Assembly: GCF_963676275.1 (NCBI RefSeq)
Contig: NZ_OY781091.1
Location: forward strand, 3,884,775 to 3,948,774
DNA length: 64,000 bases
Direction of reading: 5' to 3'
From: an uncultured Cohaesibacter sp.
Lineage (GTDB): Bacteria > Pseudomonadota > Alphaproteobacteria > Rhizobiales > Cohaesibacteraceae
Shown here: positions 1 to 64,000 of the stretch, in pieces
How positions within the stretch are numbered: the stretch's first letter is position 1
Layout of the letters: the number at the start of each line of letters is the position of its first letter
Notes under the pieces: generated by a model
What the model saw: only the letters and a program-made list of their open reading frames with translations
The model's database searches: none
Told to the model about the DNA's origin: nothing
Position numbers and translations under genes: made by a program

Positions 1-2
1 TA

Positions 3-899
3 ACTGCGGTTTCCTGCACGGCCGCAGTCTGGGAGAATTTCCGCGACGGCATGCTCGAAGTTTCAAAATGGCTGAACTGGTATGAGGAACACAGCGATAT
101 CATCATGCCGGTACACAGCACGGCCGATATTCTGGAAGCCAAGAAGCAGAACAAGACGGGCATCATTCTCAACTGGCAGAACACCTCTCCCCTCGAAGAC
201 CGTCTGCAATTCGTGCCTCTGTTCAAGAAACTGGGTGTCGGCGTCATGCAGCTGACCTACAACACCCAGAATTATGCCGGTTCGGGTTATCTCGAATCCA
301 ACGATTCCGGCCTCAGCGACTGGGGCAAGGAGCTGATCGACGCCATGGGCGAATGGGGCGTTCTGTGTGATCTGTCCCACGTCGGCGACAAGACCTCCGC
401 CGATGTCGTTGCCTATTCCAAGAAGCCGGTGGCCTTTACCCATGTGCTGCCGCGCGGCCTGCTCGACAAGCCACGCAACAAATCCGACGAGCTGATGCAG
501 GCCGTTGCCGGAACCGGCGGCATTGTCGGTTTCTCGCTGTTTGCCCCGGGCATGAAGAATGGCAACGATTCGACCATCGACGATGTCGTGGAAGCCATTT
601 GCTACATGGTCGACCTGCTCGGTGAAGATCACGTCACGGTCGGCACCGACTTCAGCCTCAAGCATCCCCGTCCGGGCCCCTTCCTTGAATGGTGCAACAT
701 GGACAAGGGCGATGCCCGCTGGCTCACCCAGTTTGGCTCCAAGCCGGTCAACAAGCCCAAGGGCATTGAACGCATCAAGGAATTCCCCAACCTGACCGAA
801 GCCCTGCTCAAGGTCGGCTTCTCCCACGAGCGGATCAAGAAGATCTATGGCGAGAACTGGCTCCGCGTGTTGCGTCAGGTCTGGGAAGGAGAAAAATAA
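3..899 (+). CDS. M19-family membrane dipeptidase, 5' end outside the window
   Basis: The frame is open from base 3 and residues read naturally through the first in-frame ATG at 51, so the true start is upstream and only the C-terminal part is seen. Numbering from that ATG, the sequence shows the M19 pattern: a GxGVMQLTYN block near residue 62, LSH with a probable metal-ligand His at 110, a second His at 131 after PVAFT, PRNKSDELMQ, and a VGTDF block near 200. M19 enzymes are binuclear-zinc dipeptidases (renal dipeptidase type), several of which act on unusual dipeptides or D-amino-acid amides. The stop overlaps the start of the next gene by one base, so the two are probably cotranslated. The substrate cannot be told from the sequence. 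Confidence 0.85.
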   Translation, partial: TAVSCTAAVWENFRDGMLEVSKWLNWYEEHSDIIMPVHSTADILEAKKQNKTGIILNWQNTSPLEDRLQFVPLFKKLGVGVMQLTYNTQNYAGSGYLESNDSGLSDWGKELIDAMGEWGVLCDLSHVGDKTSADVVAYSKKPVAFTHVLPRGLLDKPRNKSDELMQAVAGTGGIVGFSLFAPGMKNGNDSTIDDVVEAICYMVDLLGEDHVTVGTDFSLKHPRPGPFLEWCNMDKGDARWLTQFGSKPVNKPKGIERIKEFPNLTEALLKVGFSHERIKKIYGENWLRVLRQVWEGEK

Positions 900-1918
900 T
901 GAACCGTATGGAACGACTTCAGGCTGTCGTCGAGGGCAAGCCGACAGATCGCGTACCGGTCTCTGCATGGGGCCACTGGTATCTGGAAGAACAGAAGGCG
1001 GAGAGCTTTGCCGACAAGATGCTGTCCTTCCGCGAGGAATATGACTGGGATCTGATCAAGGTTCATTCGCGGGCCAGCTATCATGTTGAACCCTTCGGTT
1101 TCAAGATCGATCCATCCAATGATCCTGCCATCGGCCATGGCCTGTTCCACAGCCCGGTCAGGACTGTAGAAGACTGGTACAAGCTGCGCCCGCAGCCACT
1201 TGAGAATGAAGCTTTCGACGAGCAGCTCAAGGTGCTTGAGCTGATCCGCGAGGGCATGCCCAAGGATTGCCCGCTGATCTTCACCGTCTTCACCCCGCTC
1301 GACATTGCCGACAAGATGCTCGACCGTCACGCCGATATCCTGTTCGATCATATCAGGGAAGCCCCCGAAGCGGTGGCCTATGGTCTTTCGGTCTTCTCCG
1401 AAACCCTCTCCCGTTTCGTTCGCAAGGTAACCGAAGTGGGCGTTGACGGTTTCTTCTTCTCGACCAAATGGGTCAATGGCTCCAAGCTCAGTGTCGCGCA
1501 ATATCGCGATCTCTGCCTTGCACCCGATCTCAACATGATGGCCGCCGCCAAGGGCCTGCCCTTCAACATCATGCATGTTTGCCAGAATGAGGTATTCCTC
1601 AATGGCTTCCATGACTATCCGGTGTCGATCATGCATTGGGATGACAATGGCAAGCACAATCCGAGCCTGCGCATGGGACGTCAGCTGACCGGTCATTGCG
1701 CAGGTGGTGGGGTGGCCTCCGCCACTCTTGCCCGCGGAACCGCTGATGAGGTGAGCCAAAAGGCCGTCAATGCCATCCTAGAAAATAACGGCACCGGCAT
1801 GATCCTCGCATCGGGTTGTTCCATTGCCACCGCAAAAACCCCCGCAGAAAATCTGAAAGCCTTGCGCGAGGCTCCGCAAAAAGCGGCTGAGTTGCTGGAA
1901 CAGGGAAAAGCAGCCTGA
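899..1918 (+). CDS. uroporphyrinogen decarboxylase (URO-D) family protein
   Basis: 339 residues. The N-terminus (MNRMERLQAVVEGKPTDRVP) and the C-terminal block (GTGMILASGCSIATAKTPAENL) match the URO-D superfamily, which includes HemE and the MtaA/CmuA corrinoid methyltransferases. The HemE substrate-binding pattern is not obvious, so a methyltransferase-like or unknown role is more likely than haem synthesis. The ATG is preceded by AAGGAG and shares a base with the TAA of the M19 gene, giving a TAATG junction and an evident operon. A strong terminator follows at 2088-2121. The pairing of an M19 peptidase with a URO-D-like protein suggests catabolism of a small amide or methylated compound; this is inference. 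Confidence 0.8.
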   Translation: MNRMERLQAVVEGKPTDRVPVSAWGHWYLEEQKAESFADKMLSFREEYDWDLIKVHSRASYHVEPFGFKIDPSNDPAIGHGLFHSPVRTVEDWYKLRPQPLENEAFDEQLKVLELIREGMPKDCPLIFTVFTPLDIADKMLDRHADILFDHIREAPEAVAYGLSVFSETLSRFVRKVTEVGVDGFFFSTKWVNGSKLSVAQYRDLCLAPDLNMMAAAKGLPFNIMHVCQNEVFLNGFHDYPVSIMHWDDNGKHNPSLRMGRQLTGHCAGGGVASATLARGTADEVSQKAVNAILENNGTGMILASGCSIATAKTPAENLKALREAPQKAAELLEQGKAA

Positions 1919-1942
1919 CCGTTCCGGCACCCCAATCGCAAA

Positions 1943-1980
1943 GAAGAGAGACCGGCCTCCCCTCTTTACGGCCTCTCTTC
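1943..1980 (+). terminator. stem-loop after the URO-D-like gene
   Basis: Arms GAAGAGAGACCG (1943-1954) and CGGCCTCTCTTC (1969-1980) pair with one A-C mismatch. The following tract is T-poor, so this alone is a weak terminator and may act with the stronger one downstream. Confidence 0.45.
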
Positions 1981-2087
1981 ATTCTCTGGCGACATTGAAA
2001 TGCCATGCAAGCAAAATCAACTGGCCTCATCGTCAGGCCTCCTGTCCTGACGCCAAAAGGCCAAGCTGCTTTCATGCAATTGCCAAA

Positions 2088-2121
2088 CCCTGATCTCTTT
2101 CATGGGATCAGGGATTTTTTT
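2088..2121 (+). terminator. intrinsic terminator of the M19/URO-D operon
   Basis: CCCTGATC (2088-2095) pairs exactly with GATCAGGG (2106-2113) and is followed by ATTTTTTT. This is a standard rho-independent terminator reading rightward. Confidence 0.85.
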
Positions 2122-2294
2122 GCTCTGACTTGAAGATATGCCAGCTTGGAAATAGCGGACGATCTGTCGCCCCAAAAGGAAGAAGAAAAAAGGCAAAAAG
2201 AGAGAGGGACACAGGCCAGCCTCTGGAAAGCAAGCCCCAAGCACGGCGCACACATAGGTACGGCTCGTTGATGGGCTCATGGGGCAGTAAGATC

Positions 2295-3239
2295 CTAGCG
2301 ACTGCGGCCCGTTCCCTTGCGGCTGCGGCTCTTGTCCTTGCGCCGGAAACCGGGCACAGCCTCTCCGACCACTTCTTCATGCAGGCTCACAAGGTCGCGC
2401 AACACCGACAATTGCGGATGTCCCTCGGCCACGATAATGCTCCAGGAGAAGAGATGCTCCTCGGCGAGCGGGCGAATGATGACATTCTCAATCGGCACAC
2501 TGAAGGCTGTCAGCGGATCAACGATCCCAACCGCCGCGCCCGATTGAATGCAATGCAGGGCCGCAATGGTTGAGGAGCAGCTGATCTCCTGCTTGATCTC
2601 GATCCCCTGTTTGGCCAAGGCTTCATCGACCAGCCGGCGAAACCGGAAACGGTCTCCCAAGGTGGCAAAACGACGGCCTCTGAAATCCTCGATTTTGAGC
2701 AGCTTCTTGTTTGCCAGCGGATCATCCACCGGGACGGCTGCAACGCATGGCGCCTCGTAGGATCCAATGGTTTCAAGACCAGGATGATCCAGCGGCGGAT
2801 TGGCAAAGCCCAGATCGGCCTGCCCGTTGACCACCATCTGCGGCACGATTTCCGCCCGCTGCAAGCTGAGGGAAATCTTGTCCGGAACTTTCGAAGCGCT
2901 CATCCGCGCCAGAATTTTCGGCACGAAGGCGATACCGACCGACGAAATGGACGCAATGTTGAAAGATCGCGGCGCAGCGGTCGCAATATCATGAGCCCGA
3001 TGCTCCAGCCGCGAGACGGCATTGAGCAGCCCTTCAGCTTCCGCATAGAAATCCAGCCCGTCACGGGTGGGGATAATCTTGGGTCCATTGCGCGTCAACA
3101 GCTGAAAGCCGACCGAATTCTCCAGCTCCTGAACCAGACGGGTCACCGTTGGCTGGGATGTTCCCAACACACGCGCAGCCGCCGTCATGCTTCCGGTTGA
3201 GACCACGGTGACAAATGCTTCAAGCTGGCGAAAATCCAA
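2295..3239 (-). CDS. LysR-family transcriptional regulator
   Basis: 314 residues from the TTG start preferred here. The N-terminal winged helix (LDFRQLEAFVTVV...SMTAAARVLGTSQPTVTRLVQELE) is typical of LysR, followed by a substrate-binding domain from about residue 90 and a basic Arg/Lys tail. A good ribosome site (AAAAGGGGA) stands six bases before the TTG at 3239; the only upstream ATG (3266) has none, and a TTG at 3284 is also possible. The gene converges on the M19/URO-D operon. Upstream lie a 12-bp degenerate tandem repeat and a long empty stretch before the HAD gene, so its target is not evident. LysR proteins often control the divergent neighbour, but here that is 0.7 kb away. Confidence 0.9.
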   Translation of the reverse strand: MDFRQLEAFVTVVSTGSMTAAARVLGTSQPTVTRLVQELENSVGFQLLTRNGPKIIPTRDGLDFYAEAEGLLNAVSRLEHRAHDIATAAPRSFNIASISSVGIAFVPKILARMSASKVPDKISLSLQRAEIVPQMVVNGQADLGFANPPLDHPGLETIGSYEAPCVAAVPVDDPLANKKLLKIEDFRGRRFATLGDRFRFRRLVDEALAKQGIEIKQEISCSSTIAALHCIQSGAAVGIVDPLTAFSVPIENVIIRPLAEEHLFSWSIIVAEGHPQLSVLRDLVSLHEEVVGEAVPGFRRKDKSRSRKGTGRSR

Positions 3240-3307
3240 TGCAGATCCCCTTTTCTTCTCTTCCATTTCAACCGGTTTTCTCAAAACAGCGCCCCGCGCC
3301 AGAAACT

Positions 3308-3391
3308 GGATCTAAAACCGGATCTGAAGCCAGATCTGCAGCCAGTGCAGAAACCGTGGTGAAAACCGGATCAGGCATCAGATGTCTGACC
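3308..3391. repeat. seven degenerate 12-bp tandem units upstream of the LysR gene
   Basis: The sequence can be cut into seven consecutive 12-mers: GGATCTAAAACC, GGATCTGAAGCC, AGATCTGCAGCC, AGTGCAGAAACC, GTGGTGAAAACC, GGATCAGGCATC and AGATGTCTGACC. Most end in CC and most begin with RG; the first three share RGATCT. Twelve bases is close to one helical turn plus one base, so this may be a protein-binding array or just a decayed minisatellite. Confidence 0.55.
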
Positions 3392-3941
3392 ATTCAACCC
3401 GCAAAAGAATAGCGCCTTTCAGCATAATCGCAACAGGTCCACAAGCCATGCAGACTTACAGAAAAAGCGCATTATCAACAATATGGCAGGGCAAAGCCCA
3501 AAAAGGGTTTCAACCGCTTTATGCATGATGGGCTGGAATTTTCAACAGCTGCATGGTGTCTGGCACTTATCGAGCCTATCGCCTCATGAACAAGGCCAAA
3601 ACCATGCCCGTGAAAGAAACAAAGCTTTGGCACCACCTCCGATGACGCCACCCACCATCAAATTCAGGTGCGAAAATGGGCGAAGAGAAACAATTGGACA
3701 ATCCCCCGCAAAACGGAACAATCGCCACAATCTGACAGCTATTTGCTTTTCATGTCGCTCGCAAGAGCGTTTAATAAGGCGCCAGAGCCCCCTTCCAGAG
3801 GCACAAACAGCATAACCGGCAGAAGCGCGAGCATAGAGGCGCGCATCGTCACATGGAACAACACTATAAAGCCCGGCAATCTGCCTGCCAAATCCCTTTG
3901 GAACGACGCTGAGAAACAACCAGACGACAAACAAGAGTAAC
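3392..3941. other. gene-free stretch between the LysR and HAD genes
   Basis: Several frames of 60-120 codons are open here on both strands. None shows a recognisable domain or a good ribosome site, and they overlap each other. One plus-strand frame (3668-3940) ends one base before the HAD start and could be a leader, but I do not call it. The promoter of the HAD gene is presumably in the last 200 bases. Confidence 0.5.
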
Positions 3942-5216
3942 ATGATGAACAGTCAGGACAGCACCGAACTCCAGAACCCGGCCACCCAGCCCGCCCGGCC
4001 TCCCGAAAGGATCGATGCCGCCACAGCATTGCTGGCAAGACAGCTGGCCCCCATCCTTCTGTGTGACAAGAATGAGCCCTTTGAACCGGTCGTCGTCGGC
4101 ATTTCTCATCTGAAACGGGGCGAAAGCTCCCCCAGTTTCCAGCGTCTCAATCCTTTCACCCATGCGCCAAATCGCACCTACACCATTCTGGAATATGCGA
4201 TCTGGTGGAATGGTGACATCGAACATCTCTATGAGCTGGACCATGTCTGGATCTACCTCAACGAGAACAACAGCCCGATCCACATCACCGCAAGCGCCCA
4301 TGGCGAAATGATCGACATCAGCCAGACCAACTGGCAGGATCGCCAGATCAGGCTCTTTTGCGAACCCGGCAAGCATGCCCTGACCCCGACCTCCGCCGAA
4401 ATCATCAAACGGCGCGAGTGGCTCGACCAGATTTGCAGCGGCAGTGACAATGTCTCCGGCTTCCAGATCCCGGCCGAATTTGGCGATCACATGAGCTTTC
4501 TGACGCCTTATGACTATTTCCTCGCCCGGGATTATCTGAAAGGCAAGCGCTTCACACCAAGCTACAGTTTTGAAAAAAGCCTTGATCTGTCAAAGGTTCC
4601 CTTCATGAGTTGGGATGAATTGAAAATGTTCATTCCCCGCCTGCTGCGCGATCAGAGCGAGGAATTGCGCAAAAACAAGAAAGGGATCAAGGCGGTGCTT
4701 ATCGATAGCGGCGACACCCTGATTGACGAGGGAACCCGCATCTATAGCGAGGACCGAGAAAATCTGGTGCTCGCGGCCAGATCCATTGAAACCAGCCGCG
4801 ATCTGCTCAAGGGCCTGAAGGAACGCGGCTATCTGATTGCTCTTGTCGCCGATGGTCTTGAGCAGAGCTTTCACAATGTTCTCAAGAAAAATGGCTTCTG
4901 GGACTATTTCGATGCCATATCCATTTCCGAGAATTGCGGCATCACCAAACCCAGCCCGCGCATCTTCATTGAAGCCCTGATGCAACTGGGATTGCGCCGG
5001 GAAGATACCAACAACATCATCATGCTGGGCGACAATCTCAGCCGCGACATCTGCGGAGCCAATGCTCTGGGCATCACGTCCGTCTGGCTGGACTGGAACC
5101 CACGGCAGGAAAAAAGCCCGAGAGAAGATCTCGAAAAGCCGGACCATACCATTTCACGCCCGATTGAATTGTTGCAGATAATTGATCAACTGGAAGGCGA
5201 GGAAGCTATAGACTGA
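3942..5216 (+). CDS. two-domain protein with C-terminal HAD-like hydrolase domain
   Basis: 424 residues. Residues about 248-390 form a HAD domain: motif I IDSGDTL with Asp255 as the expected nucleophile, Lys336 in GITKPSPRIF, and LGDNLSRDI (363-370) as the acidic motif IV. Motif I is of the DxGxT type, so the usual Asp at position +2 is Gly, as in some HAD subgroups; motif II (LVADG) also lacks its usual Ser/Thr. Residues about 25-220 are a separate domain with LAPILL..., EYAIWWNGDIEHLYELDHVWIYL and ITASAHGE, which faintly recalls the Vps62-like eukaryotic domain; that link is only a visual impression. Two ATGs (3942, 3945) are possible, with a weak AAGAG ribosome site. The gene appears to be alone. 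Substrate unknown. Confidence 0.75.
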   Translation: MMNSQDSTELQNPATQPARPPERIDAATALLARQLAPILLCDKNEPFEPVVVGISHLKRGESSPSFQRLNPFTHAPNRTYTILEYAIWWNGDIEHLYELDHVWIYLNENNSPIHITASAHGEMIDISQTNWQDRQIRLFCEPGKHALTPTSAEIIKRREWLDQICSGSDNVSGFQIPAEFGDHMSFLTPYDYFLARDYLKGKRFTPSYSFEKSLDLSKVPFMSWDELKMFIPRLLRDQSEELRKNKKGIKAVLIDSGDTLIDEGTRIYSEDRENLVLAARSIETSRDLLKGLKERGYLIALVADGLEQSFHNVLKKNGFWDYFDAISISENCGITKPSPRIFIEALMQLGLRREDTNNIIMLGDNLSRDICGANALGITSVWLDWNPRQEKSPREDLEKPDHTISRPIELLQIIDQLEGEEAID

Positions 5217-5265
5217 GACCGCATTTATCCCTTAGAATGCCATTGCATTGGCTTTGAAAAAAGAG

Positions 5266-5311
5266 TCGCTTCTCGAACCCACATTGAAAAATGACCACCT
5301 TCGAGAAGCGA
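5266..5311. repeat. 12-bp perfect inverted repeat between the HAD and IclR genes
   Basis: TCGCTTCTCGAA (5266-5277) and TTCGAGAAGCGA (5300-5311) pair exactly around a 22-base loop. A run of A bases just left of the first arm would give a T tract for leftward transcription, but the adjacent genes read rightward. It may terminate HAD transcription or bind a regulator. Confidence 0.5.
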
Positions 5312-5399
5312 ATTTGCGGCAAAAAGCGCACAAGACAGTCCGTATATCCTCGTATTATTCTTGATATTTCAGCCCAATAATCTCAAAATTCTCAAAAAT

Positions 5400-5414
5400 G
5401 ATACACTCTGTATC
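5400..5414. promoter_or_regulatory. palindrome upstream of the IclR gene, candidate autoregulatory operator
   Basis: GATACA-CTC-TGTATC is a perfect 6-3-6 palindrome centred 81 bases before the ATG. IclR-type proteins usually bind palindromes of about this size near their own promoters. The half-site recurs as GATACACT (15292-15299) and AATACACT (6528-6535) near two operons of the neighbouring island. Confidence 0.5.
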
Positions 5415-5487
5415 GTATTATGGGTTGCTATTTTCGCAATCTTAATATTCACTGGTAGGCGAACGCAACGAAAGTAACGGAAACGTC

Positions 5488-6258
5488 ATGTCCACCAATG
5501 AAAAAGAAAAGAATTCACGTGGCGGAATTCAGGTCATCGCGAGAGCCGCAGACATTCTGCGCGCCTTGAAAACAAGCCAGTCGGGCATGAGCCTTGGCCA
5601 GATTGCCCAGCGGGTGGATCTTCCCAGATCAACAGTCCAGCGCATTGTGAATGCCCTTCAGCAGGAAAATTTCATCATCACCGATTCACAGGGCGGCGGC
5701 TTGCGCCTCGGGCCTGAACTGAACGCGCTGGCCGAAGCGACCCGTTACAATATCGTGGAATATTGCCGCTTGCTGCTCACAGAACTGACGCAGGCCACCG
5801 GCGAGACGTCAGACCTTTCGGTCTTTCGCAGGGACGCCATGATCTTTCTCGATCAGGTGCCCGGCACCCATCGCCTGCGCACGGTTTCCGCAGTTGGCGA
5901 GGCTTTCCCTCTTTCGAGCACGGCAAACGGCCGCGCCTGTCTCAGCCTGATGGAAGAATATAAGGCGCAACAGCTTGTTCTGAGTGAATGGGAACGCTGG
6001 GGCGTCAAAGGCGATATGGACGCGGTCCTCGCTGATCTGCGCAAAATCCGCGCGGTCGGCATGGCCTTTGACGAGGATCACCACACGCCGGGTATTTCAG
6101 CTATCGGCTTTGCGTTCCGCGACTGGTTCGGTGACCTGCATGCCATTTCCGTTCCGGTACCTTCCAGCCGCTATGCGGACAAGAAAGACGAAATCGAAGA
6201 AGCCCTTAGAAAGACTGCCGCTCATGTAAAGAAACGCATGACCCGCCGCAGTTCCTGA
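5488..6258 (+). CDS. IclR-family transcriptional regulator
   Basis: 256 residues, normal for the family. Residues about 15-75 form the winged helix (VIARAADILRALKTS...MSLGQIAQRVDLPRSTVQRIVNAL); residues about 85-250 are the effector-binding domain, with the typical ending block (GISAIGFAFRDWFGDLHAISVPVP). The ATG at 5488 has only a weak upstream AACGGA. It precedes the thiolase and MaoC-PTA genes in the same direction but is separated from them by a terminator and a promoter gap. It is the most likely regulator of the beta-keto acid island (6.6-16.9 kb); this rests on position and shared half-sites, not on any direct evidence. The inducer is unknown. Confidence 0.92.
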   Translation: MSTNEKEKNSRGGIQVIARAADILRALKTSQSGMSLGQIAQRVDLPRSTVQRIVNALQQENFIITDSQGGGLRLGPELNALAEATRYNIVEYCRLLLTELTQATGETSDLSVFRRDAMIFLDQVPGTHRLRTVSAVGEAFPLSSTANGRACLSLMEEYKAQQLVLSEWERWGVKGDMDAVLADLRKIRAVGMAFDEDHHTPGISAIGFAFRDWFGDLHAISVPVPSSRYADKKDEIEEALRKTAAHVKKRMTRRSS

Positions 6259-6586
6259 GCGCCTCGCGGCCCTTTTGGCATTTTTGATTCTGATTGGCAA
6301 AGCCCTCCATCCGCGAGGGCTTTTTCATGCCAAAGCCCATGCCAACTAAGGCATAGTAACAAAAGGCCTAATACCAGAATGCCTAATACAAAGAAACGAC
6401 AAGCCCCTCTAAACTCCCGCCTCGACACGCAAAACGGATAGGAAAAAAGCCAATTTGGCGTGAAATCGGGCCGATTGACGTTGACCGCATAGCGGTTCTG
6501 ATGTACCGTCCTTTGGTGCAAAAAGGTAATACACTGCGACATATTCAAAGAAGCCGCAGTCGTAATAAGTCGGAGGAGCTTCCAAT
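6259..6586. other. intergenic region with the probable thiolase promoter
   Basis: After the IclR terminator there is no gene. The stretch holds TGTACCGT (6502-6509), the reverse complement of ACGGTACA found before the CoA-transferase and cupin operons, and AATACACT (6528-6535), which resembles the IclR palindrome half-site. The thiolase ribosome site GGAGGAG is at 6572-6578. Confidence 0.5.
6299..6325 (+). terminator. terminator of the IclR gene
   Basis: AAAGCCCTC (6299-6307) pairs with GAGGGCTTT (6315-6323) around a seven-base loop and runs into T residues. Confidence 0.85.
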
Positions 6587-7762
6587 ATGACCAATGTCGT
6601 AATTGCGTCCGCAGCGCGCACCGCTGTGGGCAGTTTTTTAGGTTCTTTTGCCAATGTTTCCGCCCATGATCTGGGTGCAGCCGTATTGAAGGCCGTAGTG
6701 GAACGCGCTGGCGTCGACCCTGCAGAAGTATCGGAAACCATTCTGGGTCAGGTACTCAATGCAGGTCAGGGACAGAACCCCGCCCGTCAGGCACATATCA
6801 ATGCTGGCTTCCCGATTGAAAGCGCCGCTTGGGGCATCAACCAGGTATGTGGTTCAGGTTTGCGCGCCGTGGCTCTTGCCGCACAGCATGTGATGCTCGG
6901 TGATGCGAAAATTGTCGTCGCTGGCGGTCAGGAAAGCATGTCACAGGCTCCCCATGTTGCCTATATCCGTCAGGGCCAGAAGATGGGCGATCTGAAAATG
7001 ATCGACACCATGATCCGGGACGGTCTCTGGGAAGCATTCAATGGTTATCATATGGGCCAGACCGCAGAGAATGTTGCAGAGCAGTGGGAAATCACCCGCG
7101 AAATGCAGGATGCTCTGGCACTGCGCTCCCAGAACAATGCCGAAGCGGCCCAGAAAGCTGGCCGTTTTGATGATGAAATCGTTCCCTTCACGGTCAAGAA
7201 CCGCAAGGGCGACATCATCGTCGACAAGGACGAATTCATCCGCCCCGGCACGACGATTGAAAATCTGCAGAAATTGCGCCCGGCCTTCATCAAGGACGGC
7301 ACCGTCACCGCAGGCAATGCCTCCGGCATCAATGACGGCGCGGCAGTTACTCTGTGCATGACCGCAGAAGATGCAGAAAAACGCGGTATCGAGCCCTTGG
7401 CCCGCATCGTTTCCTATGCCACCGCAGGGCTTGACCCGAAGGTTATGGGCATGGGTCCGGTCTATGCCTCCCGCATTGCGCTGGATAAGGCTGGCTGGAA
7501 AGCTGAAGATCTGGATCTGGTTGAGGCCAACGAGGCCTTCGCAGCGCAGGCTTGCGCCGTGAACAAGGAAATGGGCTGGAATCCGGAAATCGTCAACGTC
7601 AATGGCGGTGCCATTGCCATTGGCCATCCGATCGGCGCTTCGGGCTGCCGTATCCTCAACACCCTGCTGTTTGAAATGAAACGCCGCAACGCCAAGAAGG
7701 GTCTTGCAACCCTTTGCATCGGCGGTGGCATGGGTGTTGCGCTCTGTGTCGAGCGTCCATGA
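6587..7762 (+). CDS. acetyl-CoA C-acetyltransferase (thiolase)
   Basis: 391 residues, full length for a biosynthetic/degradative type II thiolase. The active-site Cys lies in [16 protein letters not shown] (near residue 88), the His in [14 protein letters not shown] (near 347) and the second Cys in [16 protein letters not shown] (near 377). It interconverts two acetyl-CoA with acetoacetyl-CoA. A strong GGAGGAG ribosome site precedes the ATG. Next to an IclR regulator, a CoA transferase and BKACE, it most likely works in the thiolytic direction, cleaving acetoacetyl-CoA; homologues named PhaA/AtoB cannot be separated by sequence alone. Confidence 0.95.
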
Positions 7763-7805
7763 CAACAGCATGCATCATGATTTGAAGATGATTGAAACCT
7801 GATTG

Positions 7806-7845
7806 AAAAGGCGGATTTGAACTCACTTTCAAATCCGCCTTTTTT
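7806..7845 (+). terminator. terminator after the thiolase gene
   Basis: A 16-bp perfect stem, AAAAGGCGGATTTGAA (7806-7821) with TTCAAATCCGCCTTTT (7828-7843), closes a six-base loop and ends in T residues. Confidence 0.92.
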
Positions 7846-7929
7846 GCAAGAAAAGCCCAAAGAAAAGCCCCCGACTTGAAACGAGAAATGAAGCCACACC
7901 GATAGATCCAGCCCCGCAGGGAGCCGCCG

Positions 7930-9324
7930 ATGTCCGATCAATTCATATTTGAAAACAAGACTTACGACGAAATCAAGCTGGGCGACCAAGCCAGCCTCAC
8001 CCGCCTTGCTCGCGAACAGGACTTTCTCGTATTTGCCAATGTATCGGGCAATCTGAACCATTATCACCTCGCCGCCTACGCGCAGGAGCAGGAAGGCCTG
8101 CCAGAGAGCTTTGCTCCCGGACTATGGATCGGCTCGCTAATTTCCGCCGTCATGGGCAACCAGATCCCCGGCCCCGGTGCGGTCTATAAAAGACAGGTTC
8201 TTGATTTCCATGGCTTATGCTATGCGGGAGACGAACTACTGGTCGCGGTAGAAGTCATCGAGAAGCTGCCCGACAATGTGATCCGCTTCAAAAATAAGGT
8301 GACCAGACAGCCTGACGGAGAGCTGCTGGTTTCCGGTGAGGCCGAAATAATCGCCCCAAGCAGAAAAATGCGCTTCAACGCCTTGCCCGCTCCGGCCCTG
8401 ATCCTTGATCACCATCCCCATTTTGAATCCATCATTGAGCAGGCCCAGAAACTTGCACCAATTGTCACAGCGGTTGTGGCTCCCGAGGAAGAAAAATCGC
8501 TGGCCGGTGCCCTGCTGGCCGCAAGAAAGGGCATCATCAAACCGATCCTGTTTGGTAGCAGAGCGCGCATTCTCGCCCTCGCCCAGAGCATGGAGCAATC
8601 CCTTGATGACGTTGAAATCGTCGATGAAGAGGATCATGCCTGCGCCGCCCACAGGGCTGTAGACTATATAGCGGATGGCAAGGCGGCAGCCCTGATGAAG
8701 GGCCATCTTCATACAGACGACCTGTTGCGCGCGGCTCTGCGCAAGGAGCGCGGCTTGCGCGCCGGTCGCCGCTTCACCCATGTTTTCGTGCTTGATGTCC
8801 CCGGCCTTTCCCATCCGCTGCTGGTCACCGATGCAGCCATCAATATCCAGCCGGACCTCAGAACCAAGGCAGACATCGTCAAGAATGCCATCGAGGTCGC
8901 CATTTCCATTGGCATCAAGGTGCCAAAAGCCGGAGTGCTGTCAGCCGTGGAGACCGTCAACCCGGATATTCCCTCCTCGATGGATGCAGCATTGCTCTCC
9001 AAGATGGCAGAGCGCGGGCAGATCACCGGCGGCATCGTCGACGGCCCGCTGGCCATGGATAATGCCATTGATCTGGCCGCCGCCCGCACCAAGGGCATCA
9101 CCTCCGAAGTCGCCGGACAGGCCGACATTCTTGTCGTTCCCAATCTGGATGCAGGCAATATGCTGGCCAAGGAGCTGGCCTATATTTCCCATGCCGAACC
9201 GGCCGGACTGGTGCTGGGCGCGAAGGTTCCCATCATCCTCAATTCCCGCTCCGATGGCGATCTGGCGCGCCTTGCCTCATGCGCCATAGCCTCGCTGCAT
9301 CACGCCCGAACAGGCAAACGCTGA
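7930..9324 (+). CDS. MaoC-like domain fused to phosphate acetyl/butyryltransferase
   Basis: 464 residues with two domains. Residues 1-150 are MaoC/hot-dog-like (TRLAREQDFLVFANVSGNLNHYH...); residues about 170-460 are a Pta/Ptb-type phosphotransacylase (LAGALLAARKGIIKPILFG, LMKGHLHTDDLLRAAL, DLAAARTKGITSEVAGQADILVVPNLDAGNMLAK). This fusion is annotated in many proteobacteria as bifunctional enoyl-CoA hydratase/phosphate acetyltransferase. The MaoC catalytic pattern DxNPxH is NLNHYH (41-46) here: the Asp is Asn, so hydratase activity is doubtful. The Pta part would convert an acyl-CoA into acyl phosphate. A GGGAG site precedes the ATG; a terminator separates it from the thiolase, so it may have its own promoter. 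Confidence 0.88.
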   Translation: MSDQFIFENKTYDEIKLGDQASLTRLAREQDFLVFANVSGNLNHYHLAAYAQEQEGLPESFAPGLWIGSLISAVMGNQIPGPGAVYKRQVLDFHGLCYAGDELLVAVEVIEKLPDNVIRFKNKVTRQPDGELLVSGEAEIIAPSRKMRFNALPAPALILDHHPHFESIIEQAQKLAPIVTAVVAPEEEKSLAGALLAARKGIIKPILFGSRARILALAQSMEQSLDDVEIVDEEDHACAAHRAVDYIADGKAAALMKGHLHTDDLLRAALRKERGLRAGRRFTHVFVLDVPGLSHPLLVTDAAINIQPDLRTKADIVKNAIEVAISIGIKVPKAGVLSAVETVNPDIPSSMDAALLSKMAERGQITGGIVDGPLAMDNAIDLAAARTKGITSEVAGQADILVVPNLDAGNMLAKELAYISHAEPAGLVLGAKVPIILNSRSDGDLARLASCAIASLHHARTGKR

Positions 9325-9419
9325 CCCTCAGGGCGCAGCCGCCCCGGGATCGGCCAGCACCTGAAACAGATCCTCAAAAAAACCACCACTCAAAAACTGA
9401 TGATCATGTCTCCGCAAAA

Positions 9420-9449
9420 AAGCCTCCTGTCAGAGATGACAGGAGGCTT
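9420..9449. terminator. bidirectional terminator between the MaoC-PTA and BKACE genes
   Basis: AAGCCTCCTGTCA (9420-9432) and TGACAGGAGGCTT (9437-9449) pair perfectly around GAGA. The A run on the left makes it strong for the leftward BKACE transcript; the rightward T tract is imperfect. Confidence 0.85.
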
Positions 9450-9560
9450 GTCTTGTTACCCCTGCGCGGTGCGCTTCATCATCCGGAGGCTGATCCTCCA
9501 CCAGATCAGCCTCACCATGGACCACGCTCACCACGCAGAAGTGGAATGGCGATATCAGGA

Positions 9561-10493
9561 TCAGAAGCCGACCTGATCGCCACCCTTGAGATCGAGCATT
9601 TCGCGCGCTTCATCCGGCGTCGCAATTTCGCAGCCGAGATCCTCGATGATGCGACGGATCTTGGCGACCTGCTGAGCGTTATTCTCGGCAAGCTTGCCAC
9701 GGGAAATGAACAGACTGTCTTCCAGACCGACACGAACGTTGCCGCCCATCTGGGTAGCGGTCGTGCCAAGGGACATTTGCGCATTGCCAGCACCGAGCAC
9801 GGACCAGCGATAGTCATCACCGAACAGACGGTCTGCAGTGCGCTTCATGAAGATCAGGTTGTCGACGTCCGAGCCGATACCGCCCAGAATACCGAAAATG
9901 AACTGAATGAAGATCGGAGCCTTGAACAGACCGATATCCATGCAGAATTTCAGGTTATAGAGATGGCCGACATCATAGCATTCATGTTCGAACTTGATCT
10001 TGTGCGGTGCCAGCTGGGTTGCCGCATTCTGGATATCCGCAAAGGTATTGCGGAAGATATAGCTATCCGAGTTGGCAATATAATCCTTCTCCCAGTCAAA
10101 CTTGAATTCGTCATAGCGCTTGGCCAGCGGATGGAAGGAGAAGTTCATCGAGCCCATATTCATCGAGCACATTTCGGGGGAATGAGCCAGGGCCGGAGCA
10201 ATACGTTCATCAATCGTATTCAGAACGCTACCACCGGTCGAAATATTGATGACCGCATCGGTAGCCTGCTTGATACGAGGCAGATAGGTGCCAAAATCCT
10301 TCGGATCGATGGAGATATAGCCATTTTCTGCTTTACGGGCATGGCAATGCAGGATCGCAGCGCCAGCCTCGGAGGCTGCAATTGCTTGGGCAGCCAGATC
10401 ATCCGGCGTATACGGCAGAGCATCGGACATTGTTGGCGTGTGAATGCCGCCGGTGATTGCGCAGGTAATCACAGTTTTCTTTTGACGTGCCAT
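9561..10493 (-). CDS. beta-keto acid cleavage enzyme (BKACE, DUF849)
   Basis: 310 residues, the usual BKACE length. Visible family marks are VITCAITGGIHTP at the N-terminus, the zinc-ligand block ILHCHAR near residue 49, and EHECYDVGHL in the C-terminal half. BKACE enzymes condense a beta-keto acid with acetyl-CoA to give acetoacetate and a new acyl-CoA; the founding member acts on 3-keto-5-aminohexanoate in lysine fermentation, and others act on dehydrocarnitine or 3-oxoadipate-like acids. The specificity here is not readable. The ATG is preceded by GGGAG. It lies downstream of the symporter and two tiny membrane genes, and its product acetoacetate would suit the AtoDA-like transferase at 15.6-16.9 kb. 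Confidence 0.92.
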   Translation of the reverse strand: MARQKKTVITCAITGGIHTPTMSDALPYTPDDLAAQAIAASEAGAAILHCHARKAENGYISIDPKDFGTYLPRIKQATDAVINISTGGSVLNTIDERIAPALAHSPEMCSMNMGSMNFSFHPLAKRYDEFKFDWEKDYIANSDSYIFRNTFADIQNAATQLAPHKIKFEHECYDVGHLYNLKFCMDIGLFKAPIFIQFIFGILGGIGSDVDNLIFMKRTADRLFGDDYRWSVLGAGNAQMSLGTTATQMGGNVRVGLEDSLFISRGKLAENNAQQVAKIRRIIEDLGCEIATPDEAREMLDLKGGDQVGF

Positions 10494-10627
10494 TATCGGG
10501 CTCCCTTACTTACTTTCGGTTTCCGCTCCCCTTCAAGATCGGTGCGGAAACAGTTCGATTTTTCACTTCATAAACGGAACTGGCGCGGCTGGTTTTCCCT
10601 GTTCCGTGCCAGTTCCCGATCTTGAAT

Positions 10628-10654
10628 CCCCCCGGAAGCAAAAGCTCCGGGGGG
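10628..10654 (-). terminator. GC-rich hairpin between the small membrane genes and BKACE
   Basis: CCCCCCGGA (10628-10636) pairs with TCCGGGGGG (10646-10654). There is no leftward T tract, so it may be an attenuator or an mRNA-stabilising hairpin inside one transcript rather than a full terminator. Confidence 0.5.
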
Positions 10655-10770
10655 AAGAAGACTTCACAGCCGCTTAAGAGGTAAGGAGGGGGGCTGCAAA
10701 GCCGGGGAAGACGCATCCGTCTCTTGTTCTGTGACCCTTGTCTTGCTTATCGAACCACAGAAAACGTTAG

Positions 10771-10884
10771 CTAGCGCTTGCTAGCATCCCGTTGTGCTTT
10801 GAAGATCAGCCCAATGATCATTGCGACGCCATAAGCTCCCATGACCCCCATGACCATGTACATCCAGCCTGCTTCAACACCCAT
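10771..10884 (-). CDS. 37-residue membrane protein, second of two behind the symporter
   Basis: ATG at 10884, TAG at 10771-10773. The product starts MGVEAGWMYMVMGV, is hydrophobic and Met/Gly-rich over residues 7-28, and ends in a basic tail (KAQRDASKR), so one membrane helix with the C-terminus probably inside. The start shares its A with the TAA of the upstream 43-codon gene, and GAGGGAG stands eight bases before it, so translation is well supported despite the size. I do not recognise a family. Small accessory subunits of sodium symporters are known (for example MetS with MetP), and a similar role is inferred. Confidence 0.7.
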   Translation of the reverse strand: MGVEAGWMYMVMGVMGAYGVAMIIGLIFKAQRDASKR

Positions 10885-11015
10885 TAGACTTCTCCCTCGT
10901 TAGCGGCCGCTTGATCTTTCTTGTTTCTGCGTGCCAACCAAGACAGGCCGACACCGATAAACATGATTGCGTAAACAATCACCGCGGCTTGAATAAACAA
11001 ATTCCAGAACAACAT
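10884..11015 (-). CDS. 43-residue membrane protein, first of two behind the symporter
   Basis: ATG at 11015, TAA at 10884-10886. The product starts MLFWNLFIQAAVIVYAIM and has a single hydrophobic helix at about residues 3-27, followed by WLARRNKKDQ and an acidic end. A GAGGGAG ribosome site lies eight bases upstream, 17 bases below the symporter stop. The gene overlaps the following 37-codon gene in a TAATG junction. This architecture (symporter, then one or two one-helix proteins) suggests accessory subunits. No family recognised. Confidence 0.7.
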   Translation of the reverse strand: MLFWNLFIQAAVIVYAIMFIGVGLSWLARRNKKDQAAANEGEV

Positions 11016-11032
11016 GATGATTTCTCCCTCGA

Positions 11033-12514
11033 TTACGCGGTTACTGCTTCGGCATTGGCCAAATCTTCAATTCTGTTTCCTCCACGGAACAAGCCTGGTT
11101 TGCCAGGCAGGATCGCATGAAGACCAACACCAAGAATGAGACCGACAACAAGGCTTGGATATACGTTCGGCATACCCTCGAAACCGACCATTGCTGGCAG
11201 AGACGTGAAGCTCCAAAGAGAGTTGATCACCCAGGTGGCAGCCATTGTGATCATCGCTGCAGCAGAGTTGCGTTTCCAGAACAGACCGATGATAATCAGC
11301 CAGAACACCGGCGTAAGCCAAGCAAACACCCAGTTGATCGCCGATACGATAGCAGGCAGGTAGCCTGCAACGAGGAAGGCAGCAACACCCAGAAGAACGA
11401 TCAGGATACGGGTTACTTTCCGCATCTGTTCTTCAGTTGCGTTAGGGTTGAAGAAGTTCTTGTAAACATCGTTGGCGAAGATTGTTGCAGGTGCCATCGA
11501 AGACATCGCAAAAGTCGACAGCATTGCGGCCAGCAGCGAAGCAACGAGCCACGCAACGAGCCAGCCAGGAAGGATATTCACCAACATGGCAGGCGCTGCC
11601 ATTTTCGGTCCAAGTTCAAAGAATTCAGGGTTGGCTTTTGCAGCAAGACCAATAGCAGCCATGAAGACACAGAACAGACCATTGAGCGGCACAGCAAGCC
11701 AGATGGTGCGGCGAATGGTTTTTTCATTCTTTGCGGCCATAGCAGGCTGAAGAAGCTGCTGGTTGATGGATTGGCAAAAGGTGGTTGACAGAACAGTCGC
11801 TAGGCCGAAGGTGATCAATAGATCAGGAGTACCGAAAATGGACAGCATCTCGGCTTGATCCTGATTGATGTAATAGTCGGCTACGGTTTGCCATCCACCT
11901 TCCGGCATGCCTGCGGTGATGTAGAACATGGTTACGACCAGCCCGACATACATGATGATGCAGTTAACAAGGTTGACCCACCCGATTTCCTTCATGCCAG
12001 CAAAAACGACATAGAGAATACCGAGAATACCACCAACAACAGCGCCTTCCTGAATGGAAAGACTGGTCATGGTGGCAAACACGATACCCATGCCTTGTCC
12101 TTCAAGGGTAAGCAGCCCCCAGATCAACCCGGCCATGATCGCAGCTACCATCAGGCGAGGCCCCTCACCAAAAATAAGCGCTACGAATTCAGGCATGGAC
12201 GTAACATTGGTGCGGCGAGCCCAAAGCGCAGTTGTGGTGATGGTCACGACCAGCAGCACAGCATGAGCAAGACCGAACCAGATACTGGTCGCTCCAATGA
12301 ACCAGCTCATTTCGAAAATACCGAAAATATGCGGCGTACCGAGCACAGTCAAAGCCATCGTCACAGCAACGACGGCGACCGGCAAATCCCGGTTGGACAG
12401 AAGGAAACTCCCCTCCCCTTCCTTACGCTTCATTTGCATATTGAAATAAAGGCCCAAGCCAAAGATCAAGATGATCTCATAGGCCAAAACAGCAACAATA
12501 ATTCCCCAGTTCAC
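11033..12514 (-). CDS. sodium:solute symporter (SSS) family transporter
   Basis: 493 residues from a GTG at 12514 that follows AGGAGG; a longer reading from 12616 adds 34 residues with no family character and no ribosome site. The protein has about 13 hydrophobic segments, with SSS marks such as LSNRDLPVAVVAVTMALTVLGT early and MLSTFAMSSMAPATIFANDVY in the middle. SSS proteins couple uptake of an organic acid, amino acid or sugar to sodium. It sits between the dehydrogenase/SDR/cupin genes and BKACE, so its substrate is probably the beta-hydroxy acid those enzymes degrade; this is inference from context. Confidence 0.92.
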   Translation of the reverse strand: MNWGIIVAVLAYEIILIFGLGLYFNMQMKRKEGEGSFLLSNRDLPVAVVAVTMALTVLGTPHIFGIFEMSWFIGATSIWFGLAHAVLLVVTITTTALWARRTNVTSMPEFVALIFGEGPRLMVAAIMAGLIWGLLTLEGQGMGIVFATMTSLSIQEGAVVGGILGILYVVFAGMKEIGWVNLVNCIIMYVGLVVTMFYITAGMPEGGWQTVADYYINQDQAEMLSIFGTPDLLITFGLATVLSTTFCQSINQQLLQPAMAAKNEKTIRRTIWLAVPLNGLFCVFMAAIGLAAKANPEFFELGPKMAAPAMLVNILPGWLVAWLVASLLAAMLSTFAMSSMAPATIFANDVYKNFFNPNATEEQMRKVTRILIVLLGVAAFLVAGYLPAIVSAINWVFAWLTPVFWLIIIGLFWKRNSAAAMITMAATWVINSLWSFTSLPAMVGFEGMPNVYPSLVVGLILGVGLHAILPGKPGLFRGGNRIEDLANAEAVTA

Positions 12515-12676
12515 GTTACATCCTCCTGTTCCCTGAAGTCTTGCCAATAATCTTGCCGCACCGGACATGCGTCCGTTCGGCATCGACGTTTGACGCGAAG
12601 CGAGAAGGCAGGCCATCTCGCCCCAGCTTTATTGCGGCAGGAGACAGCTCTCCTGCCGAAGGTCTTGTCCGGACCC

Positions 12677-13606
12677 TTAGTCCTCCAAAATTCCCTCAAG
12701 CTTGCGCAGATGGGTGGCAACGCGATTGCGTACCGCATCGGCCTCCTCTGGCGTCCACTTGCGGAATCCTTCTCCCGATTTCATGCCAAGCTTGCCTTCG
12801 GCAACCAGCTTCTCGAGATAAGGTGACGGCCCTTTGCGATCCTCCAGATCGGCCAGAACCGTATTGTGAATATCAAGCGTCAGATCGGTGCCGACCAGAT
12901 CGGCATTTTCCAGTGGTCCCAACACTGAAAGGCGACGCCCGAAGCAGGACTTGATGACCGTATCCACGCCTTCCGCATCGCAAATACCTTTCTCCACAAG
13001 GCTGATCGCCTCGCGCCAGAGGGCATGCTGCAAGCGGTTGCCAATAAAGCCCGGCACGTCTTTCTCAACGAGCACCGGTGTCTTTCTGGCCTTTTGCAGG
13101 ATTTCCATCATGTCCTGAGCTTTTTCATGCTCGGTCCACTCGGTTTTGACCACTTCGACCAATGGGATCATATGAGGCGGGTTCCACCAGTGCGTACCCA
13201 GGGCGCGCCCTTTCAGCTTCAGATCCTTCATGATGTCGGTGATGGGAATGACCGATGTGTTTGACGCCAGAATGCAATGCTCGGGAGCATTGGCTTCCAC
13301 TTCGGCAAAGATCGATTGCTTGAGCGGAAGTTTCTCCGGCGCGGCTTCAAACACGGCATCAGCGTTGCTAACCGCTTCCGCCATGGTCTCGGCAACCGAC
13401 ACCCGGGGGGCGGCTTCTTCAATCTCGCCATCAGCAACGCCCATGGCCTTCATGCTCTGACGGATCCGCTCGATGACTGAAGCGCGAGCTTCAGCCACCG
13501 GATCCGTGATTGTCACGTCATAGCCGGCGCGGGCCATGGTCAGGGCAATGCCATGCCCCATGAGCCCTGCACCGATGACCGCGATGTTGCGGATATTGCT
13601 GCTCAT
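12677..13606 (-). CDS. 3-hydroxyacyl-CoA-dehydrogenase-like NAD oxidoreductase
   Basis: 309 residues. The N-terminal Rossmann fold shows NIAVIGAGLMGHGIALTMARAGYDV, followed by SNTSVIPITDI (near 115), the catalytic region GTHWWNPPHMIPLVEVV (near 138-154) and VEKDVPGFIGNRLQHALWREA. This single-domain group includes hydroxybutyryl-CoA dehydrogenases, L-gulonate 3-dehydrogenase and L-carnitine dehydrogenase, so the substrate may be a free beta-hydroxy acid rather than a CoA ester. It follows the SDR by three bases and ends 162 bases before the symporter start. Together with BKACE the gene content resembles carnitine-type degradation, but identity with carnitine dehydrogenase is not established. 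Confidence 0.87.
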   Translation of the reverse strand: MSSNIRNIAVIGAGLMGHGIALTMARAGYDVTITDPVAEARASVIERIRQSMKAMGVADGEIEEAAPRVSVAETMAEAVSNADAVFEAAPEKLPLKQSIFAEVEANAPEHCILASNTSVIPITDIMKDLKLKGRALGTHWWNPPHMIPLVEVVKTEWTEHEKAQDMMEILQKARKTPVLVEKDVPGFIGNRLQHALWREAISLVEKGICDAEGVDTVIKSCFGRRLSVLGPLENADLVGTDLTLDIHNTVLADLEDRKGPSPYLEKLVAEGKLGMKSGEGFRKWTPEEADAVRNRVATHLRKLEGILED

Positions 13607-13609
13607 CGC

Positions 13610-14407
13610 CTAGCCCGCCGTATAGCCACCGTCAGCATACAGGATGTGACCGGTGTAGAAATCGCAAGCCTTGGAGGCCAGGAACAGCAAAGGACCGGCA
13701 AGGTCTTCCGGCTCGCCCAGACGACCGATTGGCACGCGGGACAGGAAGCCGGCACGAACAGCATTGGCATTCTCGTTATCTTCGAACATCCAAGCTGTCA
13801 GCGGAGAGCGGAACACGGTCGGAGCGATCGCATTGACGGTGATACCATCCTTGCCTAGCTCGCAACCAAGTGCCTTGACGATGCCGTCGACTGCGGATTT
13901 GGAAGCGCAATAGGCAGAATAGCCAGCCGGATGACCCAGAAGGCCACGAGCCGAAGACATCAGCACAATCTTGCCGCCATCACCCTGCTTTTTCATCTGC
14001 GCCGCAGCCGCACGGGAAAGCAGCCAGCTCTGGTTGACGTTGGCATCCATCACGGCTTCGAAGGTGGCGGGCTCCATCTCGGTGATCGGGGCAACCTTGT
14101 TCATGCCCGAAGCCACCACCAGAATATCCAGACGGCCATAAGCCGCAACGGCTTTGGCAACCAGATCATTACAGACTTCTTCATTGGTCGGACGGGAATT
14201 GATGGCGGTCACATCCGCCCCCATTTCCTTGCATTCCTTGGAAATCTCGTCCAGCGCACCCTGATTGCCAGCGACAAGAACCAGCTTGCAGCCTGCACCG
14301 GCAAGAATACGGGCAGCGACCATGCCGAAAGCGCCAGATGCGCCGGTGATCAGAGCCACATTGTCTTTCACATCAAACATGGAAAGTGGATTAGCCATTA
14401 CATTCAT
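13610..14407 (-). CDS. short-chain dehydrogenase/reductase (SDR)
   Basis: 265 residues, classical SDR. TGASGAFG (near 20-27) is the cofactor motif, VVASGMN replaces the usual NNAG, the catalytic Ser is in LMSSARG and the catalytic pair in YCASK. It ends in GHILYADGGYTAG. The ATG at 14407 is four bases from the upstream cupin stop; a second ATG (14398) is possible. It belongs to the cupin-SDR-dehydrogenase operon and would oxidise or reduce a hydroxy/keto group of the pathway substrate. Two different alcohol dehydrogenases in one operon suggest stereoisomers or two steps; this is a guess. Confidence 0.9.
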   Translation of the reverse strand: MNVMANPLSMFDVKDNVALITGASGAFGMVAARILAGAGCKLVLVAGNQGALDEISKECKEMGADVTAINSRPTNEEVCNDLVAKAVAAYGRLDILVVASGMNKVAPITEMEPATFEAVMDANVNQSWLLSRAAAAQMKKQGDGGKIVLMSSARGLLGHPAGYSAYCASKSAVDGIVKALGCELGKDGITVNAIAPTVFRSPLTAWMFEDNENANAVRAGFLSRVPIGRLGEPEDLAGPLLFLASKACDFYTGHILYADGGYTAG

Positions 14408-14411
14408 TGTC

Positions 14412-14756
14412 TTAAGCCTTCGGTGGGTAAGGGATGACGACCATCATCTTCGCGGTCATGTTGGTACGGTTTTCGAGCACACGAACCTCACCGGGCTGAA
14501 TGACGCACGAATCGAGAGCTTTCAGAACCGTTTCCTCACCATCGATGATCAGGGTCATTTCACCCTCGATCATGATGTAAACCTTCTCAAAAGGCGTGGA
14601 ATCGGGGCCAGCGCCACCACCGGGGAAGAACTGACTAAAGCCAATCCATTGATTTTTGGGACCGTTTTCCTCAAAGCCCTGAAGCCGCAAACCATAACAA
14701 CCAAAATGGTTGGGAGCCTCATAGGCAGGAGCATCTGCAAAACGTTTTAGATGCAT
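14412..14756 (-). CDS. small cupin-domain protein
   Basis: 114 residues from the ATG at 14756, which follows GGAGGAAGG; a longer frame to 14813 has no ribosome site. One cupin barrel is visible (STPFEKVYIMIEGEMTLIIDG...CVIQPGEVRVLENRTNMTAKMMVVIPYP). The usual metal-binding His residues of the first cupin motif are not clear, so it may be a binding protein rather than an enzyme. It is the first gene of the operon that continues into the SDR and dehydrogenase. Confidence 0.8.
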   Translation of the reverse strand: MHLKRFADAPAYEAPNHFGCYGLRLQGFEENGPKNQWIGFSQFFPGGGAGPDSTPFEKVYIMIEGEMTLIIDGEETVLKALDSCVIQPGEVRVLENRTNMTAKMMVVIPYPPKA

Positions 14757-15241
14757 TACCTTCCTCCGTTCGTTTCTTAGGGCCAAACCGTAAACCGGCA
14801 ACAGCCCGAACACAGTTGGCGCTCTCCCCCTGCATCAAGGCGAAAACATCCATCACATCGATCGCAGCAATCCATTGGATGCACATCACAACGACCAGAA
14901 CTCTCTTCAAAGGCGCAGGCCCAACAAAGACACACCAGCAAGACATCAGCCCGAGCCCGCCACTCCCTTGCAAACAGCCTTTGATGAGGCTGAAAAGCGG
15001 GAATTCCCGACCAACCCAACAGCGCGCCTCGCCACGCCTTCTGCCCGAAAGCAGGGAACCACTTGCAACCGAACCGGATGGAGATCAAAGAGCTTGAAGA
15101 TCTCTCGACATTTCGGCCCGGAACGCTGGCAAATCGAGCGCTCGACAAAGCCTTGAAAAAAGCCAAAGAGCACCCGTCACCGGCCAGACCGATGTCACAT
15201 CACATTCAGTTTTTCAGGATGGCCCCTCCCTCCTGTTCCAT

Positions 15242-15257
15242 ATTACGGTACAAACGA
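15242..15257 (+). promoter_or_regulatory. shared 16-mer, copy before the cupin operon
   Basis: ATTACGGTACAAACGA differs at one base from ATTACGGTACAAGCGA at 17020-17035 before the CoA-transferase genes. Two such copies within 1.8 kb, each upstream of an operon of the same island, suggest a regulator site. Confidence 0.5.
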
Positions 15258-15411
15258 CTCCCAAAAAATACAAGCAATCGTCCCGCATCTCGATACACTA
15301 ATACTGCATTATAGGAGAAAAGTTCACTAGTATTCGTAACAAATCGCCCTTAGGCTCATAACTTCTTAATAGATAAATATTTTTACTTAAGGTTATCTTG
15401 GTATCTGCAAT

Positions 15412-15428
15412 GTATCACAATGTGATAC
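15412..15428. promoter_or_regulatory. perfect palindrome GTATCAC-AAT-GTGATAC
   Basis: Seven-base arms around AAT, in the AT-rich part of the region upstream of the cupin operon. It is built from the same GTATC/GATAC elements as the IclR-gene palindrome at 5400-5414, although the arms are arranged differently. Confidence 0.5.
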
Positions 15429-15478
15429 TTATCATATAACTTGCCCACCAAACATACCGCCTGGTGGTCTGCTGGCAT

Positions 15479-15510
15479 AAAAAATCCCGAACCGCATTCG
15501 GCCCGGGATT
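15479..15510 (-). terminator. terminator of the CoA-transferase operon
   Basis: AATCCCG (15483-15489) pairs with CGGGATT (15504-15510), with an inner CCGAA/TTCGG pairing; a run of six A bases at 15479-15484 gives the leftward T tract. Confidence 0.85.
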
Positions 15511-15577
15511 CTGAAAATCTGCTTCTATCTGGCGGAAAACCGCATTCCCTCAAAAGCTCACCAAAGCTTCCTCAGGT

Positions 15578-16228
15578 CTAGAGCGCCATGCGCGCCACGT
15601 CATCCGGTACAATCAGCTTGGCTGTGGTTGCTTCCACGACCTGCTCGACCGTTGCATCCGGTCCAAGTTCACGCAGAACAAGCCCTTCATCGGTCGGCTC
15701 GATCACCGCCATCTCGGTAACGATGAGAGAAACCCGACGGGCAGCCGTCAGCGGCAGCGTGCATTCGGGCACAATTTTCGGGCTGCCTTTGGCGGTGTGA
15801 ACCATCGAGACGATCACCTTCTTGGCACCGGCAACCAGATCCATGGCACCACCCATTCCGGGCACCATTTTGCCGGGTACCATCCAGTTGGCCAGATAGC
15901 CACGCTCATCCACCTGCAGGCCACCCAGCACCGTCATATCCAGATGACCGCCACGAATGAGGCCAAAAGAAATGGAGGAATCGATGGAAGCTGCACCCGG
16001 AACGGCCGTAACAAAGCCACCACCGGCATCGGTCAGATCCTTGTTTTCAAATCCCGGCAGCGGGCTGCCCCCCAGACCGACAACACCATTCTCGGCCTGA
16101 AACATCACATCCACGTCACCGGGCAGATAGTTGGCAACCATGCTCGGCAGACCGATACCCAGATTGACCAGCATACCGTCCTTGACTTCCATAGCCACAC
16201 GGCGGGCAATGATTTCCTTGGCGTTCAT
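15578..16228 (-). CDS. atoA: 3-oxoacid/acetate CoA-transferase, beta subunit
   Basis: 216 residues. It begins with the ARRVAMEVKDGMLVNLGIGLP block and has the catalytic Glu in MFQAENGVVGLG (near residue 47), then GGGFVTAVPGAASIDSSISFGLIRGGHLDMTVLGG. It follows the alpha subunit by one base, with GGGAG before the ATG. AtoDA transfers CoA to acetoacetate, making acetoacetyl-CoA for the thiolase. In this island acetoacetate would come from BKACE. Other acids (dehydrocarnitine, 3-oxoadipate) are handled by close homologues, so the exact substrate is open. Confidence 0.92.
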   Translation of the reverse strand: MNAKEIIARRVAMEVKDGMLVNLGIGLPSMVANYLPGDVDVMFQAENGVVGLGGSPLPGFENKDLTDAGGGFVTAVPGAASIDSSISFGLIRGGHLDMTVLGGLQVDERGYLANWMVPGKMVPGMGGAMDLVAGAKKVIVSMVHTAKGSPKIVPECTLPLTAARRVSLIVTEMAVIEPTDEGLVLRELGPDATVEQVVEATTAKLIVPDDVARMAL

Positions 16229-16229
16229 A

Positions 16230-16883
16230 TCAAAGCTCCCGTTCCAGAATGTGATCGACCAAAATTCCCGGTGTTTTCACCGCGTCCGGATGGATGGCAC
16301 CGATCGGTACGATCGCTTCCGCTTCCGCAATGACAGTCTCTGCCGCCATGGCCATAACCGGATTGAAATTGTGAGCGGTCAGGGCGTAATCGAGATTGCC
16401 TTTATAGTCGGCATTCTTGGCCTTGATCAGCGCAAAGTCACCACGGATGGGTTCTTCAAGCAAATAGCGCTTGCCTTGCACTTCAACGATCTGCTTGCCC
16501 TCTTCCACTGGCGTACCCAGTCCCGTTTCGGTCAGCACACCGCCCAGACCAACACCTCCGGCGCGAATCCGCTCGATCAGCGTGCCTTGCGGAACCAGTT
16601 CCACCTCGATCTCGCCGGCAATCATTTTCTGCTGGGTTTCAGGATTGAGCCCGATGTGACTTGCGATCACCTTCTTGACCAGCCCGGCCGTAATCAGCTT
16701 GCCGATCCCTTTTCCCACCAGCGCCGTATCGTTGGCAACGACGGTAAAGCCGCCCACGCCCCGCGCGACCAGTGCATCAATCATGCGCTCTGGCGTTCCG
16801 ACCGCCATGAATCCACCAATGAGCAACACGGCTCCTTCGGGGATCAACGCTGCAGCATCTTCCAGTTTGGTTGCTGTCTTCAT
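16230..16883 (-). CDS. atoD: 3-oxoacid/acetate CoA-transferase, alpha subunit
   Basis: 217 residues, the normal alpha-subunit size. The glycine-rich GAVLLIGGFMAVGTPE near residue 17 and GVGLGGVLTETGLGT near 118 are family blocks. A GGAG site precedes the ATG at 16883. It is the first gene of the two-gene operon; its upstream region carries one copy of the shared ATTACGGTACAA motif. It works with the beta subunit as the heteromeric transferase. Confidence 0.93.
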   Translation of the reverse strand: MKTATKLEDAAALIPEGAVLLIGGFMAVGTPERMIDALVARGVGGFTVVANDTALVGKGIGKLITAGLVKKVIASHIGLNPETQQKMIAGEIEVELVPQGTLIERIRAGGVGLGGVLTETGLGTPVEEGKQIVEVQGKRYLLEEPIRGDFALIKAKNADYKGNLDYALTAHNFNPVMAMAAETVIAEAEAIVPIGAIHPDAVKTPGILVDHILEREL

Positions 16884-17019
16884 CGGCTACTCCTATTTCC
16901 TCCGCTGTAGCACCTTCAGGTCCCGAAAAGTCGTATTCCCATACGCACTTTCGCAGGCCATTCTTCTGACTGCTTACAGTCGACCTATTATTCTCAATGT
17001 GCCGGCAATCAAAATCCAC

Positions 17020-17035
17020 ATTACGGTACAAGCGA
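17020..17035 (+). promoter_or_regulatory. shared 16-mer, copy before the CoA-transferase operon
   Basis: ATTACGGTACAAGCGA, 137 bases upstream of the atoD start. A degenerate direct repeat (CACATTACGGTACAA then CACATTTCGGTCAAC) spaced about 21 bases suggests two half-sites on one face of the helix. Confidence 0.5.
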
Positions 17036-17244
17036 ACCACATTTCGGTCAACCTGCAAAAGCGACAAAAGAGAGAACAAATTGCTCAATTCCCGCGTCAA
17101 TTCACCGCTTTTTGCGCCACAGATCCGATGTCGGCGCCTCGATAAGCAGCGCTGGCACCAACCGCAGCGGCAATGAAAATTATTACGACAGAACAATTAG
17201 TTACTTAACCTTACGAAGTTTTTCGTAGAAACTCTCAAGCGCCA

Positions 17245-17285
17245 TAAAAAAACCGCTCCGCACATCATTGGTGCGAAACGGTTTT
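17245..17285 (-). terminator. terminator of the CHAD-ParA-CYTH operon
   Basis: AAAACCG (17249-17255) pairs with CGGTTTT (17279-17285), with an inner CGCAC/GTGCG stem. The A run from 17246 gives the leftward T tract. It starts 47 bases after the CYTH stop. Confidence 0.85.
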
Positions 17286-17331
17286 GCCTCCCCTTCATCC
17301 AGAACGCCCCAAGGGCCATCAATCCCGGCAC

Positions 17332-17835
17332 CTAGCCAGACGGAAAGCCCTTTACCGCGAGAGCCTTGTTCTTGTAGCCCTTGTTGCCCGTCACATCCTT
17401 GCCGAACCAGTCGGGCGCAACAAAAGCCTTGGCAGCTTGCCGTGAAGCAAATTCCACCTCCACCAGCAGCAAGCCCTTAAGCGCACCATGAAAGATGTCC
17501 AGCTCATAGCGAAGCCCATCCTCAAGCTCCCCGATATACCGCGTCTTCTCGACCCGACAGCCCGATGTTGCAGGCCAGAAGCTGTCAAACTGCGCCTCGC
17601 TGATGGCCACTTCTATTTCCCGGCGCGCCAGTTCTCCATCGGATTTCAGCGTCATGAAAAGAGAGGTTCCAGACGCATTGATCTTCTTGCGCAGCCTGAT
17701 TTCGACGGAATCCTCCGCCGCCGTCAGATAGCCCTGCGATACGCCCACAGCTTCAAGCCCGGCAAGATCAGGCAGCCGATCAACGAGGAATTTGCGCTCG
17801 ATCTCGACGGGCATCTTGTCTTCGCTGGCAGTCAT
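17332..17835 (-). CDS. CYTH-domain protein (inorganic triphosphatase-like)
   Basis: 167 residues. VEIERKFLV at 10-18 contains the intact EXEXK signature (Glu11, Glu13, Lys15) that binds divalent metal in CYTH tunnels; further acidic/basic strand pairs (VEIRLRKK, LFMTLKSDGELARREIEV, LVEVEF) fit the fold. Single-domain bacterial CYTH proteins are typically tripolyphosphatases or bind polyphosphate-like ligands. Its ATG shares one base with the ParA stop, so it is translationally coupled to ParA and through it to CHAD. A catalytic role on tripolyphosphate or the ends of polyphosphate is likely from the family, not proven. Confidence 0.9.
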   Translation of the reverse strand: MTASEDKMPVEIERKFLVDRLPDLAGLEAVGVSQGYLTAAEDSVEIRLRKKINASGTSLFMTLKSDGELARREIEVAISEAQFDSFWPATSGCRVEKTRYIGELEDGLRYELDIFHGALKGLLLVEVEFASRQAAKAFVAPDWFGKDVTGNKGYKNKALAVKGFPSG

Positions 17836-18584
17836 CAGAGATCAACTTTCTTTTTGATGTCGCGATACAGCCCCTTATAGGCCTTGGATGCCGCACTGGC
17901 CGGAGCACTGGCCAGAACTGGAGCCCGATGCACGCCCATGCGCTCGACATCCGAGGCAAATGGCACCTGCGCCGAAAGAAACTGCTTCTTATATTGCCCG
18001 GACAATTCCTCCATCAGTTCCCCATGCAGCGACTTGACCGACTGTACCATGGAAAAGAAAGCGGCAAGCTTTTTGAGCGGGATCTTGTTAGAGCGGAAAA
18101 AATCGACCAGTTGCTCGAAGGTGCGCTGGGAAAGGGTGGTGGGAATGACCGGCACCAGAATAACGTCAGACGCCTTGAAAACACTTTCCGAGAGGGCTGA
18201 AATATTGGGCGGGCAATCAAGCAGGATGACGTCATAATCCTTCTTGACCGCCTTCAATGCCTTCTTCAGCCGTGAGCGACTATTCTTCATGCGCGACAGG
18301 AACACATCGAAATTGCGAAAGCTCATATTGGCGGGCAGAATATCGAGATTGTCGTAATTGCTGCCCCGAATGGATTTGGTAAAGCGCTCCACATCCTTGA
18401 AAAAGCGCTCATCGGTCAGTTTCTTGGATGGCTTGACCCTGAAATAGAAGCCCGAAGCCCCTTGCGGGTCGAGATCGCAAAGCAGCACCCTTTTCCCCGC
18501 ATCAGCCAGAGCATAGGCCAGATTGACCGATGTCGCGGTCTTGCCGACACCGCCCTTGTTGGAATAGCAGGCAATGATTTTCAT
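17835..18584 (-). CDS. ParA/MinD-family ATPase between CHAD and CYTH genes
   Basis: 249 residues. It opens with the deviant Walker A motif SNKGGVGKTA (signature Lys10, catalytic Lys15), then CDLDPQGAS (Walker A') and VILLDCPPNISAL (Walker B). These are marks of ParA-type positioning ATPases that dimerise on ATP and bind DNA nonspecifically. No parB gene or parS-like site is nearby. The start overlaps the CHAD stop by four bases (ATGA) and its stop overlaps the CYTH start. An orphan ParA locked between two polyphosphate-linked domains suggests it positions a polyphosphate cargo; this is inference. Confidence 0.93.
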   Translation of the reverse strand: MKIIACYSNKGGVGKTATSVNLAYALADAGKRVLLCDLDPQGASGFYFRVKPSKKLTDERFFKDVERFTKSIRGSNYDNLDILPANMSFRNFDVFLSRMKNSRSRLKKALKAVKKDYDVILLDCPPNISALSESVFKASDVILVPVIPTTLSQRTFEQLVDFFRSNKIPLKKLAAFFSMVQSVKSLHGELMEELSGQYKKQFLSAQVPFASDVERMGVHRAPVLASAPASAASKAYKGLYRDIKKKVDL

Positions 18585-20128
18585 TCTTTCCCCTCCGCGC
18601 TCCGGAACAGCGCCTTGAAGCTTTGCCGGGTTTCCTCGCTGTCAAAGTGCGCAAAGGCATCAAGAACCAATGCCCGTTGCTCGCCCTGTCTGTGATGCAA
18701 AACGGCGATCAGGGCACCCACGCTCTGCGCAATGGACATTTGCGTCGCCTTGTTGCGAAATTTCTGCCCGGCGACAAAGGCGGAAAGCGCATCAATCTGC
18801 ACAGAGCAGTCATTGAAGGCCCCGAGATTATCCTGCAGCCGCTTCATCGACTTGATCAGGCATCGGACATCTTCACGCGGAAACAGGGGGGTGAAAAATT
18901 CCATCAAATACCGCAGCTTCTTGCAATGGATGCGCAGCGCATGCACCTCGCTGTCGTCGCTGCCTGCATCAAGCCCTCTGGCAATCTTGCAGATCTTGCG
19001 ATAGCGCTTCCAGATCAGACCGCAGGCATAGTCATGCGCGCCAAGATCACCATTAGGCCCCTTTTCCAGCCGCTCCGGCGCATTGAAGAGATCATCAAGC
19101 GACTGCATCTCCGCCTGATAGGCATCGCCGATCAGGTGATCGGCAAGCTGCAAGGCGGCCTCCTCCCGCTCCCTTGCAAAAAGGGAGAACATTTCATTGA
19201 GCCCCTCATGCAGTGGTGCTGGCACCAGATCAAAAAAGCACTGCTTTTCCATTAGATAGACATCAAGATCGCGCAGTTTGCCAGTCTTGACCATCAGCTT
19301 GGAAAAGCGTTTTTTAAGGTCGCGCGTCTGCGCATCCGAATAAACACCCCGAAACAGGCTGAGCACGGAGCGAATCTTGCGCAGAGCTATGCGATAGTCA
19401 TGCAGGAATTCGCTATCAATATCATTGACGATCCCCTTCTCATGCACACGAGCAGCAGGCAGATAGGCCGCTATGATATCCGTTGCCACATCAAAGGCAG
19501 GCTCGTCCTGCCCAAGCGCGATTTCCGGCTTGAACACAGCCGAAGGAAAGGACAGGCAAAGGCCTGAGAAATAGCCCCGAAGATCGGTTTCCCCGCCCCC
19601 TATGCGAAATAGCGCCTCGCGCACCAGCGCCACAGCCTTGCCATATCCGCGCACCGGATGCAGAAAGGCAATAAGACCGATTGCGCCTCCGATCATGCGG
19701 GTTTCAACAAAGTTGATCCTGATGTGTATCTTGCCCTCGGCATCGACCAGCGCCATGCGGGCCGAACAAATCTGCAAGCGACAGATGGGCGTCAGCGCCC
19801 TCAGATCAGCAGGCCCCTTGAGCCGTTTTTGTGCCTTGAGCGCCTTGCGCACGCGCCCCTTGGGCAGATCGCGCAAGAAGCCACCCTCTGCAGGCCCTTT
19901 CTGGCTAATCGGCTCGCCATCACAACCAAGCAGCTTAAGGCGACCATGGCTGGCAAACAGGAACTGCCCCGACCGCAGCAGCGGCAGATGAAACATGTCC
20001 AGCAGAACGGCATCCGCCAGATCGGTCTGATCTGAACAGACCGGTTTCAGCTTGCCGAAATCTTCTCCCGCCAGACAATCCAGAGACCGGTTGGGAATGA
20101 ATATGAGACTATCATCAATCTGCGCCAT
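18581..20128 (-). CDS. CHAD-domain protein with degenerate CYTH-like N-terminus
   Basis: 515 residues. Residues about 210-505 are a CHAD helical domain with both basic repeats: FLHDYRIALRKIRSVLSLF (His243, Arg246, Arg250, Arg253) and VHALRIHCKKLRYLMEFF, followed by LQDNLGAFND. CHAD domains bind polyphosphate and go to polyphosphate granules. Residues about 50-180 have strand patterns like the CYTH part of CYTH-CHAD fusions (LKGPADLRALTPICRLQICSARMALVDAEG in position), but no EXEXK motif, so that half is probably inactive. It is the first gene of the three-gene coupled operon. It could be the adaptor linking granules to the ParA ATPase. Confidence 0.88.
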   Translation of the reverse strand: MAQIDDSLIFIPNRSLDCLAGEDFGKLKPVCSDQTDLADAVLLDMFHLPLLRSGQFLFASHGRLKLLGCDGEPISQKGPAEGGFLRDLPKGRVRKALKAQKRLKGPADLRALTPICRLQICSARMALVDAEGKIHIRINFVETRMIGGAIGLIAFLHPVRGYGKAVALVREALFRIGGGETDLRGYFSGLCLSFPSAVFKPEIALGQDEPAFDVATDIIAAYLPAARVHEKGIVNDIDSEFLHDYRIALRKIRSVLSLFRGVYSDAQTRDLKKRFSKLMVKTGKLRDLDVYLMEKQCFFDLVPAPLHEGLNEMFSLFAREREEAALQLADHLIGDAYQAEMQSLDDLFNAPERLEKGPNGDLGAHDYACGLIWKRYRKICKIARGLDAGSDDSEVHALRIHCKKLRYLMEFFTPLFPREDVRCLIKSMKRLQDNLGAFNDCSVQIDALSAFVAGQKFRNKATQMSIAQSVGALIAVLHHRQGEQRALVLDAFAHFDSEETRQSFKALFRSAEGKE

Positions 20129-20256
20129 GGCCTTATAGTTTCATGGAAGCGCTAAGGGTGCAAGCAGCCAGCAAGCGCACAATGTGCATTTCCTCAGAAA
20201 GTGACAGCCACAACCAAAATCCCCCACCCTTCGGCAAGCAGAGACCAACAACAAAC

Positions 20257-20284
20257 AAGGCACCCGACACATGCCGGATGCCTT
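20257..20284 (-). terminator. hairpin downstream of galK
   Basis: AAGGCA (20257-20262) pairs with TGCCTT (20279-20284), continued inward by CCG/CGG with one mismatch; leftward sequence is GTTTGTTGTTGG. A second perfect hairpin (CATGCCG 20328-20334 with CGGCATG 20340-20346) lies just after the galK stop. Confidence 0.65.
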
Positions 20285-20365
20285 GCTAAATTCTTGCTCA
20301 TTTTGCCCAAAGGCCGATACAGGATGCCATGCCGACAAGCGGCATGCCCTCGCTCAGCGGCGAGG

Positions 20366-21475
20366 CTAGGTCACAGCCAGAATGGAAGCCTTTTCGAAGC
20401 GCGCCACGATGCGTTTGCAAAATTCATCAGCCTTGTCTTTTTCAATCAGCGCCACGACAGAGCCGCCCCAGCCGCCACCGGTTTGCCGCGCCCCCAAAGC
20501 ACCAAAGGAAAGAGCGGTTTCGGCAATCAGGTCGGTTTCGGCGACCGTGATCTGATAATCGTCCCTCTGGGATGCATGGCTGGCAATCATCAGTTCGCCA
20601 AACCTTGCCATATCATGCGCCTTGAGCGCCGCCACCCCTTCCAGCACATGCTGGTTATCATTGATGATATGACGCGCCCTTCTGTTCAAAGGTTCGGGGA
20701 TGGCATTGATCCGGTCAAGGTCAGACGGCCCCAGATCGCTGAGCATCTCCACCTGCAATGCGGCGCAGGCAGCCTTGCATTCGGCCACGCGGGTCGCATA
20801 GCCATCCTCGCCGCCATCAACGAGCTGATGGCTGACCCCCGAAGCAATGATGACAAAGGCATGATCGGCCGATGTCGTCACCAGTTCATAGGCCAGCGTG
20901 TTGGTATTGAGGAACATGGCAACGCCCGGATCGCCAACAGAGGATGCGAACTGGTCCATGATGCCGCAGGGCATGCCGACAAAGTCATTCTCCACCGCAC
21001 GCGCCTTGACGGCCACATCGACAGCGCTCATCTGACGACCATAAAGCGCCAGCGCTGCCTTGATGGACACCACTTCCAGCGCCGCGGAACTGGAAAGCCC
21101 TGCCCCCATCGGCAAGGTCGTCTCAAGCGCGACACAGAGGCCGGTCCGGGCAACATCTTCCGCAGCAACCGCTTTGAGGCAGCCCAACAGATAATCGGAC
21201 CAGCGCCCCTGTCGCCCATCCTCGATATTGCGTATCTCGGTTTCAGCGAAAGTGTCGGAATAGGCCTCGATTACGCCCGGCTTGTCACCCTTGCCCAAGG
21301 CAATGGAAACGCCGAGCCCGCGCAGGGCCATCGGCAGCACGAAGCCACCATTATAATCGGTATGCTCTCCCAGCAGATTGACCCGCCCGGGTGAATAGGC
21401 CACCACATCGGGCGCCAGACCGAAATGCTTCTCAAAGGCTGCCCGTACAGATGCGGTTTCTCTTTCCTCAGCCAT
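20366..21475 (-). CDS. galK: galactokinase
   Basis: 369 residues. The galactokinase signature GRVNLLGEHTDYNGG is at about 30-44 and the GHMP ATP loop PMGAGLSSSAALE near 122; the third motif GARQTGGGWGGSVVAL is near 337. It phosphorylates galactose to galactose 1-phosphate, the first committed step of the Leloir pathway. It is the last gene of galE-galT-galK; the galT stop is nine bases upstream. Two hairpins follow. Confidence 0.96.
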   Translation of the reverse strand: MAEERETASVRAAFEKHFGLAPDVVAYSPGRVNLLGEHTDYNGGFVLPMALRGLGVSIALGKGDKPGVIEAYSDTFAETEIRNIEDGRQGRWSDYLLGCLKAVAAEDVARTGLCVALETTLPMGAGLSSSAALEVVSIKAALALYGRQMSAVDVAVKARAVENDFVGMPCGIMDQFASSVGDPGVAMFLNTNTLAYELVTTSADHAFVIIASGVSHQLVDGGEDGYATRVAECKAACAALQVEMLSDLGPSDLDRINAIPEPLNRRARHIINDNQHVLEGVAALKAHDMARFGELMIASHASQRDDYQITVAETDLIAETALSFGALGARQTGGGWGGSVVALIEKDKADEFCKRIVARFEKASILAVT

Positions 21476-21484
21476 GCATCCCCC

Positions 21485-23544
<2,060 letters not shown>

Positions 23545-23650
23545 ATTCATGCTCCCAATAGCAACAGCCTCAGGCTGTCAGGCAAATAAATGCATCCAAG
23601 ATAGAGCGTTAAAACACATTTTTTCCGGTTTCTGAAGTCTAGTCCAGAAA

Positions 23651-23679
23651 TTGACAGGAGTAAATATTTACTAGATAAT
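23651..23679 (+). promoter_or_regulatory. sigma-70-like promoter for the LacI gene
   Basis: TTGACA (23651-23656), 17-base spacer, GATAAT (23674-23679). It lies 104 bases before the ATG and is overlapped by both palindromes, so occupation of these would block it. Confidence 0.65.
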
Positions 23680-23685
23680 TATCTA
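23659..23685. promoter_or_regulatory. two abutting 14-bp palindromes, candidate galETK/LacI operator
   Basis: AGTAAATATTTACT (23659-23672) and TAGATAATTATCTA (23672-23685) are each perfect and share one base. LacI-type proteins bind such palindromes, although the usual central CG is missing in both. Confidence 0.6.
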
Positions 23686-23782
23686 ACACATTTCACATCC
23701 AGATAAAGACACATATCTCTGCTTTCCTTGCCCACTGTCTTGTGCTTGAAAGAAACAGAAAAGCAGAGCGGAGACTTCACGC

Positions 23783-24793
23783 ATGGCCACGATCAAGGAT
23801 ATCGCAGAACGGGTAGGCGTTTCACCAACAACGGTGTCGCGTGTCCTCAACTATGATTCCAGCCTGTCCGTGTCCGAAAAGAAGAGACGCCAGATCATCG
23901 AGACCGCGCAGGACCTCAATTACGCCCCCCCGCGCATGCGCGCCAAAAAGCGCAAACTGATCGCAGGTCAGCGACAGACAACAATCTCACTGCTGCATAC
24001 GCTCAATGAAACCGAGGAGCTGGCCGACCCCTATTTTATCACCATCCGCCACAGCATCGAGAAGCATCTCTCCGAAGCAGGATTGCGGATCGACAACCGC
24101 TTCTGCCATCTGGAAGAATTTCCCGCCGACAGCCTGAAGGAAAATCACGCCATTCTGTTGATCGGCCCGCATGATCGCAACACGATCGATAGTCTGGCCC
24201 GCTCAGCAGCAGCCTTTGTCTGCGTCGATTTCCCGCCCGACAGAGCCGATGTGGATTGCGTCTTCCCTGATCTGGAGCAGGCCATGGCCAATCTTCTGGA
24301 TGCCCTCTGGCAAAAGGGCTTGCGGAAATTCGGCTTCATCGGCGCGCTGTCAGGGGAGGAAAATCCGCGCCGCCCCTATCCGGACCTGCGCAGTCGTACC
24401 TTCATGCAATGGTTCGAGGCCAAGGGATTGCAGGCGCCAGCCAATGTGCGATTCGAGCGCCTCACCCCGATGAGCGGTTTCGAGCTGGCCAGACAATTGC
24501 TCGACAACCCGGATCGGCCAGAAATCATCATCGCAGCCAATGACACCATGGCCATCGGCGCCCTTCAGGCCGCCAGCAGCCTCGATCTCAAGGTTCCTCA
24601 GGATCTGCGCATCGTCGGCTTCAATGACATTCCTGCCGCAGGCCTGATCGAGCCCAGCCTGACCACTGTCGCAATTCCGGCTGAAGATATCGGGCGCGCA
24701 GCCGTTGACCTGCTGCTCGAGCGCCTCTCCGGGCGCAGCTTTTCCAAAAAGATCATTCTGGGCACAAAAATCCGCTGGCGTGAGAGCTGCTGA
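23783..24793 (+). CDS. LacI-family regulator, probably of galETK
   Basis: 336 residues. The N-terminal HTH (ATIKDIAERVGVSPTTVSRVLNYDSSLSVSE) is canonical LacI, followed by a periplasmic-binding-protein-like sensor with the late blocks IIAANDTMAIGALQAA, VGFNDIPAAGLIEPSLTTV and IPAEDIGRAAVDLLLERL. It is divergent from galE with a 238-base shared region, the standard layout for a local repressor. The inducer is presumably galactose or a galactoside; this is inference. Confidence 0.93.
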   Translation: MATIKDIAERVGVSPTTVSRVLNYDSSLSVSEKKRRQIIETAQDLNYAPPRMRAKKRKLIAGQRQTTISLLHTLNETEELADPYFITIRHSIEKHLSEAGLRIDNRFCHLEEFPADSLKENHAILLIGPHDRNTIDSLARSAAAFVCVDFPPDRADVDCVFPDLEQAMANLLDALWQKGLRKFGFIGALSGEENPRRPYPDLRSRTFMQWFEAKGLQAPANVRFERLTPMSGFELARQLLDNPDRPEIIIAANDTMAIGALQAASSLDLKVPQDLRIVGFNDIPAAGLIEPSLTTVAIPAEDIGRAAVDLLLERLSGRSFSKKIILGTKIRWRESC

Positions 24794-24835
24794 CCAACGC
24801 CCCGCCTGAGCGGAGACGCCCCTTCCTCAAGACAC

Positions 24836-24875
24836 GAAAAAAGGCGGAAGCAATGATCTTGCTCCCGCCCTTTAA
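24836..24875. terminator. bidirectional terminator between the LacI gene and pyrE
   Basis: GGCGGAAGCAA (24843-24853) pairs with TTGCTCCCGCC (24859-24869) with one mismatch; A bases on the left and TTTAAAAA on the right serve both directions. Confidence 0.82.
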
Positions 24876-24892
24876 AAATGAGTTGGATGGCC

Positions 24893-25603
24893 TTAGCCCT
24901 TTTCGGGCACCGCCGTGATCTGCGTCGCACCGCCATGTTCGCCCGACCATTTGAGCGGTTCATGCAGGAAGCGCTCGACGCTGTCCAGCGTCTTGGTGTC
25001 GAAATAATTCTGCTTCTTGGCAACCGCCAGCACATCATGCCATGTCGCCAGATAATGCAGATTGAGATCGATCTTCTTCATATTTTCCAGCGCTTCGGGG
25101 AAAATGTCATAATAGAACAGCACGATGGTGTCATGCACCTCGGCCTCGGCCTTGCGCATGGCTTCAACAAAATTGATCTTGCTGCCGCCATCCGTGGTCA
25201 GGTCTTCCACCAGCAAGGCGCGCTTGCCAGCAATGGGAGCCCCTTCGATCTGCGCATCCCGTCCATATCCCTTTGGCTTCTTGCGGACATAATTCATCGG
25301 CAGCGCCAACTTGTCTGCAATCCATGCAGCGAAGGGAATACCAGCCGTTTCGCCACCAACAATCGCGTCAATCTTCTCAAAGCCGATATCGCGCATGATG
25401 GTCGCTGCGCAAAATTCCATCAGCGTGTTGCGAATGCGCGGATAGGAAATCAGCTTGCGGCAATCGATATAGGTGGCGCTAGCCAGTCCGGACGCCAGCA
25501 TGAAGGGCTCTTCGGGGCGAAAATGCACCGCATTGACCTCCAGCAGCATCTGAGCGGTCAGTTCGGCCATGAGAGCGCGATCAGGAAAGGAAGAAGTAAT
25601 CAT
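24893..25603 (-). CDS. pyrE: orotate phosphoribosyltransferase
   Basis: 236 residues from the ATG at 25603 (AGAGGA upstream). The PRPP-binding motif is [14 protein letters not shown], preceded by [15 protein letters not shown] and [17 protein letters not shown]. It makes orotidine 5-phosphate from orotate and PRPP in pyrimidine synthesis. It follows pyrC by 38 bases. At about 236 residues it has the longer alphaproteobacterial C-terminus. Confidence 0.94.
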
Positions 25604-25641
25604 CAGGGCATCCTCTAGAAGGTGCGAACCGGGCAATCGGC

Positions 25642-26709
25642 TCAAGCGTTAGCGGTTTCATATCGCCAGAATAACGGGAAACCGGGATCAAAAATAACGA
25701 CGTCATCACCACCGGCGGCGATCTTGTCATCCAGCACCAGCGGCGCATCCCCCTTGAACAGGCGAATGCGTTGCTCATTGGCTGGCAAACCATAAAAGGC
25801 GGGGCCATTGAGCGACATGAAGGCTTCAAGCTTGTCGAGCGCGCCTTCCTGCTCAAAGACATGCGCCAGACAATTCACCGTGTTGGCGGCATTGAACACA
25901 CCGGCACAGCCGCAGGCGCATTCCTTGGCAGATTTGGCATGCGGCGCGGAATCCGTACCCAGAAAGAAGCGTGCATGCCCCGAAGTCGCCGCCGCCCGCA
26001 AAGCCAGACGATGCTTCTCGCGCTTGGCAACAGGCAGGCAATAATAATGCGGCTTTATGCCTCCGACCAGAATGGCATTGCGATTGATGATCAGATGGTG
26101 CGTGGTGATGGTAGCAGCGGTCCGTGCTCCTGCCCCCTTGACGAACTCAACACCGTCTTCGGTGGTCACATGTTCCATCACGATGCGCAGATCGGCAAAC
26201 CGTTCGCGGATCGGGGAAAGCACCCGCTCAATGAAAACGGCTTCCCGGTCGAAAATGTCGATATCCGCATCCGTCACCTCGCCATGCACCAGCAAAGGCA
26301 CATCCACCTCGGCCATCTTCTCCAAAACCGGATAGATGGCTTCGATATTGCGCACACCGCTATCGGAATTGGTGGTCGCTCCGGCAGGATAAAGCTTCAA
26401 GGCCTTGATCAGCCCCGATTTCACGCCAGCCTCGACATTCGCCGGATCGGTGCTTTCGGTCAGATACAGGGTCATCAGCGGCTCAAAATTGTGCCCTGAA
26501 GGCATGGCCGCCAGAATGCGATCTCGATAGGCCTTAGCATTGGCAACCGTCACCACCGGCGGCACAAGATTGGGCATGATGATTGCCCTGCCGAAATGGG
26601 CGCTGCTATGGGGCAGAACCGCCTTCAGCATCTCGCCATCACGCAAATGCAGATGCCAGTCATCGGGCCGACGGACAATAAAATCAGTTGTTTTTTCAGC
26701 TGGGCTCAT
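25642..26709 (-). CDS. pyrC: dihydroorotase, class II
   Basis: 355 residues from the ATG at 26709 (GGAG nine bases upstream). The metal site [10 protein letters not shown] is near residue 17; other marks are [26 protein letters not shown] with the carbamylated Lys, and FLGTDSAPH. It cyclises carbamoyl aspartate to dihydroorotate. It forms an operon with pyrE, an unlinked housekeeping insertion between the galactose and arabinose modules. Confidence 0.95.
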
Positions 26710-26824
26710 CGGGGCAACTCCGCGTGCGTGCAAATTGCGCTATCTTTAACAACATTTTGCCGAAAAAGCCTAGCCCTTCGTTTGAACTGTGGAAGCCTGC
26801 GCAGCAAGACCGCAAGTCAGACAA

Positions 26825-26856
26825 AGAAAAGCCCGAACAGCATCGCCATTCGGGCC
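26825..26856 (-). terminator. terminator of araB
   Basis: GCCCGAA (26831-26837) pairs with TTCGGGC (26849-26855); the AAAGAAAA to the left gives the T-rich leftward end. It lies 33 bases beyond the araB stop. Confidence 0.82.
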
Positions 26857-26888
26857 TTAGTCTTTACGCATTGCTATGAGGACGCGCT

Positions 26889-28517
26889 TCAGCCCTTAGC
26901 CAGATCACCGGCAAAAGCCCCGATGCGCTTATAATCCTCATAGATCTTGTTGTAGAGCTTGTGTTTTTCCGGATCCGGCTCAAAGCTCTTCTCGATCGGG
27001 CTCAGCATGGAAGCCTTGGCTTTATGAATGTCCTCATAGGCCCCGGCTGCGGTTGCCGCAAAAATGGCAGCTCCACGGGCGCAGGCCTGATCGGACAGCA
27101 CAACATCCACCTTGCGATTCATGACATCAGCACAAACCTGGGAAATGAAATCGGACTTGCGCGCAATGCCACCAATGGCAACGATGCTCTTGACCGGAAT
27201 GCCCTGCTCTTCGAAACGCTCGACAATTGCGCGAGAGCCATAGGCTGTCGCCTCAATGAGGGCGCGATAGATGGAAGGCGCGGTGGAGCCCAGATGCAAC
27301 CCGGCCAGAATGGCCTTGACCGTCTGGTCCGCATCCGGCGTGCGACGGCCATTGAGCCAGTCAAGCGCCCGCTCGCCGTGCCCACCCGGAGGCAGCAGAG
27401 CCGCTTCCTTTTCCAGCTCCGGCAGCAAGGAACCAGCCTTGCCGCGACCGCTGCGGCCCCATTGCAGCAATCTTTCAAACCAAGCAAAGACATCACCGAA
27501 GGAAGACTGCCCGGCCTCGAAACCGATCAGCCCCGGCAGAACACTGCCCGGCACCTGACCGCAAATACCGCTGACCAGCGTGTCATTGACCTCTTCGGGC
27601 GGCGCCACAAGAATATCACAGGTCGAAGTCCCCATGACGCGCACCAGCGAATAGGGCTCGATACCGGCACCAACCGCTCCCATATGACAGTCAAAAGCGC
27701 CAACAGCAATCGGAATGCCGGCTTTCAGCCCAAAGCGCCCAGCCCAATCGGACGACAGATTGCCCGCCACCTGATCACTGGTCTTGGTATCTTCATAAAG
27801 TGGTGTGGCAAGATTGCCCAGCAGCGGATCAAGCGCCTGCAACCATTCCCGGCTCGGCAGTCCGCCAAATTCGGGATGCCAGAGCGCCTTGTGGCCTGCA
27901 GCACAACGCGACCGCACGATCTTGGAAGCATCGGTCACCCCGGAAAGCACCGCCGGAACCCAGTCGCACAATTCCACCCAGTTGGCGGCAGCGCGAAAAA
28001 CCGTCGGGTTACGCCGACCGACATTCAGGATCTTGGCCCAGTACCATTCAGAAGAATAGATACCGCCGACATATTTCGTATAGTCGGGAAATTTGCCTGA
28101 ATGGCTGAGCTCGTTGATTTCACGCGCTTCGGCAACCGAGGTGTGATCTTTCCATAGGATGCACATGGCGTCGGGGTCGGTCGAGAAACCATCCTTGAGC
28201 GCCAGCGCCGTACCATCGGCGGTAACGGGCATGGGAGAAGAACCCGTGGTATCGACACCGATGCCGATGATATCCGGATGCGCATCAAGCGAAGCAATCG
28301 CCTCGCGCACAGCAGCCCCCATAGCCTCCAGATAGTCTGACGGATGCTGACGGAACTGCTGCCGGGAAGCATCACAGAACTGCCCCTCGGCCCAGCGGGG
28401 ATAATTCGCGACAGCGGAAGAAAGCTCTTCCCCGTCAGCGACCCGAACCACGACAGCCCGCACGCTATCCGACCCGAAATCCAGACCAAGAACACAACTG
28501 TCACTGGTTGCACTCAT
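26889..28517 (-). CDS. araB: L-ribulokinase
   Basis: 542 residues. FGGY carbohydrate kinase with CVLGLDFGSDSVRAVVV at the N-terminus, GIGVDTTGSSPMPV, GAFDCHMGAVGAGI and the C-terminal GGIARKSDFISQVCADV. Length and blocks match ribulokinases rather than xylulokinases. It phosphorylates L-ribulose, the product of AraA. GGAGGATTGTGGAATG gives a good ribosome site. It is transcribed divergently from araC. Confidence 0.93.
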   Translation of the reverse strand: MSATSDSCVLGLDFGSDSVRAVVVRVADGEELSSAVANYPRWAEGQFCDASRQQFRQHPSDYLEAMGAAVREAIASLDAHPDIIGIGVDTTGSSPMPVTADGTALALKDGFSTDPDAMCILWKDHTSVAEAREINELSHSGKFPDYTKYVGGIYSSEWYWAKILNVGRRNPTVFRAAANWVELCDWVPAVLSGVTDASKIVRSRCAAGHKALWHPEFGGLPSREWLQALDPLLGNLATPLYEDTKTSDQVAGNLSSDWAGRFGLKAGIPIAVGAFDCHMGAVGAGIEPYSLVRVMGTSTCDILVAPPEEVNDTLVSGICGQVPGSVLPGLIGFEAGQSSFGDVFAWFERLLQWGRSGRGKAGSLLPELEKEAALLPPGGHGERALDWLNGRRTPDADQTVKAILAGLHLGSTAPSIYRALIEATAYGSRAIVERFEEQGIPVKSIVAIGGIARKSDFISQVCADVMNRKVDVVLSDQACARGAAIFAATAAGAYEDIHKAKASMLSPIEKSFEPDPEKHKLYNKIYEDYKRIGAFAGDLAKG

Positions 28518-28568
28518 TCCACAATCCTCCCTACCATTGAATCACCAACGGATATATTCAGCCGCATC

Positions 28569-28580
28569 TATGGATAATTC
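28569..28580 (+). promoter_or_regulatory. AraC-like half-site between araB and araC
   Basis: TATGGATAATTC, matching the start of the Escherichia coli araI half-site (TATGGATAA). It stands 52 bases upstream of the araB start. Confidence 0.55.
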
Positions 28581-28633
28581 TCCTCAAACCGCCCCATATC
28601 ACAGCTTTTAATTTTGATAGACTTGGTTTACAA

Positions 28634-28647
28634 TATGGACGATCCTG
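28634..28647 (+). promoter_or_regulatory. second AraC-like half-site before araC
   Basis: TATGGACGATCCTG, 65 bases from the first and 45 before the preferred araC start. The form TATGGAC recurs before araDA and chvE. Confidence 0.55.
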
Positions 28648-28678
28648 ATATTTCACAATGCAGCATCAGGCTAGAGAC

Positions 28679-29725
28679 ATGGACGATCATTCTTATTTTG
28701 ATCCTGCCCAAGATCCGCAGGTACAAAGAATATTCAACAAGCTTTCCTATCGCAGTTCAGTCAAGAACTACGACAAGGAAGTGGCCGCCCTGTTCCCTGG
28801 ATTCGAATTCGGCGTCAGGCTGGTTGCCGGCATTACGCCGATCGAAAAAGGCGGACCGCTCGATTTTCACATCGACCGCCCCAACGGCATGCATGGATGG
28901 ATCATCAACCTCACGGTCGATGGACAGGGCAAGCTGTTTGACGGCAAGGACACGGTGATTGTCAAACCGGGCGATCTGGCTCTTTTCCCGCCCGATGCGC
29001 GCCATTTCTATGGCCGCAATCCGGGCGCGGACAAATGGTGGCATCGCTGGATCTATTTCCAGCCACGCGCCTTCTGGAAACCATGGCTTGAGTGGGACGA
29101 AGAGGTGAACGGCGTCTATATCATGCGCCATCGGGATGAAAGCCGCTTCAGCGAACTGTTCCGCCTATTTGTCGAAGTGGAGAAATGGGCAGGCCTCTCC
29201 GACAGCCTGTCTGCCGATCTTGCCTTCAACCGACTGGAACATATCCTGCTATTCTGCGCCCGCATGAACCGGGCCGAGAAAAAATCCAACATCGAGATTG
29301 ACGAGCGCGTTCTGGCCGCCTGCACGCTGATTTCCAACAATCTGGACAAGCCGCTGACGGTCAATGAAATCGCCAGCCATGTCTGCCTGTCTCCCTCGCG
29401 CCTCTCCCATCTGTTCCGCAAATATATCGGCACCGGCATCGTGCAATGGCGCGACGGACAGCGCATTCAATATGCCATGCAGGTGCTGCGCGTTTCCAAC
29501 GTGCCCATCAAGGCCCTCTCGCAGATGGTCGGCTATGAGGATCCCCTTTATTTCTCGCGCGTTTTCCGCCGCCATACCAATATGAGCCCGCGCACTTTCA
29601 GAGAGCGCAGCCTCTCGATGATCGTGCGTGCCGAAGGCGAACAGGTGGACAATGCGCTGGACAAGGCAACGGCGGTCTTTGCCGCCGAGGTTCCCCTGCC
29701 CAGAAGCAAGGGACCGCAGAAATAG
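28679..29725 (+). CDS. araC: AraC-family regulator of the arabinose genes
   Basis: 348 residues from the ATG at 28679 (an upstream in-frame ATG at 28658 has no ribosome site). The N-terminal half is an arabinose-binding cupin (GGPLDFHIDRPNGMHGWIINLTVDG...VIVKPGDLALFPPDARHFY); residues about 220-320 hold the two HTH motifs (NEIASHVCLSPSRLSHLFRKYIGTG and VPIKALSQMVGYEDPLYFSRVFRRHTNMSPRTFRE). It is divergent from araB and probably responds to L-arabinose. Confidence 0.9.
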   Translation: MDDHSYFDPAQDPQVQRIFNKLSYRSSVKNYDKEVAALFPGFEFGVRLVAGITPIEKGGPLDFHIDRPNGMHGWIINLTVDGQGKLFDGKDTVIVKPGDLALFPPDARHFYGRNPGADKWWHRWIYFQPRAFWKPWLEWDEEVNGVYIMRHRDESRFSELFRLFVEVEKWAGLSDSLSADLAFNRLEHILLFCARMNRAEKKSNIEIDERVLAACTLISNNLDKPLTVNEIASHVCLSPSRLSHLFRKYIGTGIVQWRDGQRIQYAMQVLRVSNVPIKALSQMVGYEDPLYFSRVFRRHTNMSPRTFRERSLSMIVRAEGEQVDNALDKATAVFAAEVPLPRSKGPQK

Positions 29726-29763
29726 CGCCCTGCCGGGCGACACAAACCGCAGCAGCCCCGAAC

Positions 29764-29800
29764 GAAAAAAAGCCCGACCAATCGCTTGGCCGGGCTCTTT
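29764..29800. terminator. bidirectional terminator between araC and araA
   Basis: AGCCCG (29771-29776) pairs with CGGGCT (29791-29796) with an inner CCAA/TTGG; seven A bases to the left serve the araA transcript, CTTTG to the right serves araC. Confidence 0.82.
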
Positions 29801-29822
29801 GATTTCCTCACCGGGATTTCGC

Positions 29823-31334
29823 CTAAACGCGAATCCCCTTGGCCAGATGCCAGTAAACCTCATTCATCCGCAAGGACTGCTTGAAGTCAGAGATCTTGGT
29901 ATCCTCGTCGATCATCGCCAGCTCAATGCCGGCAATGGTAGCGAAGTCCTCCAGCATCTCTGCCGTAACATCATAGCTGTAAGCGGTATGATGGGCACCG
30001 CCCGCCAGAATCCATGCCTCACAGGCGGTTTTGAAATCAGGCTTGCACTGCCAGACGGCACGGGCAACAGGCAACTTCGGCAGATCGGGATGATCAACCG
30101 ACTTGACACTGTTGGCGATAAGACGGAAGCGATTGCCCATATCGATGAGGCAGGCATTGACCGCATCGCCCTTGACGGAATTAAAGACCATGCGCACAGG
30201 ATCAGCCTTGCCCCCGATGCCCAGCGCATGAATTTCAATGCGCGGCTTGCTTTCAGCTATGGTCGGGCAAACCTCAAGCATATGCGCACCAAGCACCAGC
30301 TCATCACCCGGCTTGGAAATATCGTAGGTATAGTCTTCCATGAAGGAACAAGCACCGCTCTTGCCATGCCCCATGACCTTCATGGCGCGCACGAGCGCAG
30401 GCGTCTTCCAATCGCCTTCCCCGGCAAAGCCAAAGCCCTGCTCCATCATGCGCTGCGGCGCAAGTCCCGGCAGTTGCTGCAATCCATGCAGATCCTCGAA
30501 GGTATGGGTAAAGCCCTTGTAATTGCCTTCCTTGAGGAAGGAAGCAATCGCCAGTTCCTGACGCGCCGCATCAAGCAGCGAAGCCCGTTTGGCGCCCCCT
30601 GCCTGCAATTCCGGCACCAGTTCATATTTGGCGTCATATTCGGCAGCAAGAGCCTCAACTTCCGCGTCGGAGAAATCGGCCATCTTGGCCACCAGATCAC
30701 CAACGGGCCAATAATCAACCTTGAAGCCGAAGGCCATTTCTGCCGACACCTTGTCACCGTCGGTCACGGCAACATTGCGCATATTGTCGCCAAAGCGGCA
30801 GATACCAGCCCCCTGCCAATCGTCCCATGCCCGCGCAGCGCGCATCCAGCTGTCGATCTTGCCCTGAACCTCAGGATCACTCCAGTGGCCAACCACGACC
30901 TTGCGACCAATCCGCATGCGCGTATGCAGGAATCCTGCTTCACGGTCGCCATGCGCGGACTGATGCAGGTTCATATAGTCCATATCGATGGAATCCCAAG
31001 GCAGGGCGGCATTGAGCTGGGTGTGCAGATGCAGCATCGGCTTGGTCAGCGCATTCAGGCCGCGGATCCACATTTTCGACGGCGAGAATGTGTGCATCCA
31101 GAGAATGATGCCACCGCATTCAGGATCGGCAGATGCCCGCCGGCAGATATCCGCAATCTCTTCCCCCGTAGTCGCAACCGCCGCAAATTCAAGCGGCAGC
31201 ACCAGTCGCCCATCCTTCGACAGCCCGTCGACAACCTTGCGCGCACCATCAGCAACTTCGGCCAGTGTCTCCGGGCCATACAGGTGCTGCGATCCGCACA
31301 CAAACCAGAACTTCAGCGGTTTCAAACCAAACAT
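29823..31334 (-). CDS. araA: L-arabinose isomerase
   Basis: 503 residues from the ATG at 31334 (AAGGGA six bases upstream; an ATG at 31340 is too close). [16 protein letters not shown] opens the protein; [13 protein letters not shown], the Glu in [18 protein letters not shown] and SFMEDYTYD are family blocks, as is the late GGAHHTAYS. It isomerises L-arabinose to L-ribulose using manganese. It is the second gene after araD. Confidence 0.95.
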
Positions 31335-31485
31335 TTCCATTCCCTTTCAATTTACGACCGGCGTTTGTTGCGCGATGGTCTGGACATGTTTGCGCCAAGG
31401 ATGCAAAGCCATTTTCCCTCCCCTTTGCGCAAAAAAGCGGTTCCGAGATGCTCATGCATTCCCCCCTCGGAACCGCAAGAAGTGA

Positions 31486-32175
31486 TTATTTCTGGCCATA
31501 CCAGGCATTCTTGCCATGCTTGCGCTCATAGTGATAATCGAGCACATATTGCTCCAGCGGCGGTATGGGATTGGAGATGGTGGCGGTGATGGTCGCCATA
31601 TGGGCAACCTCTTCCAGCACAACGGCATTATGCACCGCATCATCAGCATTTTTGCCCCATGCAAAGGGGCCATGACCAGCAACAAGAACCATCGGAACAG
31701 CCGCCGGGTCCAGCCCGGCAAAGCGCTCCACGATGGCCTCGCCTGTCGTTGTTTCATAATCGCGATTGACCTGTTCCTCGGTCAAAGGCTTGGTGCATGG
31801 CACAGGACCGGCGCAGTAATCGGCCTGCGTCGTGCCAAGGCACGGAATTTCCCGCCGGGCCTGCGCCCAGGCCACAGCATGGCGCGAATGGGTATGCACC
31901 ACACCGCCAATCTGCGGGAAAGCCTTGTAGAGCGTGGTATGGGTCTTGGTGTCGGAAGACGGCTTCTTGTTACCCCAGACAACCTTATTGTCCAGATCGA
32001 CAACCACCATGTCATCGGCGCTCATGCTGTCATAAGGAACGCCGGACGGCTTGATCACGACCAGCCCCTGCTCGCGATCAATCGCGCTGACATTGCCCCA
32101 TGTATAGATGACGACACCGCGGTTATTCAGCTCGATATTGGCGCGAAAAACTTCTTCCCTCAATTCTTTCAGCAT
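31486..32175 (-). CDS. araD: L-ribulose-5-phosphate 4-epimerase
   Basis: 229 residues from the ATG at 32175, which has AAGGAGG upstream; a longer frame to 32289 is spurious. Class II aldolase fold with TWGNVSAID, the zinc ligands in VVHTHSRHAVAWAQ and the later HGPFAWG. It yields D-xylulose 5-phosphate, completing the Ara pathway. It precedes araA, and its upstream region has two AraC-like half-sites. Confidence 0.94.
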   Translation of the reverse strand: MLKELREEVFRANIELNNRGVVIYTWGNVSAIDREQGLVVIKPSGVPYDSMSADDMVVVDLDNKVVWGNKKPSSDTKTHTTLYKAFPQIGGVVHTHSRHAVAWAQARREIPCLGTTQADYCAGPVPCTKPLTEEQVNRDYETTTGEAIVERFAGLDPAAVPMVLVAGHGPFAWGKNADDAVHNAVVLEEVAHMATITATISNPIPPLEQYVLDYHYERKHGKNAWYGQK

Positions 32176-32295
32176 TGGAATATCCTCCTTCAAACCGCCC
32201 GGTTTATTCGTGGCTTCAAAGAGCCAGGGCTTGTTTTCATGGCAGCGCAGCAGCCAAGAGATCGCACAGACCACACCTCGTCCGACCATTTAAAA

Positions 32296-32309
32296 TATGG
32301 ACAGATCAC
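32296..32309 (+). promoter_or_regulatory. AraC-like half-site before araD, proximal
   Basis: TATGGACAGATCAC, 121 bases upstream of the araD start. Confidence 0.5.
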
Positions 32310-32341
32310 AGATAAGCGGTTAGAGGCTATAAGGTTATACT

Positions 32342-32356
32342 TATGGATTATCTTGC
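32342..32356 (+). promoter_or_regulatory. AraC-like half-site before araD, distal
   Basis: TATGGATTATCTTGC, 46 bases from the proximal copy. It matches the E. coli araI half-site in TATGGAT and, two bases later, in a further A/T run followed by TGC. Confidence 0.55.
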
Positions 32357-32497
32357 TATCCGTGCCAATGACACGATCACTACAACAGGCATTTTTCGAC
32401 TGCATGCAGAACATGGCTAAAAGGCCTGTGAAACCGGAATTGAACCAATAGCCGCCGCGAAGATCCGATCTGCCACCCGAGCACCGAACGCCCGGGG

Positions 32498-32520
32498 AAA
32501 AGCGGGCCGCAAAGCGGCCC
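32498..32520 (-). terminator. terminator of chvE-gguAB
   Basis: GGGCCGC (32504-32510) pairs with GCGGCCC (32514-32520) around AAA; the GGAAAAGC to the left gives GCTTTTCC on the leftward strand. Confidence 0.75.
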
Positions 32521-32544
32521 ACTCGATTTGTTTCTTGCGAAGAC

Positions 32545-33756
32545 CTAACCGGCCTTCTTCTTGTTATAGACGTCGAAGATAACGGCTGCGAGCAGAACAA
32601 CGCCCTTGATGACCTGCTGCCAGTCAATGCCGATCGACAGGATGGACATGCCGTTGTTCATGACACCCATCAGGAAGGCGCCGATGATCGCACCGGTCAC
32701 CGTACCGACACCACCCGTCGTCGAAGCACCACCGATGAAGACAGCGGCGATCACATCAAGCTCGTAGCCATAACCGGCTTTCGGCGTTGCCGTATTGAGG
32801 CGGGCCGCAAAGACCAGACCGGCAAAGGCAGCCAGAAGCCCCATATTGGCGAAGGTCAGGAAGGTCAGCCGCTCGGTATTCACGCCCGAGAGCTTGGCAG
32901 CCTTGACGTTGCCACCCAGAGCATAGATGCGACGCCCAACCGTGGTCGAGGAAGTCAGGAAGCCATAGGCAGCAACCAGCACAGCCATCACGATCAGAAC
33001 GTTCGGATAGCCCCTGTAGCCAGCCATGATGTAGGACAGATAGTTGATGGCGAACACGATCAGGATATTTTTCAGCACGAAGAAGGCAAATGGCTCTTCC
33101 AGGTTACCAAATTTGTCACGCTCCTTGCGGTCTTTCCAGCTGGCATAGAGCAGGAAGACGCTGAGCACGATACCCAGAACGATGGTCAGCATGTGCGGGC
33201 GGCCTGAACCGAACAGATCGGGAATAAAGCCCGAGCTCAGCTTCTGGAAACCGGTCGGGAACGGGCCGATCGACTGGCCATTGAGCAGCGCAAGGGTAAG
33301 ACCGCGGAAGCTCAACATACCGGCCAGTGTCACGATAAAGGCCGGGATCTTGTAGTAAGCGACCCAAAAGCCCTGCGCAGCACCAATCGCGACACCAACA
33401 ATCAGGCACACGACGATCGTGACCACATAATTGATCTCGTAATTGACGATCATCACCGCCGCCAGAGCGCCGATAAAGCCCATCACCGAGCCGACAGACA
33501 GATCGATATGACCTGCCACGATGATCAGCAACATGCCGATCGCCATGATGACGATATAACTATTCTGCAGAATGAGGTTGGTCAGGTTGAGCGGTTTCAT
33601 CAGAATACCGTTGGTAACAACCTGGAAGAAGATCATAACAGCGATCAAGGCAATCAAGAGGCCGTATTCGCGTACGTTTGACTTCAAATAACTGGCGACG
33701 CTGACAGTATTTTCCGCGTCAGAGTTTGCCGGAGACGGGTTTTCCACCTGTGCCAT
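32545..33756 (-). CDS. gguB: sugar ABC transporter permease (GguB type)
   Basis: 403 residues, about ten membrane segments. The family loop GHIDLSVGSVMGFIGALAAV near residue 82 and TLAGMLSFRGLTLALLNGQSIGP are typical of ribose/xylose-type permeases; the length and neighbours match GguB of the chvE-gguAB set. It starts four bases after the gguA stop. It forms the inner-membrane channel for the sugar bound by ChvE, here most likely L-arabinose and related sugars. Confidence 0.92.
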   Translation of the reverse strand: MAQVENPSPANSDAENTVSVASYLKSNVREYGLLIALIAVMIFFQVVTNGILMKPLNLTNLILQNSYIVIMAIGMLLIIVAGHIDLSVGSVMGFIGALAAVMIVNYEINYVVTIVVCLIVGVAIGAAQGFWVAYYKIPAFIVTLAGMLSFRGLTLALLNGQSIGPFPTGFQKLSSGFIPDLFGSGRPHMLTIVLGIVLSVFLLYASWKDRKERDKFGNLEEPFAFFVLKNILIVFAINYLSYIMAGYRGYPNVLIVMAVLVAAYGFLTSSTTVGRRIYALGGNVKAAKLSGVNTERLTFLTFANMGLLAAFAGLVFAARLNTATPKAGYGYELDVIAAVFIGGASTTGGVGTVTGAIIGAFLMGVMNNGMSILSIGIDWQQVIKGVVLLAAVIFDVYNKKKAG

Positions 33757-33760
33757 TGTT

Positions 33761-35287
33761 TCAGCCTTTGTCCTTGATGATCATCCGCATGATTTTTTCT
33801 TGCGAAGCTTCCTTCGTCGGCAATTCGCCAACCATCCTGCCCTCATTCATGACATAGATTCGATCTGTCATGCCCAGCAGTTCTGGCAATTCCGAAGAAA
33901 TGAAAATAATGCCCTTACCCTCTTGGGCAAGCTGGTTGATGATCGTGTAGATCTCATATTTGGCATTCACATCAATACCGCGCGTCGGCTCATCAAGGAT
34001 AAGCACATCCGGGTTTGCGAACAGCCATTTACTCAAAACGACCTTTTGCTGGTTGCCGCCAGACAGGTTGACCACCTGCTGCATCAAGCCAGAGCATTTG
34101 GTATTCAGTTTCTGTTTATATTCGAGACCGACCCGGGTTTCGGCATTGTCGTCAATGACGATCCCCTTGGAAACACCTTCAAGATTGGAAAGCGTCGTAT
34201 TGACCTTGATGCTGTTTTCCAGCACCAGACCATATTCCTTGCGGTCTTCGGTTACATAGGCCAGACCGTTTGCAACGGCCTTGTTGATCGTGCTGACATC
34301 AATCGGTTGCCCACGCAGCTCAACTTCCCCTGAGATTTTCTGACCGTAGGCACGACCAAAAAGGCTCATGGCAAGTTCAGTTCGCCCGGCGCCCATCAAG
34401 CCGGAAATACCGACGATCTCGCCTGCGCGCACATTGAAATTGACATCACGGATCAAATGGCGATCTGCATGCACCTGATGATAGACATTCCAGCCCTTCA
34501 CCTCGAGCAACATATCGCTGATATTCGGCGTCCGCTGGGGGAAGCGGTTGGTCAGCTCGCGCCCGACCATATCCTTGATGATTCTATTTTCCATTTCCTC
34601 GGACTTGTCACAGTCGAGCGTACTGACGGTCTGGCCGTCACGCAGCACGGTGATCTTGTCCGCGACCTTCACAACCTCGTTGAGCTTGTGCGAAATCAGG
34701 ATCGAGGAAATGCCTTTGGCCTTGAATTCAAGCAGCAACTCCAAGAGTGCAGCGCTGTCCTGTTCGTTCAGGGAAGATGTCGGCTCGTCAAGGATAAGCA
34801 GCTTCACTTCCTTGGACAGGGCCTTGGCAATTTCCACCAGCTGCTGCTGGCCGGTACCAAGGTTGGTCACCAGTGTGCCGGTCGGCTTGTCCAGCCCGAC
34901 AATCTTGAGCAGCATTTCGGCTTCGGAGTGCGCAACGGGCCAGTTGATCACGCCATTCTTGGCGCGTTCATTGCCAAGAAAGATATTTTCGGCAATTGAC
35001 AGAAGCGGAACCAGAGCCAGCTCCTGATGAATGATGATGATGCCCTTTTCTTCACTGTCGGAGATGGTAGCAAATTTCTGGACCTCTCCATTATAGACGA
35101 TATCCCCTTCATAAGTGCCATAGGGATATACGCCGGAGAGAACCTTCATCAGCGTTGACTTGCCAGCGCCATTTTCACCGACCAAGGCATGAATTTCACC
35201 CTCGCCAACCGTCAGATTCACATCACTCAAGGCCTTTACACCCGGAAAGGTCTTGGTGATTCCTCGCATTTCTAAGATGGTGTTCAT
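33761..35287 (-). CDS. gguA: sugar ABC transporter ATP-binding protein (GguA type)
   Basis: 508 residues, two fused ATPase domains. Domain 1 has GENGAGKST (Walker A) and [15 protein letters not shown] as signature; domain 2 has the degenerate GLMGAGRTE and a full [15 protein letters not shown] signature, the normal asymmetry of the sugar-importer class. The ATG at 35287 follows GAGG. It lies between chvE and gguB. It powers uptake. Confidence 0.94.
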
Positions 35288-35377
35288 GTCAGCCTCAAGC
35301 AAACAGTCTCATTATTGTTCTTGAAGAACGGGATGGAGGGGGCGAAAATTGATCGCTTCCCTCCCCCGGGAGGACCC

Positions 35378-36466
35378 TTACTTGACCTGATCCATGGTGT
35401 AGTAACCGCTACCGATCACGATTTCTTCCCAGTTGGAAGAATCGACGGGAACCGGTTTGAGCAGATAGGAAGGAACCACTTTGATACCGTTGTCGTAGGT
35501 TTTGGTATCGTTGATTTCTGGTTCGCCGCCTTCGAGCAGAGCATTCACCATGCCGACAGTTACGCGAGCAAGCTCACGGGTGTCTTTGAAGATGGTGGAA
35601 TATTGTTCGCCAGCCAGAATGGATTTGATTGACTGAACTTCTGCGTCCTGACCGGTCACGATTGGCATTTTCATGTCGCCAGAGCCGTAGCCAACGCCCT
35701 TGAGCGAGGACAGGATACCAATGGACAGACCATCATACGGAGCCAAGACGCCGTGTACGGTTTTGTCGGTGTAGAAAGCGGAAAGCAGGTTATCCATGCG
35801 AGCCTGTGCAACAGCACCGTCCCAACGCAGGGTACCAACCTTGTCCATGCCGAACTGTTCGGAAGGAACAGCAACTTCGCCAGCATCGATCATGGGCTGG
35901 AGAACAGACATTGCGCCGTTATAGAAGAAGTAGGCGTTATTGTCGTCCGGAGAACCACCGAAAAGCTCGACATTCCATGGTTTTGCATCCGGGAAACGTT
36001 CTTTCAGACCAGCGACCAGGCTGGAAGCCTGCTGAACGCCAACCTGGAAGTTATCGAAGGTTGCATAATAGTCAACATTGCCGGAGTCACGGATCAGACG
36101 GTCATAAGCAATGACCTTGATACCGGAGTCTGCAGCCAGCTCAAGCGCGCCCGAAAGGGTCGTGCCGTCGATCGAAGCGATAACCAGAACATTGACGCCC
36201 TTAAGGATCATGGTTTCGATCTGACGCAGCTGGTTGGCAATGTCGTCTTCTGCATATTGCAGGTCAGTCTGATAGCCAGCAGCTTCAAACTGTTCTTTCA
36301 TGCTGTTGCCGTCAGTAATCCAGCGAGCCGATGACTGAGTAGGCATAGCAATACCAACAAACCCTTTGTCGGCAGCAACCGATGGAGAAGAGGCGAAAGA
36401 AGCGCCCAGAGCCAACGCCATGGCCCCCATCGTTACTGTGTTGAAGAGTTTTCCAAGTCCAAGCAT
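35378..36466 (-). CDS. chvE: periplasmic multiple-sugar-binding protein
   Basis: 362 residues from the ATG at 36466 (GGGAGGA upstream); a longer reading frame is spurious. Residues 1-31 are a signal peptide ending near SVAA. The mature sequence ([73 protein letters not shown]) closely follows ChvE of Agrobacterium. ChvE binds arabinose, galactose, glucose, xylose and some uronates. In plant-associated species it also feeds a chemotaxis/virulence sensor, but nothing else of that system is visible here. The presence of AraC-like sites upstream suggests arabinose control. Confidence 0.94.
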
Positions 36467-36752
36467 GTTGTCCTCCCTTGCTTGAAAACACTTTAGGTAC
36501 AAATTCGCGTCCGCACCTTTGCGAAACGCAATTCGAGCGGATGAAACTGCGCTCAAGCGCATATGGAATTTTTGGGAAAAGCAACTAAGGGTTGCCACGC
36601 TGAAATTTGAGCAAAAAACACCCTGTCCGGCACAGTCGCACCAGAACTCCTCCCGCTTCAGGTCACATTTCTGCAACCCAAACTCCTTCAATCCTCCAAG
36701 GACCATATTTCATTGAAAAGTAATTTTTGGAAAGGAGGCATTTGGTCAAAAA

Positions 36753-36767
36753 TATGGACGATTTAGC
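36753..36767 (+). promoter_or_regulatory. AraC-like half-site upstream of chvE
   Basis: TATGGACGATTTAGC, 287 bases from the chvE start; same nine-base core TATGGACGA as at 28634 before araC. Confidence 0.5.
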
Positions 36768-37071
36768 TTTTCTTGCACTTTGCCCGTCTACAGCAACATT
36801 TTACCGAGCTGGAATTTATGCCTAGTCATAAAGTCAAGCAGCCAATAGTATAATAAGCAATATCAATTTTTCATCCCCCCCAAACCCAACATTTGCAAGG
36901 ATTGACGAAAAATCTCAAGTTTTGCGGAATATATTGATAAATAACAAGATAATCTACACTATGGCAGACATAGTCTCTTATCGGGATAATTTTGCACACA
37001 CCCAACAAAAAGACTTCGAAACAAGCGAAAAACACTCATGGAGCCACGCGAAAGCGGCATAATGTGCGAAA

Positions 37072-37089
37072 GAATATCGTGCGATATTC
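37072..37089. repeat. 18-bp perfect palindrome in the chvE-kdgA gap
   Basis: GAATATCG-TG-CGATATTC. It is not followed by T residues and is far from both flanking starts. Confidence 0.5.
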
Positions 37090-37279
37090 CATGTAGATTT
37101 CCAGCTATAGGACTTTTGCTTATCAAAATCCCTGTCCATTACATGCACAAAAATGGTGCACATAACAGACATGCACTTTCGCAGCCACCGCACAGAGATC
37201 TCTGCCGGATCGATTTTTTTCGTATCAGAAATTAAATTTGGAGACAAGCCGGGAGGGCGGGTTTGTTACAAAATGAAAC

Positions 37280-37315
37280 AAAAAAAGCCACGCGGCATAA
37301 TTGCAACCGCGTGGC
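37280..37315 (-). terminator. terminator of kdgK-kdgA
   Basis: GCCACGCGG (37287-37295) pairs exactly with CCGCGTGGC (37307-37315); the A run at 37280-37286 gives the leftward T tract. Confidence 0.9.
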
Positions 37316-37345
37316 CTGTTTTATCAAACTTTATGAGGAGGCTGA

Positions 37346-37978
37346 TCAGGCCTTGCCAAGGGTGCTGGCGGCCTTGGCGCGCTCTGCAATCACATCCCAA
37401 TTCTTGGCATTGACGTCTGCCAGAGGCGCAATCCAGGTACCACCAACCGCAAAACAGTTTTTCTGCGACAGGAACTCCTCGGCATTTTCCGGCTTCACAC
37501 CACCGGTCGGGCAGAAGCTGATATCACCAACCGGACCGGCAACCGCCTTGAGCATGCCGACGCCGCCAACGATATTGGCCGGGAACATTTTCAGCTCGGT
37601 AAAACCGGCTTCACGCAGGGTCATCATTTCGCTGATGGTGCCGGAGCCGGGCAGGAACGGCCACTCGGTTGCCTTTAGCGCGCTCAGCAGGGTTGCCGAG
37701 GTGCCCGGAGAAACGCCGAAATGTGCACCGGCATCAATCGAAGCCTTCAACTGTTCTTCGCACAGGATCGAGCCGACACCGACCACGCAATCCTTCACTT
37801 CATTGACGATGGCCTTGATGGCATCCAGCGCAGCAGGTGTGCGCAGGGTAACCTCAACAGCAGGCAGACCATTGTCGACAAGGCAACGGGCCAGAGGAAC
37901 AGCATCCTCGACATTCTCGATAACGACGACGGGGATGACTTTGGCACCTTTACAGATGCTGGAAACCAGATCACGCAT
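37346..37978 (-). CDS. kdgA: KDPG/KHG aldolase
   Basis: 210 residues from the ATG at 37978 (AAGGA upstream). The Schiff-base Lys is in ELKMFPANIVGG and the catalytic Glu in AVEVTLRTP; GVSPG and FCPTGGVKPEN are family blocks. It cleaves 2-keto-3-deoxy-6-phosphogluconate to pyruvate and glyceraldehyde 3-phosphate, the last step for all uronates of this cluster. The kdgK stop is ten bases upstream. The eda name would fit equally. Confidence 0.93.
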   Translation of the reverse strand: MRDLVSSICKGAKVIPVVVIENVEDAVPLARCLVDNGLPAVEVTLRTPAALDAIKAIVNEVKDCVVGVGSILCEEQLKASIDAGAHFGVSPGTSATLLSALKATEWPFLPGSGTISEMMTLREAGFTELKMFPANIVGGVGMLKAVAGPVGDISFCPTGGVKPENAEEFLSQKNCFAVGGTWIAPLADVNAKNWDVIAERAKAASTLGKA

Positions 37979-37988
37979 GATCGATCCT

Positions 37989-38918
37989 TTATTTAACGCG
38001 GGTCCAAACTGATTTATCGATGATGGCGCCCGGGTGCATGATGACCTGCCCCGCAACACCGTGAGCCGTTCTGGCGGCTTCTTCCTGAGAACCACCCAGA
38101 GCGCGCTGTCCCAGATAACCGGCAGCAAAGGAATCCCCCGCACCAGTCGTATCCTTGGGTTTCAGCTTGGCAGTTGGTGGAACATTCTTGACCTCTTCTC
38201 CGGTGAGCAGAAGACAGCTTGACGCCCCCTCCTTGACGACCACTTCGCCAGCGCCATAGCCTTTCCATTGTTTGGCAATGGCAAGCCCGTCTGCCTCACC
38301 CCAGAGTGCCACATGATCATCGGCCGTGACCAGAGCAAAATCGCTGACCGAAGCAGCCTTCTCGAACGCTGCGCGACACACAGCGGAGTCAGGCCACAAT
38401 TTCGGACGATAATTGGGATCAAAGCCCACCTTGACCTTGTCCTTGACTTGAGTGATCGCATCAAACAGCGCCGCTCTCTGGGCATCGTCAAGAATGGCCA
38501 GCGTAATGCCAGAGAAATAGATGACGTCGAACTGCCCCAGCAGATCAGCGATCCGCGCGGCAGACCAACCGGCAAACATCTTCTTGGCGGCAGCATCATT
38601 GCGCCAGTAAGTGAAGAAGCGTTCTCCGCTATCGTCATTCTCGATCATATAGAGGCCGGGATTCTTGTCTTCAACGACCGTCACCGAATCCGTCTTGATA
38701 TCCTCGGCTTCGAGCGCCTTGCGGATGCCTTCACTCATCGGGTCGATGCCAAGGCCGGTGATGTAGGAGACTTCAATCTGGGGAGCAAACTGCCGGGAAA
38801 GATAAGCAGCGGTATTGAAGGTGTCACCAGCAAAACCCTGTTTGAACAGACCATCACCGGCGGGAGCCAATTCAATCATACATTCGCCGATACAGGCGAT
38901 TCTGACAGTTTTCGTCAT
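37989..38918 (-). CDS. kdgK: 2-keto-3-deoxygluconate kinase
   Basis: 309 residues from the ATG at 38918; a longer frame to 39011 has no support. PfkB sugar kinase with RIACIGECMIEL at the start, GFAGDTFNTAAYLSR, PNYRPKLWPD and the anion-hole motif DTTGAGDSFAAGYL near 260. It makes KDPG for KdgA. The ribosome site is weak. It forms a two-gene unit with kdgA, some 260 bases downstream of kduD. Confidence 0.93.
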   Translation of the reverse strand: MTKTVRIACIGECMIELAPAGDGLFKQGFAGDTFNTAAYLSRQFAPQIEVSYITGLGIDPMSEGIRKALEAEDIKTDSVTVVEDKNPGLYMIENDDSGERFFTYWRNDAAAKKMFAGWSAARIADLLGQFDVIYFSGITLAILDDAQRAALFDAITQVKDKVKVGFDPNYRPKLWPDSAVCRAAFEKAASVSDFALVTADDHVALWGEADGLAIAKQWKGYGAGEVVVKEGASSCLLLTGEEVKNVPPTAKLKPKDTTGAGDSFAAGYLGQRALGGSQEEAARTAHGVAGQVIMHPGAIIDKSVWTRVK

Positions 38919-39078
38919 ATACAAGCGCCGGAGGAACTCCGGACCTCCTGATGCGTGTTCCTTGCCACCTTGCGAAATGACAGCCACGCCTTGTTTTTGT
39001 GATACCAGCATCTCAGACCGATGAGAGCATCGCTCCGAAACACCCCGGTCAATTGAGGCCGCGCATCAAGCGCAGCCC

Positions 39079-39111
39079 CGAGACCAAGTCTCGTTCTTGC
39101 AGGAGAAGAAC
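39079..39111. repeat. two short inverted repeats upstream of kdgK
   Basis: CGAGAC-CAA-GTCTCG (39079-39093) and GTTCTT-N7-AAGAAC (39093-39111) adjoin between kduD and kdgK. They may be an operator or an mRNA hairpin; the kdgK promoter is expected near here. Confidence 0.4.
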
Positions 39112-39177
39112 TAGACTAAAGTTGACTCTTTCGCGACTCTTTTCTGGCAAAAGTCGATAACTTTTCAAAAAAAGAGC

Positions 39178-39939
39178 CTAGCGTGCCAACCAGCCACCAT
39201 CAACAGCAATGGTATAGCCGTTGATATAGGAAGACGCAGGAGACGACAGGAAGACAACCGGACCGGCAAGGTCGGATGGCAGACCCCAGCGACCAGCCGG
39301 GATACGATCCAGAATTTCCTTGCTGCGGGCAGCATCTTCACGCAGAGCCTGAGTGTTGTTGGTGGCCATATAGCCCGGCGCAATCGCATTCACATTGACA
39401 TTATGCTTTGCCCATTCGTTGGCCAGCAAACGGGTAACGCCCATGACACCGGATTTGGACGCCGTATAGGACGGAACGCGGATACCACCCTGGAAGGAAA
39501 GCATGGAAGCCACATTGACGATCTTGCCGCCCTCGCCCTGTGCGATGAACTGCTTGGCCACGGCCTGAGACAGGAAGAATACCGACTTGATGTTGATATT
39601 CATCACATCGTCCCAATCCTTCTCGGTAAATTCGATCGCGTCTTCGCGACGAATAATGCCCGCATTGTTGACCAGAATATCGATACGGCCATATTCGGCA
39701 ACGGTCTTGGATACGATATCGGGGATGTCATCCATCTTCATCAGGTTGGCACGGATATCAAGAAACTTGCGCCCCAGCCCTTCAATCATTTCCTTGGTAT
39801 CGCTTGGCTCAACGATATTGACCGCAGCAATATCACAGCCAGCCTTGGCAAGGCCGACAGCCATGCCCTGACCCAGACCCGTGTCACAGCCGGTTACGAT
39901 GGCAATCTTGCCAGAGAGATCAAATTGTTCTTTCATCAT
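39178..39939 (-). CDS. kduD: 2-dehydro-3-deoxy-D-gluconate 5-dehydrogenase
   Basis: 253 residues, classical SDR: TGCDTGLGQGMA cofactor motif, NNAGI, VASMLSF with the catalytic Ser, and YTASK. The overall sequence (FDLSGKIAIVTG at the start, NEWAKHNVNVNAIAPGYMATNNT) fits KduD. It reduces the KduI product to 2-keto-3-deoxygluconate in the degradation of unsaturated uronates from pectin. GGAG precedes the ATG; the uxaB stop is 21 bases upstream. Confidence 0.92.
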   Translation of the reverse strand: MMKEQFDLSGKIAIVTGCDTGLGQGMAVGLAKAGCDIAAVNIVEPSDTKEMIEGLGRKFLDIRANLMKMDDIPDIVSKTVAEYGRIDILVNNAGIIRREDAIEFTEKDWDDVMNINIKSVFFLSQAVAKQFIAQGEGGKIVNVASMLSFQGGIRVPSYTASKSGVMGVTRLLANEWAKHNVNVNAIAPGYMATNNTQALREDAARSKEILDRIPAGRWGLPSDLAGPVVFLSSPASSYINGYTIAVDGGWLAR

Positions 39940-39960
39940 ATTGACTCCATTTAGAGATCG

Positions 39961-41421
39961 TTATGCATCAATCCATTGAACCAGACGATCCAGTGTGAAT
40001 GGTTCGCCGGTCAGGAAATCATAAGCTTGAGAGACGGCAGCGACGAGGGCATCGCTTGCCAGATTTTTGCCCCAGATGCTTTCTTCGGCCAGATAGGCCT
40101 TGACCATCGCGGCAACACCCTCGGCATCCTTCAGAGCACCGATGGCAGCCATCTTGGCGATCACATCCTCGGCATCGCGCGGTGGCAGTTCAGCGCTACC
40201 CGCAAAAGCGCCTGTATAGAAAGCAAGCCATGCGGCCAGCGACAGGCTCATGCAGCGCGGCGGCGTGCCGGTGGTTGCCATGGCGCTCTCGAAGCGCGGC
40301 AGGTTGCGGGTATGGAACTTGGCCAGACCATTGAGCGAGATATCATACCAGCGATGGACGATGAACGGGTTGGCAAAGCGGCGCAGAACCTCGGCGGAGA
40401 ATTCATTCAGCTCTTCGCGCGGCAGCGACAGATATGGGATGATTTCCGTTTCCAGCATCTTGTTGAGGAAGGCGCGGGCCGCCTCATTATCCATGGCCTC
40501 TTTCACCGAATTGGTGCCGGAAAGCAGCGCCAGCGGGCACAGGCCGGTATGGGCGCCGTTAAGGATCGCCACCTTGCGTTCCTTGTAACCGTCAGCATTG
40601 GGCACGATCACCGTACCGGCATCCTTCTCTGCCATCGGCAGGCAGAGATCAGGCTTGCCTGCGCGCTGTTCGATGACGAGGAAGTGGAACAGCTCACCGG
40701 TGACCATCAACGGATCAAGATAGCCCAGTTCCTTCTCGATGTCGGCCGCTTCATCGCGCGGATAGCCCGGAACAATCCGGTCAACCAGCGTGTTGAAGAA
40801 AGCGTTCTTGCTTTCCAGCCAGCTCATGAAGTCGGCACCCAGATCCCAGTCCTTGGCATGCTGATGCACGCATTTCTCAAGCTCGTCGGCATTATGGTCG
40901 ATCAGCTCGCAGGGCAGGAAATGGAAGCCGGGCGCATCCACGCCGCCACAAGTGTTGAAGCGCTCGAGCAGCAGCCGGGTCACCTTGGCCGGATAGGAAG
41001 CCGGTGGGGTGTCGGTTGCCTTGCACTCGCCATTATAGACGATGCCAGCCTCAGTGGTGTTGGAAATGACGGCAACAAAGTCGGTATTGCGGGCCAGCGA
41101 AAGCACCTCGTCCCACTGTTTGACCGCATTGAGCTCACGGCGCACCGCCGAGATCAGGCGGGCATCAGACACCGCCTCGCCATCCGGACCAACCCCGCGC
41201 GAGAGAACCGTATAGACACCATCGCTGTCATTGAGCGAAATCGGCACGCCACCATCGATGGGTCGGACAATGACGATGCCATAATCGGCCCCGCAATCCT
41301 CATTCATGCGATCAATCTTCCAGTCCATGAAGGCGCGCAGGAAGTTGCCTTCGCCAAACTGGATGATCCGTTCGGTCGGACGCGCCCGACCGCCTAGATT
41401 GCTCTCATTAACGCGTTGCAT
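39961..41421 (-). CDS. uxaB: tagaturonate reductase (mannitol dehydrogenase family)
   Basis: 486 residues. PTERIIQFGEGNFLRAFMDW at the start and KERKVAILNGAHTGLCPLA in the middle are nearly those of E. coli UxaB; the NTTEAGI block and YPRDEAADIEKELGY fit too. It reduces tagaturonate to altronate with NADH. No UxuB (fructuronate reductase) is in the window, so the glucuronate branch either uses this enzyme or one elsewhere. It follows uxaA by 60 bases. Confidence 0.93.
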   Translation of the reverse strand: MQRVNESNLGGRARPTERIIQFGEGNFLRAFMDWKIDRMNEDCGADYGIVIVRPIDGGVPISLNDSDGVYTVLSRGVGPDGEAVSDARLISAVRRELNAVKQWDEVLSLARNTDFVAVISNTTEAGIVYNGECKATDTPPASYPAKVTRLLLERFNTCGGVDAPGFHFLPCELIDHNADELEKCVHQHAKDWDLGADFMSWLESKNAFFNTLVDRIVPGYPRDEAADIEKELGYLDPLMVTGELFHFLVIEQRAGKPDLCLPMAEKDAGTVIVPNADGYKERKVAILNGAHTGLCPLALLSGTNSVKEAMDNEAARAFLNKMLETEIIPYLSLPREELNEFSAEVLRRFANPFIVHRWYDISLNGLAKFHTRNLPRFESAMATTGTPPRCMSLSLAAWLAFYTGAFAGSAELPPRDAEDVIAKMAAIGALKDAEGVAAMVKAYLAEESIWGKNLASDALVAAVSQAYDFLTGEPFTLDRLVQWIDA

Positions 41422-41481
41422 TGAAATCTTTCCTTCTCATAGTCTCTATAATGTACCGTTATCTGCAGACAGGCGGATGGG

Positions 41482-43017
41482 CTACATCATCGCCCCGATC
41501 TGCCATGGCACAAATTCATATTCACCAAGGCCCAGCGCTTCGGATTTGGTCTGCTGGCCGGATGCGACGGCAATGATATAATCGAGCATTTCCGCGCCCT
41601 TCTCTTCCAGAGTTACGCCCTTGGAGAGGATGTCACCGCAATTGACATCCATGTCGTCCGGCATGCTGGCAAAGAGATGGTCGTTGGTTGCCACCTTGAT
41701 GGTCGGGGCTGGCTTGGAGCCGAATGCAGAGCCGCGACCGGTGGTAAAGACAATCATGTGAGCCCCACCGGCAATCTGGCCGGTTGCGCAGGCCGGGTCA
41801 TAGCCCGGCGTGTCCATATAGACGAAGCCCGGCTTGGTCATCTTCTCGGCATAATCATAAACGGCGGTAAGCGGCGTGGAGCCCGATTTTGCCGTTGCTC
41901 CGAGGGATTTTTCCAGAATGGTGGTCAGGCCACCGGCCTTGTTGCCCGGACTCGGATTGTTGTCGAGGCTGCCGTCATTGACATCGACATAATGCTCCCA
42001 CCATTTGATCTGGGCAATCAGCTTGTCGGCAATTTCCTTGCTCTCGGCCCGGCGCAGCAAAAGCTGTTCGGCACCGTAGATCTCCGGCGTTTCCGACAAA
42101 ATGGCAGTAGCACCCAGACCGGCAAGCATGTCAGCGGTCTTGCCCAACGCCGGATTGGCGGTAATGCCGGAGAAGCCGTCCGAGCCGCCGCATTGCAGGG
42201 CGATCTTCAGCGCGCTGACAGGGCAAGGCTCGCGCCGCGCCTTGTTCACCTCGGGCAGAAGCTCGAGCACCTTGGCCTTGATGGCATCAATGGTCTTGCG
42301 TGTGCCGCCCACTTCCTGAATGGCCAGACTGTGGAACTGCTCCATCACTTCGCCATTGTCAGCATCAAAGCGCGACTTCATGCGCGCCATTTCCATCATT
42401 TCGCAGCCAAGCCCAACGAAAACGGTGGCCCCAATATTCGGATGTGTGGCATAGCCCCACAAGACCCGCTCAAGCACTTCCATGCTTTTGGTGCCGCTCA
42501 TGCCGCAGCCCGTGCTGTGCGTCAGCCCGACAATGCCATCGACATTTTCATACTGATCCAGAATGCCGGATGCCAGCAGTTCCTGAGTGGCATGCTTGAT
42601 CACGGTTGCCGAGCAGTTCACCGTTGCCAGAAGCCCCAGAAAATTACGTGTTCCGATCTCGCCATTCTTGCGGCGATAGCCCATGAAGCTGCGCGGTTCC
42701 ATCACCGGAATAGCGGCTTTTGCCTTTTCCAGATCCAGACCGACCTGATAGTCCTGACCATGATCGGAGAAGGCCAGATTGTGCGAATGCACATGCTCAC
42801 CGGCGGCGATATCCTTGGTGGCGCGCCCGATCACTTCGCCAAACTTGATAACTTCCTCACCTTGCTTATGTGCCTTGCGAGCGATCTTGTGCCCCGGGAA
42901 GACATTGGTCGCGAGAGCCGAGCCAAGGCCCAGCGGGTCATCGCCGGCCTTGGCTCCTGCTGGCAGAATAGCAATCGAGTCTGCCGGATTGAGAATAATG
43001 GGTGCTGATTTGGTCAT
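41482..43017 (-). CDS. uxaA: altronate dehydratase
   Basis: 511 residues, the long form: N-terminal SAF domain (about 1-95) and a C-terminal iron-binding dehydratase domain with FLGLLATVNCSATVIKHA, GIVGLTHSTGCGMSG and LQCGGSDGFSGITANPA. It dehydrates altronate to 2-keto-3-deoxygluconate. Its ATG overlaps the uxuA stop by four bases, so it is coupled to uxuA. Confidence 0.95.
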   Translation of the reverse strand: MTKSAPIILNPADSIAILPAGAKAGDDPLGLGSALATNVFPGHKIARKAHKQGEEVIKFGEVIGRATKDIAAGEHVHSHNLAFSDHGQDYQVGLDLEKAKAAIPVMEPRSFMGYRRKNGEIGTRNFLGLLATVNCSATVIKHATQELLASGILDQYENVDGIVGLTHSTGCGMSGTKSMEVLERVLWGYATHPNIGATVFVGLGCEMMEMARMKSRFDADNGEVMEQFHSLAIQEVGGTRKTIDAIKAKVLELLPEVNKARREPCPVSALKIALQCGGSDGFSGITANPALGKTADMLAGLGATAILSETPEIYGAEQLLLRRAESKEIADKLIAQIKWWEHYVDVNDGSLDNNPSPGNKAGGLTTILEKSLGATAKSGSTPLTAVYDYAEKMTKPGFVYMDTPGYDPACATGQIAGGAHMIVFTTGRGSAFGSKPAPTIKVATNDHLFASMPDDMDVNCGDILSKGVTLEEKGAEMLDYIIAVASGQQTKSEALGLGEYEFVPWQIGAMM

Positions 43018-44198
43018 GCATTGGCCCTTTCATGTAAAATACCGGCCATTAGTCCACGGAGTTCGGCCAATCCACGCATCCGTCCTATCAGCGGATAGCC
43101 CGGATGCGTGTCCCGATGATAATCATCGAGCAGTTCATGACCGTGGTCGGGCCGGAATATGATTTCGGCATCGGCTCTGCCTTCTTCCTGACGCCGATTT
43201 TCTTCATCAAGGAGATGTGCAACAAGCAGAGCCATATCGGTGTCGCCTCCCAGATGCGTGGCTTCCTCGAAGGAGCCGTCGGCAAATTTCCTGACATTGC
43301 GAAGATGCGCAAAATGGATCCGGTCGGCAAAGTGCCTTGCAATCGCCGGAACATCATTGTCCCGGTTTGCACCCAGTGATCCCGAACACAGCGTCAGCCC
43401 ATTGGCCGGGCTGTCATGCGCTGACAAAATCCAGGCAATATCCTCTTTTGTTGAAACGATGCGTGGCAATCCCAGAATGTCCCTTGGCGGATCATCCGGA
43501 TGCACGGCAAATTGCAGCCCCAGTTCCTCGGCCGCCGGGATGATTTCATCAAGAAAGCGCTTGTAATTCGCCCGCAGTGCAGCGCGATCGATGCCCTCAT
43601 AGCCCTTGAGTGCCTGCCTCAGTTGCTTGAGGTCATAGCGATCATAGGCACCGGGCAATCCGGCCATCACCGACTTCATCAAACGATCCCGCTTGGCCCC
43701 GTCGGACAGCTCGAACCAGACACGGCCGCGCTCGAGCGCGTCGTCACAATAATCCGCCTCGGCCCCTTCGCGCTCCAGCATATAGACCTCGAGCGCCGCC
43801 ATGCGCGCCGCATCAAAGCGCAGACAGGTTCCACCACCATCAATCGGAGCCTTGAGATCCGTGCGCGTCCAGTCCAGCAGCGGCATGAAATTATAGCAGA
43901 TGACCTTCACGCCCTCCGCCGCCAGATTGGCCATGGATTGACGATAATTGGCAAAGAGCGCGGAAAGATCGCCCTCGCCCTTCTTGATCCGCTCGTGAAT
44001 GGGCAGGCTTTCCACCACCGACCAGCGAAAACCGGACAGTTCGATGCTCTTGCGCATCCTTGCGATGCGCTCCTGCGGCCAGACTTCACCATAAGGAATT
44101 TCATAAAGGGCCGAAACGATCTCACTGGCTCCGGTTTGCGCAATCTCGGACAGGGAGATGCGATCAAACGAACCATACCAGCGCCAACCTTCTTTCAT
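43014..44198 (-). CDS. uxuA: mannonate dehydratase
   Basis: 394 residues from the ATG at 44198 (AGGA upstream; a TTG two codons earlier is less likely). The sequence matches UxuA: MKEGWRWYG, VCYNFMPLLDWTRTDL-type block, FAVHPDDPP and HFAHLRNV with metal-binding His. It dehydrates mannonate to KDG, the glucuronate branch. Downstream of a 351-base gap from kduI; starts the uxuA-uxaA-uxaB-kduD unit. Confidence 0.95.
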   Translation of the reverse strand: MKEGWRWYGSFDRISLSEIAQTGASEIVSALYEIPYGEVWPQERIARMRKSIELSGFRWSVVESLPIHERIKKGEGDLSALFANYRQSMANLAAEGVKVICYNFMPLLDWTRTDLKAPIDGGGTCLRFDAARMAALEVYMLEREGAEADYCDDALERGRVWFELSDGAKRDRLMKSVMAGLPGAYDRYDLKQLRQALKGYEGIDRAALRANYKRFLDEIIPAAEELGLQFAVHPDDPPRDILGLPRIVSTKEDIAWILSAHDSPANGLTLCSGSLGANRDNDVPAIARHFADRIHFAHLRNVRKFADGSFEEATHLGGDTDMALLVAHLLDEENRRQEEGRADAEIIFRPDHGHELLDDYHRDTHPGYPLIGRMRGLAELRGLMAGILHERANA

Positions 44199-44549
44199 TT
44201 TCAAGTCCTGTCACGCGTGAAATCGCAGCCCCCTGCGGGCCGCTATTGATGTCCAAAGAGCACAACCATCTGTTCCAGCTCCCAAGGAGGCCGGTCAAAT
44301 CATTGATAAATATATTTTTTCTATTTCGGCATTGCCTTGTTGTCGGTCATTGGGGCTTCTCTCCCAATGGAGGGAGAGCGCCTTCTCGCCACCGGCAAGA
44401 GAAGCGGTTGCTGGACCGCACCTCATCGCTTCGTGGCATATCGAACAAAGGGAAAGACCTGTCACATGCTTCCACCCAAATGGCCTTCTTTCCTTTTGCA
44501 GGAGCTGGCCAGCGTACCGGCCAACTCGATCTTTCTCTCCCGACTGCGC
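44199..44549. other. gap between kduI and uxuA, probable uxuA promoter
   Basis: No gene seen. An AT-rich tract at about 44300-44330 could hold the leftward promoter of uxuA-uxaA-uxaB-kduD. The hairpin CTCTCCC (44359-44365)/GGGAGAG (44372-44378), perfect but without a T tract, may end kduI transcription. Confidence 0.5.
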
Positions 44550-45374
44550 TTAGCGCAGATCTTCCATGGCGATGAAATCCATGTCGGTATAGTCGACATT
44601 GTCGCCAGCCATTGCCCAGATGAAGGTATAGCTGCCAACGCCAGCACCGGCATGAATGGACCATGGCGGGGAAACAACCACATCTTCATTCTTCAGAACC
44701 AGATGGCGGGTTTCATTCGGCTCACCCATGAAATGCATGACGCGGGTGGTTTCTTCCATGCCGAAATAGCAATAGGCTTCCATGCGGCGATCATGAATAT
44801 GAGCTGGCATGGTGTTCCAGACGGAGCCCTGATGCAATTTGGTATAGCCCAGAATCAACTGGCAGGATTCCATCACCAGAGGATGGATGAACTGATAGAT
44901 CGTGCGCTCGTTCGAGGTTTCGGCAGCGCCCATGTGAACGCTTTTCGCATCCTCGATCTTGATCAGCCGGGCAGCCAGCGCCTTGTGAGCCGGAGCGGAT
45001 GTAATATAGAAACGGCCCAGACCCGAGAAGGTGACAGCCCCTGCCCCCATCGGCAGATAGAGCACATCGCCATGATCGAGCATATAATCGATGCCACCGC
45101 AGGAAATGCTGCCCGACTGGCCAATATTGACAATGCCCATTTCGCGACGATCAAGAACGCTCGGCGTACCGCATTCCTTGACTTCATCCAGAACCAGCAT
45201 TCCGCCATTCGGCACGGCACCACCAACAATCATGCGGTCATAATGGGTATATGTCAGGCGAATTTCGCCTTCTGAAAATAGACCTTCAGACAAAAAATTA
45301 TCGCGCAGGGCCTGGGTATCCATCCCCTTTGCATGTTCAGCATTCACGGCATGAACGGTTTTAACTGTCAGCAT
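44550..45374 (-). CDS. kduI: 5-keto-4-deoxyuronate isomerase
   Basis: 274 residues from the ATG at 45374 (AAGGAA upstream); the longer frame is not supported. KduI marks include FLSEGLFSEGEIRLTYTHYDRMIVGGA and the C-terminal zinc site NTMPAHIHDRRMEAYCYF (His, His, Glu). It isomerises 5-keto-4-deoxyuronate to the substrate of KduD. It lies downstream of kdgF in the same direction. Confidence 0.95.
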   Translation of the reverse strand: MLTVKTVHAVNAEHAKGMDTQALRDNFLSEGLFSEGEIRLTYTHYDRMIVGGAVPNGGMLVLDEVKECGTPSVLDRREMGIVNIGQSGSISCGGIDYMLDHGDVLYLPMGAGAVTFSGLGRFYITSAPAHKALAARLIKIEDAKSVHMGAAETSNERTIYQFIHPLVMESCQLILGYTKLHQGSVWNTMPAHIHDRRMEAYCYFGMEETTRVMHFMGEPNETRHLVLKNEDVVVSPPWSIHAGAGVGSYTFIWAMAGDNVDYTDMDFIAMEDLR

Positions 45375-45396
45375 TAAACTATTCCTTGTTGTCTGC

Positions 45397-45423
45397 GTGA
45401 TGTCACCCAAGAGGCGACATCAC
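45397..45423. promoter_or_regulatory. 8-bp perfect inverted repeat between kdgF and kduI
   Basis: GTGATGTC (45397-45404) and GACATCAC (45416-45423), 23 bases before the kduI ATG, overlapping a second hairpin CACCC/GGGTG (45421-45441). It could be an operator or a leader hairpin. Confidence 0.45.
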
Positions 45424-45498
45424 CCGATCGTTCAAAGGGTGCCCCTCCGGCAGACCAAACCATCTCATGATGCGCTATCTGCTGGAGGAGCGATCTTC

Positions 45499-45816
45499 TC
45501 AGAGAAAATCATCCCGGCGGGGCGTAAAGCAGTCGATCAGCGTACCCGGCTCAAGGCAAACACAGCCATGGATCGCCTGAGAGGGAATGACAAAACTGTC
45601 ACCGGGCCCGACCTCGAAACTGTCCTCACCGATTGTGAAACGGAAACGCCCCTCTTTCACAAAGGTCGACTGGACATGGGGATGATTATGGAGGGCACCT
45701 TCGGCGCCCACCTCTTTAAATTGGAAAGCCACCACCATCAGCTCCGGACTATCCGCAAGCACCTGACGCGGGGTCGCGGTATCTTCGCCAACAACGGGGA
45801 ATGACTTTACATGCAT
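45499..45816 (-). CDS. kdgF: KdgF-type cupin
   Basis: 105 residues with one full cupin barrel. The metal site GALHNHPHVQSTFVKEGRFRF (two His, Gln, and Glu) and the later SQAIHGCVCLEPG fit KdgF, which helps convert unsaturated uronates to the linear ketouronic acid upstream of KduI. AGGAGA precedes the ATG and the dctM stop is nine bases away. Name is by family and context. Confidence 0.85.
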   Translation of the reverse strand: MHVKSFPVVGEDTATPRQVLADSPELMVVAFQFKEVGAEGALHNHPHVQSTFVKEGRFRFTIGEDSFEVGPGDSFVIPSQAIHGCVCLEPGTLIDCFTPRRDDFL

Positions 45817-45825
45817 TTTGCTCTC

Positions 45826-47106
45826 CTAGTGGAACAGGCTTGGCAGCCAGAGAGAAAGGAACGGAACATAGGTCACCAGCATCAGCACGGCAAAGGCTGC
45901 GCCATAGAATGGCCAGATCGTGCGGATGACATCCCAGACCGGAATCTTGCCCACTGCGCAACCAACGAACAGCACCGTTCCAACCGGAGGCGTGCAAAGG
46001 CCGATACCAAGGTTGAGAATGAGGATCACACCGAAATGGATCGGATCAACCCCGAAGGCCGTGGCAACCGGAAGGAAGATCGGCGTCGTGATGACGATCA
46101 GCGGCGACATGTCCATGAAGGTGCCCAGCATCAGCAGCAGCAGATTGATCAGCAGCAGAATGACAAACGGGTTACTGGACACATGCTTGAGCATTTCCAC
46201 CAGTTCGGAAGGAATGCGCAGATAGGCAAGCAGCCAGCCGAAGGCAGCAGCACAGCCGATCACCAGCAGAACCATTGCCGTGGTGCGTACTGCAGACTTG
46301 CAGGTCTCGACAAATTCCCTGAAATTCATCGTGCGATAGGCGAACACCGTCACCAGCACCGCATAGACCGCCGCGATACAGGAGCTTTCAGACGCGGTGA
46401 AGACACCGGAGCGAACCCCGCCAAAGATGATGACGATCAACAGAATACCGGGGAAGGCATTGATGAACATGCGGCCCAGAGCCCGCCAGCCAGCGAATGG
46501 CTCGGTGGGATAGCCCTTTTTCTTGGCCACGAAATAGGCCGTGATCATCAGCCCCAGCGCAAGCAGCAGACCGGGCAGAATACCGGCCGTGAACAGGTCG
46601 GCAATGGAAAGCTTGCCACCGGCCGAGATGGAATAGATGATCAGATTGTGAGACGGAGGCAACATCAGGGCGATCAGCGCCGCCAGAACCGTCACATTGA
46701 CGCCGTAGGAGACATCATAGCCGCGTTTCTTCATCTGCGGCACCATGATGCCGCCGATTGCCGTCGCATCCGCAGCCGCGGATCCGGAAATGCCACCAAA
46801 CATCACCGACGCCAGAATATTCACCTGACCAAGACCGCCGCGTATGTGACCAACCATACCGCCGGCGAGATCCACCAGCCTTCGCGCGATATCACCACGC
46901 ACCATGATTTCACCCGCAAAGATGAAGAAGGGAATTGCCATCAGCGCGAGCACGGAGACACCGGCTGTCAAACGCTGAAAAACCACGACAGGGGGAATGC
47001 CGAGATACATGATGGTCGCAAAGGATGCGACGCCAAGACAAAATGCCACGGGGGTGCCAATCAGCAGCAACACCGCGAACGAGCCGAAAAGAATCCAGGT
47101 TTCCAT
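45826..47106 (-). CDS. dctM: TRAP transporter large permease
   Basis: 426 residues from the ATG at 47106 (GAGGAG upstream); the upstream 58 codons of the frame are spurious. About twelve membrane segments, with PFFIFAGEIM, ASVMFGGISGSAAADATAIGGIMVPQM (the conserved TRAP block) and PPVGTVLFVG. It forms the sodium-driven channel with DctQ, fed by DctP. The gene lies between dctQ and kdgF, so the load is likely a uronate or its unsaturated dimer. Confidence 0.94.
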   Translation of the reverse strand: METWILFGSFAVLLLIGTPVAFCLGVASFATIMYLGIPPVVVFQRLTAGVSVLALMAIPFFIFAGEIMVRGDIARRLVDLAGGMVGHIRGGLGQVNILASVMFGGISGSAAADATAIGGIMVPQMKKRGYDVSYGVNVTVLAALIALMLPPSHNLIIYSISAGGKLSIADLFTAGILPGLLLALGLMITAYFVAKKKGYPTEPFAGWRALGRMFINAFPGILLIVIIFGGVRSGVFTASESSCIAAVYAVLVTVFAYRTMNFREFVETCKSAVRTTAMVLLVIGCAAAFGWLLAYLRIPSELVEMLKHVSSNPFVILLLINLLLLMLGTFMDMSPLIVITTPIFLPVATAFGVDPIHFGVILILNLGIGLCTPPVGTVLFVGCAVGKIPVWDVIRTIWPFYGAAFAVLMLVTYVPFLSLWLPSLFH

Positions 47107-47110
47107 CCAA

Positions 47111-47632
47111 CTACTCCTCAATATCCGTTTCGCCGAAGCGAGCAGTCGGAAGACCGGCAGCGCGGCGCGCCAAGCGCTCCAACGAGAACAGAACCACCAG
47201 AACACCGCCAACAACCAGCGGCATGTAATCGATCGCGCGGGGCAGACCCAGCGTCGGGATCTTGATGTGCCAGCCGGCATTCATCAATTCACCGCCATAC
47301 CAGATCATCCCGGCTCCGAATGCGATCACCACGATGTCGGAGAGGGTGTAGAAGAGGGTCTTTACTGTATCGGGGACAAAGATGAGAAGAACATCGAAGC
47401 TGAGATGGTTACCCTCCCGGATACCGACAGCGGCACCGAGAAAGATAAACCATGCCATCAGCACGATGGACACTGGTTCACTCCATACGATGGAGTCATT
47501 GAGGACATATCGCACGAACACCTGAGCGGCTGTAAAGGCAGTCATCATGACCAGACCCAGACTCGCCAACCATAGCGCCGCAGTGGACAGGCTGCCCATC
47601 AGTCCGGCTATTGTTTTCAATTGGTTTTGCAC
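47111..47632 (-). CDS. dctQ: TRAP transporter small permease
   Basis: 173 residues from the GTG at 47632, which has GGAG seven bases upstream; an upstream ATG reading passes through a hairpin and is unlikely. Four membrane helices are visible, with FVRYVLNDSIVWSEPVSIVLMAWFIFLGAA as the family block. It starts 56 bases from the dctP stop, across the 47651-47675 hairpin. Confidence 0.9.
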   Translation of the reverse strand: MQNQLKTIAGLMGSLSTAALWLASLGLVMMTAFTAAQVFVRYVLNDSIVWSEPVSIVLMAWFIFLGAAVGIREGNHLSFDVLLIFVPDTVKTLFYTLSDIVVIAFGAGMIWYGGELMNAGWHIKIPTLGLPRAIDYMPLVVGGVLVVLFSLERLARRAAGLPTARFGETDIEE

Positions 47633-47650
47633 TGTATTCTCCGCAAAACA

Positions 47651-47675
47651 GCCCATGGCGACAAGCGCCATGGGC
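47651..47675 (-). terminator. hairpin between dctP and dctQ
   Basis: GCCCATGGCG (47651-47660) pairs exactly with CGCCATGGGC (47666-47675) around ACAAG. No T tract follows; it probably protects the dctP message end and makes more binding protein than permease. Confidence 0.7.
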
Positions 47676-47687
47676 CGCTATCAAGAG

Positions 47688-48662
47688 TTAGTCGGTTGCG
47701 CGAATGCGTTTTACAAGGTCTTTGAGTTTGTCAGAGGTGACGTGTTTTTCGTAAACAGCATCCATGGCAGCCATGAACGGTGCTTTATCGATTTCGGTAA
47801 CGATATTCACGCCAGCTGCACGGACTTTTTCTTCGGATACTTTTTCACGAGCTTCCCAGAGTTCACGCATTTTAGGCGTGGAATCTTTGGCAGCCTGTTT
47901 CACCAGAGCCTGATCTTCAGCGCTCAGCTTGTCCCATGAGATCTTGGACATCACCAGAACTTCCGGCACGATCAGATGCTGATCGAGGGTATAGTTCGGA
48001 GCAACTTCGAAATGCCCTGAAGATTCGAAGGAAGGCCAGTTATTTTCAGCCCCGTCGATAACGCCGGTCTGGATGGAAGAATAGACTTCACCATATGGCA
48101 GTGGCGTAGCGTTGGCACCAAGAGCGGACATCATGTCAACGAAGATGTCGGACTGCATGACGCGGATCTTCATGCCTTTCAGGTCGTCGATGCTCGTGAT
48201 CGGCTTGACGCTGTTATAGAAGCTGCGAGCGCCACCGTCATAATAGGTCAGACCAACAAAGCCTTCCGGCTCGAAGCCCTTCAGGATGTCTTCGCCGATC
48301 GGGCCATCAACAACGCGATGCATGTGATCGACGCTCTTGAAGATGTAAGGCAGGGAAACCACTTTGGTTTCTTCAACGATGTTGTTGAACGGACCGGTAG
48401 AAACACGGTTCAGGTCAATCACACCAAATTTCGTCTGCTCAATAGAATCCTTTTCCTCCCCAAGCTGAGCAGAATGGAAAACTTCAACACAGATCCGGCC
48501 ATCAGTGCGCTCCTTGAGCAGTTCGCCCATATATTTCACAGCCTCAACAGTCGGATATCCATCAGGATGGGTATCGGAAGACTTGAGGGTGATTTCGCAA
48601 GCTGAAGCCGTTGCGATCATCGCAGCGCTGGTAACCAGTGCAGTGGTCAAAGTCTTAAGCAT
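47688..48662 (-). CDS. dctP: TRAP transporter substrate-binding protein
   Basis: 324 residues with a signal peptide ([21 protein letters not shown]). The mature protein has the DctP family pattern, including the Arg that binds the carboxylate in [40 protein letters not shown]. It is linked to uronate genes on both sides, so a galacturonate/glucuronate-type ligand is inferred. GGAGG precedes the ATG; uxaC ends 29 bases upstream. Confidence 0.93.
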
Positions 48663-48691
48663 AAGTTTGTTCCTCCATGAAGTGAGTCTTG

Positions 48692-50092
48692 TCAGAGCCG
48701 ATAAGCCTGCTTGACAAGCCGATAGGTGAGGTCAGCAGCGACCTCAATAGCCTCGTCCTCACCGAGCCGCCCAGTTGCAACCAGTGTGGCGAGGAATGCA
48801 CAATCCACCCGACGGGCCACATCGTGGCGGGCCGGGATAGAGCAAAATGCTCGTGTGTCATCATTGAAACCGACGGTGTTGTAGAAACCGGCAGTCTCTG
48901 TTGTCATCTCCCTAAACCGGCGCATCCCTTCAGGACTGTCATGGAACCACCATGCAGGCCCGAGGCGAAGAGCCGGATAAACGCCGGCGAGCGGCGCCAG
49001 TTCACGTGCATAGCTTGTCTCGTCCAGCGTGAAGAGAATGATCCTCAACTCTCTCTCCATGCCAACCGCATCCAGCAGCGGCTTGAGCGCATGCACATAG
49101 TCGGTCCGGGTCGGGATATCGAATCCCTTGTCCAGCCCGAAGGTTTCAAAGACAGGATTGGAGTGGTTGCGGTTACTGCCTGGATGTATCTGCAACACCA
49201 ACCCGTCTTCCAGGCTCATGCGAGCCATTTCGGTCAACATGTGACCACGGAAAGCGTCAGCTTCTTCGGCTGTACACTCTCCTTTCAAAGCTTTCTGGAA
49301 AAGCGCCGCAGCTTCCTCCTGCGGCAGATTTTCCGTGCGCGCGGTCAGATGACCGTGGTCCGAAGACGTTGCTCCGAATTCCTTGAAATAGGCGCGACGA
49401 ATGCGGTGAGCTTCAAGATAGCCCTCCCAGCTTGTCGAATCCACTCCGGCGATTTCGCCGAATTTTTCGATATTCTCTATAAATCCCTTATATTGCGGAT
49501 CCACGACAGGGTCCGGACGATAGGCCGTGACCACATGTCCCTTCCAGCCGCTATCCCGGATCATGCGGTGCCATTTCAGGTCATCAAGCGGGGATTCCGT
49601 CGTTGCCAGCGCTTCGATATTGAACCGCTCGAACAGGGCTCGCGGCAGAAATTCCGGCTTCTCAAGACATTCCGCAATATGATCATAGGCGCGATCGGCA
49701 TTGTCCTCATTGAGCCACTCGGTCCAGCCGAACACATCCTCGAAGGCATGTCCCAGCCACATGCGCGAAGGCGTTGCGCGCAGCAGATAGGCATGCTTGG
49801 CAAAAATGCGCCAGATCTTGCGCCCGTCACTTTCCGTCCAGCCGCCATCGATGCGCGGCACACCGACATCTTCCAGCTTCACGCCCTGCGAGCAGAGCAT
49901 GCGGAAAACATAATGGTCCGGGGTGATGAAGAGCTGCGCCGGATTGGGAAAGCGCTCATTCTTTGCGAACCAGCTCGGATCCGTATGCCCGTGCGGGCTG
50001 ACGATAGGCATGGCGCGAACACCCTCATATAGAGAGCGCGCAATCGACCGGGCTTTATCTTCGATGGGAAAGAGTCTGTCTGGATCCAACAT
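48692..50092 (-). CDS. uxaC: uronate isomerase
   Basis: 466 residues. The metal site [13 protein letters not shown] (two His) near residue 31, [14 protein letters not shown] and the late [24 protein letters not shown] are UxaC blocks. It isomerises galacturonate to tagaturonate and glucuronate to fructuronate. GGGAGG precedes the ATG. It heads the uxaC-dctP-dctQ-dctM-kdgF unit, and its promoter region has two GntR-type sites. Confidence 0.95.
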
Positions 50093-50135
50093 TTCAAGCC
50101 TCCCTGCTGTCGGCTTCAGGGGAAATCTCTATTCT

Positions 50136-50156
50136 CTGGTAAACTAATATACCAGT
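50136..50156. promoter_or_regulatory. GntR-type operator, first copy
   Basis: CTGGTAAACTAATATACCAG (50136-50155) is a near-perfect palindrome; its right half AACTAATATACCAGT (50142-50156) matches the second copy at 13 of 15 bases. Confidence 0.65.
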
Positions 50157-50170
50157 TCTTCTTGCTTGTA

Positions 50171-50185
50171 AACTGATATGCCAGT
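50171..50185. promoter_or_regulatory. GntR-type operator, second copy
   Basis: AACTGATATGCCAGT, 29 bases after the first copy and 24 bases before the GntR ATG. Its exact reverse complement occurs at 50959-50973. Confidence 0.65.
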
Positions 50186-50209
50186 AATATCCGACGCACG
50201 GAGCGAAAA

Positions 50210-50911
50210 ATGTCTAGAAGCACAATTGATACAGTCCTGTCCCCCCTGAACCGTTTATCGGTGGCCGACTCGGTCTTTGATGAACTGCATCGACAGATTT
50301 TGACACTGGAACTGGAACCAGGGGCCAGAATTTCAGAAGCCGATGTTGCAAAGGCACTTGGCGTCTCACGACAGCCGGTGCGCGATGCCTTCTATCGCCT
50401 GTCCAAACTGGGTTTTCTGTCCATGCGGCCACAGGTCGCCACAACAGTTTCCCTGATCTCGAAGAAATCCGTTGAACAGGCCCGCTTCATCCGATGCGCG
50501 CTGGAAACGAAAACGGTGATCACAGCATGCGAAAAGCTGACCCCGTCAGATCTTGAGGCCTTGCACGATCTTATTGAACAACAAAGGAAAACGGTCGTTG
50601 CCCGCGATGCCGAACTGTTCCATGCGCTTGATGACCAGTTTCACAAGGAGATCTGCGACCGCTGCGGAGTGGACTTCGCCTGGCAGCTGATCAAGGACAA
50701 CAAGGCCCATATGGACCGCGTGCGTTTCCTGTCGCTGACCTTTGCCATCGATACCGCATTTGCCGCCCACAAACGCATTCTTGAGGCGATCGAAACCAAC
50801 GATCCTGCGCAGGCGTCATCCGAGATCAACAAGCATCTTCGGGAAATCCTGCATATCATGCCGCGAATCCGCGAAGAGCATCCGGGCTATTTCTCAATCG
50901 ACGAGGAATGA
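50210..50911 (+). CDS. GntR-family (FadR subfamily) regulator of the uronate genes
   Basis: 233 residues. Residues about 14-75 form the GntR winged helix (VADSVFDELHRQILTLELEPGARISEADVAKALGVSRQPVRDAFYRLSKLGFL); residues about 85-225 are an FCD effector domain. GGAG precedes the ATG. Divergent from uxaC and surrounded by matched operator-like sites, it is most likely a uronate-responsive repressor of the UxuR/ExuR kind; the regulation is inferred. Confidence 0.9.
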   Translation: MSRSTIDTVLSPLNRLSVADSVFDELHRQILTLELEPGARISEADVAKALGVSRQPVRDAFYRLSKLGFLSMRPQVATTVSLISKKSVEQARFIRCALETKTVITACEKLTPSDLEALHDLIEQQRKTVVARDAELFHALDDQFHKEICDRCGVDFAWQLIKDNKAHMDRVRFLSLTFAIDTAFAAHKRILEAIETNDPAQASSEINKHLREILHIMPRIREEHPGYFSIDEE

Positions 50912-50958
50912 GGCCAAATCACCGCGCAACGGACAACAGGAGCGGCATTATACCACAC

Positions 50959-50973
50959 ACTGGCATATCAGTT
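50959..50973. promoter_or_regulatory. GntR-type operator, third copy, inverted, beyond the regulator gene
   Basis: ACTGGCATATCAGTT is the exact reverse complement of the copy at 50171-50185. It lies between the convergent ends of the GntR gene and pxpC, where no promoter is expected. Confidence 0.6.
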
Positions 50974-51045
50974 GACGCGCCATAGAGTCGCACCCCGCTG
51001 GCATAACAGAATGCTACAACCCCAAACTGCGACAACAAGTCATCC

Positions 51046-52074
51046 TTATTCCACAAATAGTCCACCGATAATGGATGTGTTCATCAGCAAATAGTCGAAC
51101 AACTCCGCCTCATCTGCCAACAGAACCAGAGACTCAACCTGCCCAACAATCTGCGTCTCGAGCGCTATCGCCGCAGCTTCCGCCTCTTGCACGGACACCG
51201 ACCGGAACCGCAACACATCACCGGGAGACATCCTCCCCAGCCGCGCCAGATCGGCGCTGGCCACCGTCCCGATCTTGGGATATCCGCCCGTTGTCTGATG
51301 ATCGGCCAGCAGGATGATCGGCAGGCCGTTGCCGGGCACCTGTATGGATCCGGTCACGATACCGTCCGAATTGATATCGGCACCCTTGGAATGGGCAAGC
51401 GGATCGCCTTCCAGCCGCACCCCCATACGGTTGGCCTGCGCCGACACCCGATAGCTCTGGGCAAAGAAGAGCGCCAACCCTTCTTGGCTGAAATAGTCAT
51501 CCTGCGGACCGGGAACGACTCGTATGGGCGCCGCCTGATCATAAAGGAGCGGCTGCGGACTAAGCGCAATCGGCTTGTTGCTCGCCTCATCCAGTTTCAG
51601 CGGCAGAAGATCTCCGCGCTGCAACACGCGCCCCTCAAAGCCTCCGAATTTTCCGGACAGATAGGTCGACTGACTGCCATAGATTTCCGGCAAATCAAAC
51701 CCGCCCTCAACGGAGAGATAACAGACCGCACTGTCAGCAACACGCCCGACACGAAAAGTCTGCCCCCGCTTCAACACCACGGAACGATAGGAAGGCACCC
51801 GATCGACCAGACCGCCGGAAATTTCCAGCTCTGTGCCGGTGCCCGTCAGCGCAACGCGCACACTCTCGGCCACCACACGAAAAGTTGGCCCAAGAACACG
51901 GATCTCAAGCGCACCCTGCCCCTGATCATTATGCACGAGCGCATTGGCCAGCCGCAGATTGCCAGCGTCCAATGCCCCCGATGTCGGCATGCCCTGCGCC
52001 TGATGACCAAAGCGGCCAAAATCCTGCACATTCGTCATCAGGCCGGGCTCGATCACTTCCAAAGCGGGCGTCAT
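51046..52074 (-). CDS. pxpC: 5-oxoprolinase subunit C
   Basis: 342 residues from the ATG at 52074 (a GTG at 52077 overlaps the pxpB stop and may be used). Family blocks: LEVIEPGLMTNVQDFGRFGHQAQGMPTSGALD and ILLADHQTTGGYPKIGTVASADLARLGRMSPGD. It is the biotin-dependent-carboxyltransferase-like subunit that, with PxpA and PxpB, opens 5-oxoproline to glutamate using ATP. Confidence 0.93.
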   Translation of the reverse strand: MTPALEVIEPGLMTNVQDFGRFGHQAQGMPTSGALDAGNLRLANALVHNDQGQGALEIRVLGPTFRVVAESVRVALTGTGTELEISGGLVDRVPSYRSVVLKRGQTFRVGRVADSAVCYLSVEGGFDLPEIYGSQSTYLSGKFGGFEGRVLQRGDLLPLKLDEASNKPIALSPQPLLYDQAAPIRVVPGPQDDYFSQEGLALFFAQSYRVSAQANRMGVRLEGDPLAHSKGADINSDGIVTGSIQVPGNGLPIILLADHQTTGGYPKIGTVASADLARLGRMSPGDVLRFRSVSVQEAEAAAIALETQIVGQVESLVLLADEAELFDYLLMNTSIIGGLFVE

Positions 52075-52796
52075 CACAGCTGTTCTCCTTCAACTTCGTA
52101 AACGCCCTTTTCGATCTGCCTGACGACATCCTCATAATCGGCAAGCGATACGGCACGAAAGCGCACACGGTCTCCCGGCGACAGCAAAACAGGATCGCTC
52201 TTGGCCAGATCGAACAGCGGAACCGGACAGCGCCCGACCACATGCCAGCCGGACGGATTGACCGCCGGATACATCACCGTCAAACCGGTTGCCACCAACA
52301 CCGATCCTTGCGGGATATTCTGCACCGGCGAACTGCGGCGCGGAATATTCATCGCCTCGGGCAGATCGCCCATATAGGGCATGCCGGGAGCAAAGCCGAG
52401 CATATAGACAAAATGCTCGACCCCGGTCATGACATCCTTGACATCCTCCGCCGACAGGCTGGCGAATTCCGCAACATGATCGATGTCGAAGGCAAAATCG
52501 GCCTCAAAGCAAATCGGCAAATGCCATCGTGTGGCTCCGGCCTTCTCATCGCCGTCAAGCCCTTCAAGCAAAGGCTCAAGCCGGGCAATCAGCTCGGCCT
52601 GTCTGATCTGGATGGGATCATAATGCACCAGCAACGAGCGATAGGTCGGCACGGTCTCGATGACACCGGCAATATCGGCATCATCGACCGCAGCCCGCAG
52701 CGCCATGATCTGGCGGCTCAATGCGCGATCAATGTCAAAACCGAACTGCACCGTCAGACCCCTGTCCCCGCTTGGCAGAAACTGGACAGCCATCAT
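52074..52796 (-). CDS. pxpB: 5-oxoprolinase subunit B
   Basis: 240 residues. The family signature HFVYMLGFAPGMPYMGDLPE, then PRRSSPVQNIPQGSVLVATGLTVMYPAVNPSGWHVVGRCP, is complete. Its ATG overlaps the pxpA stop by four bases; its stop abuts pxpC, so all three are coupled. It acts with PxpC in the amidohydrolase step. Confidence 0.94.
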   Translation of the reverse strand: MMAVQFLPSGDRGLTVQFGFDIDRALSRQIMALRAAVDDADIAGVIETVPTYRSLLVHYDPIQIRQAELIARLEPLLEGLDGDEKAGATRWHLPICFEADFAFDIDHVAEFASLSAEDVKDVMTGVEHFVYMLGFAPGMPYMGDLPEAMNIPRRSSPVQNIPQGSVLVATGLTVMYPAVNPSGWHVVGRCPVPLFDLAKSDPVLLSPGDRVRFRAVSLADYEDVVRQIEKGVYEVEGEQL

Positions 52797-53572
52797 GCAC
52801 CCCTCATGGTCATTTCCATCGGCTTGATCTCGACACCCGCCGCCGTCAGCGCATCGCGCACCTTCTGTGCCATGGCGACCGCCTTGGGGCTGTCACCATG
52901 CACGCAAATGGTGTCGATGGAAACGGGAATGCGCTTGCCGCTGATGCTCTCAATCTGCCCCGACGTGACGAAATCCACCATCCGTCGCGCAGCTTCATCG
53001 GCATCTTCGATCATCGCCCCCGGTTTCTTGCGCGAAACCAGCATGCCATCATCTTCATAAGCCCGGTCGGCAAAGATCTCACGCGCGACGCAAAGCCCCA
53101 GTTTCTCGGCGGCCTTTTCCATCTCGCTGCCCGGAAGCGCAACATAGATCAGGCTGGGATCAACGGCCTTGACCGCGCGCGCGGTGGCCATTGCAAGGTC
53201 ATAATCGACGCAAGCCAGATTGTTGAGCGCGCCATGGGTCTTGAAATGGCCAAGCCGCATATCCAGCGCCGTTGCCATGCCCGCAAGGGCACCAAGCTGA
53301 TAGATCATCTGCTTTTCGATATCGTCCGGACGTTCGCCCAGAATCGGACGACGACCAAAGCCCCACAGGTCATTGAACCCCGGATGGGCTCCGACCCCGA
53401 CCCCGTTTTCCTTGGCCAGCCGAAGGGTTTCATGCATGACCAGCGCATCGCCACCATGAAATCCGCATGCCACATTGGCGGAGCTGACGATGGAGAGCAT
53501 CGACGCATCATCACCGATGTCATATGCCCCGAAACTTTCTCCCATATCGGAATTCAAATCGACTATAGCCAT
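52793..53572 (-). CDS. pxpA: 5-oxoprolinase subunit A (LamB/YcsF family)
   Basis: 259 residues from the ATG at 53572 (GAGG nine bases upstream; a GTG three codons earlier is too close). LamB/YcsF marks are VDLNSDMGESFG, SANVACGFHGGD and VGAHPGFNDLWGFGRR, then LGHFKTHGALNN. It is the first gene of pxpABC and follows a palindrome. Confidence 0.95.
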   Translation of the reverse strand: MAIVDLNSDMGESFGAYDIGDDASMLSIVSSANVACGFHGGDALVMHETLRLAKENGVGVGAHPGFNDLWGFGRRPILGERPDDIEKQMIYQLGALAGMATALDMRLGHFKTHGALNNLACVDYDLAMATARAVKAVDPSLIYVALPGSEMEKAAEKLGLCVAREIFADRAYEDDGMLVSRKKPGAMIEDADEAARRMVDFVTSGQIESISGKRIPVSIDTICVHGDSPKAVAMAQKVRDALTAAGVEIKPMEMTMRGA

Positions 53573-53591
53573 GGATGCCACCTCAAATTGA

Positions 53592-53614
53592 TTGGTCTGT
53601 TATATATAGACCAA
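53592..53614. promoter_or_regulatory. inverted repeat upstream of pxpA
   Basis: TTGGTCT (53592-53598) and AGACCAA (53608-53614) around a nine-base TA-rich spacer, 20 bases before the ATG. GntR/FadR proteins use such TGGTC-N-GACCA sites, so the GntR gene at 50.2 kb is one candidate regulator. Confidence 0.55.
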
Positions 53615-53645
53615 AGTAGCCTCAATGACGGCATCCGTCGATGCA

Positions 53646-54263
53646 TTATTTATGGATATGACCTGCGTGAGAGTGATGCATGGCATTTTCCGCTTCGACA
53701 TTCACAGACACATCCAATTGGCTGCCATCAAACAGCAGATGCATATGCATAACGTCTCCTTTGTGAAAATCCTGATCAAGCCGGTTGAGCCGAAGCGCCA
53801 GCGATTTTGGCGCCAATGTCATCTGCTGCCCTGCCGCTATCGGCATTTGTGCGAGAGGCACATAAACATCCTTGCCATCCTGCATGGTGAAGCCGACCAG
53901 CTCCACCGAACGGGCATGGTCAAATGCGCCACCCTCAAAGATGACCTGCCGGTCCGATCCATTCTCGAGCGAGACGAAAACCAACCCGTCATCCCCCTTG
54001 TGACTGGCCCGCATCCAGGCATGAATGGACCTGATGCCATTCATCTCGCTGACATGGCCGGAAGCATCATGCTCTTCATGATCTTCATGATCATGCTCTT
54101 CATGATTATGATCATGATCATGATCTTCATCCTCATGATCTTCATGATCTTGGTCATGGTCATGGCCTGTGCCTTGGGCAACAGCAACGCGCACATCGCC
54201 CGTTGCCAGCAGCACCGGAACGGAAATGGCAAAAAGCAGGGCGAGAAGCATCGTCTTCAACAT
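53646..54263 (-). CDS. His/Asp-rich periplasmic metal-binding protein (PCu(A)C-like)
   Basis: 205 residues from the ATG at 54263 (GGAGAG upstream). A signal peptide of about 30 residues is followed by a run of about 40 residues that is almost all His, Asp and Glu, then a PCu(A)C/DUF461-like domain (IRSIHAWMRASHKGDDGLVFVSLENG...VELVGFTMQDG...MPIAAGQQMTLAPKSLALRLNRL) and an MHHSHAGHIHK tail. This looks like a metal (Cu or Zn) chaperone or scavenger. It is 87 bases downstream of the ABC permease, in the same direction. Confidence 0.85.
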   Translation of the reverse strand: MLKTMLLALLFAISVPVLLATGDVRVAVAQGTGHDHDQDHEDHEDEDHDHDHNHEEHDHEDHEEHDASGHVSEMNGIRSIHAWMRASHKGDDGLVFVSLENGSDRQVIFEGGAFDHARSVELVGFTMQDGKDVYVPLAQMPIAAGQQMTLAPKSLALRLNRLDQDFHKGDVMHMHLLFDGSQLDVSVNVEAENAMHHSHAGHIHK

Positions 54264-54350
54264 TGAACTCTCCAATATTCTCAAAACACAGAATGATAGA
54301 TATGGCTCATCATCAAAACAAAAGTCTGCCGATCTGCATCGCAGCGCCAC

Positions 54351-55685
54351 TCATCCTCTCAGATCGGCTATCACCGGTCGGCGCAAGGCCAGAAAAGCGG
54401 GGATCATGGCAAGGCAGACCGTGAGACTGACAAATGCCGCCACCAGATGGAATTCAGGCCAGCCAAGCGTGCTTTCAACCAGAATATTGGTGCGCGCCGT
54501 GACAATGCCGGAAATGATCTGCACCGTTGCAAAGCCAAGCAGAATGCCGAGCAGCGATCCTGCGCAAATCAGCACAGCGGCAAAGGTCCAGACAATCGAG
54601 AAAAGAAAGCGCCGCGGCGCTCCCACGGCCCGCAGCAGCGCCAGCCGACGCGAGAAGAGCTTGGTCAGAATGACGAGACCCGTCAGAACCCCCGCCGTCA
54701 CCAGCACCTGCGTCACCACAGCCATGATCGACATGATCTCGCGCACATCCCCCAGCACATTATGCAACTGCGAGAGAACCGCACCGGGGAAATAGGCCAT
54801 GCTTTCCCTGTTGGTGAACTGGTTTTTCAGCGCATAATTGGCCCAAAGCTGCTTTGCATGCACCAGAATGGCGGGCGTTCCGGGGAACGTCGCGGCATCG
54901 AAAGGTGGCCCGAGCCAGTTCGGTTCATCAACCCCGTGCCCGTTGCCCAACCCATGCACCAGCCAGACCGCTTCGACCGGCACCAGAATCGCCTGATCCC
55001 AAGGGCTGCCGGTCTTTTTCATCCGCCCAGTTGCCACAAACGCCGTCCCCGCATGGGCATCCGCGTCCGCCGCCTCGCCATGGCCATGGGCCGGTGTGAA
55101 GCGCTCTCCCAGCGCAAGCGGCACATCGACCCCCAAGACGGCCTCATAATCCTGCGCAAACAGGCCCCCTTCGGCCAGATCACCACTCAAATGCCGGATG
55201 AAGCGGGCCGTCGTACCGATCACCGGAGCACCCTTGAAACTGTCTCCAAAGGCAATGGGTGCGGCAAACTCCACCTGTTCATGGCTGGCAATGCGGTTAT
55301 AGAGCTTGCCATCCAGCAAAGGCATGTCCGCCGCCTGCAAATAGACCGTGGCCAGAACATTGGTCAACTCGCTCCCCGGTGCAGCAACCACCAGATCGAA
55401 TTTCTCCGCCGCTCGTGCCGTGCCCTTTCTCAGGCCGCGCTCCTGCGCAATCAGACCAACCCCGAGCGCCACGGACACCGCAATCAGCAGGATGAAAACC
55501 AGATTGGCCCCGCGAAACTGCCACAACATCGCCTTGACCAGCGCAAAGGGGCGCATGCCGCGCAGCACCAGCAAGCCTGCGATCAGGCAGGGCAGAAGAG
55601 CGATAACAAGAACAAGCCCGTCCTGCAGATCGGGCGAAAGCAGATCCCACCATGGCGCGACAAGGTCATAATAGAGATCAGACAT
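54351..55685 (-). CDS. FtsX/MacB-type ABC transporter permease
   Basis: 444 residues from the ATG at 55685; the longer frame is spurious. An N-terminal membrane segment region (about 20-90), a large periplasmic domain (about 95-300) that includes an internal His/Asp patch (AHGHGEAADADAHAG), and three C-terminal membrane segments ending LRRPVIADLRG, as in FtsX permeases. The start overlaps the ATPase stop by eight bases. It may move a metal complex or lipoprotein-bound metal rather than a lipid; this is inference from neighbours. Confidence 0.85.
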   Translation of the reverse strand: MSDLYYDLVAPWWDLLSPDLQDGLVLVIALLPCLIAGLLVLRGMRPFALVKAMLWQFRGANLVFILLIAVSVALGVGLIAQERGLRKGTARAAEKFDLVVAAPGSELTNVLATVYLQAADMPLLDGKLYNRIASHEQVEFAAPIAFGDSFKGAPVIGTTARFIRHLSGDLAEGGLFAQDYEAVLGVDVPLALGERFTPAHGHGEAADADAHAGTAFVATGRMKKTGSPWDQAILVPVEAVWLVHGLGNGHGVDEPNWLGPPFDAATFPGTPAILVHAKQLWANYALKNQFTNRESMAYFPGAVLSQLHNVLGDVREIMSIMAVVTQVLVTAGVLTGLVILTKLFSRRLALLRAVGAPRRFLFSIVWTFAAVLICAGSLLGILLGFATVQIISGIVTARTNILVESTLGWPEFHLVAAFVSLTVCLAMIPAFLALRRPVIADLRG

Positions 55686-56370
55686 TATTATATGTCTCCC
55701 CGACCATGCGACCATCCTCGATATCGATGATCCGGTCCATGCGCTCATGCAGATGGGCATCATGGCTGACAGCGATCAGCGTTCTCTTTTCCTGACGCAC
55801 CAGCCTGACAAGATCATCGATCAGCAGATCGGCCACCTTGCGATCCAGACTGGCCGTCGGCTCGTCCGCAAGGATCACCGCAGGCCCATGCGCCAAGGCC
55901 CGCGCAATGGCCACCCGCTGCCGCTCACCGCCAGAAAAGCTGGCTATGGTTCTGCGCCTTGTCTCGGCGATATTGAGCCTCTGCAAAATCGCATTTGCCC
56001 TTCTCCGCAGGCCCTCATGCAGGGAAACATGCATATAGCCGGTCGCAATCGCGGCATTGGAGAGCGCGTCCAGCTCTTCAAACAACAGGAAATCCTGAAA
56101 GACCATGCCTATGGAATGGCGACGAAACCGGGCGCGGGCTTCTTCCCCCATGGCAGAAAGCTCTTGCTCGCCCCAGCGAACATGCCCCTGTGCGATATTG
56201 GCAAGACCGGCCAGCGCGTAAAGCAGCGTGGACTTGCCCGCACCGGATGGCCCCCTGACGCCGACCGTCTCGCCGGGCCGGATGACCAGCCTGTCAAGGC
56301 TCAACAGAGCACGATTCCGCTCGCCGCAAACCAACAGATCCTCAACAGATAATTCCACAGACTGCTGCAT
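55678..56370 (-). CDS. ABC transporter ATP-binding protein (LolD/MacB type)
   Basis: 230 residues: Walker [10 protein letters not shown], signature [16 protein letters not shown], Walker [13 protein letters not shown] and the switch His in VSHDAH. It is of the class that pairs with FtsX-type permeases, matching the next gene. It follows the Tat-type protein gene by six bases. Confidence 0.92.
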
Positions 56371-56376
56371 TTGACC

Positions 56377-56826
56377 TCACACCCGCCGGTAGGTCGCATT
56401 TTCCAGCCGGACCATGCTGTAAAATCCGGTATCGGGATCGCTATAGCCCCCCAGCTCCAACCGCCCCTCGACAATGATGCGGCGGTTGAAAGGCAGGACA
56501 TCGACAGTCCGGCGCGCATAAATCGCCAGAATGTCATCCGGCCAGTCCGCTTCCGGCTCGCAGAATGGGCAAACAGCCATCGGCATTTTCGTCAGCACAA
56601 AAAATTTCGATTCTGCCTTGAGCGGCGGCGCCATGAAGCCGTTCACGGCGATCACCTTGCCCTCATGTTCCTTGGCAAAATCGGAAAAGGACAGATCCTT
56701 GTTATAAAGCTCGCGCATCTTGATCGACTTGGGCGCAGCCAACGCGCAAGCAGCAAAAGGCACTCCAAGAAGTCCCGAACCGGCAAGAACAGCGGAGCCC
56801 CGGATCAATGATCGACGATTCAGCAT
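56377..56826 (-). CDS. small exported protein with CPFC motif
   Basis: 149 residues from the ATG at 56826 (AAGG upstream). MLNRRSLIRGSAVLAGSGLLG... resembles a Tat-type signal. The mature part has GKVIAVNGFMAPPLKAESKFFVLTKMPMAVCPFCEPEADWP, a CPFC pair that could bind metal or act in redox, and then PFNRRIIVEGRLELGG. It recalls the DUF3299-like partner of the Vibrio ZrgABCDE zinc system in position and outline, but I cannot assign it. It starts the four-gene metal cassette. Confidence 0.7.
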   Translation of the reverse strand: MLNRRSLIRGSAVLAGSGLLGVPFAACALAAPKSIKMRELYNKDLSFSDFAKEHEGKVIAVNGFMAPPLKAESKFFVLTKMPMAVCPFCEPEADWPDDILAIYARRTVDVLPFNRRIIVEGRLELGGYSDPDTGFYSMVRLENATYRRV

Positions 56827-56915
56827 GGTTTCACCTTTCTCTCGAACAGACATTTTCAAAGACTCCCCCGGTCAAAGATTTTGCCGATCAGGGGCAATCT
56901 TTTCAAAGCGCAGAA

Positions 56916-56940
56916 GCGGAAGGGAGGAGCCCCCTTCCGC
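56916..56940 (-). terminator. hairpin downstream of phoA
   Basis: GCGGAAGGG (56916-56924) pairs exactly with CCCTTCCGC (56932-56940). The leftward T tract is poor; a second small hairpin TTGCC/GGCAA (56881-56897) flanked by T bases follows, and together they may end phoA transcription. Confidence 0.6.
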
Positions 56941-56969
56941 CGGATTTTCTCAAAACACGTCAGGCAGAC

Positions 56970-58451
56970 TTATTTGGCAGTCGCGGCATAAGTCATCACA
57001 TGGAAGATTTCATTCTGCTCGATGGTGGAATCGAGCAGATGCGCCCATGGGCCACGGGCATAGACGGCAACATCTTCACCCGAATGGGTTTCGGAAGACA
57101 TCGGGATCAGGGCCTGCTGCAGATAGTCGATATCGGTAGCCTGTTCCTGAGTGAGATCAGGGCGGGCATTGGTGTAATCGGTGTCTTTCGTCAGGATGGC
57201 ACCCGGGCCATTGAGGAAACCGACAACCGTATATGGCTTGCCATCATCGGCGGTGTTGGCAGCTTCCAGATGCTTCTCGCCGGAGCCGTCCACCTTGTAG
57301 CAAAGACCGGTGACATCGGAGCCGCGACCGCATGAACCGTTGAAAGCAATGGCATGTTCATGGTCAGCGGTAACGATGATCAGGGTATCCTGAGCGTCGG
57401 TCAGCTCAATCGCCTGTGCAACAGCATCAGAGAAAGCCAGCCCGTCAGAAACGGTACGGGCAACATTGCCGGCATGGTTGGCATGGTCAACGCGGCCGCC
57501 CTCGATGGTCAGGAAGTAACCATTCTCGGAACCGGCAAGCGCCTTGATGGAAGCGGCAGTCATATCCGCCAGAGAAGGCTCTCCGGTGCGATCAGCTTCA
57601 TACTTCATGTGAGAGGACTCAAACAGCCCCAGAACCGGCTTGCTCCAATCGGCAGCGGCAAAGCCCTTGTCATCCCAGACATACTGGATGCCGGCAGCCT
57701 TGGCGTCTTCGATCAGATTTTTGCCGTCTGCGCGCTTGCCGCCCTTGCCTTCATCATCCTTGAAGTCTTTGGGAACGAACATGCCGCGACCACCGCCAAG
57801 AGCAATATCAATCGCGCCGGACTTCATGGCATCGATCATCTGGCTGGCAATATCTTTCTGAGTGCAGCCTTCCGGCAGATAGCTGTCAGCCTCGAAATTG
57901 CGGTCGGCAGAATGGGCATAGGCCGAAGCAGGCGTTGCGTGGGTCAGACGGGCAGTGGAAATAACGCCGATCTGCTTGCCCATGCCGGAGAAAAACTCGA
58001 CGGCGTCGGTCACGGTCGCACCCTCGACCTGAGAGCAGTCACCACGATTGAGGCTTTCATCAACGCCGATCACGCCGGATTTGGTTTTCACGCCGGTGTG
58101 GAAGGCCGTACCCGTGCCTGCGGAATCAGGGGTCTGGGCGTTGGTGTTATAGGTTTTGACCAGCGCGATATGTGGCAGGGACTCTTTTGGCAACACAAAA
58201 TCATCGCCATAACCGCCAGCTTTCTGACCGGCATAAAGACGGGTCGCATAGTTGGTGCCAACGCCATTACCGTCAGCAACAAAGAGAATGATATTTTTCG
58301 CCTTACTGGTGATTGGCTGAACGGCCATGCGGGCCTGGATCGCCGCCTGGGCATTTTTATACCACTCATTGTCAGCCTGTTTGACCTCTGCGGCGAAAGC
58401 AACAGAAGAAGTGAACAGCAAAGCTGCTGCTGCGAGAATAGATTTTTTCAC
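56970..58451 (-). CDS. phoA: alkaline phosphatase
   Basis: 493 residues from the GTG at 58451 (GGGAG eight bases upstream). The signal peptide (KKSILAAAALLFTSSVAFA) is clear. The catalytic Ser lies in QTPDSAGTGTAFHTGVKTKSG; metal ligands include FVADGNGVG, TIEGGRVDHANHAG and TADHEHAIAF, with the last His in SSETHSGEDVAVYA. It is a periplasmic or exported phosphomonoesterase, probably PhoB-controlled through the box at 58498-58515. Confidence 0.95.
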   Translation of the reverse strand: MKKSILAAAALLFTSSVAFAAEVKQADNEWYKNAQAAIQARMAVQPITSKAKNIILFVADGNGVGTNYATRLYAGQKAGGYGDDFVLPKESLPHIALVKTYNTNAQTPDSAGTGTAFHTGVKTKSGVIGVDESLNRGDCSQVEGATVTDAVEFFSGMGKQIGVISTARLTHATPASAYAHSADRNFEADSYLPEGCTQKDIASQMIDAMKSGAIDIALGGGRGMFVPKDFKDDEGKGGKRADGKNLIEDAKAAGIQYVWDDKGFAAADWSKPVLGLFESSHMKYEADRTGEPSLADMTAASIKALAGSENGYFLTIEGGRVDHANHAGNVARTVSDGLAFSDAVAQAIELTDAQDTLIIVTADHEHAIAFNGSCGRGSDVTGLCYKVDGSGEKHLEAANTADDGKPYTVVGFLNGPGAILTKDTDYTNARPDLTQEQATDIDYLQQALIPMSSETHSGEDVAVYARGPWAHLLDSTIEQNEIFHVMTYAATAK

Positions 58452-58891
58452 GATAAAACTCCCGGTCAAGATAATGGCTGCAACCTATGGGGAGCATATG
58501 ACACTTGCGTAACAATCCGGGCCAAATTTGAAATGAATCAAAAGAATGATTCAGATGAGAAATATTCTAATCGATATAATAGATATGAAGCTCAATTATC
58601 GCAAATTATCAGCAAATCAAAGAATTTTTCATTCACAACAACAAAATGCATAGCGCAATAACAAAGTAAACTTCAATGCAATCACAATATTGAGGATGCC
58701 ATTCAGGAAAATTTACAAGCAACTTTAGTATTACAATATTATTCACGAAAGGACAAAATGACGCAACCACCAATATATTCGATTAATTCAAAATTAGACA
58801 TTGAAGATTTAAATAAACACAGAATCGAGGAAAAGACTTAACCCTCACATAGACACAACAGAATGAAATAAATATCTGAAGGACAAGGAAA
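58452..58891. other. AT-rich gap between divergent phoA and chemoreceptor genes
   Basis: About 420 bases without a gene. Besides the Pho box it contains TGAATCA-AAAGAA-TGATTCA (58534-58553), a perfect 7-6-7 inverted repeat, and the chemoreceptor promoter region. Base composition here is well below the rest of the window. Confidence 0.55.
58498..58515 (-). promoter_or_regulatory. Pho box upstream of phoA
   Basis: Read leftward, TTGTTAC-GCAA-GTGTCAT: two seven-base direct repeats with a four-base spacer, close to the CTGTMAC/CTGTCAT consensus. It lies 47 bases before the GTG. Confidence 0.75.
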
Positions 58892-60952
58892 ATGTTTAAC
58901 CAATTTAAATCGCTTAGCACAAAAATCGTTGCCGCGGTCTTTATTCTGGTTGCCTTGGCCTTCGTAGCAGATACTGTTTTGACGCAATCCATCAGCAGCA
59001 GGGTCTATGATCGGACCGAGACATTGACCGACCAGATGCATGCCGTTGTGGAGAAAAAAGACAGTCAGATCGAATTGCTGCTCAATGGGCTGCTTGATTC
59101 CAAGGCGCGATCACAGGCGCTGGTCCATGATCTGGAGAAAAGCGAACTGGCCGCGCAAAGCCAGCAGAAGCAGGCCTATCTGGAAGGCACCCGACAGGGC
59201 ATTTCCCTTTCGGTCGCATCCCTCGTCAGCAATGCCATGATGGCCGGAGAGGCATCGCAGGCTGAAGATCAGATCGAAGCATTGCTTGAAGACAAGCAGA
59301 TCGCCGCAATCAATCTTTGGCGCACCGACGGCAATCTGGCCTTCAGGGACAATGAGACCATCGAGGCGGTCAACAGCTTCGTGGATGCGGAGGTCTTCGA
59401 ATCCCGCAGGCGCGAACCGACCGTAACAATACCCGACGAGCGCAGGGCAACCTTCGATAAGGCATTGCAGACCCTTACCAACAAGGAAAGCTTCGATACC
59501 ACGCTGGAAGATGATGACGGCAACATGGTCCCGGTTTCCTATTCCTATTTCATCCTGAAAAATAGCGAAGACTGCCAAAGCTGCCATGATGCCAGCATCC
59601 CCACCCGCGGCGTTCTGGAGGTTGCCGTCGACCGCAGCGAACTGATTGCACTGCTTGAAAAATCCGACGCGCTGATCAAGCAGATGGACGAACAGACGGC
59701 CAAAGAAAAAGCCGAGCTGATCAAATCCAGCGAGAGCGAAAAGGCCAAGGTGGCGGACGAGACGGTTCGCTACACCGCAGAGCTCAACGCCTCCAGGCAA
59801 GCCATCGAGGAAACACGCGAAGAAGCATCATTGATGAGCATGGGCTCGAAAATCCTCTTCTTCCTTTTCACGATCCTGCTGCTGGTTCTTGCCCTGCACC
59901 GGATGCTGACAAACCCGCTCAAGCGCCTGACCACGGCCATGCTCCGTCTGGCGGAAAATGATCTCAGCATCGAAGCATCGGGCACCAACCGGACCGACGA
60001 GATCGGTGCCATGAGCAAGGCAGTCGGAATCTTCAAGGAAAATGCCATAGAGCGGCAAAAGCTGGAGAAGGAAGCGCAACAGCATATGCATGAGCAGAAA
60101 GCCCGGCAGCAGCAGATTGACGCATTGCTGCATGACTTCCGCTCCCGTATCCAGACCTCCCTCCTGACGGTGTCCGACAGCGCCGAGCGCATGCAGCAAT
60201 CGGCGGCCTCGCTCAATCATATTTCCTCGGCCACCTCGGACAGGGCGCGCTCGGTCAATCAGGCCTCAAGCCATTCGTCCGAGAATGTCCAGATGATGGC
60301 CGCTGCCAGCACCGAGATGACCTCTTCCATCGAGGAAATCGGCGAACAGGTGACCCGCACCAATGATCTGGTCATGACCGCATCCGACGAGGCGCGCGAA
60401 ACCGACCGGAAAGTGGCCGGACTGGCATCTGCTGCGGAAAAGATCGGTGAGGTGGTCTCGCTGATCAAGGACATTTCCGAGCAGACAAACCTGCTGGCCC
60501 TTAACGCTACCATCGAAGCGGCCCGCGCAGGCGAAGCTGGCCGCGGCTTTGCCGTGGTGGCCGCCGAAGTCAAGGAACTGGCAGCTCAAACCGGCAAGGC
60601 CACAGAAGACATCGCCAATCGCGTCCAGATCATTCAGAGTTCGACAGGCGATTCCGTTGCCGCCATTCGCTCCATCGCATCGAAAATGAGCGAGATCAGC
60701 GAATATACCACCGCGATCAGCGCCGCAGTGCAGGAGCAGAATGCCTCGACCAACGAAATCTCCATGAATATTCAGCAAGCCGCTGAAGGCACGCGGGAAA
60801 TCGTTCAGAATATCTCCGAAGTCGCCTCCTCCACCGAGGAAACAAGAAGCTCCGCCGACGAGGTTCAGACAGCATCGGCCACCGTCGCCTCCGTTGCTTC
60901 GGACATGCGCACCATCATTGATGATTTTCTCGAAAAGGTCGCCGTAGCCTGA
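58892..60952 (+). CDS. methyl-accepting chemotaxis protein with periplasmic c-haem motif
   Basis: 686 residues. The first helix spans about 12-30; the periplasmic domain is about 31-322; the second helix about 323-342; HAMP follows (about 340-395); then a full signalling domain with the conserved hairpin [38 protein letters not shown] (about 528-565). Cys228-Gln-Ser-Cys231-His232 is a canonical CxxCH c-type haem motif in the periplasmic part, at [11 protein letters not shown]. Haem-containing receptors sense redox state, oxygen or NO. There is no C-terminal CheR-binding pentapeptide. AAGGAAA precedes the ATG. Confidence 0.94.
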
Positions 60953-60975
60953 CCTGAACGCAGCATTGAAAACAG

Positions 60976-61012
60976 AAAAACCGTGCAGGAAGCTGATCCC
61001 TGCACGGTTTTT
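60976..61012. terminator. bidirectional terminator between the chemoreceptor and galM genes
   Basis: AAAAACCGTGCAGG (60976-60989) pairs with CCTGCACGGTTTTT (60999-61012), a perfect 14-bp stem with T tracts for both strands. Confidence 0.92.
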
Positions 61013-61080
61013 GATATCCATCTTCTGATATTGATTTTCTCAATATCGACCGATTGGCCATGAAGCCAAGGGCGAAGGCC

Positions 61081-62085
61081 TCAGCCTTTCTTGAAAATAT
61101 ATTGCGTATGCTGGTGATAGGTCTCACCAGGCTTCAGCACTGAGGATGGAAAGTCTGCATGATGAATGGCATCCGGCCAGATCTGCGGCTCAAGGCAGAA
61201 GCCGCCATGTTTACCCATTACGCAGCCATCAAGACCGGGCATACCCTCTTTCATATTGACGCCATCATAGGCCTGAACGCCCGGCTCGGTGGTCATAACC
61301 TCCATGCTGATGCCCGATTTCGGGCTCGACAGCGTCGCCACGCGGCGCAATGCACCTGCGGAATCCTCAAGGCAGAAGTTATTGTCGATAGGCACGACGC
61401 TGGTCGCATCCCCCACCCGTTTGGGAGCGCGGAAATCAAGGCTGGAACCTTCCACCGACAACAGCTTGCCCGTTGGGATCAGCTCGCCATTCACTTCCAG
61501 ATACCGGTCCGCCTCGACCTGCAGCACATGATCCAGAATGGTCGGATCGCCATCCAGCGTGAAATAGCTGTGATGGGCGAGATTGCATAGGGTGGTCGCG
61601 TCGGTCTCTGCCGTCATTACCATGTCGAGAACACCACCATCCAGAAGACTATAAACGATCTTGATGGTCAGGTTGCCCGGAAAACCCATTTCTCCATCAG
61701 GCAGCGTGATGGACATATGAACCGCATTGTCTTCTACCTTGTCAAAGGTCCAGACCTGAACGCCCATCCCCTTCTTGCCACCATGCAGGGTATGCTTGCC
61801 AAGAAAGTTGGTATCAAGCTGATAGGTCTTGCCATCCAGCTCCAGATGACCATCGCGAATGCGGTTGCCCACGCGCCCCGCTGTCGCGCCGAAATGGGAT
61901 CCGTAGGTGAGATAATCTTCCAGCTTCTCAAAGCCGCGCACCAGCGCCTTGTCATGCCCTTCAAGACGCAGATCCTGAATGATTGTGCCATAGCTCAGGA
62001 TTTTTGCGGTCAGTCCACCGCCCGAAATTGTTGCCCGTTCCACCGGAGTGCCGTCCGGCATCACACCAAATTGCTCAACAGTCAT
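61081..62085 (-). CDS. galM: aldose 1-epimerase (galactose mutarotase)
   Basis: 334 residues from the ATG at 62085 (AGGGA upstream). GRVGNRI near residue 73, HTLHGGKKG near 97, HHSYFTLDG near 171 with the catalytic His, and the late GGFCLEPQIWPDAIHHADFPS with catalytic Glu fit GalM. It speeds interconversion of alpha and beta galactose for GalK. It is about 38 kb from galETK, so not in that operon. Confidence 0.94.
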   Translation of the reverse strand: MTVEQFGVMPDGTPVERATISGGGLTAKILSYGTIIQDLRLEGHDKALVRGFEKLEDYLTYGSHFGATAGRVGNRIRDGHLELDGKTYQLDTNFLGKHTLHGGKKGMGVQVWTFDKVEDNAVHMSITLPDGEMGFPGNLTIKIVYSLLDGGVLDMVMTAETDATTLCNLAHHSYFTLDGDPTILDHVLQVEADRYLEVNGELIPTGKLLSVEGSSLDFRAPKRVGDATSVVPIDNNFCLEDSAGALRRVATLSSPKSGISMEVMTTEPGVQAYDGVNMKEGMPGLDGCVMGKHGGFCLEPQIWPDAIHHADFPSSVLKPGETYHQHTQYIFKKG

Positions 62086-62350
62086 AAGTGCGTTCCCTTG
62101 AATGAAGAAAGCGGCGCAACCGCGTCTGGCAAGCGTCAGATCAAGCGCCAACAGAAAATTCGGCGAAAGCTTATCAAATTTCGCCTTTCAAATATTGCTA
62201 CAGGACAAAAGGACCCCATTGGCTTGCCTTTTCCCACTGATTTGAGCAAGGCCCCATCCTTCGCGCTGGCCCTTTATCCTCAACTCCGTAGGAAGCCTCT
62301 GAAGATGGCCTTCCGGCCCTCACCCGAAAGCCTCGGCCCGCAGATGCACC

Positions 62351-64000
62351 CTAATGGCATGAGACACCCTTGATCTCTTCGACACGCTTCTGCACCGAGG
62401 CCAGATCGACCTTGCCGGTTGCCAACACGGGCACCTCTTCGATGATCAGCTCGGCCGGCACCAGAATATCGGCAGCACCCTTGCTCTTGGCGTGACGGGC
62501 AAATTCAAACAGATCGGCATCGGGATTGTTGGTCACCAGAATGATCTTCTCGCCCTTCTTGGGATCAGGAAGCCGCGCCGCTGCCGAAAGGAATTCCGGC
62601 CACAGATCATAGGCAAGCACCTCGACTGAGGCCAGAGACACCTTCTCACCGGCAATATCGGCAAAGCGCTTGGCCCGCCCGATAATCTTGATGAAGCCTT
62701 CCTCGTCGATGGTGACGATATCGCCCGTATCATGCCAGCCATCAGGCGGCGGGATGACCTCGCCGGGCTTTTCTGCACTGAGATATCCCACCATCACATT
62801 GTCACCCTTGATATGCAGCCGCCCCCCTTCTTTGAGGCCCGGCACCGGGGTGAGCTTCGTCTGGATGCCTGGCAGAGCCTTGCCCACCGTGCCGACCTTG
62901 TTAAAAATGGGCGTATTGACCGCAACCACAGGCGCCGTCTCGGTCACGCCATAGCCTTCCAGCAGACGCAGGCCGAAGCGCTGCATGAACAATTCCCGCG
63001 TCGAGGCCTTGACCGGCTCGGCACCGGAAATGCAATAGCGCACGCTGCGGAAGTCAAAAGGATGGGCGGTGCGCGCATAACCATTGAGGAAAGTATCCGT
63101 GCCGAAAAACAGCGTCGCATTGACCCCATAGACCAGTTCTGGAATGACCCGATAATGCAGCGGCGAGGGATACATATAAACCGGCATGCCCTGTATCAAC
63201 GGCAGCACAGTCCCCACCGTCAGGCCGAAGCAATGGAACATCGGCAAGACATTGAAGGCGACATCGCCCATGTTGAAATCAATGGCCGCAGCCGCCTGCG
63301 CGATATTGGCCAGCAGATTCCGGTGGGTCAGAATGACCCCCTTGGGCAGCCCTTCCGAGCCGGAGGTAAAGAGAATGAAGGCAGGATCATCCGCCCTGCG
63401 CCCGACCAGAGGCTTGGAACGCTGTAGCAGGCCGGAAATCTTGTCCCGCAATCCGGTCTTCTCTTTATAATCATCCACCCAGACGATATCGACATGCTCG
63501 GCGAGCTTCTCGATCATGCCTTCCAGCTTGCCTTGCTCGACAAAGCTGCGAGAGGTCAGAACGGTCTTGAGCTGCGCGGTCTTGCAGGAGGAAATCAGAT
63601 TGGCCACGCCGGTTGAGAAATTGAGCATGGCCGGCACCTTGCCCGCCGACATCAGGCCGAGGAAAACCGCAACCGTGCCATTGGCATTGGGCAGAAGCAC
63701 GCCGATGCACTCCTCATCGGGATAGTCGCGATAAAAATGCGCCCCCAGCACCCGCGCTCCGGTCAACAGGCGCCCATAATTCATCTTGCCCGCGAAAGGA
63801 TCTTCCAGAATGTTGCGCCGCATGCCCATTTCATGAGCGACCTTGATGACCTTCTCCAGCACCGTCATGTCCACATTGGTCGTGCGCAGAACCAGTTCGG
63901 ACATCACCCGCTGCAAAGAGGCCCCGGCCGCCATGCGGCGCTTGCGCCCCTTGAAGCTGGCAGGCACCTGAAGCTTGACCGGCTCAAGGATCGTCACCCG
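62351..64000 (-). CDS. acyl-ACP/acyl-CoA synthetase, N-terminal part outside the window
   Basis: The frame runs to the window edge; at least 548 residues are visible. The AMP-binding block FILFTSGSEGLPKGVILTHRN, LEGYGVTETAPVVAVN and DGWHDTGDIVTIDEEGFIKIIGRAKRFADIAGEKVSL are complete. The part before residue 60 is not a normal ligase start (PASFKGRKRRMAAGASLQRVMSELVL). That is typical of Aas-type proteins in which a transporter and an acyltransferase domain precede the ligase. I therefore read it as the C-terminal half of an acyl-[ACP]-phospholipid acyltransferase/ligase; the first GTG at 63997 is unlikely to be the true start. Confidence 0.85.
   Translation of the reverse strand, partial: RVTILEPVKLQVPASFKGRKRRMAAGASLQRVMSELVLRTTNVDMTVLEKVIKVAHEMGMRRNILEDPFAGKMNYGRLLTGARVLGAHFYRDYPDEECIGVLLPNANGTVAVFLGLMSAGKVPAMLNFSTGVANLISSCKTAQLKTVLTSRSFVEQGKLEGMIEKLAEHVDIVWVDDYKEKTGLRDKISGLLQRSKPLVGRRADDPAFILFTSGSEGLPKGVILTHRNLLANIAQAAAAIDFNMGDVAFNVLPMFHCFGLTVGTVLPLIQGMPVYMYPSPLHYRVIPELVYGVNATLFFGTDTFLNGYARTAHPFDFRSVRYCISGAEPVKASTRELFMQRFGLRLLEGYGVTETAPVVAVNTPIFNKVGTVGKALPGIQTKLTPVPGLKEGGRLHIKGDNVMVGYLSAEKPGEVIPPPDGWHDTGDIVTIDEEGFIKIIGRAKRFADIAGEKVSLASVEVLAYDLWPEFLSAAARLPDPKKGEKIILVTNNPDADLFEFARHAKSKGAADILVPAELIIEEVPVLATGKVDLASVQKRVEEIKGVSCH

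Follow-up and report, generated by a model that had tools for sequence, protein, structure and literature searches.

The window analyzed here, a stretch of 64,000 nucleotides from an uncultured Cohaesibacter sp., contains genes for a CHAD protein, a ParA-type ATPase and a CYTH protein. Judged from gene order, they are one tight cluster with CHAD and ParA as its conserved core and CYTH as a frequent addition. A tie between this ATPase and polyphosphate is well supported by its pairing with CHAD, the polyphosphate-contact residues of the CHAD protein, the NeuTTM-like CYTH protein and the PPK genes found next to some of the loci. Our best reading, for which we consider the chances to be evenly balanced, is that the cluster encodes a ParA-driven system for the positioning or partitioning of polyphosphate granules, where the positioning role would follow by analogy with the ATPase family.

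Organization of the Gene Cluster

The coordinates of the genes, motifs and hairpins are given in Table 1. The first-pass annotation of the window had described three genes joined by ATGA and TGATG overlaps, and the coordinates and frames proved to be exact. With terminator-like hairpins at both ends, the three genes look like a single transcription unit. The hairpin beyond CYTH lies in a stretch of 102 nt with a folding energy of -39.6 kcal/mol (z -2.98). No sigma-70-type promoter was found by a pattern scan of positions 17000-20700. By eye, the flanks consist of galactose genes upstream and CoA-transferase-like genes downstream, with no evident link to the operon. The source genome is a single contig of 5.03 Mb.

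Table 1. Features of the CHAD-ParA-CYTH cluster in the window.
Feature	Position	Strand	Evidence or remark
CHAD protein gene, 515 aa	18581..20128	-	PF05235 E 8e-56; AlphaFold2 model pLDDT 92.9
N-terminal domain of CHAD protein, ~residues 1-200	19529..20128	-	TTM/CYTH fold without EXEXK, probably pseudo-enzyme
CHAD domain, residues 202-511	18596..19525	-	CtCHAD polyphosphate-contact residues matched
ParA-type ATPase gene, 249 aa	17835..18584	-	PF13614 E 9e-42; catalytic residues kept
Deviant Walker A KGGVGKT, ParA residues 10-16	18537..18557	-	Sequence, conservation
CYTH/TTM gene, 167 aa, probable NeuTTM-type inorganic tripolyphosphatase	17332..17835	-	3TYP/2FBL matches
EIERK (EXEXK), CYTH residues 11-15	17791..17805	-	E11, E13, K15 in 41/41
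ATGA overlap, CHAD stop TGA / ParA start ATG	18581..18584	-	Sequence
TGATG overlap, ParA stop TGA / CYTH start ATG	17833..17837	-	Sequence
Terminator-like hairpin and U-tract, 3' of CYTH	17249..17285	-	15-pair stem
Terminator-like hairpin in the gap between the upstream gal genes and CHAD	20254..20287	-	15-pair stem, T-rich tail

Control of CHAD by a Pho box was also considered and rejected, because the mean best score in 74 regions upstream of CHAD (8.81 out of 14) was close to that of shuffled sequences (8.61). Scores of at least 11 were in slight excess (5 of 74 regions versus 4 of 370 shuffled), and these came from related loci.

Conservation of the CHAD-ParA Pair

Contigs of GTDB genomes were scanned with the ParA protein as the query. 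Among the best 80 of the 104 loci obtained (L018-L097), 79 have a CHAD gene directly upstream of ParA in the same orientation, the one exception being L095, in which no CHAD was found by tblastn. A CYTH gene directly downstream is present in 40 of the 80. Since the loci were picked by ParA alone, the adjacency of CHAD is more than chance. A search for the gene order in other genomes had been set beforehand as a test, and the order does extend beyond the strain, across several classes. The composition proposed in the first-pass annotation is supported; CYTH is optional, and the core is thus CHAD and ParA. All 10 congeneric loci examined contain both CHAD and CYTH, and the spacing between CHAD and ParA is -4 (ATGA) in 53 of 89 pairs. 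The carriers belong to the Rhodobacteraceae and other alphaproteobacteria, the Alcaligenaceae (betaproteobacteria), the Gammaproteobacteria, Desulfobulbales-type bacteria and Pontiella. The next most common neighbor family after CHAD, ParA and CYTH is present in 17 of the 80 loci.

Because these 80 loci are the best hits, genomes were also drawn evenly. A ParA match at E 1e-60 was obtained in 3 of 241 alphaproteobacterial genomes and, in a draw across the phylum in which few candidates were scored per genome, at E 1e-45 in 60 of 397. A subfamily model identified an adjoining CHAD gene in 9 of the 62 loci fetched from the draws. No CHAD was found beside the other 53, some of which are short contigs; that most drawn members of the wider ParA family show no CHAD neighbor counts against our best explanation. 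So does the accessory status of the gene within the genus, where an orthologue of at least 77% identity is present in 11 of 18 genomes. When the drawn loci are ordered by ParA score, with the window included, an adjoining CHAD is found in all 7 with at least 285 bits and in 3 of the 56 below. The phylogeny of 147 ParA proteins contains one clade of 83 (support 0.905) of which 82 members are CHAD-linked; the 7 other CHAD-linked proteins occur at scattered positions within a clade of 60 members. From this clade and the score split in the draws, we conclude that the CHAD-linked proteins are a real subfamily within the wider ParA family.

The distances among the CHAD proteins and among the ParA proteins co-vary (r 0.735, 0 of 500 permutations, 75 pairs), which in part reflects shared ancestry. 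In the wider ParA family, a CHAD gene is present somewhere in the genome in 50 of 60 genomes with ParA versus 160 of 337 others (Fisher p 2e-7), but this lends weak support because the test was uncorrected for relatedness. Members of a wider ParA family that has the VE.MG..R.P segment in common (L146, L160, L162, L163, L166-L168 and similar) adjoin genes that, judged by eye, are truA and cysM. No CHAD was found beside them, and for that reason they were excluded from the count of system members.

The ParA-Type ATPase

The protein matches the AAA_31 family in Pfam, and its deviant Walker A motif is intact, in agreement with the first-pass annotation. Residues K10, K15 and D39 are identical in all 81 ParA proteins compared and T16 in 80, and D39 is aligned to the D60A site of 8RAY. 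By alignment, the residues with which ParA/MinD (A/D) ATPases bind and hydrolyze ATP are thus retained in this ParA, and since these conserved residues have experimental precedent it is predicted to do the same.

The usual DNA-binding arginine segment is, in the same alignment, replaced. A change of R238 to E in MxParA is described as having abolished DNA binding (PMC12462528). With the numbering of the 8RAY chain fixed by the D60A site, R238 falls on D212 of the window protein, in a gapless stretch, and 77 of the 81 sequences have an acidic residue, D or E, at this position. The PRNVRL segment of 8RAY and 1WCV reads PFASDV. Other conserved basic positions, K184 (81/81), R/K215 (81/81) and R220 (80/81), could serve as substitutes. 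Judged from a motif, K227 and K230 of HpParA probably correspond to F209 and D212, but the HpParA alignment ends at residue 149 and we draw no conclusion from this correspondence.

The loop following DPQG, at which HpParA docks a ParB peptide (GFRRDKIDYD), has been called poorly conserved across ParA proteins in the paper on HpParA. In the window protein this loop is FRVKPSKK, and it is nearly invariant in the proteins compared (R49 80/81, K51 81/81, K55 78/81), which makes it plausible that a fixed partner docks there.

A second ParA in the genome (L002, PRNVRVSEAPSYGKP) is of the usual type, with PRNVRVSE kept, and adjoins a ParB_N match. Both ParB_N matches in the genome are far from the window and none adjoins the window ParA. 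The window has no convincing parS, with a single match of three mismatches at 14364 (shuffle mean 0.22). Neither a ParB nor a parS-like site had been seen in the first-pass annotation. A role in anti-phage defense was rejected, as the sole hits were P-loop matches of the ParA to PDC-M28B.

The CHAD and CYTH Proteins

The Pfam match of the CHAD protein covers residues 218-448, and the modeled CHAD domain fits the Chlorobium CHAD structure that was solved with polyphosphate. The protein resembles CtCHAD (Chlorobium tepidum Q8KE09) and the phosins in keeping the central polyphosphate-contact residues. All six central-site residues that were mutated in CtCHAD are present (H243, R246, R250, R286, R406 and Y407), and given the experimental precedent for these conserved residues, polyphosphate is the likely ligand, as the first-pass annotation had suggested.

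That annotation had also described an apparently dead CYTH-like domain at the N-terminus. Pfam did not detect a CYTH domain here, but the best structural matches of the modeled domain (pLDDT 88.8) are TTM enzymes, and the idea is upheld by the model. In an alignment of 53 sequences, E and K are nowhere invariant or close to invariant in the first strand, and EXEXK is thus absent; the invariant residues of the domain are D44, L57, R110, K133 and G161. The fold and the missing motif suggest that this TTM-like domain is probably a pseudo-enzyme. No basic N-terminal tail is conserved, the first 25 residues having a mean net charge of -0.62 and a range from -7 to +10 (n = 80, with a few rows truncated), and the AlphaFold2 model of the window protein is ordered from about residue 10.

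Some CHAD copies are unusual. In L055 (807-2336, a MAG contig), the positions of H243, R246 and R250 are occupied by N, C and C, through decay or sequencing error; the frame of the ParA in this locus is uninterrupted. CHAD is spread over two frames in L026 (4375-6004), as in a pseudogene or an assembly error. The source genome itself has a second, weak CHAD match (L017, C1:2793463-2793792; 25.2 bits) in an open frame of 383 aa.

The CYTH protein matches PF01928 at E 0.0045 only, which fails the Pfam cut-off. Its matches to the NE1496 (NeuTTM) chains are strong (3TYP, E 4e-49; 2FBL, E 1e-48). The EXEXK motif noticed in the first-pass annotation is intact, and R71, R99, E126 and E128 are, like its three charged residues, identical in all 41 sequences. 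NE1496 is described as a specific inorganic triphosphatase (PMC3440374), and the CYTH protein is by homology a probable inorganic tripolyphosphatase of the NeuTTM type. In L021 (6758-7323), the CYTH gene is spread over two frames, due to a pseudogene or an assembly error. In three more distant CHAD-ParA loci (L135, L193 and L194), CYTH adjoins ParA on the opposite strand, and CYTH may therefore have joined more than once.

A Hypothesis for Granule Positioning and its Alternatives

We hypothesize that the CHAD protein is attached to polyphosphate granules and, from the gene pairing and the co-varying distances, that it would be bound by ParA, for which it may be the adaptor suggested in the first-pass annotation. 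A ParA dimer would recognize CHAD, perhaps via the TTM-like domain and the FRVKPSKK loop, and ATP turnover would free this contact, with the result that granules become dispersed, are relocated or are divided among the daughter cells. Tripolyphosphate that arises from granule turnover might be cleared by CYTH. The working surface of ParA may be the nucleoid, contacted through R/K215, R220 and K184, or something other; with the usual DNA-binding segment replaced, either other residues would bind the nucleoid or another surface would be used. The most economical version is that ParA acts on polyphosphate-bound CHAD in the way that McdA acts on McdB-coated carboxysomes. The presence of D212 at the position of R238 in MxParA and the lack of a conserved basic tail on CHAD argue against a simple nucleoid-ratchet version, and may indicate that ParA uses a different matrix or that its role is regulatory. 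It also counts against our best explanation that only one of the two CHAD proteins of P. aeruginosa is reported from the granule pellet (PMC9239181). A little more tentatively, we put forward a fuller version, in which several classes share a dedicated ATP-driven granule positioner or partitioner, a pseudo-TTM-CHAD partner reads the polymer itself and the ParA-family ATPase possibly works on a surface that is not nucleoid DNA.

The main rival is that the ATPase is regulatory and, as a nucleotide switch, controls the loading on polyphosphate, or the unloading, of a kinase, CHAD or CYTH, whereby the synthesis or breakdown of polyphosphate or the assembly of granules would be adjusted to the cellular energy supply. 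We consider this rather unlikely, and a soluble ParA is not known to act as a metabolic switch for any storage polymer. The replaced DNA-binding segment would fit with such a role, as would a CHAD protein without a ParB-like tail and the phosphate enzymes among the neighbors (CYTH, PPK1, PPK2, the NUDIX-type proteins, the histidine phosphatase of L136 and the PhoU-domain protein of L147), whereas the ParA/MinD family is described as an organizer of genetic and protein cargos (PMC10241942).

We also considered the possibility that ParA serves another cargo, such as the chromosome or another protein complex, and that CHAD just links this cargo to the phosphate state. The usual-type ParA beside ParB_N elsewhere in the genome makes the window ParA an extra copy, and many ParA relatives have no CHAD neighbor, but apart from CYTH no neighbor is nearly as constant as CHAD, and with neither an adjoining ParB_N nor a convincing parS we regard this explanation as improbable. 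Even less credit is given to a housekeeping cluster, in which coupled translation and joint horizontal transfer would hold together an ATPase and phosphatases with unrelated jobs. The patchy distribution in the even class draw (3 of 241 genomes) and the accessory status within the genus would be expected from such a cluster, yet the pairing of CHAD and ParA persists through changes of the third gene and of the flanks, and their distances co-vary.

Relation to Known Systems

A close parallel to the proposed positioning system is McdA/McdB in carboxysome positioning, in which a ParA-family ATPase likewise cooperates with a protein that binds the cargo, a large body in the cell (PMC13052382; PMC10241942). 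In the proposed system, polyphosphate granules would be the cargo, the partner has a folded TTM-CHAD structure instead of a basic disordered N-terminus, and the usual DNA-binding segment of the ATPase is replaced; the ParA/MinD partners treated in the 2023 cargo paper have a positively charged disordered N-terminus (PMC10241942). The match to ParABS proteins (Soj/ParA; 8RAY, 6IUB and 1WCV) covers the ATPase and its catalytic residues, but ParABS differs from the window locus in its ParB, its parS and its PRNVRL segment. YgiF of E. coli (5A60) shares the order of an N-terminal TTM and a C-terminal CHAD domain. It is described as an active polyphosphatase (PMC6537752), whereas the motif is lost in the CHAD protein of the window and the TTM enzyme is encoded by a separate gene. 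AlgP in Pseudomonas aeruginosa is similarly concerned with the organization and spacing of polyphosphate granules, but is a histone H1-like DNA binder whose need for ATP is listed as unknown (PMC9239181; PMC13052382).

In the open-licence literature, with preprints outside its scope, we found no description of a ParA-CHAD polyphosphate system. The nearest is a conserved folD-ppk-parA-CHAD group in Acidithiobacillus (PMC10892726), in which parA is likewise grouped with CHAD and ppk; in the portion of that article available, parA is explained by plasmid partition alone and no polyphosphate role is given. The statement in the first-pass annotation that it knew of no described system of this composition is thus nearly right. 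The words polyphosphate and CHAD are absent from the available text of the 2023 paper on ParA/MinD cargos (PMC10241942). In the part available of a 2025 review on organelle positioning, AlgP is the sole table entry for the polyphosphate granule, with its ATP dependence unknown, and the proteins that position these granules in Caulobacter are stated not to be identified (PMC13052382). What is new is a ParA-family system with a new partner and, probably, a new cargo.

For the placement and inheritance of bacterial polyphosphate granules, the conserved pair supplies named genes for study in cultured bacteria. If our reading is true, an inorganic polymer granule would be added to the cargos of the ParA family and CHAD proteins would gain a cellular job. 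If positioning is wrong, there is still a ParA-type ATPase tied to polyphosphate.

Polyphosphate Genes and Other Neighbors

In 7 of the 80 loci, PPK1 and CHAD are divergent neighbors, with PPK1 238-531 bases upstream on the other strand. Six of these have Desulfobulbales- or Desulfobacterales-type titles and one is unplaced; the PPK1 neighbors come mainly from one lineage, which counts against our best explanation. In L038, PPK2 is found upstream of CHAD on the same strand. The genome of the window contains PPK1 and two PPK2 genes. PPK1 is present in 32 of the 46 carrier genomes tested (of the 80) and PPK2 in the remaining 14, and the lack of PPK1 enrichment relative to the even class draw (32/46 versus 165/241) also counts against the best explanation. 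In L037, L042, L045, L047, L078 and L090, the gene after CYTH or ParA is of the NUDIX type; in some lineages it may belong to the operon as a fourth gene. A histidine phosphatase gene is found in the neighborhood in L136, and in the CHAD-ParA locus L147 the gene after ParA (3354-5000) combines a PhoU domain with a phosphotransferase domain of the APH family.
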